Origin: Liopterus haemorrhoidalis
Taxonomy: Eukaryota; Arthropoda; Insecta; Coleoptera; Dytiscidae
Assembly (NCBI GenBank): GCA_963971575.1
Contig: OZ020622.1
Span: 20,524,879-20,588,878, forward strand
Direction of reading: 5' to 3'
DNA length: 64,000 bases
The notes beneath the pieces were generated by a model. The model saw only the letters and a program-made list of their open reading frames with translations. It did no database searches and was not told the DNA's origin. A program made the translations under genes and the position numbers. Below, one piece after another: positions 1-64,000 of the stretch. Position 1 is the stretch's first letter, and every line of letters begins with the position of its first letter.

Positions 1-152
1 ATGCAACGCAACATGAAGTTTTACAATTAGTCAGTTATTATCATAGTTAACTGAGCTTTCAGCAATCGGCCCTAAATGGTGCATATCTTCAAAGCTTCTT
101 GCTTCGTTATGATGCAAGAAAGGATGAATTACTATCATATCTTCAAACTTAC

Positions 153-343
153 CGAAAACGAATGAGAGGAGAAGAAACTGCAGAATGAAGTTGGCTCCGA
201 AGCGTGTGGATAGAGTGGCGAAGCGACACACGTTGAAGAGTCCGAGGGTGCAACCCATGCATGCCAGCATGCTACTCAAAGAATGAGGCCATTGGCCGAG
301 AGGAGAGGCGGTATCTGGCATTGACTCACCACGCTCACATTGT
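153..343 (-). CDS. Internal exon of an SLC6-family (Na+/Cl- neurotransmitter symporter-like) transporter
   Basis: On the minus strand a pyrimidine-rich acceptor (ttttctgttccag, AG at 345-344) precedes the exon and a canonical donor GTAAGT (152-147) follows it. The frame is open throughout, about 63 codons. The protein shows the SLC6 start: a W-P-H-S entry, then G-C-T-L-G-L-F-N-V-x-R-F, which matches the unwound TM1 substrate/ion-binding segment, then a short loop and F-I-L-Q-F-L-L-L-S-F-V-F-G, the TM2 start. The phase works without the internal Met at 321, so that Met need not be the start. The wording (G-L-F-N instead of G-L-G-N) looks like divergent insect SLC6 members such as bedraggled; that assignment is inference. 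Neighbouring exons are not visible: downstream ones lie left of the window, and upstream ones were not recognised in the 63 kb to the right. Confidence 0.75.
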
Positions 344-1042
344 CTGGAACAGAAAAATAAGTATTAGTCACACATATTACAAGATCAAAATCAAAACTCC
401 AATTATCATGTCTGTACATAAATTTTAACACCAATTTAATTTAGCCATAGGGCCGGTGTGACGCACGGAGAACCGGGGCAATCACCCAGGGTCCTGCACC
501 TCCTGTGGCCCTAGGTAGAAATAAATCATTTCAATTTCTCCATTTGTTAAAATACCCCGCCAGAGAAAGGATATGGTTCAATTTAGAAAGTCATAAAAAT
601 TAAGCACTGCTACTGGTTCGGATGGTGAGAAAAAACTATCGAATTTTACCAAAAACTTTGTGAAATAGATATATATTTGTTTATCGGTTCTCCGTCGATC
701 AATCGATATGTTAAGTCTCGTAAACTATATTTTGATTTATGTGTAAAATCTTTGTAAAATCATAGTGATCGTAACCACGTCTGCAAGCATCGTAAGATCC
801 TAACGATCTGTAACCAATCAACGTACGATAACTCTGTGAGTTACGAGCAAACGATTTTACGAGCTACATACGATTTTATTAGAATAACAGCATTCATATA
901 TTCAGAGCATATTTTTAAAACATAGCATTTCATGGGTGGATCCAGATTCTGGGGTGTGGATGATTTAATAAATTGAAAAGAAAATTACAAATATTTATAA
1001 TCTCTCCCTTTAAGTTCCCCTATACGTTCCAAGAAACTAATA
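344..1042. other. Unannotated AT-rich sequence
   Basis: Directly upstream of the SLC6-like exon on its strand, so probably intron. No coding, RNA or repeat signal recognised. Confidence 0.4.
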
Positions 1043-3243
1043 CAGTGGTACATCGACTTACGAACTGCTCAATATACGAACTTACGAAATTTTTTCATAT
1101 CCCATTTTGACCTCGAACCGTGATACTTTTCTTTTCAAATGAAGTAAAGCCTGTTTTACATTATACCGGAAACGTACGAAATGAATTTTTTATCAGATTG
1201 CGTTTTACCGTTTTTTTAAATTTTATTTTTTATTTAAACTTATTAATGGTTGCCTCAGTTTTTCAGGCTATTGGCCACCAGATACATATGTTAGCTATGT
1301 TAATATTGTCACATAGGTAATCCTAGGTCAGGATTACGATATCTAGACATTGTGACACTCAGTTGTCTGATTAAAAAACTATTTGTCAGCGCCTGATTAC
1401 GAAATGCATACGCCGCATTTTCGTAACGAGGAAATATTTGTCATGACGAATGAATATTGGAACTGGGTTAACCTTCGGTACAAATAGATGGATACCGCAG
1501 AATATTGAGGCAGAGGAACATAGCCAACTCCTCTACACGTATTAGTCCACACGGTGACGACCAAGACACCGACGCCAGATATTTGTACCGCTGGTGAGCC
1601 AAGCAAGTAGTGACCATGTGAATGGGAGAAGACTTATCCAGGCTCCTCGGCTCCCTGATGGGTAGCCCACGCCTCGGAGATAGGTCCAAGCCGATCCTGG
1701 CCAGCACGGGTGGACCGAAGACTTCCCCAACTCCATGGACAAATTCAAACCATATATTGTAAATGTGATATACATATTTAATAAATTGTATTGTTAAAAC
1801 GGGAGTTGTCTTTCAATAAAGCCACCCACGTGACAATATTACATATATACATTTGTGTGTGATTGTACATATAGTTTTAACAATATATTATATAAGTAGT
1901 ATTTTCATTAAGTTGGATGGTTATATTTTTGAGGCTATTATGTCCTTTAAGAATTGGAAAACCCGGGATTCCGTGTTGTTGGCTATCAGTCCTTAATTGT
2001 AGTTGGTAAGGAGTTTGAGTCTCTTTACCTTTGGTACTGGTCCTTGCTGTTTTGATGGTCTTGAAGAAAAATGCTATTTTTTAAAATCCTGGTTAAATGA
2101 AGGCTAATAATGTTATGGATTTTTACTATTTATGGCTAAGGGAGTGTACGACTTCTTTTGAAGTTAAAAATGTTTTTTTTTTTATCATCTGAGATCTATT
2201 ACGTCTTGATTTAACCTATTATTTGAACTATCTTAGTTTTTAGTTTTTAACGTATGAAAGAGGCATAAATCATTTATAATAGTGAAATATTTAAAAATCC
2301 AGAGAAATAAATTTCTAAAATTGAACAAAATTAAGGCATTTATCAATATATTTCCTTATATTTAATGAAGACTTAAATACGTAGCAAATGCAGAAAAAAT
2401 CATTGGTATTTTATAATTTAAATTTTATTGCAAAACATTTTTCGCAAATTATTTAAATTTAGTTTAAAATAATTAAAAGAAAGCTCTTAGTACTAAAATA
2501 TCGAATAAGATTATAAAAAAACTGATACTTTTGATGTGATTGAAGAAAAAAATATTGCTCTAAACCGAGGCTTCTTAAAGTAGTGGGCCGCGGCCCTCTA
2601 GGAGGCCGTGGACTTCCTACAAGGGGGCCGCGAACAACCGCGAATATAACACTTGTTAATTGTTTTATTATTTTAAATTGATAAGTAGCTTTAACTTCAA
2701 TGCTATATAAATATTATTCTTCATTGTACATAGATTATTGAATGATTTGAGCATAAAAAAATATATGTATGTATGAAACAAAAAATGTTTTTTTTACCAA
2801 CCTGGGTACCAATAAAAAATTCAAGAGGGCCGTGGTTTATCGATTTGAGTTACAGGGGAGCCGCGACATCAAAAAGTTTAAGAAGCACTGCTCTAGGCAT
2901 CCTGTTGGCTTCTTACACTTATTAAATATCTACAAAATCCTAAAATGTGTGAAAATTTACCCTTTGTATACATTTTTATACTAATCATGTAAAACCACAG
3001 ATTTCATAAATAAAAATTAATATGTAATGGCATACAAAAGGCTTGTTTATAGTGTAAAATGCTCCTTCTCACTCCTTTTCCAATTCTTTGCATGTTCTTA
3101 ATTTAGTTGAGTATATTTTTTCAAAATTGGAACAGATTCATTGATTTCCCATAAGATATAATGGAAAATTAGGTTTCAGATAGGTACTTTTCAAGATACG
3201 AACGGTCAAGAACGAATTATGTTCGCAAGTAGATATACCACTG
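1043..3243. mobile_element. Pogo/Tigger-like DNA transposon remnant
   Basis: Termini are inverted and match over about 20 bases: CAGTGGTACATCGACTTACG at 1043 and its near reverse complement ending at 3243. Both ends are flanked by TA. A CAGTGGTAC... terminus with a TA duplication is typical of the pogo/Tigger branch of Tc1/mariner. No transposase was recognised inside. It contains a nested hAT MITE at 2566-2890 and a GC-richer island at about 1450-1780 that I cannot identify. Confidence 0.65.
2566..2890. mobile_element. Short hAT-type MITE nested in the pogo-like element
   Basis: 325 bp with inverted ends (CGAGGCTTCTTAAAGTAG at left; right end reverse-complements to CAGTGCTTCTTAAACTTTTT). 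The 8-bp flanks ctctaaac and ctctaggc match at 6 of 8. Subterminal runs are rich in gggccgcgg. No coding capacity. Confidence 0.6.
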
Positions 3244-3812
3244 TAATTCATTTTTCTACGAGCATACATCCGTCGTTGCTGTGCGCCAAAAATTACAAAC
3301 TAACATTGTTTTTCTACAAATCAGCCATTAAAAAATTAATTTAGTTGTTAAAAGTATTTGACCGTGACCACCATAGCATATATGTTGGTCTGGTTGCATA
3401 AATACATACCTGAAAAGACTTGAATGCTTAGTAGAGATCAATAAGATTAAATTAAATTACAATTCACATATTTAAATTTTGCATATAAAATTATAAAATC
3501 AATACACTCACAACTAAAATTAGCAAAATTGCGTGACTTTTTAGCACTAGTCATTGCAGTAACAACTTAAATAATGCTTATTTTTGAAACATAAATTAAA
3601 TGCCAGAATAGCATCATTATTATTACGAATTCTCTTATCACTAATCAATTAACTTGTAATATATGTGGTATCTACCAAATTACTAGCCTAATGACGTCAG
3701 TAACACTTATTCTGTGCGTTATTATTAATACTATATGCAGAGACGTAACGAGAACTTTTGGCGCCTATTACGAGTAAAGAAAACTACGCCGTAATTGTCA
3801 TAACTGACGTAA

Positions 3813-3860
3813 AGTAAAAGTAAAAAGTAAAAAGTAAAAAGTAAAAAGTAAAAAGTAAAA
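3813..3860. repeat. GTAAAAA heptamer tandem repeat
   Basis: About six tandem heptamers, slightly imperfect at both edges, just inside the left end of the hAT-like element. Confidence 0.9.
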
Positions 3861-4050
3861 TAAAAGTCATCAATATTAAAATATATTAGGATTTTTGATT
3901 AATTTAAAAATATAAACAATTTAAAATAATTTAAATTAATTTCAATTAAAATTAATATACACTTAAATTATTGCACAAGTTTTATTCTTCATATTATAAT
4001 CAATTAAGAATCAATTTTTACCAACAGCCTAATTAATTTGGTACTATATA

Positions 4051-5542
4051 CAGCCTTGGACAAATGTATGGAGCACCCATGCAGTTATAATATAACATCT
4101 AAATTTATGTACATTGTAACTTGTATATATTTGACAAAATGTTTTTAAAATATCATTGACACATTCTAAAAGACGTACGTCTAATCAGATAAAAATACAA
4201 ATAAATATAGGCTCCGATCTGTTACGTTTTGTTTACATAAAAATAAACAACTAGGGCTTGGTTCATTATTACACATGCATTTGAAGTGAACGCTGTCTTT
4301 TTCATGTTTAATCGAATTCAAGTGAATATTTTTAATTATATTATGGCTAAAAAACATGAACTCACTGTGGCAGAAATGAGTCAAATTTTATTGCTCCATT
4401 CACAAGGACAGTCGCAAGTGAAGATTTAAACAAATGGAGTGTTCAAGGAAAGCCGTGCAAATTATCATCAAAAAGTTCCAAAAGACTGATACTTATGAAA
4501 ACAGATCAAAAACCGGAAGAAAACGTGCAACCACTTCCAGAGATGAAAGTTTTATAAAGTGCTCTTCGTAAACGCTTAATATCGCTTAATTTTCATGGAA
4601 GAAGAGCTCGCCGAAAACTACTGTTGAGCGAGCGTCACAAAAAACTTCGTCTTGAGTGGGCCAAAAGCATTTAAATTGGACACCTGATGAATGAGAGAAA
4701 ATCATTTGATCTGATGAGTCCAATATAGAAGTAAGCATTGTAATGGTTTAATGTACTAACGAATTTAACAGAAAAATAATTTTCTAATCAATTATTGTAC
4801 TAACAATATAAAATTTAATTTACTATAAATTTACGTAATTAAGGTTTGTTTGTTTTTTTTTTCTTGTGGATCAGTTTTTTGGACAACCTGGAGTCATCTT
4901 TGTAAGACGTAGGCCGGGTAATGCTTTTCATCCTGACAGCATCATCCCTACGATCAAATTTGGTGGTGGTGGCATCATGATCTTGGGGTGCATGTCCGTC
5001 AGTGGCTTAGGCGAAATATTTTTGTGCGAGGGACGCATTATTCTGCTCGTTATATTAACATGCTTAATGCAGTTTTGGACCCATCAATATTAAAATTATT
5101 GATGAAGACAATCCAGATTATGTATTTCAACAAAATAATGCCCCCTGTCACAAAGCCAAAGCAACAAATGAATGGTTTTCCAAAAACAATGTGCCACTTT
5201 TTGCATGCCCCCCCAGGCACCAGATTTATCACAAATTGAAAATTTATGATCGATTGTGATAAACAAGGTGTCTCTTTACAAACTCAAATCAAAAGAAGAA
5301 TTGAAGAAAATTATTGTGGACGGATGATTCAATTTACAATCCGATGTAAGTAAAAAACTTGTGGACAGTATGCCTAAAAGGGCACGTGCGGCAATTAAAG
5401 TACGAGGAGGTACCACAAAATATGAATAATTTTGATTAAAGTTGTCATTAAAAGCTGTGTGTCTTATTTTATTTACCATTTTTCCTGTAATAATCCTAAA
5501 TTCAATAAAACGTAGGGTGCTCCATACATTTGTCCAAGGCTG
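4051..5542 (+). mobile_element. Tc1-like transposon, nearly full length, inactive
   Basis: 1492 bp with inverted ends of about 28 bp, starting CAGCCTTGGACAAATGTATG at left and ending with its complement at 5542. TA flanks both ends. The transposase inside is broken (separate entry). Length and TIR type fit Tc1. Confidence 0.85.
4343..5430 (+). pseudogene. Broken Tc1-family transposase
   Basis: Coding begins near ATG 4343 with an N-terminal helix-turn-helix-like stretch (M-A-K-K-H-E-L-T-V-A-E-M), then hits an early stop near 4427. Downstream fragments show W-x-D-E-S-N-like text near 4710, then F-G-G-G-G-I-M-I-L-G around 4960 and Q-Q-N-N-A-P-C-H-K near 5130. In Tc1 the last motif normally carries the second catalytic Asp; here Asn is read instead. 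Stops and frame changes continue to about 5430. About 130 bp of AT-rich sequence (4735-4865) interrupts the catalytic core. Confidence 0.75.
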
Positions 5543-6349
5543 TATACTTAGAAAATGTGCATTCTTATGCTCTTTCTAATGATATTTTTTATTTTGATCA
5601 TAGACCCACGACTTTTTCTATCTAAAACTGTTTTCCTATGTTAATTTGCCACATTTGGAACCACATGAGCTCCAGAGTTGTCACTTTGGCCACATTGGAC
5701 ACATTTAGAACGAACACTGAGTATAATATAATCTAATACAGTATAATAGCTTTACTGCGCTTTACGTACGCAATATTGCTTTAAGTGCTCACGGATGAAA
5801 TAGTTACTGTTTTTCACAAAATGTTAGTTCTTCGCGTTAACCTTCCGACAATTACGTAACCTGTTCATAGCGAGTCAATCGTTTTTGTATATTACAGCAA
5901 AAAAAGTCAGAACTGGCGCATTGATAGTTTCGTTGAATTTAATTAATAAACTGAGTTCTCCCACTTAAATTTACTACATCGTGATTGCAATCTTATCAGT
6001 CAGCCAAATTTAGCATTCACGGTCACAAGAATATCTAACACGTCACAAGTCGAACATGCGAATTAAATCTGTTCATGAACTTATTTCTTAATTGTTGGTA
6101 CCTTATTAGAAACTTAATCCGAGAATAAAGATAACGTATGTTTTAAATAAGTAAATAGATAAACTGGTTACAGATTTAAATTCGCAATAACGAACAATTG
6201 TTAAAAAATTTGGTCGCCTTCTATTCGGCGCCTTCATAAGATTGGCGCCTATAGCCGGAGCCACGTTCTCCATAGTCTCGGTACGTCTCTGAATGTATGT
6301 AGCAAAGCCCGGACAAACTTAGGAGATCCGAGATGTGTAAATTACGTAA

Positions 6350-7609
6350 AGGGCGTATCACACTAGAACGCTATCCAAGTTTTAATTTTGTAGTTTTTTT
6401 TTAGGATCCACGTCTTTAGGTTTTGACTCACACTTATTTGAATATTATTTAAGACTTGGAAATTTTTTGTTTGCGCATGCGTACATCGTGTTATTATGAC
6501 AAGTGACAGTTTTATGAAGTTTATTTGTGAGGTTTCACTAAATTAATTAGTTGTTCTTCCAAAATCATTTTTTTTTTTTAAATATTACATTCGAAAATAA
6601 CAATAATTATACAACCAATTAACCTCAACAGGTGCGTTCGGCATAACTGTGCAGTGTTAACTCTGTGTCGTGCAAGTTTTTCGTCACGTGACCACTATGC
6701 AGACTGTGCAAGAAAGTTAAAGACGAACGCTTTGTTCAGATTGTGCACTTATTCAAACTATTATTCTAACCTATTTTTTTTTTTTTTTTTTTGTAAACCA
6801 ATGATTTATATGTGTGTGGTTACATCAAGTCTGTCTGCTGCTAATTGTTTTGTACAATAATATATGATGCTTTTAAGTAATATAAAAGAAATTTTATTTG
6901 ATGAGGAAGACAATTCAGAAGAATTTTCCAAACCAGAAAATATTTTGGAGAAAGTGTTTGAATATGCAGAGAGTATTGTTCCAAACATGACTACAAATCA
7001 ATTTAAAGTACATTTCCGCTTGTATCCAGAAAATTTTAAGTCTTTTTGAGTGTATTTACATGTTCCATCATGAGGTTCATGTCTATACTATTTATTTTGC
7101 AAATGCTGCAGGTATAAACAAGAATATCCTGATTGTTTTCACTCATATTGTTTTTTAGAAATAATAACTTTGTATTTTTACCGCGAAAAACACCATTGCA
7201 CAGACTGCCGCACGATCTGAACTTGTGACGATTGTGCAACACAAACTGCACTGCACAGTATATGCCGAACGATCTTCGTGCAGCACAAAGCACACAAAAA
7301 CTTTATGACGAACTCTTCTTGTGTAAATTATGCAGAATGTGTAGATTATTAGCTTATGCCGAACGCACCTAACATAAAAAAAAGACAAAGACGCAAAACA
7401 ACTAAGAGCGAGAGGGCATCAGTTGGCGCACGCGCTTTTTGACAAACCAGAATAAATAGACAGAGGAATTGAAACTTGTTTCATTTGCCTAGTCTTTAAA
7501 ACCTAGGTTTTTTTTTCATACTATCACACGCAAATGACTTCGATTCGAATGTAAAAACTTTAATTTTCCAAGTCAAGACGTTAACATGAACTCTAGTGTG
7601 ATAAGGCCT
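6350..7609. mobile_element. PIF/Harbinger-like TIR element with a second one nested in it
   Basis: Inverted ends AGGGCGTATCACACTAGAAC (6350) and a right end whose complement reads AGGCCTTATCACACTAGAG (7609). The 3-bp flank TAA is present on both sides (6347-6349, 7610-7612), the size and type expected of PIF/Harbinger. A related terminus (AAGGCGTATCACA) occurs at about 9407. Another element fills 6630-7370. Confidence 0.5.
6630..7370 (+). mobile_element. Non-autonomous PIF/Harbinger-like element
   Basis: 741 bp with near-perfect inverted ends AGGTGCGTTCGGCATAA and TTATGCCGAACGCACCT, and AAC on both flanks (3-bp duplication). A 61-codon open frame (6864-7049) ends in N-Q-F-K-V-H-F-R-L-Y-P-E-N-F, like the F-x-x-H-F-R-x-x-x-x-x-F motif near the start of HARBI1-type transposases. 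The rest of the transposase is missing. Several subterminal tgcag/gtgcaa motifs are repeated inside both ends. Confidence 0.55.
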
Positions 7610-7711
7610 TAACCGGACTGATTCTATTTATTTTATTTATTTTTTTTATTCGAATAGAGTTATAAATGAATATTGTCCCTTAAAATAACTTCCTTGGGAA
7701 GCCACACAGCG

Positions 7712-9329
7712 CTAGAGACGGTTCTTCCAATCATCATAGCAGTGCTGGAACTCGGATACTGGAATAACTTTCAGCTTGTCGGTTACAGACGTTTGAATGT
7801 TCTCGAGTGTCCCAAAATGACGTCCCTTGAGGTGATTTTTCAATCCTGGTAAGAGGAAAAAGTCACAAGGACTCAAGTTCGGTGAGTAAGGAGGAGCCAC
7901 AGGATTGTTTTTACTGGCCAAAATCTCGTTTATTGAAATTGATGTGTGATTATTAGATTTTTTCTCATCCACAATTCATTCGACAGAGTCTGATGAACGG
8001 TAGTGTAAGTCAAATTAAACTCTTCCCCGATCATTTGTAAGGGAGGTAAATTTGGTATTATTTCATAAATAAAATTTCATAAATAAATTCATTATAATCA
8101 TTCAATTAGAGTAAAATATTTAATCTGTTAAACGATACAAAAATAATCTATTGCTTAGAAAGGGCATTTAAGATAACGGTAGATTGTTTATTAATGCAAC
8201 TTGACACTTTGTCAAGGGAACATGAAAAGTGAATCGTAAATTATTGTGTTAAATAAATATACGTCAACCATAAGCACATAAATAATAATTAAATTCTGTC
8301 TGAGATATAAATATGATTCGGCTATTTTCTAATGGGATATTTATCTGAGTTATCATCAATAAATTATGAATTTTAAGATAGTACAAGACCGACAATCAAG
8401 AGGTGTTAAATGACATTTAACAGTTGGGCGATATAAGCATTTTCCAGGGTGGCCGCGTTTTAGGGAGTTCAGCTTAAGCCGTCGTATGGTTAAGACCATG
8501 TTTAAGAGTTGAGCCTAAAGAGTGAAGAAGTTAAGTCGTGTTTTTAAGTAGTGTGAGATTTTGTTAACCATGGGTTAGAGTCATTTAGTGTTGTCGGTCA
8601 AGTCAAGTAAAATGTAACAAGTAATTCCGTATGAACGTTAGTGTAGTGCCCAGCTATAGACATGTGAGAGACAAATGGTTGTAGAGGATGTCAGTCAGGA
8701 CTGTGGTGTCCAGTGGGTAAATTAGTGTTTGGTGTAAAGTGTGTCTAGTGTGTGTGACTGTGTATTTGGATTTAGCTGTATCGACGTAATTGTAAGTCTA
8801 GTGTAATCATGTAAATATTTAAACCGTAATCGTAATTAAAGTAGGTTAGTTAAAATGTTGAGTTTAAATGAAACAACCCTTAATCCTTCCAAGAATCGTA
8901 GCAACCAGCTAGCGGACTCATAGGGGGAGGGTCCAGACTTGATCCGCTCGCAAGTCTTGGAACCCATAATGTGAGGGATGTACAGAGTAAGTACAAATGA
9001 AATAAATAAATCAGCCAACCGTGACATTTCATTATTTACATATCGTAGCTCCCCACACATTCTGTCAACCGACAATCTGAACGCACAAGATCCCGGATTC
9101 TGTCGACATTTTCTTCCGTTCTTGAAGATGAAGGCCTTCCGCCGCGTGATTCATCTTCTATCAACTCTCTGCCTTGTGAAAATGCATTAAACCACCAAAA
9201 AACCTGGGTCCTTGGCAAAACACTGTCTTCGTAGGCCTGCTGAAGTTTTGCAAAAGTTTCCGTTGCACTGTACTCAAGCCTGAAGCAAAACCTGATGGCA
9301 CACCGTTGCTCAAAATAAATGTCACTCAT
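7712..9329 (-). pseudogene. Mariner transposase pseudogene, split by an LTR-like insert and internally deleted
   Basis: Minus strand. From ATG 9329 the mariner N-terminal helix-turn-helix is clear: R-F-C-F-R-L, then Q-A-Y-E-D, then the linker G-R-P-S-S-S-R-T. The frame stops where a 1-kb insert begins (9057). On the other side (8031 to about 7975) the second HTH resumes (E-F-N-L-T-Y-T-T-V-H-Q-T-L-S-N-E-L). The catalytic centre is then deleted, and the C-terminal part follows at 7972-7712 with P-P-Y-S-P-N-L-S-P-C-D-F-F, whose Asp is the third catalytic residue of mariner. Terminal inverted repeats were not found with confidence. Confidence 0.8.
8036..9057. mobile_element. Solo-LTR-like insertion, copy 1
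   Basis: 1022 bp starting TGTAAGGGAGG and ending CTCCCCACA, with CATT on both sides (8032-8035 and 9058-9061). It splits a mariner transposase; removing it restores adjacency of the two HTH halves apart from an old frameshift. A second copy with its own 4-bp duplication is at 56010-57023. TG...CA ends, a constant 4-bp duplication, about 1 kb length and no coding region fit a solo LTR of a Gypsy-type element. A TIR MITE is the alternative. Confidence 0.7.
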
Positions 9330-9357
9330 TTTTAGAACGCACTAGAAAAAAAATATT

Positions 9358-10005
9358 TCACGTAAAAAATCGCTACAACCAATTTACTCTAGCGAGTTCA
9401 AACTCGTACTGAAGGCGTATCACATTTTCACCTGCCACCCCTCCATGTCCCGCGTCCCAAATGTTGCCAGATCAAAAGCCTGAAAGAAAACGTTAATTTT
9501 GACAGTTTTTGAATTTTGTTTTGAATATTTTGTGACTATGGAGAGATGTATGTAAGGAATTATTGCCTCTTCAATTTTGGCTATAATTTTAAAAACTGCA
9601 AATAGAATTAAGTGGATTTTACACGATTCAATTTATTGTTCAATTAATTGAAAAAGTTGACCTTCAATTTATTGATGTGTGTAAAGTGTTCAAATTTCAA
9701 CAATAAATTGAACAGTTTATTGACGAAAAAAATAATCTTAAAAGTTCTATTTCTCATCAATTTTTTAGAGAATTCTAGATATATTTTTATCTGTTTAGTT
9801 ATTACCAACTGCTTAGTTGTAGCATAACCTAGAAATATATAGATTGTGTGTTTCGTTTTCAAATGTGACAGAACCGCAAACCTTCTTATTCACCATCATG
9901 TAGGTTTGTATTTGTTCATAGCTCGTAATTTTGTAAAGATCTTTTCAATATTTTCATTTTGATAAATATGTTAACATGTATTACAGTTGGTAACGTAAAG
10001 TGACC
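9358..10005. other. Unannotated AT-rich sequence
   Basis: Holds the presumed outer end of the 7.6-9.4 kb mariner and a short inverted motif around 9630-9720 (caatttattg/caataaattg). No gene recognised. Confidence 0.4.
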
Positions 10006-10135
10006 CCAGCAGGGGTAGACCCAGACTGGACTACATTGGGCAGATGATAGAGGAGTTAGGCTGCCAGGATCGAGACGCGTGGAGAGCTACTCCCAACAAA
10101 TCCTTGGATTGAAACCGCAGAAGAAGAAAATGAAG
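10006..10135 (+). pseudogene. 3' end of an RTE-like LINE
   Basis: About 40 codons reading G-R-P-R-L-D-Y-I-G-Q-M-I-E-E-L-G-C then D-R-D-A-W-R-A and a stop, followed by a purine tail (gaagaagaaaatgaag). This is the usual extreme C-terminus and simple-repeat tail of insect RTE-type reverse transcriptases. Upstream RT is absent, as in 5'-truncated insertions. Confidence 0.55.
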
Positions 10136-10327
10136 TTCAGGAAGATGCAAACAGTTTGAAAACTGTACATATACTAAATTTCGTATTAAGGCAACACATC
10201 TTACATTATGGTTATTACCAAAAAACGGTAAGAACTTCAGAAATAATTATTAGATATGTGGTTAGCAGGGGTAACCAGTTGCCCTGAAAGGGTTAAGCGG
10301 AATTTCATTGAAAACTTTGTAACTGTA

Positions 10328-11234
10328 CGAGGTCTGTTCAAAAAGTATCGCGATTTTTGAATTTCCGCGTGTTACGAATATTCGATTTTCGATTTTATTG
10401 TGGCGTTATGTTGGTACTCATGTCTCTCACGTATGCCGACAAGTTCGGCCATTTTGAATGTTCAGTTAATTTTTGACAGTTGCTTTGCTTGCACGTGTTT
10501 TGGCTCGTCTTCGATTTTTGCCTATACCAAAAAATGGATCAAAGAATCTGTATCAAATTTTGTGTGAAAAACAAAATTATGTGCGCGGAAGCATTCCGAA
10601 TGTTGACTGTGGCATATAGTGAAGCTACCTTGGACCGAAGCAACGTTTATCGGTGGTACAAAATGTTCTCAGAGGACCGAGAAGATGGGAACGACGAATA
10701 GCGTGCCGGACGCCCGAGCACGTCAACAACAGACGAAAACATTGATGAAGTGAAGAAAATAGTATTGGCCAATCGTCGAATCACCGTTAGAGAAGTTGCT
10801 GAGGACCTCAACATATCGATTGGCTCGTGCCATTCGATTTTTACCAATGATTTGGGCATGAGACGGGTCGCCGCGAAAACACATCGATGCTTGTGCGCGA
10901 ATTTTTGGCCAAAAACAACACACTAATAATGCCGCAGCCACCGTATTTCCCAGATCTGGACCCCTGTGACTTTTTCTTGTTCCCGAAACTGAAGAGGCCC
11001 ATGAAAGGACGACGCTACGCTACGAGTGAGGAGATAAAGACGGCATCGAAGGAGGAGCTGAACAAGATCACAAAAAATGATTTTTTCAAGTGCTTCGAGG
11101 ATTGGAAAAAACGTTGGCACAAGTATATAATATCTGGTGGGGATTACTTTGAAGGGGACAAAATAGATATTCATGAATAAATAAATAATTTTTGAAAAAA
11201 CACAAAATTCGCGATACTTTTTGAACATACCTCG
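10328..11234 (+). mobile_element. Mariner deletion derivative, copy 1
   Basis: 907 bp with inverted ends CGAGGTCTGTTCAAAAAGTA and its complement, TA on both flanks. The 5' coding part from ATG 10534 (M-D-Q-R-I-C-I-K-F-C-V-K) holds the first HTH and ends at a stop at 10699. The 3' part (10887-11180) has P-Q-P-P-Y-F-P-D-L-D-P-C-D-F-F with the third catalytic Asp. The middle, including the first two Asp, is deleted just after M-R-R-V-A-A-K. The same family, minus strand, is at 58816-59697 with a different deletion. Confidence 0.88.
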
Positions 11235-13934
11235 TATTTATAGTAAGACTAGGAATGTACATTATAACTGAAAGTACAAATGATTAGTTATTAATTTAAT
11301 TCAAAGTCAACTCGATTGACATTAGCAATACATATTGTCGGCTAAATATGATACATGTCATGATATTGAATGTGTGAATGTCAAATGCACAATATTGACC
11401 AATAAAGTCTAGAAATTATGTGAACCCTTGAAATGCACGCGAACTAGCATGTCTGTATTTCAAACTCAAGTGTTTGTTCGCCCACACTCTAAACTGTAAA
11501 ACATATTCAACTACACCTCCACGTCTCATAAAACCGACGTATATATCTAATTAAATTTTATGACATTTCAAAGGGGTTGTTCATTTTGTTTCTGACAAAA
11601 GTGGGTCACGATTTTAATATTAAATAAGGGTAAAAATAACTGATATTTAAGGAAGAGGTAGTAAGTTTGATAATACAAATAAGATGACTTTAATGTCGGA
11701 TTTACACGTGTTTAGTAGCTAAAAAACAACTATCGAAATTGGCAACGCTCCAGAAAAATGGAAAGAAGCATGTTTGTACATTTATTATAAAGATAAAATG
11801 AAAAACACATACATAAAAAAAATTATGTAGTGTGAATTTTCACACATTTCAGGATTTTGTAAGTATTTAATAAGTGTAAGAAGCTGTGGCGCAGCCAAGG
11901 GGGCCGACGGGCCTCGCCCCCTCCCCCCCCCGGGTTCAGCACGATTGGCCCAATTTTTATCAAGTATTATACAATACTAGCAGATTACAGGGCGCTGAGA
12001 AGTTGAAGATAAAATTTGTTAACCGCAACAGTAATTTATTTTTAAATTACTTCATTTTAAACAATTTTGGATTTTTTTTTTCTTCGTATAAATAAACATT
12101 TTTTTAAGATTGCCTACTTTTGATAAAGCGACATAATTATTGTTCAAGTCAAAATACATCACTTTCCAAATATGCTCAACCGAATTATATGAAGGACAGT
12201 GTTGATCCTTTTTCCCCCCTGACATATCGACTAAATCATTCACCCAGTCAACAGATAAAACTGTTTTAAACAACTAATTACTAGATTCAGGTAAGATAAA
12301 CTGGAAATCTGGCTTCATTATAACCTTCAGAATGTAATTTTAAAACGACACCTCAAACGTGAAATAGTAGAAATATAATTTAAAAAAAGTAGTTTTGGAG
12401 ACAGTCACGGTCTAAAAATCGGTATTTGGTTTTATTTTATAGATAAATATGAATATCAATAACTTCGTAGGTATTTTTGAGATTATGATGTTTTACACAC
12501 AAAAAAGACTAATATAAGATGTACTGAAAAACAGTGGCGTATTCAGGGAGAGCACTGGGAGCACATGCCCCCCCTTAAGGTCCAATGAAATTAAAATTTA
12601 ATACATTTAACATAATCGTATAGCAAAATAACTTATGCATTTTAGAATATATAAGCTATAATTTATTATGATTATTGTTGAAATTAACAGAAAATGCATA
12701 TTTCCATGTTATTTTTAGGGTTTCGTCGATATAATCAAGAAATCCTTATACCGTCACATGAGTGTTTGTTCGGTAGAAATTGTGGCCAAGCGGCTGATTT
12801 AGAGAACTGAACATAAGACTTCAAAAATATATTCCGCGTAAAATATTAACAAATATGTATTTATCGAAAAAAAAAGTTTGTAAAATTTTGAGGGGCATCA
12901 AATGAAAGTTTTTGATACATGGATTAACAATACTCTTTTTTATCAACAAATAATGGAATTACTATTTGATATAAACATCAATATCCAACACCTGGGGTGT
13001 CAAATTGATGTGGGTCGCGGTCTATTTTTCATACAAGCAGTGACGGAACTTTAAATATCCCGAAGTTAAGAAGCAAACAGCGTTCATTTTGTATTTCACT
13101 GTATTTCTAGGAATATTTGTTCTATAATCACAAAATCATTTGATGTGATTAATTAATAATTTTTAATAATCATGTTTATTCGTTATTTGAGTACTAAGAG
13201 TTTCCATTTAATTTTTTTAAGCAAAATGTAATTAATGTGTCAAAAATCCCAGCGTCTTTTTTCTCTATTCATTAGATTTAATAAGAAATATGTTAATAAA
13301 TGACTTCATTTTTTCAATTTCAGAAACGTATTTCTCATTATTAACAATGTGTTATTTGATTTATTAGTATTTTATTACTATAAATGATTTATTCCTTTTT
13401 GATGCTTACTATATAAACAAAAAATTGAATCACAACGCATAATAGTATAATAAAATAACTGAACACTAATGTGATGTTCAAAACTCGGTCCTCAGCAGTT
13501 AACCATTTTATTATAATATTTAGAATTTAAAAAAAATTATGTGAAGTATGAATTTTCACACATTTCAGGGTTTTGCAGGTATATAATAAGTGAAGGCGGC
13601 ATGCTGAGTGTGTAGGACAAATTTTGCTTCGTAGTAATCATAGAAAAATGAACGATATTTTAAAAATAATTTATCGCCTGTTAATCAAGAGCTTTAAAAA
13701 CAAATTTTATGTTTAAATAAATATTTTTTTGTTAATTTTAATACAAATACCTAATACCATTATTTAGGTTTCTAAATATGTGCAGTATTTTTTTTTATAT
13801 AGCAAGGTTCATTAAGAATTTGAAAATTGCGCCTATAACTTCCATTGGATGTTTTAAGTCATATGCCCGCCCCTCTGGTTTCGTATACATGACACATAGA
13901 ATGAAAATATAATTCAATAATTCCAACTGGTTAT
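11235..13934. other. Gene-free AT-rich stretch with small repeat fragments
   Basis: Contains family F fragments (11830-11884, 13105-13250, 13541-13600), a fragment related to family C near 11368-11400, an isolated hAT-type left end CAGTGGCGTATTCAGGG at about 12533, and polyC runs at 11920-11935 and 12570. No coding region recognised. Confidence 0.5.
13105..13600. repeat. Dispersed repeat family F
   Basis: Two blocks, 13105-13250 (taggaatatttgttctataa... to tcaaaaatcc) and 13541-13600 (gaattttcacacatttcagg...). The same two blocks occur in the opposite order at 23571-23770. The second block alone recurs at 11830-11884 and, reversed, at 2906-2961 and partly near 14150. No coding capacity. Confidence 0.6.
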
Positions 13935-14130
13935 TAAATTTACGCCCTGTGCGCACTAAGGAAAAAGGCGCTGACGGGATTAACTAAGGGGCGCCATTGC
14001 GAAGGCGAGGACCTTTTTTGCTCGTCACTTGGATTTTGGGAGATGAGGACCTTTTTTTTGCTCATCACTTAAATTTATTTGCTAAGGTCGCCAAAACACG
14101 GCCTAGCGCAAGTTTTCCTTACTGCGGCTC
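13935..14130. repeat. Repeat family E, short copy
   Basis: Contains two units of the family's subrepeat (gaggaccttttttt-gctc-tcacttgga) between ggcgccattg and a terminal block ccaaaacacggc...ttactgcggctctgc. The same block ends both arms at 28.17 and 30.28 kb. Confidence 0.65.
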
Positions 14131-14877
14131 TGCACTTAAATACCTAGAAAATTCTGAAATGTGTGAAAATTTTTACATCAAGTTTTTAAACCCTATTTTT
14201 GAACAATAATTTTGTGATTATTTGAGAATTTTGATAAAATAATGGTCACAAATTGTATTATTGGTTATAAATTGTATTAAAAATCACAATAATATATATT
14301 ACAAAAATATACCTTCTGAAGTCAAATCATTACGAAGTTGATAAAAAATAGAAGATCCCTTTAAGATAAATTTTCTTCAATAATACATTTAAATAATGCA
14401 TTTCTGTAACCGTTTGTTCTCAGCAAATTACAATATTTAAAAACACAGTAATTAAAAAACTATTAAATTTTTTGTGTTACATATTTTTTAGTTGCAAAAT
14501 GAGTTACTTTCTTTTAAAAAAATCTTCTTTATAGTTTGATATTTACATAGACCTTGAATTAATTCAAATTTTATATTTAAATTCCGGAAAAATAACCAGG
14601 CAGGCTTGTCCAATCAATAAAAATACAATCACGAATTCTGAATAAATACATCCATTTAATATAATCGTTTTAGTTACAAGTCGATACGGAATAATCAATA
14701 AGTCTAAAAAATTGATGTTGACACGTGTATTATTAATTTATAATTAATTGATACCCAAGAAAATTTATTTTAATGTATAATACGTATGTTAGTTTATCAT
14801 AAAAAGAAGCAAAAACGCGGACGAAATAAATAATACGGGTAAAGGCAGGGAGGAAGGGAATCAAAAGTTGCCGTAGG
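14131..14877. other. Unannotated AT-rich sequence
   Basis: No gene, RNA or clear repeat recognised apart from a trace of family F at about 14150. Confidence 0.4.
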
Positions 14878-15786
14878 AACGAGTTGGCATCGGGGCATTT
14901 GCCAGGGGCGCGAGGTTTGAATGGGCGTGTGGCCTGATGAGGAGCGCCATTGTGTATATTTAGTCATTAAAAGCAGTGGTAGGTGAAAACCTTTTTTTTT
15001 TTCACAATACTTGGATTTGGGAAGTGAGGACCTTTTTTTTTGTTCAATACTTGGTTTTGGGATGTGAAGACCTTGTTTCGGTTCTTTTGGCTCATCCCTT
15101 GTATTTGGGGAATGAGGACCTTATATATATATTCCTTATTCCCTAGGCCTTGCGGCGTTCAGGGCATTAACCATTACAAAAAAATACAACAATCAATCCA
15201 AAAATAAATAACAATACCATCCAATACAATTTACAATATTTTTTCTTTTCTTTCTTCTTGCTCCAATGTCCCTCTCCTTCTTCCTGTTCTCCTTCTGGTT
15301 TCCCTCTCCGATCTCCTTCCTTTTTGCTTCCATTTCTCTCGCCTATCTTTGATTTATTTTATTTCATTCTCTTCCCTTCCAACCATTTCTTCGCCCCTCC
15401 TCCTATCTCCCTTCCTTCCTCCCCATTTCTAGGTAACCTCATCCCCTTCCTTCCTTCCATTTCTCCCCATCTGCTTCCCACCGGGTCTCTTCCTTCTTTC
15501 CTTTACCCCTTCCCCAATCTCCATCCTTCTTGCCTCTAATTCCCTCGCCCACCTCTCCACCCTACATCTTCGTGCAATAGGTCTAATGTGCTTCCCGACC
15601 ATACTGTCATCTCTCTACACCTCTTCGCGAGGTGCTCTATATCTTCCTCCTCCTCCCCGCACATCCTGCATATCGGAATGAGGACCTTTTTTTTTGGTCA
15701 AAACTTGGATTTGAGGAGGGGTAAATTTTATTTATTTACCAAGGGCGCCAAAAACATTGCTACGGCTCTGTCTATAGGCCCTTAAA
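14878..15786. repeat. Repeat family E, copy interrupted by a LINE
   Basis: Begins ccgtaggaacga with ggcatcggggcat and ggagcgccattg; the reversed E copy at 39.7-39.96 kb has the same block. Three or four polyT subrepeats follow. A LINE occupies 15123-15674. E then resumes at 15675 through ttatttaccaagggcgcca to about 15786. Confidence 0.65.
15123..15674 (-). mobile_element. 5'-truncated LINE insertion with TA-repeat tail
   Basis: Minus strand, flanked by a 14-bp direct repeat GGAATGAGGACCTT (15109-15122 and 15675-15688) derived from family E. At the 5' side of the insert the frame reads C-R-M-C-G-E-E-E-E-D-I-E-H-L-A-K-R-C, the CX2C-X7-H-X4-C knuckle found at the C-terminus of many LINE reverse transcriptases. 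A purine-rich 3' region follows, then gccgcaaggcc, gaataa and an AT-repeat tail. A second, longer-tailed copy is at 27843-28158. Confidence 0.75.
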
Positions 15787-15791
15787 TGTAC

Positions 15792-16184
15792 AGGACTCAA
15801 GACGCAATGCTTCTATCTAAGACCCTATATCAGAGATGGAGAATCTTTTTTCCGAAACGAGTCAAAATTGAATTTGTGAATGTCAAATACACAATATTGT
15901 TGATTGAAATACGTAAATAAAAATCTGCCGCTTTAGGGCGTAAATATGTGTTTGGAATTCCCTGCTAACCTCATTAACTATACCTGAGCTAGCGGCCTTG
16001 TGTTTGGCGAGTATAATACAGCTACGTAACAGGTAATAGTTGAATTATATTTCGCTATTATCATATTTGGCGATTTCTCTACCCTGCTTCGTGATTGCGC
16101 TCGCTTAGACCCAAGTTTAGTTATCTTAGAATCTGTTTTTAGTATCTTCAGAACTACAAAGATCATCTTTTGTCTGGGTCATTG
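15792..16184 (-). repeat. Dispersed repeat family C, copy 1
   Basis: Matches, in reverse orientation, 22224-22452 and 38786-39012 over the blocks ggccgctagctcaggtatagt, acgaggttagcagg, gcggcagat and ccatctctgatatagggtct. No coding capacity. Family unknown. Confidence 0.65.
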
Positions 16185-16286
16185 TAAATCGTTATTCGGC
16201 TCACTGTGTAACCGGCGGGTTATACATATGCCATCACTGTCCTATAGAGTTATATACCTAGACTTGACATAAATAATGTTATGTAG

Positions 16287-17100
16287 TACCAAAATGAAAT
16301 GGCCACTCTTGTTAAGAAGCTTAACAATGCCGTAATGGGTTTATGGCAGTAATCTTAAGACTCGTTGCTGTAAAAAGAATATAAGAGGTATTAAGGGAAT
16401 TTTAAATTTAAATAGAATAGAAGTAACACTAGTTCAATTGAAGTTTCTTAAAAACCATTAAGGATATGTTCCAAATTTATAACCCTATTGTTTCTAAATT
16501 TTCAACGTTCATAGCATGCATACAATAACAACATGGCTCTTTGGCGACCATTTGATTATGCAGAAATTCCTAATTTCTGTAGTGAAAATAGTGAATCTGT
16601 GCAAGGTGATTTGGAGTGTGAAAATGTGGACGTTGCCGTGGAATGCGAAAATGTGGACGTGGCTACTATTTTAAGGCTGCCGCCATATTATTGTGTTTTA
16701 AACCCTATAGAACTAATATTGGGCCAATTAAAAGGTAATGTGTGTCGGAAAATACAACACCGACAGAAAGTGACACTGTAGTACAATTAATTAAAGATGA
16801 AACAAGTGCAATAAGTAGTGATTTGTGGAAAAAATGTGTAGAACATGTAAAGACAATTGAAACATTTTTTTTTTTTTATAAATACACCAAATAAATCTTT
16901 AATAATTGTTAATTTAAATGACAGTGGTAGTGACACAAACTCTGATAGTGATATAAACATTGATAATAGTGATAATGATTACTATTTTAATAATTTTAAA
17001 TTACCATAAATTGACAAGTTCAAAAAAAGAATGATTTTTGTTTGTGCAAATTTGAAGTATTTAATATAGACTATAAAGACTTTAAGTAGTATTTATGGCG
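16287..17100 (+). mobile_element. IS630/Tc1-like transposon, deletion derivative, copy 1
   Basis: Left end ccaaaatgaaatggccac matches the termini of the 21195-22639 copy. ATG 16533 starts a transposase N-terminus (M-A-L-W-R-P-F-D). After about 47 residues it is joined to a C-terminal piece, L-R-L-P-P-Y-Y-C-V-L-N-P-I-E-L-I, whose Glu is the last catalytic residue of IS630/Tc1-type DDE enzymes. The frame ends at 16779; frameshifted C-terminal coding runs on to about 17007 (S-D-S-D-rich tail). The right terminus was not found. Confidence 0.65.
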
Positions 17101-20100
17101 AGATTAGGTTGTTATTCGGAAGGTGTTGAATATCTGTTTTTGCTGTTAATACTACAGAAAGTAGATTTAGAAGTTTGAAAATCACAAGTTTGAAAGCGTA
17201 GTAAAAAGTATCATGTAAAACAGTCTTAAAGTTTTCTTAAAAACGTGTTAAATTAATTTAACTATTGAAAAACAAAGGCCTTATCTTAATTACGTATTGT
17301 TTTGCATAGTATATTTAAATTACGTTTTAATTTATTTTTTACCTTGAATTAAGATGTAGGCTGTAAAAGATTTGGTAAAAATATCTTATCAAACTTTGAT
17401 AAGAAACAATATGTTTTCCTTATTAAATGTTTGTTAGAATTATGAATAAAATTCTATTTTATTGTCTTTTTGTACTTTGGAATAAACAAAGTTGTCGCGT
17501 CTTGTTTTATCGTAGTATCATATGGATATGTGTAGTCATATCTAAACTGTTTATGCTAATGGGTGAATCTTAGAAAAATAATCTTTAATTATTTATCATT
17601 AATTTTGCATACATAATTACAAATATAATTATTTATTTGTTGTGCTAGGTCAGGAACAACAAAACAAATAAAAAGTGGATACAGGTCTAATGGTGCTAAT
17701 CTAAATAAATGGACGTCATGGCGTGTTTACGTTAGACTAGTAAACGGGCTAGTAACTATCTTGCTAGTGGCAATGATAGCTACTATCCTAGTGTAAACGC
17801 CTGAGATTCTACTAGCCCTAGTATTGGTGCTAGTAGTTGGATAAGATAATAGGTTGGATTCTAATTTTATTTATTTTTATATATATTTTTATTTTTCATC
17901 ATTTTATACTTTTATATTTCTTATACATCTATTTATTTATTTATGCAGTTTACACTATACTTTCATTCACACTTCTATTATAATTTATTAATTTGGTAAA
18001 AATAACGCTAAAAATTTTAATACAAGGGCTAAGCAATTCATAAAGCAACTAACTAACGTAGATCTACTAGAAATATTTGGTAACTGATAAGAGAATACAG
18101 GGAAAAATAATAATAATGTGCAAATGTATTATTGGGTATTACTAGACAACCTTTACATAACCATAACTTTTTTTGTTTCATTCACTTATTTTGTCTTATT
18201 TTATCTTATTTTATTTTATTTATTTATTTAATTATTTTATTTAGTGTTTTTTTTTTTTGTATACTTAGTACACTGTACTTTTGTTTTATTTTCTTTAATT
18301 ACTTAATTTTGTTATATTTTATTTTTTGTTTATTTGCTAAATTCTGCTAAATTTGATGATTTATGATTTATCTACAAATATTGTTTTCTATTTTTATTAC
18401 TTTGCTTTAACATTTACAGTAAATATTAAGATATAAATTATTAATGCTAATTAATTAATATTTTTACTCTAAACATATTTTATAAACAAATATAGTTATA
18501 ATCAAATTATAAAACTGACACTGTGCTAATAATGTTTTAATAAGATACCACACACAGACTCAGTCTAAGTGGTGTACAATCTGCTTGAGCAGATTTTTTT
18601 TTGTACCTACACAATTATGAATTAAAATAGTGTATATTTTACGTATTAAATAATGATCATTGTATTCGACAAACAAATTAATTAATAAAGGTATTATAAT
18701 AATAAATAATAATTTATTACTGTTACACTACATTCTACTATTAAATACACTTATACTATTATCCTATTGTAGCTCCGATGAAGAATAAATCTTATTCGAA
18801 ACTTGTCAGCTTATTTGATTGGTTTTCATTACTGTCCGCAACCCGTACAACTTCCTTCTTTATTTTTATCAACGGACACGACTATTCCACATAAATTAAT
18901 GTTTTTGTTCTATTTTACATATAGTAATACAGCTTAAGCAATATTTATTTTTCAGCGAATTTAGGTAAATACTATCAGAATTTCTTTGCGGATCATTAAA
19001 GTTACGTCGACCGCTGTACTAGCCTACATCTCAAATCAAAATCTCCATTTAAAAATATAGTAGCAGTTTAGGGTGTTTTTTAATTTTTTTACAGAGAAAA
19101 TACGTAAATATTTTACAGAGAAAATGCTAGAAATTTTTACAGCCTTCGAGAACAATTCAATAGTAGTTGACAAGTATTCAGAAAAAGTGTGAGCTGTTTG
19201 CCACATCCTTGAATGAACATTAGTTACTTTAATGTTGATGCATACTGGCTTATTAATTCCATAATTGACGCATATTTTAGTTTATAAAGTGTTATTTTAA
19301 TTTTTACGTATATTTTCCAAATAAATGTCAAGCTGGACGCCATTTTAGGGTACCCACAACATTAACTTCCCCCGCCGCACTCAGCGACACTTTACCTCGC
19401 CTATAGACAGAGCTAACCTTCTCTCCCTATAAACTCCTTGTATAAAACAAACAAAAAATTTTCAGCCGTTTATCAGACACGAGCATTTAAAAATTAAACA
19501 AACCTTGTTCAAGTTTTTGCAGAAAAATGATTTATTAAATTCACAATGAATTTGTAAAGCGTTATTTTACAATATAAATAAAATTAATGTTCGGTAATCA
19601 ATTTTAATTTTTCTAATGATGTCAAGTAACCTTTGAGAGAAGAATAGCAGAAAATAATAAATACTGTTTCCTGTGCAAGAATTATAGTTGCTATTTGATG
19701 ATCATTATGCCCAAGGATTGTTTACGTATGGAATCAAAGATCTTTGTTAACTAATTATTAATGAATTATTTATCATGTAATTTTGTCCACAAATATTGTT
19801 ATTGACAGCCAAGTAATGAACAGAATCCAGGAATATTTAACGATCAACCAGTAGCGTAGTAAATTATCATATTTAATAGCAACGGCGGGGCGTCCATGGA
19901 AGCAAGGAATGCGCTACATCCTCTGCTCAATCAAACGGCAATAATTTTTTGTTTGAAATCTTTAGCTAAAAAATAATTTATTAATTTGTTTCGTATTAAT
20001 TATAGAATATAGTTATAATGATTACTTTGAATTAGTCGAATGTATAAAGTATACATTTTAGTATAAAATATGCCGAATATTATAAAGATGCTGATATAAA

Positions 20101-20428
20101 ACTGCTGAATGCAGCCTTATTTTGTGCAGTAAGACAGGGAGAGCGTTTCCGCGCTAGAACAGGTTACGTCAAGTACGCAGAAACGCCAGGGCCTGTGATA
20201 TAATATTGTTGATTTTCTAAAATGTTCTTCAAATAAATATCGTAATTTTACACCACTGTACTTAAATACGGGTACTTAAGTTAAAATATAAAAAGAGAAA
20301 ATCTTACATCTGTCTTCAATCCATTGACATCAATAACTTCCACCTGCATCGTATACTTTCTGAGATATAAGCTTTTAAAGTCTGTCTTAGTTTCGTGACG
20401 GTCAGTTTATAATACACAGTCCATATAG
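17101..20428. other. Gene-free AT-rich stretch
   Basis: No gene recognised. Contains a small imperfect palindrome at 17719-17803 (ggcgtgtttac ... gtaaacgcc with ctagt motifs), long T/A-rich low-complexity DNA at 17860-18400, and a hammerhead-like motif at 18770-18814. An open frame at 18132-18350 is T-rich low complexity and not credible as a gene. Confidence 0.5.
18770..18814 (+). ncRNA. Hammerhead-ribozyme-like motif (degenerate)
   Basis: Order of elements: agct, ccgatga, a, then stem GAATAA-atc-TTATTC, then GAAAC-tt-GTC, then agct. The outer AGCT strands can pair as stem I, the middle as stem II, and GAAAC...GTC fits the core. One core base departs from CUGANGA (C for U), so cleavage is doubtful. 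A related motif is at 53351-53397. Penelope-like elements are known to carry such minimal ribozymes. Confidence 0.35.
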
Positions 20429-21184
20429 CAGTGTTTCCCAAGCGGTGGTTCGCTAACCCCTGGGGGTTCGCGGGGTGTACAAATGGGGTTCGCGAAAATA
20501 ATATTGTAACGGCGGAATTTTAAATCGCCAAAGAAAATTAAACGCATAAAAACAAATTAAAAATGAATATCCTGTTCTGTCAAAAAATGCCATTGAAGTT
20601 CTATTACCCTTTTGCACAACATATACTTAGCTGAAAGATAAATACTGAAACAGGTTAAATGCAGAACCTAATCTAAGACTGAAATTGTCGGATATTGAGT
20701 CAAACTTTGAATTGCTTTGTTCCATCAAACAGCCACAAATATCCCATTTAACTAAGAGTTTTTTCAAATTTAACGTATGCTTAACTAAGAACCAGTTAGT
20801 TTGTTGATTTGATTTTGTATTCATTTTTTATAGCTATCATTTTAGTCTTATTAATGTTTGTACATGGAAAATATGGAAAATAAATGTTCTACCAAATTTT
20901 ATTGTTTTTTTCCTGTCCTTAACGACTACATAGGGCAGTGTTTCCCAACCGGTGTTCCGCGGCACTTTAGTGTGCCGTGAAATTCTAGGAATGTGCTGCG
21001 AAATTTTACAATTTTCCATTTAAACCTATATTCAATAACGCATAGCTGTGCCGTAAAAAAATTTTTACACGTCAAAAGTGTGCCGCGAACTTAAAAAGTT
21101 TGAGAAACACTGACACAGGGGGTTCGCCAAATTTGCTCGGATTTTATAAGGGGTTCGCGAGGAGAAAAAGGTTGGGAAGCACTG
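20429..21184. mobile_element. Composite hAT element, copy 1
   Basis: 756 bp, ends CAGTGTTTCCCAAGCGG and GTTGGGAAGCACTG, with 8-bp flanks ccatatag/ctatatag (7 of 8). Subterminal motifs ggttcgcgaa are typical of non-autonomous hAT. A smaller hAT MITE is nested at 20936-21112. Sister copies are at 28368-29126 and 45214-45942. Confidence 0.85.
20936..21112. mobile_element. Nested hAT MITE inside composite copy 1
   Basis: 177 bp, ends CAGTGTTTCCCAACCGG and TTTGAGAAACACTG; 8-bp flanks acataggg/acacaggg (7 of 8). It is present at the same position in the other two composite copies (28439-28615, 45712-45870). Confidence 0.8.
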
Positions 21185-21194
21185 CTATATAGTA

Positions 21195-22639
21195 TTTCCC
21201 AAATTAAATGGCCAGTCTTGTTAAGAAGCTTAACAATTCTGTAATGGGTTTATGGCAGTAATGCCAAGACTTATTGCAGTAAAAAGAATATAAGAGGCAT
21301 TAAAGGAATTTTAAATTTAAATCGAATAGCAGTAACACTAGTTCAATTGAAGTTTTTTCAAGTCATTAAGAATATTTTCCAAATTTATAATCCTATTGTT
21401 TCTAAATTTTAGGGGTTGTTATACTTGTTTGTTAGTTAATTTTCAACGTTCATAGCGTGCATACATACTTTGGCGACCATTTGATTTTGAAGAAATTCCT
21501 AATTTCTGTAGTGAAAATTGTGAATCTGTGCAAGGTGATTTGGAGTGCGAAAATGTGGACGGTGACGTGGAATGCGAAAATGTGTACGTGACTACTAAAG
21601 AAAAATGTCATTTGTCAGAAGATTACAAAGTTCTGATACTGAACGTTTATAAAAAGTTAGTTTCGGAAGGTAATTACAAACCAATACTTAGAACTGCGGA
21701 ATTAACTAGTGTTCCGTACAGAACAATTCAATGTATCATTGTTCGGGGCAAAAATCAGCAGCGAAAACGACCCGATTTACAAATTTTCAATAAAATAGAT
21801 AGTTTTATGTCTAAAACGATAATAAATAAAATATACGACTTTTATTCGAAAAATATAGTACCGACCGTGCATCTTTTAATAAAAAAGTTGGAAGAAGACG
21901 GAATATAATTTCCATACAAAGTTAACCATATGTATAATTATTTGAAGTTGCTAGAATTTATTTTTGTTGCAAAAAAAGAATGATTTTTGTTTGTGCAAAT
22001 TTGAAGTATTTAATATAGACTTTAAAGTCTTTATAGACTTTAAAACAAAACGATTTTTAAACATACCTATATTTATAATTCAAATATAGCCAGTCCTAAG
22101 CCTGATAAAAATGTGAAGGAATATCATGTGAGTATATACATTTTATTATAAATAGCATATAATAAAACACGTTTATTTTAAATAATTATTACGGTCCTGG
22201 CAACTGTTATTAACAACTTTTACCTGTTATGTAGCTGTATTATACTCGCCAAACACAAGGCCGCTAGCTCAGGTATAGTTAACGAGGTTAGCAGGAAATT
22301 CCAAACACATATTTACGCCCTTAAGCGGCAGATGTTTATTTACGTATTTAAATCAACAATATTGTGCATTTGACATTTACAAATTCAATTTTGACCCGTT
22401 TCGGGAAAAAGATTTTCCATCTCTGATATAGGGTCTCAAACAGAAGCAATGCTTCTTAGTCCGGTCCGCGAGTTTTTTGCCAGTCTGCATGACTTTTTTT
22501 AAAAAACACGTTTATTTTAAATAATTATTACGGTCCTGGCAACTGTTATTAACATAATCATAAACACTGCAGATGTAATGGTTATACTATCAGTCATTAT
22601 TGGAATCAATAAGTGAGGGTGGCCATTTCATTTTGGAAA
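21195..22639 (+). mobile_element. IS630/Tc1-like transposon, deletion derivative, copy 2
   Basis: 1445 bp with imperfect inverted ends (TTTCCCAAATTAAATGGCCA and TGGCCATTTCATTTTGGAAA) and TA on both sides. The frame 21528-21908 continues, in frame, an N-terminus that reads W-R-P-F-D-F-E-E-I-P-N-F like copy 1, but its start Met is lost. It carries an HTH-like region (L-R-T-A-E-L-T-S-V-P-Y-R-T-I-Q) and stops before the catalytic domain. The 3' untranslated part (from about 21977) matches that of copy 1 at 17023. A family C segment lies inside at 22216-22502. Confidence 0.65.
22216..22502 (+). repeat. Family C segment between perfect 52-bp direct repeats
   Basis: The 52 bp at 22164-22215 (aaaacacgtttatttt...ttaaca) recur without change at 22503-22554, bracketing a 287-bp block that is mainly family C (22224-22452). 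Confidence 0.85.
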
Positions 22640-23437
22640 TAATATACCTCGGACCGATTTTACAATTGTATTCACGTTTAAAAAAAGCAGATATAGCTTC
22701 CAATTTTATTAATATAGATCTTCAACTTACAATAATGGAAGAATTTCTTTTTAAAAGTGTATAATAAAAACAACACAATCACAAAACAAAAATGTTAACA
22801 TTATTAACATTTCATAAAGCATATTTAACTTAAACATTAACAAATTAAAAACTATTTTTAACTTGTAGTTACTCAATAACTCATAACTAACAATAACATT
22901 GGATTGTTTACTTGGTAGTTACATGAAGTAAACTAAACAGTGGCTGGATTGCGAGTTGCAGTGCTCGAAATAACCGTTAATAGAAGATCATCGACCCATA
23001 GATCGTCTGCGTTAAGTTCTAGTTCCACGGACAGAATGTCACAAGCGAAACAGGATGGACAGCCACATGAATAAATGGAAGAGAAAAATGGAAGAAAATG
23101 AAAAGATTACTTTATAAGGACAAGAAACTTGTACTCTTACAGCAAACTGTATCTTCTAATTAAAAGTAAAGACAAATGTTCTTTTACTAATATATTTACA
23201 AAAAAAAAAAATAGTCTTCAGAGCCACATTTATACTTTTGGGGGCTTGAAGTTATAATAAATAACCCCCTCCCCCCAATATTATAAATTATTACTTTTTA
23301 GTGTTTTGTAGGTATAAATTTATAACGTCATTCATGTGTCGCTAGATTGAGTATGAGTTTAGTTAGTTAGTTAAAAATTTTGGCGCATAGCAACTTGGGC
23401 AATTTGCGCTTAACATGGCCTATCTAAATGACTAGAG
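22640..23437. other. Unannotated AT-rich sequence
   Basis: No gene recognised. A short polyC run lies near 23270. Confidence 0.4.
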
Positions 23438-23538
23438 CAAAGTTTCCCAATCAGTGCGCCGCGAGCGCCTACTACTGCTCCGCGACGAATTCTTATCGTG
23501 AAAAGTGCTCCGCGGTTCAAAAAGTTTGGGAAACTCTA
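23438..23538. mobile_element. Very short hAT MITE
   Basis: 101 bp, ends CAAAGTTTCCCAA and TTTGGGAAACTCTA; 8-bp flanks gactagag/gactagaa (7 of 8). GC-rich subterminal gccgcgag/ctccgcgg. Confidence 0.65.
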
Positions 23539-23796
23539 GACTAGAATATGTATTAAAAAAATTGATATGTGAATTTTCACACATTTCAGGGTTTTATAGG
23601 TATTTAATAAGTGTAAGAAGCCAATATAATGCTGGATGTCTAGGAATATTTGTTCTATAATCTCATCAAAATCAACAGTTTTTTTATAATCACTTTTATT
23701 CGTTATTTAAGTACTAAGAGCTTCCATTTAATTTTTTTAAACAAAATTAAATAAATTATCAAAAATCCAAACAAAAAACAAAATAGCTTATCGGTC

Positions 23797-24190
23797 ACAG
23801 CTGAAATATACTGCAACCAACTGGACGAAATGATGCAAAAACTTAAAGAAAAACAGCCCAGATTGGTCAACAGATCGACACCTATGTTATTGCATGATAA
23901 CGCTAGACCACACACTGCACAAATAACTGTGGCAAAACTACAGGAATTGGAGTAACTTCTTCATCATCCTCCATACTCACCAGACCTAGCCCCCACTGAC
24001 TATCACTTCTTCCTCAATTTGGACAACTTTTTAATAGGAAAACAGTTTAATTCTGACAATGCTGTAAAAACTGGCCTTCCAGGAATTCATTGACTCTCGT
24101 TCGCCAGGGTTTTATACCACCGGCCTGAACAACCTGCCGCTTAAATGGCAAAAGTGTATAGACAATATGGGTGCATACTTTGATGAATAA
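23797..24190 (+). pseudogene. Mariner transposase C-terminal fragment (Hsmar1/cecropia-like type)
   Basis: Reads Y-C-N-Q-L-D-E-M-M, then L-L-H-D-N-A-R-P-H-T-A with the second catalytic Asp, a stop, then P-P-Y-S-P-D-L-A-P-T-D-Y-H-F-F with the third. Frameshifts follow to a stop near 24189. The N-terminal half is missing; family F sequence abuts the left side. Confidence 0.8.
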
Positions 24191-24249
24191 AATAATTCCT
24201 TATATTTGTTATCAAGTTATCAACCAACTTTGCCTTTTTTTCTACAAAT

Positions 24250-25137
24250 TTCATCCTTGACAACCTAATAATTAGGCTTCATATAGGGAATGGAATAATT
24301 CAATTTTTGATTATAAAAAAATGTGTATATATTACATAGGGCCGCATCAGAATTTTAGAAAAACTTAGGTGGGGCAAGGTAAAAAAAGGTTGTGAAACAC
24401 TGGCTTAAGTAATAACATAGTGCAACAAACTCATAAACAGGATAACAAAGAAGTATTGTTAGAATTTTATAGTGTTCTTTACCCCGGTGATTTTTAATTC
24501 TGTTTTAATTACTTACACCACTGGCATAAGGGTTTCTTGATTAATATGAAACCATAAAAATGCGTATTCTAATCAATTGTAACATTTTTGTCATGCAAAT
24601 CATTTTTTTCTTTCTATAGTTCAAGAACAAATGTTATATAACATTTTTTAAATATTTAAATTTGCTATTTCTAGATCAAATATCCGGATAATTGAAATAG
24701 AATATTAGATAATAAAATATGTGTGTTAGACCCGAAGGACAGCCGTACCCAATGTCAGACAAAGGCGTACAAAACTCTTACTTTTCAATAGCAATGTCGT
24801 ATTCAACAAGTAATGACCAAAATACATATTAATATGACGTAAAACATAATTTACTCGTTTAACTATCTTAATAACGATAACTGATTCGTCATTATGTGAT
24901 TTTCTTGATTATAAGTAAAATGTATCATTGGAAATTCACGTGAACTGTGAAATACATTTTAATTGCCGATGTGCAATCAATTTCAAGAAAATGTGTTGAA
25001 ATGTGTTAGGTGTCCCAAAAAACCTTAGTTTAAGCTGTTTTACATATTTTGTAAGAAAATTGTCGTTGTGAGTCAAGTCACAATAAAGTAAATGATGATT
25101 TGCCTAATCTGTACTAATATATAAATTAGTTCGTTTG
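24250..25137. other. Unannotated AT-rich sequence
   Basis: No gene recognised; a short stretch at 24340-24410 (aaaggttgtgaaacactgg) resembles a decayed hAT end. Confidence 0.4.
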
Positions 25138-25192
25138 TGTGTATGTATGTATGTATGTATGTTAATATGTATGTATAAATGTATGTATGTTC
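25138..25192. repeat. GTAT/TATG microsatellite
   Basis: About a dozen gtat/atgt units with two interruptions (taat, aaat), preceded by aatatataaattagttcg. Confidence 0.9.
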
Positions 25193-26194
25193 AGGCCCGC
25201 GCCTAGCAATTTTGGCAACATGGCGCCGTTGTGCAATATTTTAAATGGCGCTCCCAATTTACTATAACAGTTTATATGGCTGAAGTACTACATGGAAATA
25301 TGGGTGAAAAAAAGTGTTATCCACTGTTGAAAATAATTTTAAAAATAATTTTATAAATTTATTTCTATTTTTAAATTTGACAACATATACTCATACATAG
25401 AAACAGAAAAAAAATACATTTAAACATCTCGTATTATCATCGTATAACGTAGAACAATACAACCTATACCTAATATAAAACAATGGAAGATTTTCTAAAT
25501 AAATTAAGCTTTTCGCGCTTTAATAGATCCGATTATATTGCTTAAGCGTGTTCTACTTATACAATTCTCATCAAATTTTCATACTTATTTCTTTGACTAG
25601 AACTTGTACCAGAAATAAATCAGTGAAATTGTACAGTGTAGAACACTTTTTGTAGTCAAGGTCAACTTTATTCAAAACTAGATTTGAACAAACTTTTCTT
25701 GAAAACACATCCAACTTGGAACTCGGTGCATGCGCAGTAGACACTTTTAACAATAGTACCAACATTAAAATTACGCTTGTAAATATTTTGTATTACCACG
25801 TGTTTAATAGTGTTTTGTTGATCATTGGTTTGAATAAGCGAATATATAAATTGTGTTTTGTACGTAAATCAGTAATTTTACAAATCTAATAGGTAGGTTA
25901 TAAACACTTGACAAGATATGAATTATATTTTTATGTTGGTACTTTAAATGAACTGCAACACGTGTAAGAATTTCATTCTCTACCAAAAAATTGAAAAATA
26001 AATTGTATTAAAACTTTGACAACTTTATGTTCAAAGAAAAAAATTTGGAAAATTGATGAATAAAGTATAATGTAGAACACGCTTTATGTTAGGAAACGAA
26101 TTCATTAAGTTTCATCCTTTGTTTTGGGAATTTAGGTTTTATATATAAGTTGGATGCTATTTCTTTAGCATTAACCAATAAATCATTTTTCTTA
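25193..26194. other. Unannotated AT-rich sequence
   Basis: No gene recognised. Begins with a GC-richer block (caggcccgcgcctagcaattttgg, ggcgccgttgtgc) that is partly echoed at about 27175-27200. Confidence 0.35.
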
Positions 26195-26945
26195 TACAGA
26201 GAACGCCGATATTCCATACTACGTACGACTACGCGGCTACTGAACCGACGAAAGCAGGGCTTCGAACCGTTATTTTTTTCGTTTCGGTTTTCGTTCCGGT
26301 TCAATTAAATATATATATATATATATATATATCGGTTCGGTTCCGGTTTTCGTTCCGGCAAAAATAACGTTTTTTTTCGGTTTTCGATTTTCGGTTCAGT
26401 TCCGAGTGATAAAGTTTTAAATGGTTTTATTTGAACTGGAAATTTATTTTCTACTATAAATTAGAAGAACATTTTATTCCTTATTTTGTAATAAACAACA
26501 AGGCCGCTGCCAAGGAGGGGTTCTGCCCCCCCCCCAAATAATAGAAGCGCAATTGAAGAAATAATCTTAAATAAAATGTATTTTAAATTCACTCCTATAA
26601 ACATTATCTGAACCGAAATAAACCTATATTTTTTTTCGGTTCAGCTCCGGTTTTCGTTCCGACAAAAATAACGGTTTTTTTCAATTTTCGGTTTTCGGTG
26701 CAGTTCCGGTTCGAAGCCCTGGACGAAAGTACGAAAATAAAAATCATTCAAAGCTGTAAAACATAAAAACAACTAATGCGTTAAAAGTGACAACTTTTTA
26801 AATAAATTGAGCTTTTCGCGCTTTAATTTTGCATAGTACGCCGATATTCCATAATACGTAGCCACGTAGTATAACGCGGCTACTGAACCGACGAAAGTAC
26901 GAAAATAAAAATCATTCAAAACTGTAAAACATAAAAACAGACCGA
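26195..26945. repeat. Tandemly duplicated segment, one unit interrupted by a MITE
   Basis: Unit A (26195-26254 plus 26730-26775) and unit B (26838-26945) share cgccgatattcca, acgcggctactgaaccgacgaaag and the following tacgaaaataaaaatc. Unit A contains the hAT MITE 26255-26721; unit B does not. Confidence 0.8.
26255..26721. mobile_element. hAT-type MITE with a TA microsatellite
   Basis: 467 bp, inverted ends CAGGGCTTCGAACCG and CGGTTCGAAGCCCTG, perfect 8-bp duplication gacgaaag (26247-26254, 26722-26729). The interior is repeated cggttttcgttccgg-like text and a TA repeat at 26310-26332. Confidence 0.9.
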
Positions 26946-27842
26946 CCAAAGAAACAATATATAAATCAGGACTTCCCCGACTTGGTTTGGGTAGAGGTGT
27001 GGCCGTCACGTTATTCAGAGCCTATCATAATCATATACACATCGGGGATTCCCCGTAACCTTAGCTATACCGTATTATTAGGAGGGTAATAAAAGTACTC
27101 ATTTTTATTGTAAGGAATGATTTTTTGTTTATAATTGAAAAATCACATTATCTATCTGTTTTTTTTTGGAGTTTTGGCACCTCTGGTACCTCCGCGCCGT
27201 TGTGCACATTCTTATAACAACAATTAACCTTAATAAAATAATCAAAATTAAGCAAACACATTTGCTGTAATTCGTTTCTAACGGAACAAGAACTCAACTG
27301 CTCTAAATTTGTAAAATATTTGAACGAAAGGTAGGTGCGTTTTAAGCTATTTCCAAAAGATGATGTTAGCTATATTAGTAGATTTTCTTTGGGGGCCCAT
27401 ATTAAATGCAGGGCCCATAATCAATATGACCAGATTTAAGTTTAGGTAAGCCTTGAGAATAAAAACAAAACAAAAAATCGGAAATACAGTATATTTTATT
27501 AAATTTTGCTTTAATTTCCTAAAACATTAATAACGTCCATCGACCGTCAATCGTCAACTGTCACCCGCTACTGTCTGACTCGCACTACCGACTAACAGTT
27601 GATAGTCCGAGTGCAGCAGTTGGCGACACACAACAGCAAACAGTCGGCGACTGCTGCAGGCTCTATATACTCAGCTAATTGGCTTTAACCGTTGGCGTGA
27701 TCGGAAATAAAAATACTTAGATTACGCAAGCACTGCGCGCGAGATTTGAGATGATTATATGAAAAGCAGAGCCAGGAGTTTTAACTTGCTTCAGTTTAAT
27801 TCACTGTGTTGATATCTGACCGAAGTCAACTGCTTATTTCGG
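26946..27842. other. Unannotated sequence
   Basis: No gene recognised. Near 27755 the string tatatgaaaagcagagcc matches the left border of the inverted-duplication arm at 28155-28172. Confidence 0.35.
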
Positions 27843-28158
27843 AAATGGGGAGAAGGAAAGGAGATAGGAGGAGGGGTGAAGAAATGGTTGGAAGGGAAAA
27901 GAATGGAATAAAATAAATTAAAGATGGGCGAGAGAACTGGAAGCAAGAAGGAAGGAGATCGGAGAGGGAAACCAGAATGAGAACAGGAAGTAGATGGGAC
28001 ATTGGAGCAAGAAGAAAGAAATGAGAAATAATATTGTAAATTGTATTGTATTGTTCGTTAATTATTTTTGGATTGATTTTTCTTTTTTTTGTAATGGTTA
28101 ATACCCTGAACGCCGCAAGGCCTCGGGAATAAAGAATATATATATATATATATATATG
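27843..28158 (+). mobile_element. LINE 3' end with AT-repeat tail, second copy
   Basis: Matches the reverse complement of 15123 to about 15435: purine-rich 3' region, gccgcaaggcc, gaataaagaa and an AT tail. Possible 18-bp flanking repeat tatatgaaaagcagagcc at 27755 and 28155. If so, the start extends left and its first 70 bp are unmatched. Confidence 0.65.
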
Positions 28159-28162
28159 AAAA

Positions 28163-28399
28163 GCAGAGCCGCAGTAAAGAAAACTTGCACTAGGGAAAGA
28201 GCCGTGTTTTGGCGCCCTTGGTAAATAAAAACAAGGTTCTTACCTCTCAAAATTTAAGTGATGAGCAAAAAAAAGGTCCTCGCCTCCCAAAATCCAAGTG
28301 ACGAGCAAAAAAAGGTCTTCACCTTTCAAAATCCAAGTGACGAGCTGTTATTTTCATTACTATAAACCAGTGTTTCCCAACGTTTTTCTCCTCGCGAAC
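28163..28399. repeat. Left arm of an inverted duplication (family E plus hAT end)
   Basis: Starts with gcagagccgcagtaaag, contains three polyA-type E subrepeats (reverse orientation), then ctataaac and the first 32 bases of the composite hAT. The right arm is 30048-30284. Confidence 0.85.
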
Positions 28400-29126
28400 C
28401 CCTTATAAAATCCGAACGAATTTGGCGAACCCCTGTGTCAGTGTTTCTCAAACTTTTTAAGTTCGCGGCACACTTTTGACGTGTAAACATTTTTTTGCGG
28501 CACAGCTATGAGTTATTGAATATAAGTTTAAATGGAAAATTGTAAAATTTCGCAGCACACTCCTAGAATTTCACGGCACACTAAAGTGCCGCGGCACACC
28601 AGTTGGGAAACACTGCCCTATGTAGTCGTTAATGACAGGAAAAAAAAACAATAAAATTTGGTAGAACATTTATTTTCCATGTACAAACATTAATAAGACT
28701 AGCTATTACTAAAATGATAGCTATAAAAAATAAATACAAAATCAATTCAACAAACCAACTGGTTCTTAGTTAAGCATACGTTAAATTTGAAAAAAACTTT
28801 TAGTTAAATGGGATATTTGTGGCTGTTTGATAGAACAAAGCAATTCAAAGTTTGGCTCAATATCCGACAATTTCAGTCTTAGATCAGGTTCTGCATTTAA
28901 CCTGTTTCTGTATTTATCTTTCAGATAAGTATATGTTGTGCAAAATGGTAATATAACTTCAATGGCTTTTTTTGACAAAACAGGATATTCATTTTTAATT
29001 TGTTTTTATGCGTTTAATTTTCTTTGGCGATTTAAAATTCCGTCATTACAATATTATTTTCGCGAACCCCATTTGTACACTCCGCGAACCCCCAAGGGTT
29101 CGCGAACCACCGCTTGGGAAACGCTG
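28368..29126. mobile_element. Composite hAT element, copy 2
   Basis: 759 bp, reversed relative to copies 1 and 3, with a perfect 8-bp duplication ctataaac (28360-28367, 29127-29134). The nested MITE is at 28439-28615 with flanks ccctgtgt/ccctatgt. Confidence 0.9.
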
Positions 29127-29134
29127 CTATAAAC

Positions 29135-30047
29135 CATTTACATTAATTTTAAATAAAATTAGCGTAACTCGGAGATTTTATAACAAAACCCGAAGAAACG
29201 ATGTTGAAACCCTGAGACCTGGTCACCCTGCCCATAATACGACCGTCTCTCTACTAATGTGAATTTTGATTTATAAATTTGGCATTGTGAATGCAGCATT
29301 ACTTTATTGAGCAATCGGGATTAAGAAGAAAATCTTTTGTCGGTACGCCTCACATACTAAATAAACAATTCTTTCTTATCAGTTGCTATAAAATTTTACT
29401 TAAAAATTATATGACTTAGTTACTTGGGTTTTTTTTTATTACTTTTTTTTTAATTTCACGCCTGTAAATAAAGTGTCCTGATGCAAGACCTTCAATTGTT
29501 TTGCGAGTAGCACGGATGACGTAGCTGTTTGCGGAGGTGTGCCATAGCACAAGCAAGGAGAGGTGTATGTATAGTACAGTCTGATTATTCTGCGACATGC
29601 CATTGTTTCCCAGGTCACCTATAGGAAAGTTGTAATTATGTTATTTCAAGTAACTGGACTGTGCATTTTGCTTCTTTCATTCAGCAATGAACTAGATTCA
29701 ACATGATAATAATTAAATGCTAATTTTATAGGACTGTAATTTTTGAGGACTTGGTTACAACCAAGAAAATTAAAACACTGAAGTGAAGCGTGAATTCTGG
29801 GGGGGGGGCAGGAAATATTTGAGGAGGGCATTATTTTTTTATCGATATTAATACATATGAAAATACAAGTGATTCTAAAATACAAATAATGACCCAACAA
29901 AAAAGGTCGCTATAATATTAGTGATGACCTAAAAAAAAGATCCTTGCTGCACGCCTAATAAATTTTCTCATAAGTAATTCTAAATAAGTATTTTTGGGGG
30001 GTCAACTGAAAGCCAGAACAATTTGGGAGTCGCCCCCCTGCACGTAA
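29135..30047. other. Spacer of the inverted duplication
   Basis: No gene recognised; polyG at 29800-29810, polyC near 30032, and an E-like scrap at 29900-29945. Confidence 0.4.
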
Positions 30048-30284
30048 GTTCGCGAGGAGAAAAAGGTTGGGAAACACTGGTTTATAGTAATGAAAATAAC
30101 AGCTCGTCACTTGGATTGATGAAGATCTTTTTTTTTGCTCGTCACTTGGATTTAGGGAGGTGAGGACCTTTTTTTTTGCTCATCACTTAAATTTTGAGAG
30201 GTAAGAACCTTGTTTTTATTTACCAAGGGCGCCAAAACACGGCTCTTTCCCTAGTGCAAGTTTTCTTTACTGCGGCTCTGCTTT
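30048..30284. repeat. Right arm of the inverted duplication
   Basis: Near-exact reverse complement of 28163-28399: 32 bp of hAT end, gtttatag, E subrepeats, gcgccaaaacacggc, ggctctgc. It is followed by a TA repeat (30288-30317) into which the retroelement inserted. Confidence 0.85.
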
Positions 30285-30317
30285 ACATATATATATATAT
30301 ATTTATATATATATATA

Positions 30318-30612
30318 AGTTATAGGACACCCCAAATCCAATCAAGCACGTAATCACGTACTATTATTTAAACATTTGTATTAATTCTATTTTTGTATGT
30401 TATTGTAATGAATACTTTTGTTATTCACAAAAGTCATATAAAAGAATGACACACACTAATTCTGTGTGCATAATATAATTGACCGTCTACGAGTCATGTC
30501 AATCTAACATATTGTAACCAAGTGTACTTATTGTATTAATAAAGTGTAATCGTTTGTAATCATCAAATAAAGTTTTTTTAAAAACTAATTTTCACGAACC
30601 TGAAAATTAACT
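30318..30612 (+). repeat. 5' LTR
   Basis: 295 bp. TATA-box-like TATAAAAG at 30437-30444 and AATAAA at 30538-30543 and 30566-30571 give a plausible promoter and poly(A) signals. Confidence 0.95.
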
Positions 30613-30622
30613 GGCGCAGTCG
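30612..30622 (+). other. Primer binding site (tRNA-Ser type)
   Basis: TGGCGCAGTCG, whose T is the last LTR base, complements the 3' end (CGACTGCGCCA) of insect tRNA-Ser, as used by the 17.6/297 group. Confidence 0.8.
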
Positions 30623-30973
30623 GTAGGATATTTCCAAAAGAAATAATAAATTTCGGAAATTTTTACACTCAATAGCAAAGTCATATTGATGTAAAAAATT
30701 CGTAAAAACCGTAAAACTAAGTGAACATTAGAAACGGTAACGCGAATGAACATTTAAGCTGTTAGTGAAAAAAGTAATTAACAGTTGGTGATTTACAACG
30801 TTAAAATAGACTGGAATTGTGTGAATTAAGTAACACAATCGGAAGATACTACATCGTGTATTCCCTCTTCTGTGTGGCAAAGGATCTGGCAACATCGTGG
30901 TGACAGAGCATCCCATCCCACTGCATCGAGCAATAGGACCCTTCCAGATGTTTTCACTTTTACTACTAATACT

Positions 30974-30979
30974 GTAAGT
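30974..30979 (+). promoter_or_regulatory. Candidate 5' splice donor in the leader
   Basis: ACT|GTAAGTA is a strong donor in the untranslated leader, as needed for a spliced env mRNA. An ATG at 30948 opens a nine-codon hydrophobic frame that runs across the donor and stops at 30975-30977 in unspliced RNA. Confidence 0.5.
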
Positions 30980-31038
30980 ACAGCATACAATTGTTTTTCA
31001 AAGCTTGAATCATTTAATTTAAAGAGAATAAACTAAAA

Positions 31039-32064
31039 ATGGCTAATCCTCCTGTACCCGTCCTTAAAAAGGAATTTATTGAAATGATTCCAGAATTTAA
31101 AGGAGAAACTGAACTATTACCTCGCTTTTTAGAAATCTGTGGGAAACTAGTGGCAAGGTTTGCAAATTTGCAAAACCCAAATGATTTTCAAAACGAGTAT
31201 CTTATGTCTTCAATTAGAAGCAAAATAAAGGGTACTGCTGCAATTAATATTTCAAACAGCCAAATCAATACTTGGCAAGATTTGAAAGATGCACTTTTAA
31301 ATGCATACGCAGACAAACGTGATTGTCATACTTTAAATATTGAATTAGCCGAACTGAAACAAAACTATTCAGAAAACCCTTTCGATTTTTACATGCGTGT
31401 CCAAAAACATTTGAATTTAATAACATCATATGTACTTACGCATGAAGTCGTTGAATTAGCTACAATATTAAATCTTTATTTTAAAAAATTCTCTTTAAGA
31501 GTTTTTTTGAAAGGACTAAGAGAGCCCTTAGGTTCATTAATGAGAACTAAAAACCCATGCGACTTAAATGAAGCTTTAAATATATTAACCAATGATTTTC
31601 AAATGGTAGATTTTCGGTTCCAGAATGAAAAATCTAATTTTGCAAACAGCAATAAACAAAAGCTAAAATCGAATAACACATTTGCACCACAACCAATATT
31701 CCCGAAAAATACTACTTATAGAGGTTTTAATAACGGAAACGTTAATTATAAGAGTCAAAACTCTCAACAAAGTTACTTTAAAAATAAACCTCAAGGTCAA
31801 AACCAAAATTTTTATCGTGAACGCACCAATACTAATTTTACTAAACCAAGCACATCTCGCGCTGATAATCAAGCAACCCCAATGAGTACTTCCACGAAAA
31901 ATACGGTTAAACCAAAACAAAATTATTTTAAACCAGGTAACAAATTAGATTTTGTGTCTGAAGAATTATATAATGTCAATGAAAATGACGACGACGAAAT
32001 ATATAACTTAGAGGATACTTTTTTAGGAAAAATGGCCTCGCTAGAAGAAAATGCTTCGAACTAA
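31039..32064 (+). CDS. gag: Gag
   Basis: 341 aa, the size of errantivirus Gag. It would form the capsid-like particle around the RNA genome. The N-terminal two-thirds is a helical capsid-like region with W-Q-D-L-K and L-K-G-L-R-E-P-L motifs; the C-terminal third is basic and rich in Asn, Gln and Lys, followed by an acidic tail. No CCHC zinc knuckle is seen, usual for this group, so RNA binding likely uses the basic region. A -1 slippery heptamer lies 13 codons before the stop, and the stop overlaps the first ATG of pol (TAATG). Start chosen as the first ATG of the long frame; other ATGs occur upstream in the leader. Confidence 0.9.
   Translation: MANPPVPVLKKEFIEMIPEFKGETELLPRFLEICGKLVARFANLQNPNDFQNEYLMSSIRSKIKGTAAINISNSQINTWQDLKDALLNAYADKRDCHTLNIELAELKQNYSENPFDFYMRVQKHLNLITSYVLTHEVVELATILNLYFKKFSLRVFLKGLREPLGSLMRTKNPCDLNEALNILTNDFQMVDFRFQNEKSNFANSNKQKLKSNNTFAPQPIFPKNTTYRGFNNGNVNYKSQNSQQSYFKNKPQGQNQNFYRERTNTNFTKPSTSRADNQATPMSTSTKNTVKPKQNYFKPGNKLDFVSEELYNVNENDDDEIYNLEDTFLGKMASLEENASN
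32019..32025 (+). promoter_or_regulatory. -1 ribosomal frameshift site (slippery heptamer)
   Basis: T TTT TTA in gag codon register (act ttt tta). The pol frame is open from 32007, so a -1 slip here yields Gag-Pol directly. This is the X XXY YYZ form used by several retroviruses and gypsy-type elements. Confidence 0.75.
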
Positions 32065-35000
32065 TGATCCATAATGACCTTAAATCCGTACTACCATACA
32101 TAATATATCCAGAAAATAATCTTAAAGTTTTAATTGACACTGGTAGTTCGAAATCTTTTATTAAACCTAATATAGCTGTAAAATACTATAAAAAAGATAT
32201 TAAGAAAAACCCTTTTCGAATATGGTCAGCACATGGACATTCAAAAGAATATTATAGTACAGAAATACCAATTTCAAGTATTTTTAAAACAAAAAAAGAA
32301 ATGAAATTAAAATACCATTTGTTTGATTTCCATAATGATTTTGATGCATTATTAGGATTAGATAATTTAATATTATTAAAGGCTAATATTGATTTAAATA
32401 ATGGATATTTAATCACACCAAATGCTAAAACAAAAATCCTAAATATAAAGAAAAAAGTTTTAAAGGATCAATTTGAAAAAATTACAATTGAACCAAAATA
32501 TGAAAAAGTTGTTAAAGTACATATAAATAACATTGAAAACGGAGAAATAATAATTCCTCATTTTAAATATAAATATTTAGAAATTCTTCCATGTATTACA
32601 ACTGTAAAGAATAATATTGCATTATGCTCTATTTTAAATCACTCAGACGAAATTATAATTTATAACAAATATCTATACTTAGATGCTGAAAAGCTAGACG
32701 ACCACATTCAATGTGACTCGTATAATATAAATATGTTTAACGCAGAAAAAATTAAATTTGATGTTTCAAAAATACGTACCAATCACATGAACAGTGAAGA
32801 AAAAACCGTTATTTTAAAGTTAATCAAAGAATATTCTGATATCTTTCATATCGAAGATAAACAACTAACATTTACAAATCAAGTTAAGCATTCAATCAAT
32901 ACTAAAGATGATATGCCTGTATATACTAAAACATATAGATATCCAGAAGTCCACAAAAAAGAAGTTAGGACTCAAGTTCAAAAAATGTTAGACCAAAATA
33001 TTATTAGACCATCATGTTCGCCCTGGTCTTCACCAATATGGATCGTCCCAAAAAAACTAGACGCCTCCAGAAAACAAAAATGGAGAATAGTAGTTGATTA
33101 TCGTAAACTAAACGAAAAAACTATCGGAGACAAATATCCCTTACCAAACATAACAGATCTTTTAGATAAATTAGGTAGATGTCAATATTTTACAACCTTA
33201 GATCTCGCGTCGGGATTCCATCAAATAGAAATGTCAGAAAAAGACATTCCAAAAACCGCGTTTAATACAGAAAATGGGCACTACGAATATTTGCGAATGC
33301 CCTTTGGTTTAAAAAATGCACCAAGTACATTTCAACGCGTAATGGACAACATATTACGTGGTATTCAAAATGAAAATTGTCTTGTTTATTTAGACGATAT
33401 AATAATATTTAGTACAAGCCTACAAGAACACATTGTTAGACTAAAAGAAGTATTTAATAGATTGCGAAAAGCAAACTTTAAAATACAATTAGATAAATCG
33501 GAATTTTTACAAAAAGAGGTAGCTTATCTAGGACATATAGTCACGCCTCAAGGAGTTAAGCCTAACCCGGAAAAAATAAAAGCAATCCAAGATTTCCCTA
33601 TACCAAAAACCACTAAACAATTAAAAGGTTTTTTAGGATTAATTGGGTATTATCGAAAATTCATTAAAGATTTCGCAAAAATAACCAAACCCTTAACGAA
33701 ATGTCTAAAAAAAGACGCTACTATTAATATAAATAACGAAGAATATAAAAATTGTTTTAAATTTTGTAAAAATTTGCTAATAAATGAACCGATATTACAA
33801 TATCCGGATTTCGAAAAAGAATTTATCTTAACCACTGATGCAAGTAATTTTGCAATAGGAGCTGTGTTATCTCAAGGACCAATAGGTAAAGATTTACCAA
33901 TAGCTTATGCTAGTCGGACACTAAACGAATCCGAACAAAATTATTCCACAATTGAAAAGGAACTCTTAGCAATTGTTTGGGCTACAAAATATTTCCGTCC
34001 CTATCTTTTTGGTAGAAGATTCAAAATAATAACCGATCATAAACCCCTACAATGGTTATTTTCTCTTAAAGAACCCAGTTCTAAACTTGTCCGTTGGAGA
34101 CTAAAATTAGAAGAGTTTGATTATGAAATACTCTATAAAAAAGGCAAACTTAATGTTAATGCGGATACACTAAGTAGAATCCCTAAACAACAATTAGAAT
34201 ATATTAAATTAGAAGAAAACTTTTTAAGAAAATATCAAGAGTACCTAAACTCTAATAAAAATGAATTTGAAAAAGAAATAAAAGAAAGACATGATGACTT
34301 ATTTAACAGTCCCAAAAATCACAGTCTTGTGCATTGTATAAGTAATGATTTAAAAATGAATAAAGGAATTGCAAAACAATTCAAAGATAAATATAAAAAT
34401 GTAGACAAACTGTTTTTACAAAAACCATTATTATACAAGCCTTTGTATCTAAAAACACAAACCAGATACATAATATATCTAGTCACAAAAAGAAATTATT
34501 ATGATAAACCTAGCTATCAAGATATATTTTATAGTTTAACAAATTTAGCTGATTTTTGTGCCAAACACAATATCATAAATTTAAATATTCCTAAATTAGC
34601 ATGCGGAATAGACTCCCTAAATTGGAATAAAATAAAACCCATGATCCAATTTTTATTCAAAGATAGTAAAACAAATATAACTGTTTACATAAAACCAAAT
34701 AGCGCTGATATTAATATCACAGAAGGAGAAAATTTCGAACATTTTAAAAATTATATGGACAATTTCCATAAAGAATTAAAGAAAAAACGAAATGAAAATA
34801 CAAATAACACTCAAGAAAAAATAAACAACGATAGTAACGAAAATATAGATAACGTTAGTCTAATCGTTAACACAGAAAATAATAATGAAACGATAATAAT
34901 AGAAGATGATAATAACGAAAATGATAGTAATAATACTATTCATTCAAACGAGGAAAATCCTTTAATAGGTATACCAATTATAGACTGTCCTATAAATATC

Positions 35001-36380
35001 GGTAAAAACCAAATAATCGTATCATCAGTAGAGAACTCACCAAGTATACCTTCTGTTATAAAGTTATTTAATAACGAAAAACAAAGAATACAACTACAAA
35101 TATCAAAAATTAATATTGAATGTGAAATAATTAAATTCATTAGAGAATATATTGTACCTAAAATCAAATACCATCTTTATTTTGAAGATGATAACCTTTA
35201 TAGACCCTTTTGTTTAGTACTGCAGAAACATTTTAAAAATTCAGAAATTAGTTTCTTGAAATGCAGCAAACAACTAATTGATGTTATAGATGAAGACGAG
35301 ATAGTTCAAACTATACGCAACTATCATGAAGGTAAAGCAAATCATAGAGGTTTAGAAGATACCGAAAATAAAATAAAAAATGTATACTACTGGCCAAATT
35401 TAAGGAGAAGTATACAGACCTATATAAATAATTGTGATATATGTCAAATTAGTAAATATGACAGGAGACCCTTAAGACTAAAATTAAATGTCACTCCAAC
35501 AGCCACAAAACCCTTTGAATTAATTCATGTTGACACTATCACATTAGAAAATTGTAAATTTTTAACAATTGCAGATTCATTTTCAAAATATGCACAAGCA
35601 TATAAGCTCGACTCATCACAAGGCTTAGAAGTCGTTAATAAATTAATAATATACTTCAAACATCATGGCATACCAAACCAAATCATTTCTGATAATGGTT
35701 TAGAATTTAAAAATTCCCTAGTAAAAGAATTACTAGAAACGCATAAAATAAAATTGCATTTTATTAGTAGCCAACACCCTGAATCAAATGGCATCATAGA
35801 AAGATTTCATTCAACCCTGATAGAACACATCAGATTATTAAATAATCAAGAAATTTACAAACTTGATACAATTGAATCAAAAGTAAATTATGCCATATTA
35901 GCTTATAATGATACCTATCATTCAGTAACTAAACTCAAACCTTACGATATTATTAATGGTCATTTAGATCCTAAGGATCCATTTGATATAAATTTAGAAA
36001 CTAAATTAGTAAATGATTATATCGAAAAACATAGAGCCAAAATGAAACTATTGAACGAAGAAATTAATAAACGAATACAAAATAATAAAACCAAAGTCAT
36101 AACTAAAGAAAATGAAAAAAGGGAACTAATGCCCGAAATACCTCAAAATATTTATGTTAAAAATCGACAAAAACAAAGTAAAACTAAAAATAAATATGAG
36201 CCTCAGAAAATTGAAAAGTTAAATCCCAATTTAAAAACTGCCAATATTAAAAGAAAACATGGTAATAAAGTTGATAAAATTCACTTGTCTAATGTAAAAA
36301 GACCTCGAATTATAACTTATGAATTTAAAAATATTGCAGGACCGTCGAGTCAATCCACGGAACCGCCTTCACAAACATAA
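32064..36380 (+). CDS. pol: Pol: protease, RT, RNase H, TARG1-like macrodomain, integrase
   Basis: 1438 aa counted from ATG 32064. Protease: D-T-G at 25-27. RT: F-x-x-L-D-L-A-S-G-F region, and Y-L-D-D at 442-445 (catalytic Asp 444/445). RNase H: T-D-A-S with Asp 592, to A-D-T-L-S-R at 700-705. Residues 743-878 form a macrodomain: D-L-F-N-S-P at 745-750, H-C-I-S-N-D-L-K-M-N-K-G-I-A at 757-770, Y-L-V-T-K ending at Lys809, and P-K-L-A-C-G-I-D ending at Asp850. An Asn/Glu-rich linker (about 890-945) follows. Integrase: His1088, His1094, Cys1124, Cys1127 zinc site, then Asp1157, Asp1210, Glu1246 (D,D35E). No chromodomain; the C-terminus is basic. Expression is probably by -1 frameshift from gag. 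The frame is fully open, so the macrodomain is part of the expressed polyprotein, not decay debris. Confidence 0.93.
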   Translation: MIHNDLKSVLPYIIYPENNLKVLIDTGSSKSFIKPNIAVKYYKKDIKKNPFRIWSAHGHSKEYYSTEIPISSIFKTKKEMKLKYHLFDFHNDFDALLGLDNLILLKANIDLNNGYLITPNAKTKILNIKKKVLKDQFEKITIEPKYEKVVKVHINNIENGEIIIPHFKYKYLEILPCITTVKNNIALCSILNHSDEIIIYNKYLYLDAEKLDDHIQCDSYNINMFNAEKIKFDVSKIRTNHMNSEEKTVILKLIKEYSDIFHIEDKQLTFTNQVKHSINTKDDMPVYTKTYRYPEVHKKEVRTQVQKMLDQNIIRPSCSPWSSPIWIVPKKLDASRKQKWRIVVDYRKLNEKTIGDKYPLPNITDLLDKLGRCQYFTTLDLASGFHQIEMSEKDIPKTAFNTENGHYEYLRMPFGLKNAPSTFQRVMDNILRGIQNENCLVYLDDIIIFSTSLQEHIVRLKEVFNRLRKANFKIQLDKSEFLQKEVAYLGHIVTPQGVKPNPEKIKAIQDFPIPKTTKQLKGFLGLIGYYRKFIKDFAKITKPLTKCLKKDATININNEEYKNCFKFCKNLLINEPILQYPDFEKEFILTTDASNFAIGAVLSQGPIGKDLPIAYASRTLNESEQNYSTIEKELLAIVWATKYFRPYLFGRRFKIITDHKPLQWLFSLKEPSSKLVRWRLKLEEFDYEILYKKGKLNVNADTLSRIPKQQLEYIKLEENFLRKYQEYLNSNKNEFEKEIKERHDDLFNSPKNHSLVHCISNDLKMNKGIAKQFKDKYKNVDKLFLQKPLLYKPLYLKTQTRYIIYLVTKRNYYDKPSYQDIFYSLTNLADFCAKHNIINLNIPKLACGIDSLNWNKIKPMIQFLFKDSKTNITVYIKPNSADINITEGENFEHFKNYMDNFHKELKKKRNENTNNTQEKINNDSNENIDNVSLIVNTENNNETIIIEDDNNENDSNNTIHSNEENPLIGIPIIDCPINIGKNQIIVSSVENSPSIPSVIKLFNNEKQRIQLQISKINIECEIIKFIREYIVPKIKYHLYFEDDNLYRPFCLVLQKHFKNSEISFLKCSKQLIDVIDEDEIVQTIRNYHEGKANHRGLEDTENKIKNVYYWPNLRRSIQTYINNCDICQISKYDRRPLRLKLNVTPTATKPFELIHVDTITLENCKFLTIADSFSKYAQAYKLDSSQGLEVVNKLIIYFKHHGIPNQIISDNGLEFKNSLVKELLETHKIKLHFISSQHPESNGIIERFHSTLIEHIRLLNNQEIYKLDTIESKVNYAILAYNDTYHSVTKLKPYDIINGHLDPKDPFDINLETKLVNDYIEKHRAKMKLLNEEINKRIQNNKTKVITKENEKRELMPEIPQNIYVKNRQKQSKTKNKYEPQKIEKLNPNLKTANIKRKHGNKVDKIHLSNVKRPRIITYEFKNIAGPSSQSTEPPSQT
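34290..34697 (+). other. TARG1/OARD1-like macrodomain coding segment within pol
   Basis: About 136 residues (Pol 743-878), close to the length of a stand-alone TARG1 domain. Lys809 and Asp850 are 41 residues apart, the same spacing as the catalytic Lys84 and Asp125 of human TARG1, which removes ADP-ribose from glutamate. The H-C-I-S-x-D-x-x-M-x-x-G-I-A and P-x-x-x-C-G-x-D-x-L-x-W signatures are both present. The RNase H-integrase junction is also where some lentiviruses carry dUTPase, so it tolerates inserted enzymes. Activity is inference. Confidence 0.85.
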
Positions 36381-36472
36381 CCAATAATATTGGAATATTA
36401 CCAATAAACCTAGGACAAGCCAGGTTAGAAAAAAACTAAACACACACTTATTCACTATTTTACTCTAAACTC

Positions 36473-36474
36473 AG
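36473..36474 (+). promoter_or_regulatory. Candidate 3' splice acceptor for env
   Basis: A pyrimidine-rich stretch (ttattcactattttactc) leads to AG at 36473-36474, just before the env frame. The phase of the leader mini-ORF at the 30974 donor does not match the fusogen frame across this acceptor, so its use is uncertain. Confidence 0.4.
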
Positions 36475-36620
36475 TTTATGATGAGTATGATAACCTCAAT
36501 AACCATTACATTAACTTATATAAAATAACCTCAAATAATTCAAGACATAATGTTGAATTAATTAATTATAATAAAATAGTAAAATTTGTACGTGATAAAA
36601 TACAAAAGAAATTAAATATA

Positions 36621-38036
36621 ATGAGAATTTATTCTAATGACAACAATGGACACATTAGAAATAAAAGAGGATTATTTAATGGAGTAGGAACTATATTTAA
36701 ATACTTAACTGGAAATCTAGATGTCGAAGATGGAAAACGCTTCGAAGAAATATTAAAACATGTCAAAGAAAATCAGTTCAAAATAGAAAATCAAATCCGA
36801 ATGTCCTATTCAATTAACAGTGATGTTATTAAAAATTTTAATGAAACAATAAAAAATATTAGTCATAATGAACTATTATTGCAATCACGAATCATGCAAT
36901 TAAAAGATTTTGCTAATAAACAAACACAACAATATGATATACTAATTTCAAAAGACATTTATAATCAATTAATTATAATGTACAATTCCCTATTGAATAT
37001 ATTACAAGATATTGAAAATTCAATTACGTTTTGTAAACTACAAACTTTGCACCCAAGCATTATTGAACCAAACGAATTATTTAAAGAATTAGTGAAAATC
37101 TCAAAATACTATAATAATATGTTACCATTCGAATTAAAATACGAAAACATATTAGACTTTGAATCAGTCATTAAAGTAAATTGTAAAATGGAAAAAGATC
37201 AAATTATCTATTTTCTTTCAATACCTATAAATTATGAGGAACATTTCAGTTTATATTACCTTCATCCTATTCCCTCATACTATAAAAGCCAATACGTAAC
37301 AATGTTACCGAATGTTAATTATTTATTAAAATCAGACCATGGAGCCATTCAAGCCCTGAGTAACAATTGCATGTTAAGTACAAAAATGTATCAGTGTTCT
37401 CAACACTTAAAACTAAATTATAAATCAAGTTGTGAAGAAAATATTCTTAAGTATGGTAATTCAAGTAATTGTCAATTCTTGAAATTAAATATTAAAAGAA
37501 ATCATTTAGAAATTATACCAGAAATCAATCAATACTTAGGAATATTTCCTAATAAGGAAGATATAACAATCACATGTAAAAATGAAGGAACTAAGCATAG
37601 ATTACAAGGAATATATTTAATTAAAAATGAAAATGATTGTAAATTACATTTTAAAGGTAACGAATTAAATTTCTTAAATAAAATACATGGGAAACCAATA
37701 GTATTTCCACAATTACTGGAAAACATAAAGTTATCAAAACTACTTAATTATACAGTGGAACTAAAATCATTAAATGTAAAAGAGTTGCCAAAATTTCCAC
37801 TAGAAATTGACGATAATTACAAAATCTCACGTCAAATGCATATCCCTAGTATTTGGACAATACTTCTGTATGGAAGCATAATAATTTTAATAATTGTATA
37901 TCTAATAAAAAAGAAATCTATGTTCAAGTATAGCTGCAACAAAAAGCAAAAACAACAGCAAGAAGAACCAAGACAAGAAAATGCAGTCTATGTAGAGATG
38001 CCAACATTACTTCCAAGGTCAAAACTTCTGGGATAA
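36621..38036 (+). CDS. env: Env-like membrane fusion protein (baculovirus F-type)
   Basis: 471 aa from ATG 36621; the same frame is open upstream to 36429 without an ATG, so the true start lies upstream or is supplied by splicing. R-N-K-R at residues 13-16 is a furin-type cleavage site, followed by G-L-F-N-G-V-G, the fusion-peptide start shared by errantivirus Env and baculovirus F proteins. Several Cys and N-glycosylation-like sites follow. One transmembrane helix is at about 412-431, then a short basic cytoplasmic tail. No signal peptide is present in this frame. A hydrophobic stretch beginning at ATG 36478 lies in another frame and stops at 36526-36528, so the N-terminus looks broken or needs unusual splicing. 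Confidence 0.85.
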   Translation: MRIYSNDNNGHIRNKRGLFNGVGTIFKYLTGNLDVEDGKRFEEILKHVKENQFKIENQIRMSYSINSDVIKNFNETIKNISHNELLLQSRIMQLKDFANKQTQQYDILISKDIYNQLIIMYNSLLNILQDIENSITFCKLQTLHPSIIEPNELFKELVKISKYYNNMLPFELKYENILDFESVIKVNCKMEKDQIIYFLSIPINYEEHFSLYYLHPIPSYYKSQYVTMLPNVNYLLKSDHGAIQALSNNCMLSTKMYQCSQHLKLNYKSSCEENILKYGNSSNCQFLKLNIKRNHLEIIPEINQYLGIFPNKEDITITCKNEGTKHRLQGIYLIKNENDCKLHFKGNELNFLNKIHGKPIVFPQLLENIKLSKLLNYTVELKSLNVKELPKFPLEIDDNYKISRQMHIPSIWTILLYGSIIILIIVYLIKKKSMFKYSCNKKQKQQQEEPRQENAVYVEMPTLLPRSKLLG

Positions 38037-38046
38037 GTTTTATCTT

Positions 38047-38057
38047 AAGAAGGGAGG
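38047..38057 (+). other. Polypurine tract
   Basis: AAGAAGGGAGG directly abuts the 3' LTR; second-strand primer site. Confidence 0.85.
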
Positions 38058-38353
38058 AGTTATAGGACACCCCAAATCCAATCAAGCACGTAATCACGTA
38101 CTATTATTTAAACATTTGTATTAATTCTATTTTTGTATGTTATTGTAATGAATACTTTTGTTATTCACAAAAGTCATATAAAAGAATGACACACACTAAT
38201 TCTGTGTGCATAATATAATTGACCGTCTACGAGTCATGTCAATCTAACATATTGTAACCAAGTGTACTTATTGTATTAATAAAGTGTAATCGTTTGTAAT
38301 CATCAAATAAAGTTTTTTTTAAAAACTAATTTTCACGAACCTGAAAATTAACT
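38058..38353 (+). repeat. 3' LTR
   Basis: 296 bp, equal to the 5' LTR except one added T in the run near 38313-38320. Confidence 0.95.
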
Positions 38354-38785
38354 TATATATATATATATTATTTATTCCTAGTTAATGCTATTTTCGACAC
38401 TGCATTTCTGGATTTGTTGGTAGATACTTCATAATTGATAAACAATTGTAGGTATATATTAAAAACAGAGCCCTGAAGCTAAACCTGAAACCAAAACGTA
38501 AACCCGAAAAAAACTGTAGTTTTCGTGAACCTGGACCTGAACCCGAACGTTTTATTATGAACCGGTAAACATATATTTTTAACAGGTTCGAGAAATTATT
38601 GTATACTTCTATTTTAAATTTATCTAACCAGACAAAAAAATAAATAAATAAATAATAATCAAAACTGAAATATGTCATTGATTTTTGTTATTAATATTTA
38701 TATATTTATTTAATATGCACATTAAGTAAAGTCTATTTCAATAATGGCGAACATATGACCGGTGGAACACAGTGTGACCCGTTCG

Positions 38786-39012
38786 AAGAATTGAAATGAC
38801 CCGTACAAAAGAAGATATCTGTAGTTCTGAAGATTCTAAAGAGAAGTTCTAAGATAACTAAGGTTGGGTCTAAGCGAGAGAGATATAATTCAACTATTAC
38901 CTATTATATACGTCAAACAGAAGGCCGCTAGCTCCAATTGAGTTAACGAGATTGGCAGGGGTACCACTTAAATACTTACACCATAAAGCGGCAGATTTTT
39001 ATTTACGCATTA
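38786..39012 (+). repeat. Family C, copy 3
   Basis: Same orientation as 22224-22452 and extends further upstream (gtagttctgaagattc..., taactaaggttgggtctaag), which matches the reverse of 16100-16180. Confidence 0.65.
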
Positions 39013-39715
39013 TATATTTGATCCGCGATGAATCTACAAATTTTATGATGAATCTACAATACATTTTTTTTCAACGAAATATATGGTATATATTATTCGC
39101 AATAATAATCTGATCAAATATTCCTGTTGAACTAGTTCAGTTCCTAGTAATGTACATTATTAAGATTTTTTACATATTTTTGGAGAAAGATCCATAAAAA
39201 TATTTGCTTTTTCATCAATTTCATTTTGTTGAATTATCTATGCATAATGGGCATTAATTTGATACCCCAGCAAAAAAAAATGTTTTTTTTTCTTCTTTAA
39301 ATACTTATTTTTTATATTTTTTCCACTATGTCAAATAGTTGTACAAGCTCAAATTTCAACTTTCTATGATCAGCACTTTGGCTACAATTTTTACCGAATA
39401 GACATATGAGTGAAGGGGTTTTTGGTTATCCCAACAAAATTCTAAATAGGTGAATTTTTTCAGTTGCGAAATTTTTATTAAATAAGTATATGGATTTTTG
39501 ATTCCTGGGGGGCAGTTATAAGGGTTTTTTGGTAATACCTACAAAACCCTAATAAGAATTATTACTTTACAGATTTAGAAAATTGTGACACCGAGAAAGG
39601 CTTAATTTATTGGTTAAGAAACGTTTCTGCGGAAATTATCTGTAGAAAATGTTGATTTTAATGGTTTGTTTTGATATAACGAAGCTTTATACAATAATGA
39701 ATGTTTTTGGCTCCC

Positions 39716-39960
39716 TTGGCAAATAAAGTAAATTATTCAAATTTACTTAAAATAGCGCTTCAAAATATAAATAATGAGCAACAAATACAAGTGATGAGCA
39801 AAAAAAAGGTCCTCACCTCCCAAAATCAAATGATGTGCCAAAAAAAGGTCCTCACTTTCCAATATTTTTAATTGACCAAATATATAAACAATGGCGCCCC
39901 TCGTCAAGCCATGCGCCCATGGCAGTGCCCCGATGCCAGGCCGTTCCTACGGCTCTGAAC
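39716..39960 (-). repeat. Family E, copy in reverse orientation
   Basis: ggctcccttggcaaata, two or three aaaaaaaggtcctcac subrepeats, ggcgcccctcgtcaagcc, ggcatcgggg-type block and ccgtaggaacg (complement) in the expected order. Confidence 0.65.
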
Positions 39961-40130
39961 GTAAGTATACAATAATTTCTTGAACCTGTTAAATATACAT
40001 GGTTACCAGTTAATAATAAAAGGTTCAGGTTTAGGTTTTGGTTCATTGACCTTGGTTTAGTTCAGGTTCATGAAAAACACAGATTTTTTCAGGTTTTCAT
40101 TTCGGGTTCGAGTTCAGCTTCAGGTCTCTA

Positions 40131-40763
40131 ATAAAAACTTCACAATATTGAAAAGTAAAACGTTAAAATTTTATTGGTACAGTAATTCTGAAAGTGTTGT
40201 TAAGAAATCATGTAAAACATTTAAAGTATGAACTATCATTTTTTAACCTTGGATGCAGTTATTAAGCAAATTAAAACGATTCTGTTTCCATATATTACAT
40301 TACATAATTAATTGCATTTTATATAATAATTAATAAATTATTTATAAAGAAATGTCTGGCATGTTCGATATGGTATGTTTAACATCGAACCCTGTTTCTT
40401 TCCAAATGTCTGATTTCGTTTCAGAGGGTCTATGGTCTATTCTGTAACTTATCGACAGTCACTTGCACACTATCCTGTCACCTATACACACTGTACTCAC
40501 CCCTATGTAGTGGGGTTTTGTATTTGACATCGTCGAAAATAAGTAGCAACATTTTGATATTTTAATATATTGTGACACTCAGAATAGACTGTAATAGGGG
40601 ATTATTCTGAATAGAAATTCCAGAAGTCTTACAAAATATTATTAATTTCGAAACTATACTGAATTCTTTCGAGAATGTTGACTGTAAGATGACATAGTCA
40701 TTGGGATCAATGGAAATGATTGATGTTATTAAATAAATGGTGCAAAACAGCACAGCAGTTTAT
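40131..40763. other. Unannotated AT-rich sequence
   Basis: No gene recognised; the right end may include further decayed 5' sequence of the adjacent RTE element. Confidence 0.4.
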
Positions 40764-42080
40764 GACATGTCCGATCCATAAAAAATTAAATAAACTGGAT
40801 TGTAGAAATTATCGTGGGATCTCACTTCTACGTGCAACATATAAGATGTCAAAAAATGTTCTGTTCTGCATCATACGCAGAAGAACTTATGGGTGACCAG
40901 GCGGATTTTTGATCTAGCAGATTGACACATCAAATTTTCTCATTAAGATAAATTCTTGATAAATGTTGGGACCATAACATCAACGTTAATAAAGTTTTTA
41001 TTGATTTCAGGAAAACCTATGACAGCATTATGCGTCACAAACTCTAAGACATCATGGACGAATTTGGCATGCCTATTAAACTTATCAAGATGACAATGGT
41101 GTGTGTGTCGGGATCCATAAGCAGAGTGAAAGTAGGAAACCTTTTGTCGCAGCCTTTTGAAATTCATACTTAAGCCAAACAAGGAGCCACCATTTCACCT
41201 TTGCTGTTTAACCTCGTGTTGGAGATGGTGTTACGAAAAGGCCAAGATACCAGCCACCGTAGTCTACAGCTCAATGGGTACCACAAGATTTTAGGGTGTG
41301 CAGATGACCTGGATATTATTTCAAGTAAGGTTGAAGACATAATTATACTTAACTGACCTTATTGATGTCGAAGCTCATAAAGTAAGACTAAGAGTAATGA
41401 AAAAACCAAGTATTTTATTGTTAGTAGACGCAGTCAGGAGAACACGACCAACTTAAAAATTAATGGCAGTATTTTTGAGAGAGTTTATACTTTCAAATAC
41501 CTGGGCACCATAATACCTTGATCGGGTGAATCTGATATAGCAGGAGATTACGAACAGAATTAAAGCTGTTAACGCATCGTATTTTGTACTTGGTTGCCTC
41601 TTCAAAATGAAACTCTCTAGGAACTGTCTAGGAACAACAAGATCAGGTTATACTAAGCTATAGTACGTCTCGTACTTATGTATGAACATGCGAAACATGG
41701 ACGTTAACAAAGCAAGATTGACAACACTTCATAGTTTCCGAAAATAAAATATTAAGCCAAATCTTTGGTTCCATTCAAATTAATGGTGCAAGGAAAATTA
41801 ATAAGAACAAAGATATCCGAGAACTGTACTCAAAGTCGAGTATCACACAATAACTGAGAGGTAGACGATTACAATACTCATCAACCAGTAGAATGACATC
41901 GCAAGATATTGAGAGATCATCTAATCGAAGATCTAACAAGTATTGGTATACAGGATACATTGAAAAAGCTGACAATGAATAGGTCAATATGGAGGACTTA
42001 TGTAAGTGAGGCCAAAAGTCAACCCGACTGACAGTGTCCAAAGGAGGAGGAGAAGAAGAAGAAGGAAGAAGAATTTTATT
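40764..42080 (+). pseudogene. RTE-type LINE reverse transcriptase, decayed copy
   Basis: Frames with stops and shifts read C-P-I-H-K-K, N-Y-R-G-I-S-L-L (RT motif), D-F-R-K-T-Y-D, S-P-L-L-F-N-L-V-L-E, then C-A-D-D-L-D-I-I where the catalytic Tyr of Y-A-D-D is Cys (41297-41299). C-terminal E-T-W-T-type text and W-R-T-Y-V-S-E-A-K follow. The tail is gga/gaa simple repeat (42041-42075). It is the same family as 61850-63000, about 85-90% alike by eye. Confidence 0.8.
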
Positions 42081-43320
42081 AGAAGTATCTTATATATTTA
42101 ACATAAATAAGTTTAGTAACACAGAAACAATTATAATTACAAAAAATTCTCATTTAATTACCGTGCCTTGTCTTCTCTGTCCACTTCCATACAGCAAACA
42201 ATTCATAAAATATAACTAAAACATTTATTGTAAAAAACCACAAAAATGTATATTTAGATTTTAATAGTTACCTATTTATGCAACAAGTGCATAAAGCAGT
42301 ACTTTGTTAGTTCGATCGCACGAGCCGTAGGATCCCATCTGCAGTAATCCCATGAGTGAAAAAAGACGCTATGAGTTTCATACAATATTTTTTATCCGAC
42401 TGTCAAAAAAAAGCTGTCATTTTTTAACAGTCACCGTAAACACGTATTTTATACACCAAAAACAAGTGAAATATAGTACAGTTTTTACCACAGTCAAAGA
42501 AAAACACAATTAAATAATACTAACCTGCTAATATATTTAAATTTATGTAAACAAGTACAAATGTCAACAGCATTGTTTTTCAAAAATAACTGTTGACAAA
42601 ATGCAGAATATCAACAAGAGGTGACAAAAATATGAATTTACGACAGTGTACTTTAAAAAGAGATGAAACAAAATCTTACAGAATAGACTTTGCACCTTAG
42701 AGGATAAAATTTATAAAAATAGTGCAGAATCTTCTAAACTCAATTCTTCAACTTTTTCAATTTCAGTATTTACGACCCACTAACCTAGCCAGAATCCAAA
42801 AACGTCCCTGAAACCGTTATTTAAAAAAGCCTAACATTACTCAGAGATTCCTAAAAACGAGTCATTAAATTGCCATTTAACCTCCATTATTTTTACAACT
42901 CATTACATATATATCCATATTTAATGCGTGCATCTGTCATCTGCAGCTAGGCTAGGTGGGAACTTGTACAGTTGTAACTGTTGCTTCACTGATTGTAAAA
43001 ATGCATATAATCATCCAGTTACCGACCAACAGCTACCATTACGGACACTTCACCTACATTGCCCTATAAATATTCATATTGCGAAACGTTAGATATTTAT
43101 ATTAGAACCTTGAGATGAGATTATTTGATACAATTTTTAAATTACTTAAATACTTGTTTATAATTTTTTTTTTTGATGTTTGAGGAGAAATTCGTTTTAT
43201 GTAGTTCCTTATTTACCTTATTTTGTTAAATATTTTTTTTAATTTAACATCACGAACGACGTGTAGTAAGCAAATAGGGTATGCAAGAAGTGACATAAAA
43301 GCTGAATTAGTCGACTGATG
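42081..43320. other. Unannotated AT-rich sequence
   Basis: No gene, RNA or repeat recognised. Confidence 0.4.
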
Positions 43321-45180
43321 TACCAAGAGAATAAAAAACTAGATTGCACCAGGGAGTGATAAATTACATGGCTTCTGGCTCAAACACCTAACCAATTTGC
43401 ACGGAAGAATCACCGAACAGTTCAATGGTTTGCTGCAAGGAGAGAGAATTGATAACTGGCTAATAACTGGGAAAACGTTCCTCCTTACCTACGTACCTAA
43501 GTACCAATCAAGAAAAGGTGTATTACCAAGCAATTTTCGGACGATAACCTATCTACCAATCACCTTCAAACTACTGACAGGAATAATATCTGGCACCATA
43601 CAAGACCACTTAGAAAGAAACAACTTGTTCCCGGCTGAACAAAATCGGCGTAATGTAAGAAGCACCACAGACCAGCTTTTAATTGACAAGGTGATCTTGA
43701 AGAACAGCAAAAGGCGAAAAATGAACAAAAGCCTTTGATTAATTACCTCATGAATGAATCCTAAAATGTTTGAAATTACCGGTATTAGTGACAACATTGG
43801 AAAATTGTTGCAAAAGGCAATGACTCTATGGGCATCAAGACTGATAGTGAATAAAGAAAAATCTGCAAAAATAAACATCCAAAGGGGCCATTTTTCAAGG
43901 TGACTCGATCTCTCCATTACTATTTGTTATAGTAATACTATATATTTTGTACCACTTTCCTTAATAATGAGGAAAACGGATATCATGGATACCAAGCTTT
44001 AAAATCATCAGCAAAGCTTTCTCATCTCCTTTACATGGATGATATGAAGCTTTACGGAAGGTCACCATCCGAGACAAAAACACTGCTGAACACAGTTTGA
44101 TTTTACATCACGAACATTACTATGTTTGGGCTAGAAAAGTGTGCAACTTTGACTATAAATCGAGGAAAACTGGCCGCCACAGAAAGGATTACAATGCTAG
44201 ATAATAACAAGATCAGAAGCTTGGATTCAGAAGTTAGCTACAAATATTTGAGCAGGCGGAAAATATCGAGCACGCAAAAGTCAAAAGTAAAATTAGCAAA
44301 GGGAACCGAAGGATAGGAAACATCCGAAGGGTAGGAAACATCCGAAGTGTAGAAAAGATCCTAAAATTAAGACGCAACGCAGGTAACACCATAACCCATC
44401 AACACGTGGGGTTTTCTTAGCATTCGATACACGACTGAAATTGAACGCAACTAGAATTGGATAACCTGAATCGAAAGACTCGAAGTATAATAAGAATCAA
44501 TCATTCGCGAAGTGGTCAATTCAAACAGCAACAGCTCAAGAATCGAAAAGAAATGTGTCATAACAAGATACTGCACGGCCAATACTTTAACTCAATTAAA
44601 GGAAAAGTAGATCACAAGAAAACTTGGCAGTGGCTGAGGCAAAGCACGCTCAAGAAAGAAACGTAAGGTCGCATACTTGCAGTACAAGAGCAAGCAGTTT
44701 CCACGAATACAATGACAGAAAAAATTCACTAGACCCAGAAGGACAGTAAATGTCGTCTTTGCAAGGAACCTGATAAGATAGTAGAACACCTGATTTGCTG
44801 CTGCAAGAAAATTGCACAGCCTACCTTCAGAGGCGCAACAAAGTGGCCACCGCAGTGCACTGGAATCTTTGCAAAAAGTACGGGTTATCATCTGGCAACA
44901 ACTAGTAGGACCCAATTCCAGAATAGGTAGCAGAGAATGGACAGTCAAAAATAATGTGGAATTTTCGAATCCAAACAGACAAATACTTAGAGCACAAAAC
45001 ACCAGACATCATAGTAGTCGAGGAGTTTGGATCATGTAGCAATACCAGGAGACATCAGAGTACAGGACAAGAAGCTTGAGAAGACCACCAGGCACAAAGT
45101 CTTGCAGGTTGAAATTGTGCGACTTTGAGAAAGGAAAACCAGTGTAATTCCTATAGTAATAGGCGCCCTAGGATCAATAC
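43321..45180 (+). pseudogene. RLE-type (R2/R4/NeSL group) LINE, decayed ORF 3' half
   Basis: RT motifs in order: A-P-G-S-D-K-L-H-G-F-W; F-R-T-I-T-Y-L-P-I-T-F-K-L-L-T (43526 on); T-D-Q-L-L-I-D; Y-M-D-D at 44032-44043 (catalytic); F-G-L-E-K-C-A (about 44123). After the thumb is a CX2C-X8-H-X4-C knuckle (Cys 44751, Cys 44760, His 44787, Cys 44802). It is followed by P-D-I-I-V-V-E and V-I-P-I-V-I-G-A-L-G, the layout of LINEs with a C-terminal restriction-like endonuclease. Many stops and frameshifts; the 5' end is truncated. The precise clade is uncertain. Confidence 0.72.
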
Positions 45181-45213
45181 CACCTAATATCAAACCAGGG
45201 CTGTAGTGTAGTG

Positions 45214-45942
45214 CAGCGTTTCCCAAGCGGTGGTTCGCGAACCCCTGGGGGTTCGCGGTGTGTACAACTGGGGTTCGCGAAAATAATATTGTAATGGCGG
45301 AATTTTAAATCGCCAAAGAAAATTAAACGCATAAAAACAAATTAAAAATGAATATCCTGTTCTGTCTAAAAAAAGCCATTGAGTTCTATTACCCTTTTGC
45401 ACAACATATACTTATCTGAAAGATAAATACAGAAACAGGTTAAATGTAGAACCTGATCTAAGACTGAAATTGTCGGATATAGAGCCAAACTTTGAATTGC
45501 TTTTTTCCATCAAACAGCCACAAATATCCCATTTAACTAAGAGTTTTTTTTTTCCAATTTAACGTATGCGTAACTAAGAACCAGTTGGTTCGTTGAATTG
45601 ATTTTGTATTCATTTTTTATAGCTATTATTTTAGTCTTATTAATGTTTGTACATGGAAAATAAATGTTCTACCAAATTTTATTGTTTTTTTTTCCCTGTC
45701 ATTAACGACTACAGTGTTTCCCAACCGGTGTGCCGTGAAATTCTAGGAGTGTGCTGCGAAATTTTACAATTTTCCATTTAAACCTATATTCAATAACTCA
45801 TAACTGTGCCGTAAAAAGATGTTTACACGTCAAAAGTGTGCCGCGAACTTAAAAAGTTTGAGAAACACTGACACAGGAGGTTCGCCAAATTCGTTCGGGT
45901 TTTATAAGGGGTTCGCGAGGAGAAAAAGGTTGGGAAACACTG
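45214..45942. mobile_element. Composite hAT element, copy 3
   Basis: 729 bp, same orientation as copy 1, perfect 8-bp duplication gtgtagtg (45206-45213, 45943-45950). The nested MITE is at 45712-45870, but about 23 bp at its left edge, including the left nested duplication, are lost relative to copy 1. Confidence 0.9.
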
Positions 45943-45950
45943 GTGTAGTG

Positions 45951-46852
45951 TATACTGCGATACACGGTGTATACCTGCTTTGTTTCGAAAGAATAGCATA
46001 TACCCTGGGCTTTTTCATATTTCGAAGTGTAAAACCAGATTATACATGAGAATACTGTTTAGAGATTTTACGTCTTCTGACCTGTAACTGAGGTATGACG
46101 GTACGGTGAAGAAGATATCCCAGCACTGTATTCAAAATCAAGTATCACACAGAAAATTAGAGGCAACAAGAATATTAAAGCTTATTAAAATACCATAATA
46201 AATCACGTAACAAGAAAAAATGCAGTAAAATCGCTACTGAAAATGAATTTAAAGTAATATATGCAATCTAAGCAGGAACCATTATATCCTACCAGCATGA
46301 ACAGTAAATATAATCCGAGTTAAACACGGAGTATCGTGTTTCTCGCGCGGCCCACATCCGCGCCCCAATAAGGATGTCGGAACGAGGCCTGCTACAAGCC
46401 AGCAGCAACACTCCGGACCGTTATCTCGCGAACACACCAAATAGAAACAAAGGAATATACAAGGTCACAAATAACACACCTGGAACTAGGTTGGAAGATT
46501 GTTTTGTTTTAACAAAGAAATTGTTTGAAAATCGTTTCGTTCTGTTTTGAATATAATCGATTAAATTATTTTGAAAATCTGTAACACAGAAAATAAAATC
46601 AATGCTAAAAAATTTGAAATTATATTCAAAGTGCATGTGAAGCATACAATTATATATTAACTAATTTAACGTCGAATTCTACAATACATTTGTGTTGGAA
46701 ACCAGAAATTTATATTGATTAATATTTTATCGGTTTTGTAATCCGATATTTTATAATGGTTTTTATTGTGGACTTGATGCCCGTGCCCGTAGCAGATTAA
46801 TTTCTTGTTAGTATTTAATAAAGTAAAAGACAGACAAATTATCTATAGACTA
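45951..46852. other. Mostly unannotated; GC-rich open segment at 46314-46550
   Basis: One plus-strand frame is open for 78 codons (46314-46547, stop 46548-46550) through a GC-rich island (ctcgcgcggcccacatccgcg), with an ATG inside at about 46374. I recognise no family. Confidence 0.35.
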
Positions 46853-47595
46853 CGAGCCCTGTCCACTTTCATTTGGCCCAGCTATGAAATTTTCAGTTTC
46901 TTTAGAAATTATTAAATAATAAGTAAAAGTAAATGCTGCTTTGTACATTTTTTGACAATATAATCATATTAGAAGCAAAGGGGTCAAAATTTATTCCGTA
47001 ATATTTAATTTGTGATTGGGAGTCTCTGTTGCCAACTATGGAACATGCATTAATTTCTGGGGAGGATTTTATTTTTCAACAAGATGGAACCGCTTGCCAT
47101 ACGTCAAAAAAATCTTTTAAATGGTTCCGTGATCATTCTATTCCACTTTTAGAGTGGGTTTCAAGTAGCCCAGACTTATCCCCCATCGAGAAACTTTGGC
47201 ACGAAATGAAAAACGATTGCGCATAACACCGGCTAGAACAATTCCAGAATTAAGACTAAAGCTTCAAGAAATATGGGATAATTTTACTCCTCGACAATGC
47301 CCAAGACCTTGTAGATACTATGCCTAGAAGAATTAATGCCGTTATAAAAATGAAAGGTGACGTTACCCAGTGGTAACTTCTGAAATAGGTTTCCAAGTTA
47401 ATGGCTTTCCAATGGAAATATTATTTTTTTCTTATTAATTTACTTTAATAGTTGTAAATATTAATCGTAAATCTCTAAAATGTTTAATTGAAAATAAAAT
47501 ATTACCTAGATATCATAAGCTATTCGCATTCTGTTAATTGAACACCAATAAGTAAAAATTTCGTAGCTGGGCCAACTGATAGTGGACAGGGCTCG
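46853..47595 (+). mobile_element. Tc1-like transposon, internally deleted
   Basis: 743 bp with inverted ends of about 40 bp, starting CGAGCCCTGTCCACTTTCAT; TA on both sides. Frame 47029-47226 keeps F-Q-Q-D-G-T-A-C-H-T and S-P-D-L-S-P-I-E-K-L-W; Asp and Glu are 34 residues apart (DD34E). The N-terminal DNA-binding region and the first Asp are deleted. A stop at 47224 is followed by frameshifted C-terminal coding. Confidence 0.88.
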
Positions 47596-48714
47596 TATTC
47601 AAAACGTTAAAGCGGAACTACATGGGAATTTCGTTCTTTTAGGTTGTCACGAAAAGGGACCTTGCTTGGGTTATTTCATATTTCAGGTTTAGTATGTGAA
47701 AATTTTAAAAATTCAGTGAAACCATGGAAACGAATGTCAAAAATTTTAATACATTTTTCCATATTTTGAAGACCATAAAATAAATAAATGGGGAATTTCA
47801 ATGAGTTCACGTGACGTATATCTTTATTGCTACCATGGTGATCGGTGGCAACGTTTTTCGCCTTATATTATAATTTATGCTTTAATGACATTGACTTTTG
47901 TTTGACACTTGCCACCTTGCGCAAATGCTTGTATATTTACCATTCATTAAATGAATTGCATCATACATACATGCATTAAGCTGAGTTAAGAGCTCTCTAA
48001 ATTAGTTGACTGTTCACTGTGCATTGTGGATAAGCTTAGTAGATAGTTTTAACGTTCAAGTCAGCGTTTACAGCTATGGAAATTAAATCAACTACTGCTG
48101 TTTAGTAAAATGTTTATTAATTATCGTTAAAATGTTATCTATTATCGTTTTCCTAATTCTGCTGTCCAAGATTTTTACTAACACAACCTAACCTTATTTC
48201 CTAATTCGATCATATTTGCCGTTTGTCTTTGTAATTTTGGGCGAGATTTGTTGTAATCGGCGCGATGAGATTTTGTTAGGTTATAAAAAGGCATACAATG
48301 TAAACGTTCTCTACGATGTCCCTCACTTAATAACAAAGTTAGGAAAACTGTCTACAATCAACAACGTATAACGCATTAAATTAAGAGGTCTGAACGATTG
48401 CTTGCGTTACCATATGACAAACTTGTAGTGACAATCAACAGTGCTTAAGTCACAGTCTATAGTCAACTAATTTAAGAGCTCTGAACGCAGATTTTATGTG
48501 AAAATAACAAGATGTAATAATATAGAGAAATACTGTAGATTGTGTTACGAACTATAAATTAACTAAACATTTTGGAAATGTCTCGTATCACAATTTTGTC
48601 TTTATTTTTTACACATGTACATTAAAAAAAATAACACTCGACACTGAAGTCCTTTCGACGCCTCCGGGAATTTCCCAACCAACCCGAAATGTGCCCGGTC
48701 AGTTAGCAAAACTA
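47596..48714. other. Unannotated AT-rich sequence with a possible MITE
   Basis: Inverted blocks ctctaaattagttgact (about 48013) and agtcaactaatttaagagct (about 48460) could be MITE ends (about 47994-48491). cctaattctgctgtcc near 48155 recurs at 61690. No gene recognised. Confidence 0.4.
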
Positions 48715-50372
48715 CGAGGGTTACCTTTTATGTTTTTCAAGCGACCACTAGATGGCAATATTGAAATGTGTCATTACTATATTCGTAAAATTTGACATTT
48801 GCCCTTTTGAAATCAGTGGCAGTTTATATATTGACCGAGTAGTTTGTTGACAGTGAGCGTTAAAAAACAAGTTTGTGAAAAAATGGATATTACTCATGAA
48901 GGTTTTCGTTGGATGATTTTTTACGATTTTAGTAAAGGCCTAACTCAACAACAATGCACAGATTCGCTTCGTTCAACTTTTGGTTTGCAGAATTTCGTCA
49001 TGGTCGTGCGTCCGTCAGTGATGAATCTCATGAATGTCGACCAAAATCGGTTGTGATTCAAAAAACATCGATGCTGTACGCAAAATTGTTATTGTGAAAT
49101 CAGTGGCAGCCTATAGTATGTTATGTGGCAGTTTTGGTTTGTTGCGTGGACAGTGGCAACCGAGTAGTTTGTTGAAAGTGAGCGTTAAAAAAAAGTTTGT
49201 TAAAAAAATGGATATTACTCGTGAAGGTTTTCGCTGGATGATTTTTTACGATTTTGTGTGGCAGTTTGTTGTCTGGACAGTGGCAACCGAGTAGTTTGTT
49301 GACAGTGAGCGTTAAAAAAAGTTTGTAAAAAAAATGGATATTACTCGTGACGGTTTTAGCTGGATGATTTTTTACGATATTAGTAAAGGCCTAACTCAAC
49401 AACAATGCATAGATACGCTTCGTTCCACTTTTGGTAATGAAACACCATGAGAAAAGACTGTATACAATTGGTTTGCAGAATTTCGTCGGGGTCGTGCGTT
49501 CGTCAGTGATGAATCTCGTGAAGGTTGACCAAGATGAAGAAGATCGGCATGTGACTTACCGTGAGATAGAGGCATCCTTTGGCATATCGCAGACTGCAAT
49601 ACATTCGATTTTGCATAAACATTTAGCTGTGAAAAAGATCTGTTCCCGATGGAATCCGCATAATTTGACCGAAGCCCAAAAAAAGGCTTGTGTTGATTGG
49701 TGTAAGGGAATGCTAAAAAAATTCAAACTAGGCACTGCAAAATCCCTATACAACATCGTTACAGGTAACGAAACTTGGATTTATTCATATGAACCGGAAA
49801 CTAAGCAACAATCCACTGTTTGGGTCTTCCAAGATGAACCGAAACCCACAAAACTTGTTCGTTCGGGAAGTACTTCTTCGGTTGTACTGGACATGTCGCA
49901 ACCATTCCTTTACAAGATCGGAGAACAGTTAATGCTCAATGGTATACAACAATTTGTTTGCCAGAAGTCATTAACAAAAACAGGAAAAACAACCAAAAAC
50001 GTCGCACCATTCTTCATCTTGACAATACAAGTTCCCACACAGCACGTCAAACAATTGATTATTTGAAGGAGAAAAACATCGAATTAATGCCTGTATTCAC
50101 CTGATTTATCCCCTAACGATTTTTTTTTTGTTCCCTAATGTCAAACAAAAAATGCGTGGAAAGCAATTTTTATCACCCGAAGAAGCTGTCGAAAACAATG
50201 TTTTTGAGATACCAACTTCAGAGTGAAAAAATGTTTCGAAAATTGGTTTGAACTCATGCAAATGTGTATAAATCTAAAAGGCGAATATTTTGAAAAGTAC
50301 TAAGAGTATGTTCCAAAAAAAAAATATTTTTTTCTCTCTTAGTTTTTGTAAAAACTTAAAAGTTAGCCCTCG
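48715..50372 (+). mobile_element. Mariner element with triplicated 5' region
   Basis: Ends CGAGGGTTACCTTTTATGTTTTT and a right end complementary to CGAGGGCTAACTTTTAAG (ending 50372). The left flank is TA; the right flank now reads TC. The 5' UTR plus first codons occur three times (starts M-D-I-T-x-E-G-F at 48883, 49208 and 49334). Confidence 0.85.
48883..50270 (+). pseudogene. Mariner transposase pseudogene
   Basis: After the third start (49334) the gene runs through the first HTH, then an open frame 49431-50066: second HTH (E-I-E-A-S-F-G-I-S-Q-T-A-I-H), then T-G-N-E-T-W-I-Y, where the first catalytic Asp of mariner (G-D-E-T-W) is Asn at 49767-49769. A frameshift near 49890 moves the second catalytic region (L-D-N-x-x-S-H-T-A) out of frame around 50020. 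The C-terminal F-P-N-V-K-Q-K-M-R-G-K region is at about 50130-50160. A residue change at the active site plus frameshifts make it inactive. Confidence 0.85.
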
Positions 50373-50963
50373 TCTAAACTTCGCAAATGTCACATTTTCG
50401 CATGACATAACAAAAATGCAAATTGAGAATCGAACATATAAATTTTTTTCAATATCATATCCGCAATTAGATTTGCTCTTCACTTTGACAAAAACACTAA
50501 TTTATTCCATATATTATCGATTTCCTTATTTTTGAACTTTGTAAAATAATGTTAATAATTTTAATAAAGTTTAGTGCGACGTTAGCCTTATACACATATA
50601 TAGGTGTGACAGCATATCCATAGCGGAAGAAAGAAGATATTTGACATTCTGTACGTGAACAGACATTATGTTTATGTATGGAGGCGTTCTTTCCCTTTGT
50701 TAGGTTATTTTTAGCAAGACGTATAATAAATCATTTATGTGAATAATTAATTATCTTTGACAGACTGTTGCAAACATTTACACGACGCAACATTTAAAAG
50801 AATACAATGGCTTTGAGAATAAATCTGACTTGTTGAAACGTTTTTTACAAATCTATAACAATAAACTAAGGATAGAGCAAAAACATTCAAGGAGGAGTGA
50901 GACAGTGACACTTATTTGTTAGGATTAAAAGTATACTGTACTCCAGATTATCATTGCTATATA
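50373..50963. other. Unannotated AT-rich sequence
   Basis: No gene recognised. Confidence 0.4.
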
Positions 50964-51140
50964 CAGTGGCGTACGCAGAAAAATATTTCGAAGGAGGGTG
51001 GGGATTTTGCACAATATCGGAATTTATACGTATTGAGAATGCGAGCAATCTTGAAATGGGGTAATTATAATTTTAGTTCTTTTCGAATTTTCGGGGGGAG
51101 GGGATTTATCCCCCTAATTCCCCCTATGCGTACACCACTG
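50964..51140. mobile_element. hAT MITE
   Basis: 177 bp, ends CAGTGGCGTACGCAG and TGCGTACACCACTG, perfect 8-bp duplication gctatata (50956-50963, 51141-51148). Confidence 0.92.
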
Positions 51141-51148
51141 GCTATATA

Positions 51149-51714
51149 TTTATATATATTTTAGTGGATCTTGACGTGTGATATGTTCTGGAAATAAATT
51201 ACTCAGTTGATCGATGCAGGATAATTGTTTTATGCCGATCTTGAAAAGTTATCTGGTAGGGACTATAAACTGAGCAAAATGTAAGAATGTTTTGTTATAC
51301 TCTATCTCAGAAAGACTTATAGTAATAAAATTTAATATTTGTAAAAAGTTATTGTTTTTTCACACAGAAGCGGCAAAACAAAAGCGACAAAATATGAATA
51401 GTTCGAAACGAAATATTGTTAAAAACAACCGAGTGTGCCGCACATCTTATATGGGAATACGAACTAGGGTTAAACACAATAGATCATAAAAATGTGACCC
51501 TAAAATTTTGAGGAAAAATATGGTCACAGGGGTGTGTTTAATGATATGATAAATATGGTCACAGGCGTGCGTTTAATAAAATGATAAATAATAATATAGA
51601 AATACACAAAACCAATTTAAACGTGTTTAAAATGTGCACGCCACTGATAACTGCCTGACAAAATGATTTATTACTATCAGGCTTTCAGAGATAGAGTATA
51701 GTTAAAACAAAAAT
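51149..51714. other. Unannotated AT-rich sequence
   Basis: A ggtcacagg-ggtgt motif repeats at about 51520 and 51557. No gene recognised. Confidence 0.4.
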
Positions 51715-52245
51715 ATTAACAAAAAACCAGCTGAGGCCACCATAAGACCGAACGCCATCACAAAATAGGCATTTAAACAAAATACTCTCTAACACAGAAA
51801 TTATTTATTATAACCGTGGAAACATTACATATTCGTATGACAAAATAAAAAGTTAAGTATTATTACTATAATAAAAATAAAGTAAAAATAACGTAAAAAT
51901 ATTTTTTTAGTCAGTTGTGGCTACCACAGGACTGACCGCCAAAAATGTGCCATTTCTAGATGACCGCTTTTTTCCACAAGTTGATTAATTGATGCCATTG
52001 GTGTGAGAAGCTTAAAAATTAAGTTTCATAAAAATGCGTTTAGCCAAATTCGCTTTACACGTGTCCAAAGACCGACAGACAGACATACAGACAGACCGAC
52101 AAACATCATGCTAAAGATAGTAAAAACATTATGTAGAAAATTCAATCCATGGACATCCATCGAAATTTAAAAATGTCAAAATCGGTACGAACACAATACC
52201 TCCCTTATATGTACATACAGCGGTTGGTAAAAACTTAATCTATAA
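51715..52245 (+). repeat. Dispersed repeat family B, copy 1
   Basis: Starts with ccagctgaggccaccataagaccg, repeats this block as gttgtggctaccacaggactg at about 51914, then a cagacagac-rich stretch (52070-52105) and ends cctcccttatatgtacat, gcggttggtaaaa. The second copy is 55520-57205, interrupted by a solo LTR. Confidence 0.7.
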
Positions 52246-53350
52246 GTCTTAAACGTAAGAAACAACTATTGAAATACTATCTTTATAATATTTGAACACA
52301 CTTGTCGTCTACTGGACGTTCTGAGACGGGGACTTTTTAACAATCCGTACTTTAGCCAGCGATCCATCGAAAAATAATTGCAGAAAAAACAAATAAATAG
52401 CAGTGCACCACTATCACTTACTAACTTCCTGCCTGATTATAAGAGATATAAAGAATATAGGTAATTCATATTCCCATTGCATAAAACGTCACAACATCCA
52501 TTATCTATTATTTGGCAAATTTTAAAGAATTTGTGCTGTATTATAAGCCGCTCTTGTAATATATCAGCCCTGTAATAGAACAGTTATACAGCTGTATATT
52601 TGTATTTCATAATGGTTAATACTTTTTTAATGACCAGTTGTACTATTGAGATTCGAGTGTCTTTATTAACATGAATTGGGGGCAATAAAATATTATTTTA
52701 CTGGCTTTTGTTATCTTCAGTATTTCTGAGTGAAACGTTTGTTTTGAAAAAAAATAACACACACTATTTTCACATCTGATCACCTTTATTTTATTTACTT
52801 TTCTGTTTAATCTGCTCGCGGAGCACAGTTTGGGAAACCCTGCCTTACTCCAAGATAAATGGAAAATCGTAAAACGATTAAGGGTATTAAGACCTATTTA
52901 AGTAAGTTATAAACAGAGAGCGGCCAGTCTTGATACGTTTCAGTCCTATTAAATTAGAATATTAAAAGAACAATGGGTTTCTTTTCTATTTAAATAGGAT
53001 TAAAACGTCTTGGGATTAATGTGTCTGCCAGTGTTATTATTATTAAATGATTTCTATTTGAACTGATATGATGTTGACTGTCAGCCAAGCCAGCATAGAA
53101 TTTCCTCAACTCTGGCTTTCCATTATTCAATTCCTCAAGTCACTAATCCAGTAACAAACAACTCATTACCACACAATAATGTGACAAACAACCTTAATCC
53201 GGTCGTTAATCCTCAGCAGGTAGTCGCGTCCCTACCCATACCTGATCCCAACCACCCAACCAATAGCAACGCACCTATAACCTGCTCCCACTCTTACAAT
53301 ACTAGGTATAAAAACTCGAAGAAAACTGAAATGTTTATCACTTCTCGTGA
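52246..53350. other. Unannotated AT-rich sequence
   Basis: A scrap of hAT end at about 52815-52840 (ctcgcggagcacagtttggg). TATA-like ggtataaaaactcg at 53304 precedes the hammerhead-like motif. No gene recognised. Confidence 0.4.
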
Positions 53351-53397
53351 TCGCTGAAGACGGAAATAGATTGTTGAGCAGTTTCCGAAACGTCCGA
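53351..53397 (+). ncRNA. Hammerhead-ribozyme-like motif
   Basis: CTGAAGA (53354-53360, CUGANGA core) then c, stem II GGAAA (53362-53366) with TTTCC (53382-53386), then GAAACGTC (53387-53394). Outer tcg/cga can pair as a short stem I. Zero-loop GAAACGUC is the form expected of dimeric minimal hammerheads in Penelope-like elements. The extra C before stem II is non-canonical. Confidence 0.45.
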
Positions 53398-54111
53398 ATT
53401 TTTTATATTACTCTTGAAGTATTATATCTTTTTGATACTAATACTCATTATATTGTACTATTCTACCCTAGTACTATCAGCAATGGCAAACGTCCAAAAT
53501 AAAGGTGTCTGCATTAATATTGGACCATTGCAAAATAATTTCAAAGATATTATGATGTTGACTGTTCTGAGTATCGGTAACTGACTAAATGTTGCTAACA
53601 AGAGGAAAGTTTCTCGTCGTGGTCAGACGGTTTATGACCTCTTAGGGATAAAAATTATTTCTTAAGTGGAAGAAAAGTACGTGACTATTTGTAAAATCTA
53701 ATAATGGTAACAAAGGTTGTAAAATAAATGGAATTGTAACATACTTGAAATACATATATTAAACCCAAAGGAAATTAGTAATAAAATATAATCTGGGAAT
53801 TTCCATTAGATGGATCATAAACCAACCAACTGCCTCCACAACGTATTAACTCACTCGTAGATTAGCCACACTAGTCATAAATAATGAAAGGACAAAATCA
53901 GTCTTTCTAAGAAATAGGTTAAAAACATCAAAATAACATCAACATCAAATAATAGGTTAAAATCATCGTATCAAGCGGAAAATACATTTTAATGTTTTTA
54001 ATTAAATATTATGTGTATATTGCTTCGTTAAAATTGTGAATATGATAGTGGAACAACTGTCCAAACAGGTAACTGTCTTGAAATGTGTCTAGAAATCAAA
54101 GTAGGGCTAAA
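53398..54111. other. Unannotated AT-rich sequence
   Basis: No gene recognised. Confidence 0.4.
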
Positions 54112-54514
54112 CTAGGGAATAGGTACCTACACCGTTACAAGATTTATTTGTAGACGGCAACACATAACAATTTCAGTAAATAATTCAAGGATTATCAGTG
54201 GCTCTAAAACAATGGTTTCTGGTTTATTAATTCATACACAATGATACACAATTTTAATTGGGCTAATATGGGGGAAAATAAAGTACTATGCACCTAAAAA
54301 CAAGATAATTAGGTTAGTATTAGTTAGTAAAAGTCTAAAATCGAGCGTAGCGAGTTACTCATCTTCTAGTTTAATGACAAAAAACTATCTTAGGTTAGTA
54401 AGGGTTTGGTTAGAAGAAGCCGAGCGAAGCGAGCTACCCATCTTCTAGTTTAATGACGAAACAAACTCACACTAACATAACAATGCCACAGTGGTGTAGG
54501 TACCTATTCCCTAG
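54112..54514. mobile_element. MITE with perfect 22-bp terminal inverted repeats
   Basis: 403 bp; CTAGGGAATAGGTACCTACA... at left is perfectly complementary to 54493-54514. TAA-rich flanks suggest a 3-bp duplication (PIF-like), but the exact edge is ambiguous. The interior has a direct repeat of gcgagttactcatcttctag at about 54350 and 54430. Confidence 0.75.
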
Positions 54515-55519
54515 TAATACCAAAAGTAGGAAGGTTTTCTAATTGGATGAATTGATTTTTTATCATTATTTTAACCATTATCGTTGGCGATTGAATGTAA
54601 TTTTTTGCGAAATGATAAAAATCAATTTAAGAGATGCCAAATTATACATTTAAAAATTACGTCCATGAAGACATATCATTGTTTATGGGACAAGGGGAGT
54701 GTTACTTTTCAGATTAAAACTTATTTACTCACAATTAAATAAAAATAAATTTGATTAAGTATCGAAAATACAACTTTTCAGTAACTTAAACTTCCAGCAA
54801 TATATTATTTTTGACATATAATAAGATTTTTTTTAACGTTATGTTACATTTTGTAGGGAAAAAAAGTATAAAACTCCATTAAGATGATTGAGCCTTAGTT
54901 TCCATGTCATAACCGTACACCCGGACACTGAATTTTTCCTGGGAAGCAGAGAGGCAGAGGGAGAGATGAAGGTTGGGAGAGACAACAAGCATGCCAGTTA
55001 GTATTTAATAATATAATTTAGAAAATTATAGATTCATGACAATTTTTTTATAACAATATCTACTCCTCGACCTTATGAAATATGGAGTAATTACCATTAA
55101 TAAAATTAATAAAACATAGATATGCCGAGGTAACCTTTATTAAACTAGGTTGTTAAAAATTCTTAGACCTCGCCGTCTCACTATGACACAACTTACAGCG
55201 AAATGGAAAGTGGCCTATAAATATGAAAGTGACGTGCCTTACATATTGTCTCTCATGGCGACGATAACCAACCTTAAACTGCTACAAAAGCGTTTTCCAA
55301 TACTTTATAAATTACTCTATGTATTGAATTTAACGTGCTACATAATATTATTAAAGATTAGAAAATGAAATTGTGTTTATACTGCATGATTTAAAAAAAA
55401 AAACTACTACTTAATTACAATACTGTCATTAAAAATACAAAGTCATCTTGCCCAGAGTATGAACAGACAAACATTTTTCTTTATCCATTCATGTAAGTAA
55501 CAAATTTAGTTGTCACATT
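54515..55519. other. Unannotated AT-rich sequence
   Basis: Contains a 72-codon open frame (55150-55368) with no recognisable family; not called a gene. Confidence 0.35.
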
Positions 55520-57205
55520 TGAAAAAAAATCAGCTGTGGCCACCACAGGACCGACCGCCATCACAAAGTACTTGTATAAAATACATTCTAGCAGCAGAGT
55601 AGTTATTATTGTAAAAGACAATAACGTATTATATTACGTTGACAATTTCATAATGTGTATTTATAATTTAAGATAAACATAGAAACGTACCTGCATAAAT
55701 ACAAAAAATAATAATAATTAAAATAAAAAGAAATAAATAAATAAATTTAAAAAAAGTCTTCAATAAAATTTGTTAGTTATTGCTTTTATAACAACTTTTG
55801 TTAAAATTTTTTTTTTTTTTTGAAATATTTCTCTGTTTTTAAATTTTCTGAAAATATCTTAAAACCGACACGAGTAAACTCCCATTTCTAGTTTTTACCA
55901 AAATTATTTTTTACCAAAAGTTAATCAACTCATGCCATTGATGTCAAAAGCTTAAATATGAAGTTTCATAAAAATCCTTTTAGCCGAATTTGCTCTGCAC
56001 GTGTACACGTGTGGGAGTGGTAATTTCAGAAATAAAATTTCAGTATTATTTAAAATAAAATTATTCAATTAGTTAAAAAGTATTCAAATTATTCAAATAT
56101 AAAAACTAATCTATTTTAAGATAAACATTCATAAAGAGTAGTTGAGCTATCACATATTTTTCTAGCTAAGTGTTAAAAAGATACGAAGAGTGAGTTACGG
56201 TCGTATATATTGATTAGTTTGAAAGAACGTTATTGTTTAGATCAAATAGCAATGGTCAAATGTTTACACAGAAGGTGATAGGCGACAATATATTTTCAGT
56301 GATATGGACTTCGTAGTTATTAGAGTCAAAATTAATTATTTGGGTTTATAATTTATTGGTCATAGAAATATAAGTTATAAAAGGGTTTGTTGTTAATGTG
56401 GAGAGCTGATTATTTTTACAACGACAAAAAAATGGTCAGATTATTAGTTTAAGAAAAGAGTTGGAAAAATCTTGTGAGAGAAAAAGTAGTGATGAATTAA
56501 CCGTCACCGTTAACGGACGAACCTCCCAAGTAATTTTGGTAGAGAAACCCGGTAGTTTGTAGTGGGTAAACCAGAAGTAATCTGGAAGTGTTGAGGACAG
56601 TTTAAATGAAAAAAACGAACCTCGTAACGGGTTAAACACCGTGAGTGTTGTGAGGTGTTTATCGGCTTGTGAGGTGAATACGGTGATTGTGAGGTTTTGT
56701 GTTTGAGTGTCTCTCATGGGATTTTATAGCTAGCATTAAATTGTAAGTTCTATTGTAATTAATAACCTTTCGATTCTAACTAAACATTAAACGTAGATTA
56801 AGTAAAATGCAGACTTTAATTCAAACACCCTTATTCCTCTCATAAAGAATCTAAGCAACCGACCGGCGGATCCTTTAGGTTTTCAGACTTGATACCGCTC
56901 GCAAGTCTTGTAATCCACTATGTGGAGGGCGTTTCAAAGTAAGTACCATGAAGTACAAATGAAATTATTTAAATTCATTTAGCCAACCTTGACGTTTCGA
57001 CCGATTCTAGAAATGCCCCCAAACACGGACCGACAGACAGACCGCTAGACAGATAGACAGACAAACAGACCGGCAGACATCATGCTAAAAATAGTCAAAA
57101 CGTTATGTAGGGACCTCAGTTCGTGGAGATCCATCGAAATCTCGAAATGTCAAAATCGGTATGATCACAATACCTCCTTTATATATGTTGGCGGTCGGTA
57201 AAATT
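55520..57205 (+). repeat. Family B, copy 2, interrupted by a solo LTR
   Basis: Matches copy 1 from cagctgtggccaccacaggacc to ctctgcacgtgt, resumes at 57024 with the cagacagac-rich part and ends at gcggtcggtaaaa. The 1014-bp insert is a separate entry. Confidence 0.7.
56010..57023. mobile_element. Solo-LTR-like insertion, copy 2
   Basis: 1014 bp starting TGTGGGAGTGG and ending TGCCCCCAAA, with CACG on both sides (56006-56009, 57024-57027). Similar to 8036-9057 along its length, e.g. gaccgctcgcaagtcttg-like text at 56895 and 8945, and caattag at 56070. Confidence 0.75.
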
Positions 57206-57930
57206 GTGTTCAATGCATTTTATTATTTGGAATATTCAGGGAGTTACAGGGGAGGCTTCCTAAAACTAAATTTTGAAAAACTCCCTTATTAATACTAATC
57301 CAATAAAATTCAAATTCAAATTATTGACTTGACATCAAAACTGCAAATGAGAAAATATGTTTAGAATAAAAAATATTTCTATTCTATTCAATTTTTAATA
57401 AGATATATTTGGGGAGCTATGGGAAGCGCTACCTACAAACTGGAAATATCTTACTCATTGTTTATTTGACAGCGAAACTGTATATAAGAACATTTGTTTG
57501 GAATGAAGATAATTGCATTTCTGTTTAAGACTGTTTTTATTAGTTACCGTTTAATAAGTTTAAAAAACCGTACGAAGTGCGAGTACACCAGCTAGTAATA
57601 TATAAAACAAGTGTATCCCATGCGAGCGCTGTGGCCACTCTACCGCACTATTCGCTGGAGCGGTATGACTCAAACGAGGACATATTACGCCTCTTTCAGA
57701 TAACAATTTTTTTTAGTACATTGTCGCCTCTGTAATCCTCTGTGACATCTACCGATAATTGAAGTGCTTTAATAGTAACACATTTTTTTACACATTTTTG
57801 AATTAAAATAAAATAAATGTATAAAAAACAAATATCTTTTTTTATCCAAACAATTTTTTAAATTGCTTTATTAATTACGGGAGAGTGACCCATAAATCGT
57901 TTACGTATCGGCTTCGATGTAAGTAAATAC
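57206..57930. other. Unannotated AT-rich sequence
   Basis: No gene recognised. Contains caccagctagtaatata at about 57585, a string often seen at repeat ends. Confidence 0.4.
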
Positions 57931-59834
57931 TAGTGATGTGGCGGATCACATAAAAGCCAGATCCGCGGATACGGATACGGATTATGTGCGTCCTGATCCG
58001 CGGATACGGATACGGATCTTGCATTGCAGTAGAAAAACGAACGACCTTGAACGATAGTTTGATGTGTCGTGCTGTTCCTAAAAACCAAAGCATGTAAACT
58101 GAGGGTACAAACAATTAAAAAGATTGTTACCGGCGCCTATAAGCGCTTGCTAACATGCGCCGACCAACGAAAATAAATATTGCTTTATTTTCAATTATAT
58201 CCGGGCACGTAGAAGGCTTGTTGGCGCTTGAAACATACGCCGATGAGTAGCAGGAATCTTTGAAACATTATTTATCAGCTTACAAGACTGGCAATAAAAA
58301 AAATGTATTTAATGTTGCGAAACACCGACATTTACAATTACTTATTGGCAGAATAAATTGTATTAGTTTGTTATGAATTTGCTTTCCAACGTATAGTCTA
58401 CATAAGTGGCATGTTTTAGTAGATATATTTCTCCCCCAAACAATTACAGTAATATTTATTATAAACCAGGCCACGTTTTGATGAAGAAATTTTGGTAAAC
58501 AGGCACTGGTAATAATGTTTCTACGTATTTGTATTTGTGTCCACGTGTCCACTAAACGGTGTCAACAAGCGCTGACAACAGCAAACCTAATCAACCGCCT
58601 GTTTATAAGTACCGGAAACAATCTTTCTGCATGTTCATACCCGGACACACATTTTAGTTGAATTCAAAATCACTCACTTATTGTCTTTAATTAATTTTAC
58701 TCCAATGTTTAAGGTATAATAGACCGTTCTATAAATGAATATATATCTAAAATATGAATTTAAACGTCAGAGTAAAATTTACTCTTTCTTGAGCATTTTT
58801 AGACGCAAGCTTATACGAGGTCTGTTCAAAAAGTATCGCGAATTTTGTGTTTTTTCAAAAATTATTTATTTATTCAAGAATATCTATTTTGTCCCCTTCA
58901 AAGTAATCCTCACCAGATATTATACACTTGTGCCAACGTTTTCCAATCCTCGAAGCACTTGAAAAAATCATTTTTTGTGATCTTGTTCAGCTCCTCCTTC
59001 GATGCCGTCTTTATCTCCTCACTCGTAGCGTAGAGTCGTCCTTTCATGGGCCTCTTCAGTTTCGGGAACAAGAAAAAGTCACAGGGGGCCAGATCTGGGG
59101 AATACGGTGGCTGCGGCATTATTAGTGTGTTGTTTTTGGTCTAAATTGAGTAATTTTGGTACGAATTTCGCGGCGACCCGTCTCATGGGTAAAAATCGAA
59201 TGGCACGAGCCAATCGATATGTTTAGATCCTCATCAACTTCTCTAACGGTGATTCGACGATTGGCCAATTTTCTTCACTTCATCAATGATTTCGTCTGTT
59301 GTTGACGTGCTCGGGCGTCCGGCACGCTCTTCGTCGTTCACATTTTCTCGGCCCTCTGAGAACATTTTGTACCACCGATAAACGTTGCTTCGGTCCAAGG
59401 TAACTTCACCATATGCCACAGTCAACAGTCGGAATGCGTCCGCGCACTTAATTTTGTTTTTCACACAAAATTTGATACAGATTCTTTGATCCATTTTTTG
59501 GTATAGGCAAAAATCGAAGACGAGCCAAAACACGTGCAAGCAAAGCAACTGTCAAAAATTAACTGAACATTGAAAATGGCCGAACACGGCATATGTGAGA
59601 GACATGAGTACCAACATAACGCCACAAAAAAATCGAAAATCGAATATACGTAACCCGTGGAAATTCAAAATTCGCGATACTTTTTGAACAGACTTCGTAT
59701 TATAACGAATTCAATGTATCTATATGAGATCCGTTTAAGATCCGCTTTGGAGAAACGGATACGGATCTGGATACGGATTTTTATTTTTTACGGATCATCC
59801 GCGGATACTGATTCGGAGTTCCGGCACACCACTA
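57931..59834. mobile_element. hAT-like element carrying a nested mariner
   Basis: Ends TAGTGATGTGGCGGATC and CGGCACACCACTA; 8-bp flanks gtaaatac/gtacatac (7 of 8). Both subterminal regions repeat gatccgcggatacggatac. Without the nested mariner (58816-59697) it is about 1.02 kb. No transposase recognised. Confidence 0.75.
58816..59697 (-). mobile_element. Mariner deletion derivative, copy 2
   Basis: 882 bp, TA on both sides, same TIRs as 10328-11234. Minus-strand ATG at 59494 (M-D-Q-R-I-C-I-K-F-C-V-K) opens the first HTH and the E-R-A-G-R-P-S-T-S linker, to a stop near 59245. The third-Asp motif P-P-Y-S-P-D-L-A-P-C-D-F-F is at about 59080. The deletion begins about 30 bp later than in copy 1 (after A-A-K-F-V-P-K-L-L) and ends further into the C-terminal part. 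Confidence 0.88.
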
Positions 59835-59842
59835 GTACATAC

Positions 59843-60570
59843 GACCCTGCCGACAACTTGCTCGGCAGCTTGCCTTGTTCTCAAAGCAAATAGACGTTTA
59901 CAAAGGGCTAATAGTTTGAAACAAGAAGCCTGCCTACATGACATTCCTCTTTACTTGCCCAATAAACGAGCCTTAACACTTTCCCATTCAAAATATTACA
60001 AATAAACAAATCTATATTTATGAATCATTTTTGTAAAATAGAGAAATCGTATTTGTTGTCATCCAGTTGTCCACTGAACCATAAACAATTTTCGATGTAC
60101 ATATACGCACCTTTTTAACGATTACACGCTTCAGAAATTAAAAAAATTATAATTTTTTGGGTTTGTGCAGCAGCTGCTTTCATTCTGCTCTTACTATGTC
60201 ATTCAACCATATCACTTTTGAATGTAAACAAAACGCACCTTTTTGTATGAGGAACAATTATATGGTTATAAATTCAGAAAATTATATCCTTATATTGAGC
60301 AATATTGCTATGAAATGGTACTAATTGCCACATATATTAAATTAAGAAAGTTCGACGATTGGCTCTAGCATTTCGGTATCATGAGACATTAATTGCGTGT
60401 TTATAATTTTTGAAAGCATCAGTTTTAAGTTACTAACAGCATAAATTTCGTCGGAATCGTTCAACGCATTAAAATACTAAGTAACCCATCGCAGAATATC
60501 TGCGAAAATTGTTTATTAATTTTATTGATCATAACTAAATCAGCACAGCCAATATCTAGTAATATAGTAT
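59843..60570. other. Unannotated AT-rich sequence
   Basis: No gene recognised. Confidence 0.4.
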
Positions 60571-61282
60571 ACAGGATGTTTGTTTGAAACGGGGCACCCC
60601 GAAATTCTCCTTTATTTGTAAAGATACAAAAAATCTTCAGAACAAAAGTTAAACTATACAAAAAGGACCATCTAAAGGTTACTATAAGAATTCTGAGGCA
60701 GTTCCGGTTTCACCGGAAATGATGTCAACTTTTGATCTAGCATAGGGAATCGATAATTTTATATTTAAACTCTTGTTATTTATAAAACATTTGATAACTT
60801 AAATTTAAATTTTTCAATTAAATGTTTTATAAATAACAAGAGTTTAATAGTTTATTTTGTAAAATAATTGTAAAAAGTAATAGTTTTTTTTTCTAAATAG
60901 TCAAATAGTATATTTTAGAGATATTTTGTTTCTTTTTTTATTGTTTTCAAAGCTTGCTACGTTCAACTTTGTAAAACTTATGTTGATTATTATTTTGCAA
61001 ATAAATGGTCGCCATTTTGAAATGGTTAACATAAAAATATGATTTTTTGGTGTCATTGTAAAGCTAATTTAATGTACTTTTAGGAAAAAAATATAAAATT
61101 ATCAATTCCCTATGCTAGATCAAAAGTTGACATCATTTCCGGTGAAACCGGAAGTGCCTCAAAATTCTTAAAGTAACCTTTAGATGGGCCTTTTTGTCTA
61201 GTTTAACTTTTGTTCTGAAGATTTTTTGTATCTTTACAAATAAAGGAGATTTTCGGGGTGCCCCGTTTCAGACAAACACCCT
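60571..61282. mobile_element. Long-inverted-repeat (foldback/MITE) element
   Basis: Arms of about 200 bp: 60571 to about 60775 and about 61078-61282 are reverse complements with few mismatches (e.g. gaaacggggcaccccgaaa / ttcggggtgccccgtttc). Ends acaggatgtttg and caaacaccctat, TA-rich flanks. Inside is a perfect 26-bp palindrome (60767-60792 with 60820-60845). No coding. Confidence 0.85.
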
Positions 61283-61849
61283 ATATACCAGCAGCGCCGG
61301 CGCTAGACTTTTTTACTGCCACAGCAAAGATTTTTTCTGGTCTGGTGATAAAAGTTAAAAACGAATTTGATATACTTGCATTCAACATTTTGATATTTTA
61401 ATTCAGTTTTTCTGCTTCTCTGATCTTGACAAAGCAACATTGTCAATGGGAAAAAACTGGCTTAGATAGATATAATCTCACTTACGTTTGTCCCTATGCC
61501 TTGTTGACAGTAACTGCAAATGCTGTTATAATAGGAAACTGTCATTAAATTGGAACAAATATTAATTTATTTATTTATTTTAAATAAAATATTCGTATTA
61601 GTATAATTTATAGTACGAATATTAATGCACTTTTAACATATTACGTAATTAAAAATTTAGTCCTAGAAGTGAGGAAGCTTCTAAACTATTTTCCTAATTC
61701 TGCTGTCCTAGAGTTTTACTAAACTTAACCTAACCTAATTACTTAGTTTTTAGGTATACAGTACTTTATTTTCCCCCAAACATTAGTCCATTAAAAATAT
61801 AGTAATAAACTCTAGTAAATACGATCGATTTAGGTAATTAGGTTAGGTG
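61283..61849. other. Unannotated AT-rich sequence
   Basis: cctaattctgctgtcc at about 61690 recurs at 48155. No gene recognised. Confidence 0.4.
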
Positions 61850-63000
61850 GACGAATTTGGCATCCCTAGTAAATTTATCAAGATGACTATGGTGTTGGTG
61901 TCGGGATCCATAAGCAGAGTGAAAGTAGGAAATCTTTTGTCACAGCCTTTTGAAATTCATACTGGAGTCAAACAAGGAGATGCCACTTCACCTTTGCTGT
62001 TTAACCTCGTGCTGGAGATGGTGTTACGAAAAGCCCAAGATGCCAACCAACGTGGTCTAGTACTCAATGGATACCACAAGATTTTAGGGTATGCAGATGA
62101 CCTGGATATTATTTCAAATAAGGTTGAAGACGTAATATACCTTACTAACCTTATTGATGTCGAAGCTCGTAAAGTAAGACTCATCATCAGTAATGAAAAA
62201 ACCAAGTATCTCATAAGGTTGAAGACGTAATATACCTTACTAACCTTATTGATGTCGAAGCTCGTAAAGTAAGACTCATCATCAGTAATGAAAAAACCAA
62301 GTATCTCATTGTTAATAGACGCAGTCATGAGTACACGACCGACTTAAAAATTAAGGACAACACTTTTGAGAGAGTTTCTACTTTCAAATACTTGGGCACC
62401 ATGGTAAATCAGGTGAATATGATACAGCAGGAAATAACGAATAGAATTAAAGCTGCAAATGCATCGTATTTTGTACTTGGTCCCCTCTTCAAAGCGAAAC
62501 TCTTGGCGAGGAGCACCAAGATCAGGTTATACCAAGTTATAATACGTCCCGTACTTATGTATGGCTCCGAAACATGGACCATAACAAAGCGAGATCGACA
62601 ACACCTCCTAGTTTTCGAAAATAACATATTACGTAGAATCTTTGGTCCCATTCAAATTAATGGTGAATGGATAATCCGGAAGAACAAAGATATCCGAGAA
62701 CTGTACTCAAGGCGAAGTATCACCCAAGAAGCAGACTATTACAGTGGATAGGAGACGTTATGAGGATGAGAGAGGACAGAATGGTTAGGAAGATATGGGA
62801 AGGAAGATTGAATACCCGTCGACCAGTGGGAAGACATCGCAAGACATGGAGAGATCAGCTAACCGAAGATCTAGCAAGTATTGGTATACGGGGTACTTGG
62901 CAAGACTTGACAATGAATAGATCGAGATGGAGGGCTTATGTGAGTGAAGCCAAAAGTCAATCTGACTGATAGTGCCCAAAGAAGAAGAAGAAGAAGAAGA
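61850..63000 (+). pseudogene. RTE-type LINE, 5'-truncated, better-preserved copy
   Basis: Reads D-E-F-G-I-P, G-V-K-Q-G-D-A-T-S-P-L-L-F-N-L-V-L-E, Y-A-D-D-L-D-I-I (62090-62101, catalytic Asp kept), then is broken by a 95-bp tandem duplication (62122-62310). Coding resumes: T-F-K-Y-L-G-T-M, Y-G-S-E-T-W-T-I-T-K, I-L-R-R-I-F-G-P. After another shift near 62745: L-L-Q-W-I-G-D-V-M-R-M and G-R-H-R-K-T-W-R-D-Q-L-T-E-D-L, stop near 62967. The tail is gaa repeats (62982-63000). The 5' part including endonuclease is missing. Confidence 0.85.
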
Positions 63001-64000
63001 TAATAGATAATAAAAAATTTACGAAGGGATTTCCGATCTTTTACTTGAAAAACTGGTATGTATATGAACTCTGGCCGGAAAACGAGCGCGTTGTGCGCTT
63101 CTCACTCAGCTGACCACCGACACATCTTCACCCCTGCTCCGTACCTCGAACGTTATGCAGAGACAGAATGACAAATTTGATACGTATAATAAATCGATTT
63201 TTTATTATTGTAAAAGTCTCAATAAAAATTTTATTATTTTATTGCGTGATTAATCTGAAAGTCTAATTAAATTGATGTAATTTTTACAAAACGCACAATA
63301 CAAAATATGTACGTAGAATTTTCCATGCACGTCTTGGACTTTGATTACAATATCCAGTATGTAATTAATACTACATTAAGTTTATATCAAGTAGGTATAT
63401 TGAAGGCGCGGTGGTCTGTCTGCTGGACGCAAATACATTGCACGCACACAAGGATAACTGCTTCAGTTCCTGTTCGGCAGCGCCAGTCATGGCCTCAACA
63501 CTCCATGACGCATTCGCAAATTTTAATAATTAAACGATTCAAGTTTTTTTGATGTCATATATTTTTTATAACAACCTAGAACAATGATTCCCAAATAGGA
63601 TACCATGTAGGGCAAAAATCTATAAATTTAAATTTTCCGAATAATGAAAATTACTCTTTAAACCCGGATGATTGTGTGGAAATTAGTTGCAGAATGACAG
63701 GTGACTTGAAACTGATAATATATAAAGTGTTAAAAGAAAATTAATACGGTGAGATACAAGAACTAGCTACTTCTAGTGAAAGAAAAAATAAATAAAAGCC
63801 TCTGAAGATGACAAAAATAAAAAAATAAATCTGCCAGTCCTGGAAAAAATCCACTGTTATAAAATAATGATTCACGTTATTTGATAATATTAATAAACTA
63901 GCAGACCCGTTGCCAACAACGTTGACAAACTGATATCGAATAAAAATCAATATAAGTAGGAATCAATTATTAAAATTTGCATGATTCTGCGTATATTAAC
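63001..64000. other. Unannotated AT-rich sequence
   Basis: No gene recognised; a weak hAT-like trace (gattcccaaatagg) at about 63587 and actagcagacccgttgcc at 63899, a string type common at insect repeat ends. Confidence 0.4.

What the first reader, a model, noticed from the sequence alone, without database searches (positions are those of the whole stretch)
34290..34697. TARG1/OARD1-like macrodomain inside the Pol polyprotein of an errantivirus
Seen: Pol residues 743-878, between the RNase H end (A-D-T-L-S-R, 700-705) and the integrase zinc site (His1088), carry both hallmark motifs of the TARG1/ALC1-type macrodomain. Lys809 and Asp850 sit 41 residues apart, as Lys84 and Asp125 do in human TARG1. 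Known: TARG1 removes ADP-ribose from glutamate, and related DarG-type domains act on ADP-ribosylated DNA; some lentiviruses place dUTPase at the same Pol junction. Inference: the element captured an ADP-ribose eraser that could counter host PARP marking of particles, integrase or integration sites. I do not know of this domain being described for errantiviruses.
Basis: partly seen in the sequence, partly recalled or inferred. Interest (0 to 1): 0.96.

Follow-up and report, generated by a model that had tools for sequence, protein, structure and literature searches.

The report
TARG1-like macrodomain in an errantivirus Pol
A gypsy-type endogenous retrovirus carries, inside its polymerase polyprotein, a complete domain that looks like the human enzyme TARG1, which removes ADP-ribose tags; this suggests the virus may erase a host modification, but no activity has been measured.

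The parts
30318..30612 (+). 5' LTR, 295 nt, AGTTAT...TTAACT
   Evidence: equal to the 3' LTR except one T in a T run; TATA repeats on both outer sides
30612..30628 (+). primer binding site TGGCGCAGTCGGTAGGA, tRNA-Ser type (type recalled)
   Evidence: assignment to tRNA-Ser is from memory
31039..32064 (+). gag ORF, 341 aa
   Evidence: Pfam Retrotrans_gag 20.1 bits, below cut-off 24.1
32064..36380 (+). pol ORF, 1438 aa, in the -1 frame relative to gag; its open frame starts at 32007
32136..32144 (+). protease active site DTG (Pol 25-27)
   Evidence: RVP_2 20.9 bits, cut-off 20.3
33381..33398 (+). reverse transcriptase motif LVYLDD (Pol 440-445)
   Evidence: RVT_1
34161..34178 (+). end of RNase H, ADTLSR (Pol 700-705)
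34275..34697 (+). TARG1-like macrodomain, Pol 738-878
34359..34364 (+). Asn766-Lys767, loop positions equivalent to TARG1 Gly41-Ala42
   Evidence: Gly in 89 of 89 and Ala in 86 of 89 relatives; DarG has Gly-Lys here
34488..34490 (+). Lys809, equivalent to catalytic Lys84 of TARG1
   Evidence: Lys in 89 of 89 relatives
34611..34613 (+). Asp850, equivalent to catalytic Asp125 of TARG1
   Evidence: Asp in 89 of 89 relatives
34698..35000 (+). Asn/Glu/Asp-rich low-complexity linker after the macrodomain (end set by eye)
35325..35447 (+). integrase HHCC zinc site (Pol 1088-1128)
   Evidence: Integrase_H2C2 55.5 bits
36621..38036 (+). env ORF, 471 aa, baculovirus F-type
   Evidence: Baculo_F 64.2 bits
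38047..38057 (+). polypurine tract AAGAAGGGAGG
   Evidence: named by eye
38058..38353 (+). 3' LTR, 296 nt

Best explanation
An errantivirus-like provirus captured an intron-free TARG1-type macrodomain and fused it in frame between RNase H and integrase. It is made at Pol stoichiometry, would be packaged, and works as a mono-ADP-ribosyl hydrolase inside the particle or the pre-integration complex. There it would remove ADP-ribose from Glu/Asp of viral proteins or from viral nucleic acid, using the Lys809/Asp850 pair as TARG1 uses Lys84/Asp125, and so protect reverse transcription or integration. Shown: the domain, its predicted fold, the two catalytic residues, its place in an uninterrupted Pol. 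Inferred: capture, packaging, hydrolysis, substrate and benefit.
Against: Of 34 highly conserved columns 8 are changed, among them Gly41 to Asn and Ala42 to Lys in the loop before G-I-A, Gly121 to Ala and Gly66 to Tyr, so catalysis may be weaker or altered. (Asn80 to Tyr is shared with human TARG1.) Pfam Macro is below its cut-off. Only one copy was seen: none of 8 pieces of the element has a second match in the window, and other genomic copies could not be searched. No selection test, no activity data, no host PARP target.
Confidence: 0.6

Rival explanations
1. Reader, not eraser: the domain binds ADP-ribose on PARP-modified chromatin and tethers the integrase, as chromodomains do in chromoviruses (recalled), with little hydrolysis.
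For: It lies upstream of integrase with a low-complexity acidic linker between; the ADP-ribose fold is kept while the loop has two unusual residues.
Against: Both catalytic residues of the hydrolase are kept, which a pure reader would not need; the element sits in a TA repeat, consistent with plain errantiviral target choice (the preference is recalled).
Confidence: 0.17
2. Passenger: an accidental capture carried by this one lineage without function.
For: No sibling copies could be examined; only one copy is known here, and the LTRs are nearly identical, so an intact frame alone says nothing about selection.
Against: The domain is only 40% identical to human TARG1 and sits on a long branch of 1.83 changes per column, yet keeps 14 of the 16 columns that are at least 99% conserved in 89 relatives: divergence with the active site kept points to constraint. 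Since the donor is unknown, part of that branch may predate capture.
Confidence: 0.13
3. Structural spacer or polyprotein folding module: the domain keeps RNase H and integrase apart and its chemistry is incidental.
For: A low-complexity linker and a further stretch of roughly 110 residues also lie between it and the integrase zinc site.
Against: A spacer would not need the conserved pocket; Ty3 has 93 residues there.
Confidence: 0.05
4. Assembly artefact: a host TARG1 gene joined to a provirus.
For: None found.
Against: One open frame runs from RNase H through the domain to integrase without a stop; GC3 of the domain (0.201) is close to that of the rest of pol (0.185-0.194).
Confidence: 0.02

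Closest known systems
TARG1/OARD1/C6orf130 (human; PDB 4j5q, 4j5r, 4j5s), ALC1-like macrodomain class
   Same: Whole fold; 52 of 131 residues identical without a gap; Lys84 and Asp125 in place; Tyr80 shared, where the 89 phage/bacterial relatives have Asn
   Different: Stand-alone cellular enzyme; here fused inside Pol; Gly41-Ala42 replaced by Asn-Lys
DarG antitoxin macrodomain (PDB 5m3i, 5m31, 5m3e)
   Different: DarG has only the Lys of the dyad and reads G-N-G-G where TARG1 has G-L-D; it is paired with DarT
Phage and plasmid TARG1-like proteins (Lactobacillus phage LP65, Fusobacterium phage Fnu1 and others)
   Same: 30-40% identity over the domain in the eight aligned
   Different: Stand-alone proteins of bacterial viruses and plasmids
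Fish epsilon-like endogenous retroviruses with macro-domain ORFs (Basta et al. 2009, seen only as cited in PMC4977317)
   Same: A retroviral element with a macro domain
   Different: The review speaks of additional open reading frames; macrodomain class and place in the genome were not seen
Errantiviruses (gypsy, 17.6, TED; recalled) and Ty3
   Same: gag-pol-env plan with baculovirus F-type env; RT/RNase H and integrase match Ty3
   Different: Ty3 has 93 residues between the RNase H and integrase matches; this element has 380. Errantivirus Pols were not measured
dUTPase of non-primate lentiviruses (recalled)
   Same: An extra enzyme domain at the same Pol junction
   Different: Unrelated fold and chemistry

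Membership tests
ALC1/TARG1-like macrodomain | macrodomain fold closest to TARG1 | tested here: met
ALC1/TARG1-like macrodomain | catalytic Lys84 | tested here: met
   Lys809
ALC1/TARG1-like macrodomain | catalytic Asp125 | tested here: met
   Asp850. PMC7050489 prints Glu125, PMC9411070 Asp125
ALC1/TARG1-like macrodomain | hydrolysis of ADP-ribose esters | not testable with these tools
   needs an enzyme assay
ALC1/TARG1-like macrodomain | animal (host) rather than prokaryotic origin of this copy | tested here: inconclusive
   Human TARG1 is the best match by score (114 bits, next 108) and pairs with the query at 100/90, but p-AU is 0.41-0.49 for three other pairings, and some phage/bacterial relatives reach 39-40% identity too
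DarG | loop without an acidic partner at position 125 (G-N-G-G) | tested here: not met
   query has G-I-D; DarG G-N-G-G
DarG | score above the curated DarG model | tested here: inconclusive
   55.1 bits against a cut-off of 250, but that model is 338 positions long and a lone macrodomain could hardly reach it
Errantivirus | gag, pol and env with baculovirus F-type envelope | tested here: met
   the gag Pfam hit is below cut-off
Errantivirus | TATA target site duplication, LTR ends AGT...ACT (criterion recalled) | tested here: met
   inside a TA repeat, so the length of the duplication is ambiguous
Errantivirus | RT/integrase phylogeny within errantiviruses | not tested
   no errantivirus sequences at hand; a viral-contig scan with an RT/RNase H piece and one with an RT pattern found none

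The most novel reading that the evidence does not exclude
A family of envelope-carrying gypsy retroviruses encodes its own nucleic-acid-directed ADP-ribose eraser as part of Pol: a TARG1 dyad combined with a DarG-like loop lysine (Lys767) strips ADP-ribose from viral cDNA or RNA ends or from integration intermediates, countering an ADP-ribosylation-based restriction of retroelements in animals that lack interferon. The lead for nucleic acid is that Lys767 aligns with the Lys of M-G-K-G-(I/V)-A in DarG, and by residue numbering probably with Lys34 of SCO6735, whose exchange for Glu nearly abolished activity on DNA but cost little on protein (PMC9411070, passages).
Probability: 0.2. Interest if true: 0.92.

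Novelty: new variant of a known kind. Interest (0 to 1): 0.74.

Why it matters
Viral macrodomains are known as counter-defence in coronaviruses and alphaviruses, where they are MacroD-type (section on viral MacroDs in PMC7050489, passages; partly recalled). A TARG1-class eraser built into the Pol of a gypsy-type retrovirus would say that ADP-ribosylation restricts or marks retroelements in the host, a link that would become directly testable, and would add an enzyme to the short list of Pol insertions such as lentiviral dUTPase (recalled).

Tried and rejected
Rejected: chance or low-complexity match (control); assembly artefact (continuous frame, similar GC3); membership in DarG (Asp850 kept where DarG has G-N-G-G). 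The PHROG name 'phosphatase' of the best phage family was not used as evidence of function.

Led nowhere: P0001 against viral contigs and Pol 733-884 against genome contigs: no confirmed relative among 8 and 96 matching stretches. An RT/RNase H piece (7 stretches) and a degenerate RT pattern in viral contigs: none. Protein searches with Pol 719-889 as the scored region of an 849-aa piece (513 candidates) and with P0001 alone (3 candidates): none at 1e-3. The same database with the 9-sequence profile A1 gave 3260 relatives at 1e-5, of which 120 were listed. A1 could not be used for locus scans. The stretch between macrodomain and integrase (P0124) has no PDB sequence relative at E 1 and no NCBIfam match at 0.1.

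Literature: searches were searched for macrodomains in errantiviruses, gypsy elements or retroviruses. I saw listings with titles and the starts of abstracts, at most 20 papers of up to 642. Apart from the fish review, no listed title or abstract start reported one. PMC7217437, which holds both 'macrodomain' (once) and 'pol polyprotein', was not opened. Passages were searched in PMC4977317, PMC7050489, PMC9411070, PMC13172572 and PMC12992720; term searches in PMC9040795 and PMC10435555 found no macrodomain. Chary and Hayashi 2025 (eLife 108449), the most relevant survey, is not held. Absence from print is not claimed.

Full report
Observation. ADTLSR is at 700-705 and the integrase zinc site begins at His1088, as stated. 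The first predicted strand is at Pol 739-742, so I set the domain at Pol 738-878, 34275-34697.

The element. LTRs of 295 and 296 nt at 30318-30612 and 38058-38353 differ by one T in a T run and have TA repeats on both outer sides. Behind the 5' LTR is a TGGCGCAGTCGGTAGGA primer binding site (tRNA-Ser type, recalled); a purine tract AAGAAGGGAGG precedes the 3' LTR. There are three ORFs: gag 31039-32064, pol in the -1 frame, and env 36621-38036 with a baculovirus F-protein match of 64 bits. The gag match to Pfam is below cut-off. Protease DTG, RT YLDD, RNase H TDAS and integrase HHCC motifs are present, and the RT/RNase H and integrase pieces match Ty3. This is the plan of an errantivirus; its place in a tree of errantiviruses was not tested, and the host was not identified. 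None of 8 pieces of the element (7 of them also as protein) has another match at 1e-3 in the rest of the window.

The domain. Against all PDB sequences the only strong hits are the five human TARG1 sequences, E 2.7e-28 to 3.6e-28 over residues 3-133 of 136; the next, a Thermosipho DarTG, is at 0.0057 (named so). Pfam Macro alone is weak, 19.2 bits against a cut-off of 22; it matches 7 of the 9 members of A1 at E 0.01, so TARG1-like members are poorly covered by that model. Phage and plasmid TARG1-like proteins match at E down to 1e-18: 34 phage and 24 plasmid records at E 0.01. A profile of 89 relatives without the query scores 127.4 bits here and at most 5.7 bits elsewhere in 603 six-frame pieces; in 20 shuffles of all pieces the best is 8.2 bits.

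Active site. Lys809 and Asp850 fall on Lys84 and Asp125 of TARG1, the proposed dyad (PMC9411070, passages; PMC7050489 prints Glu125). Each is invariant in 89 of 89 relatives. Of 34 columns at least 90% conserved among those 89, the query keeps 26; of 102 other usable columns it keeps the consensus in 21; with 55 relatives under 70% identity, 26 of 34 and 23 of 102. This is the pattern of a diverged but constrained domain, though not a selection test. Results against: 8 of the 34 are changed, notably Gly41 to Asn (Gly in 89 of 89) and Ala42 to Lys (Ala in 86 of 89, Lys in 1); also Tyr28 to His, Gly66 to Tyr, Ala116 to Asn, Gly121 to Ala and Leu124 to Ile (residue names are the family consensus). 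The eighth, Asn80 to Tyr, is shared with human TARG1. In DarG the loop reads M-G-K-G-(I/V)-A, so Lys767 is the DarG state next to the TARG1 dyad. For SCO6735, Lys34, probably the same position by residue numbering (not aligned here), contacts substrate, and its change to Glu nearly abolished activity on ADP-ribosylated DNA with a small loss on protein (PMC9411070, passages). This is a lead towards nucleic-acid substrates, nothing more.

Insertion. From the end of the RNase H match to the start of the integrase match there are 380 residues here (705 to 1085) and 93 in Ty3 (1008 to 1101 in 7q5b); the match edges are approximate. The macrodomain accounts for about 140 and an Asn/Asp/Glu-rich linker for about 95 of the difference. 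Errantivirus Pols themselves could not be measured. There is no stop in the domain, and its GC3 is close to that of the rest of pol (0.201 against 0.185-0.194), so nothing marks a very recent graft.

Origin. In a 60-row tree (query, human TARG1 and 58 of 120 listed relatives after a 70% identity filter) the query pairs with human TARG1 at 100/90, on a long end branch of 1.83. Holding the query with each of three other rows costs 0.5 to 4.5 log units and is not rejected (p-AU 0.41-0.49). Human TARG1 is the best pairwise match by score (114 bits at 39.7% identity; next 108 at 35.9%), but by identity alone some phage or bacterial relatives come as close (40%, 39%). It shares 5 of 41 rare query states; the best of 89 others shares 4, the mean is 0.84. 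Animal origin is favoured, not shown, with a single animal sequence in hand.

Mechanism. I hold it most likely (0.6) that the domain is an active mono-ADP-ribosyl hydrolase made and packaged with Pol and acting on viral proteins or nucleic acids during reverse transcription or integration. The domain, predicted fold and residues are shown; packaging, activity, substrate and benefit are inferred. Rivals are an ADP-ribose reader that tethers integrase, a passenger, and a spacer.

Known or new. A review reports fish epsilon-like retroviruses with macro-domain ORFs (PMC4977317, passage). For errantiviruses or gypsy elements the listings of nine searches showed none, but I saw at most 20 papers of each and the main survey is not held. 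I file it as a new variant of a known kind. Distribution across copies and species is the largest gap: the genome search was unanswered 16 times.

Noticed in passing
28136-30308: Inverted repeat arms of 139 nt, 99% complementary, 1895 nt apart, ending nine bases before the 5' LTR in TA repeats; looks like a TIR element beside which the provirus sits.
   Followed up: no
32007-32064: gag and pol open frames overlap by 58 nt with a T6A run (TTTTTTA), a possible -1 frameshift site; phase not checked.
   Followed up: no
35001-35324: Between the Asn/Glu-rich linker and the integrase zinc site Pol has about 110 residues with no PDB relative at E 1 and no NCBIfam match; it may be the usual errantiviral pre-integrase stretch.
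   Followed up: partly
9036-9329 (-) and 59243-59548 (-): Two ORFs with the HTH_48 domain of Mos1-type mariner transposases.
   Followed up: partly
61847-62230 (+): Fragment of a reverse transcriptase (RVT_1), LINE-like by eye.
   Followed up: partly
L001, L002, L004, L008: TARG1-like macrodomains with 30-40% identity to the query occur as single annotated genes in large phages of Lactobacillus, Fusobacterium and Bacillus; the PHROG family is labelled 'phosphatase', perhaps a legacy of Appr-1''-p processing.
   Followed up: partly
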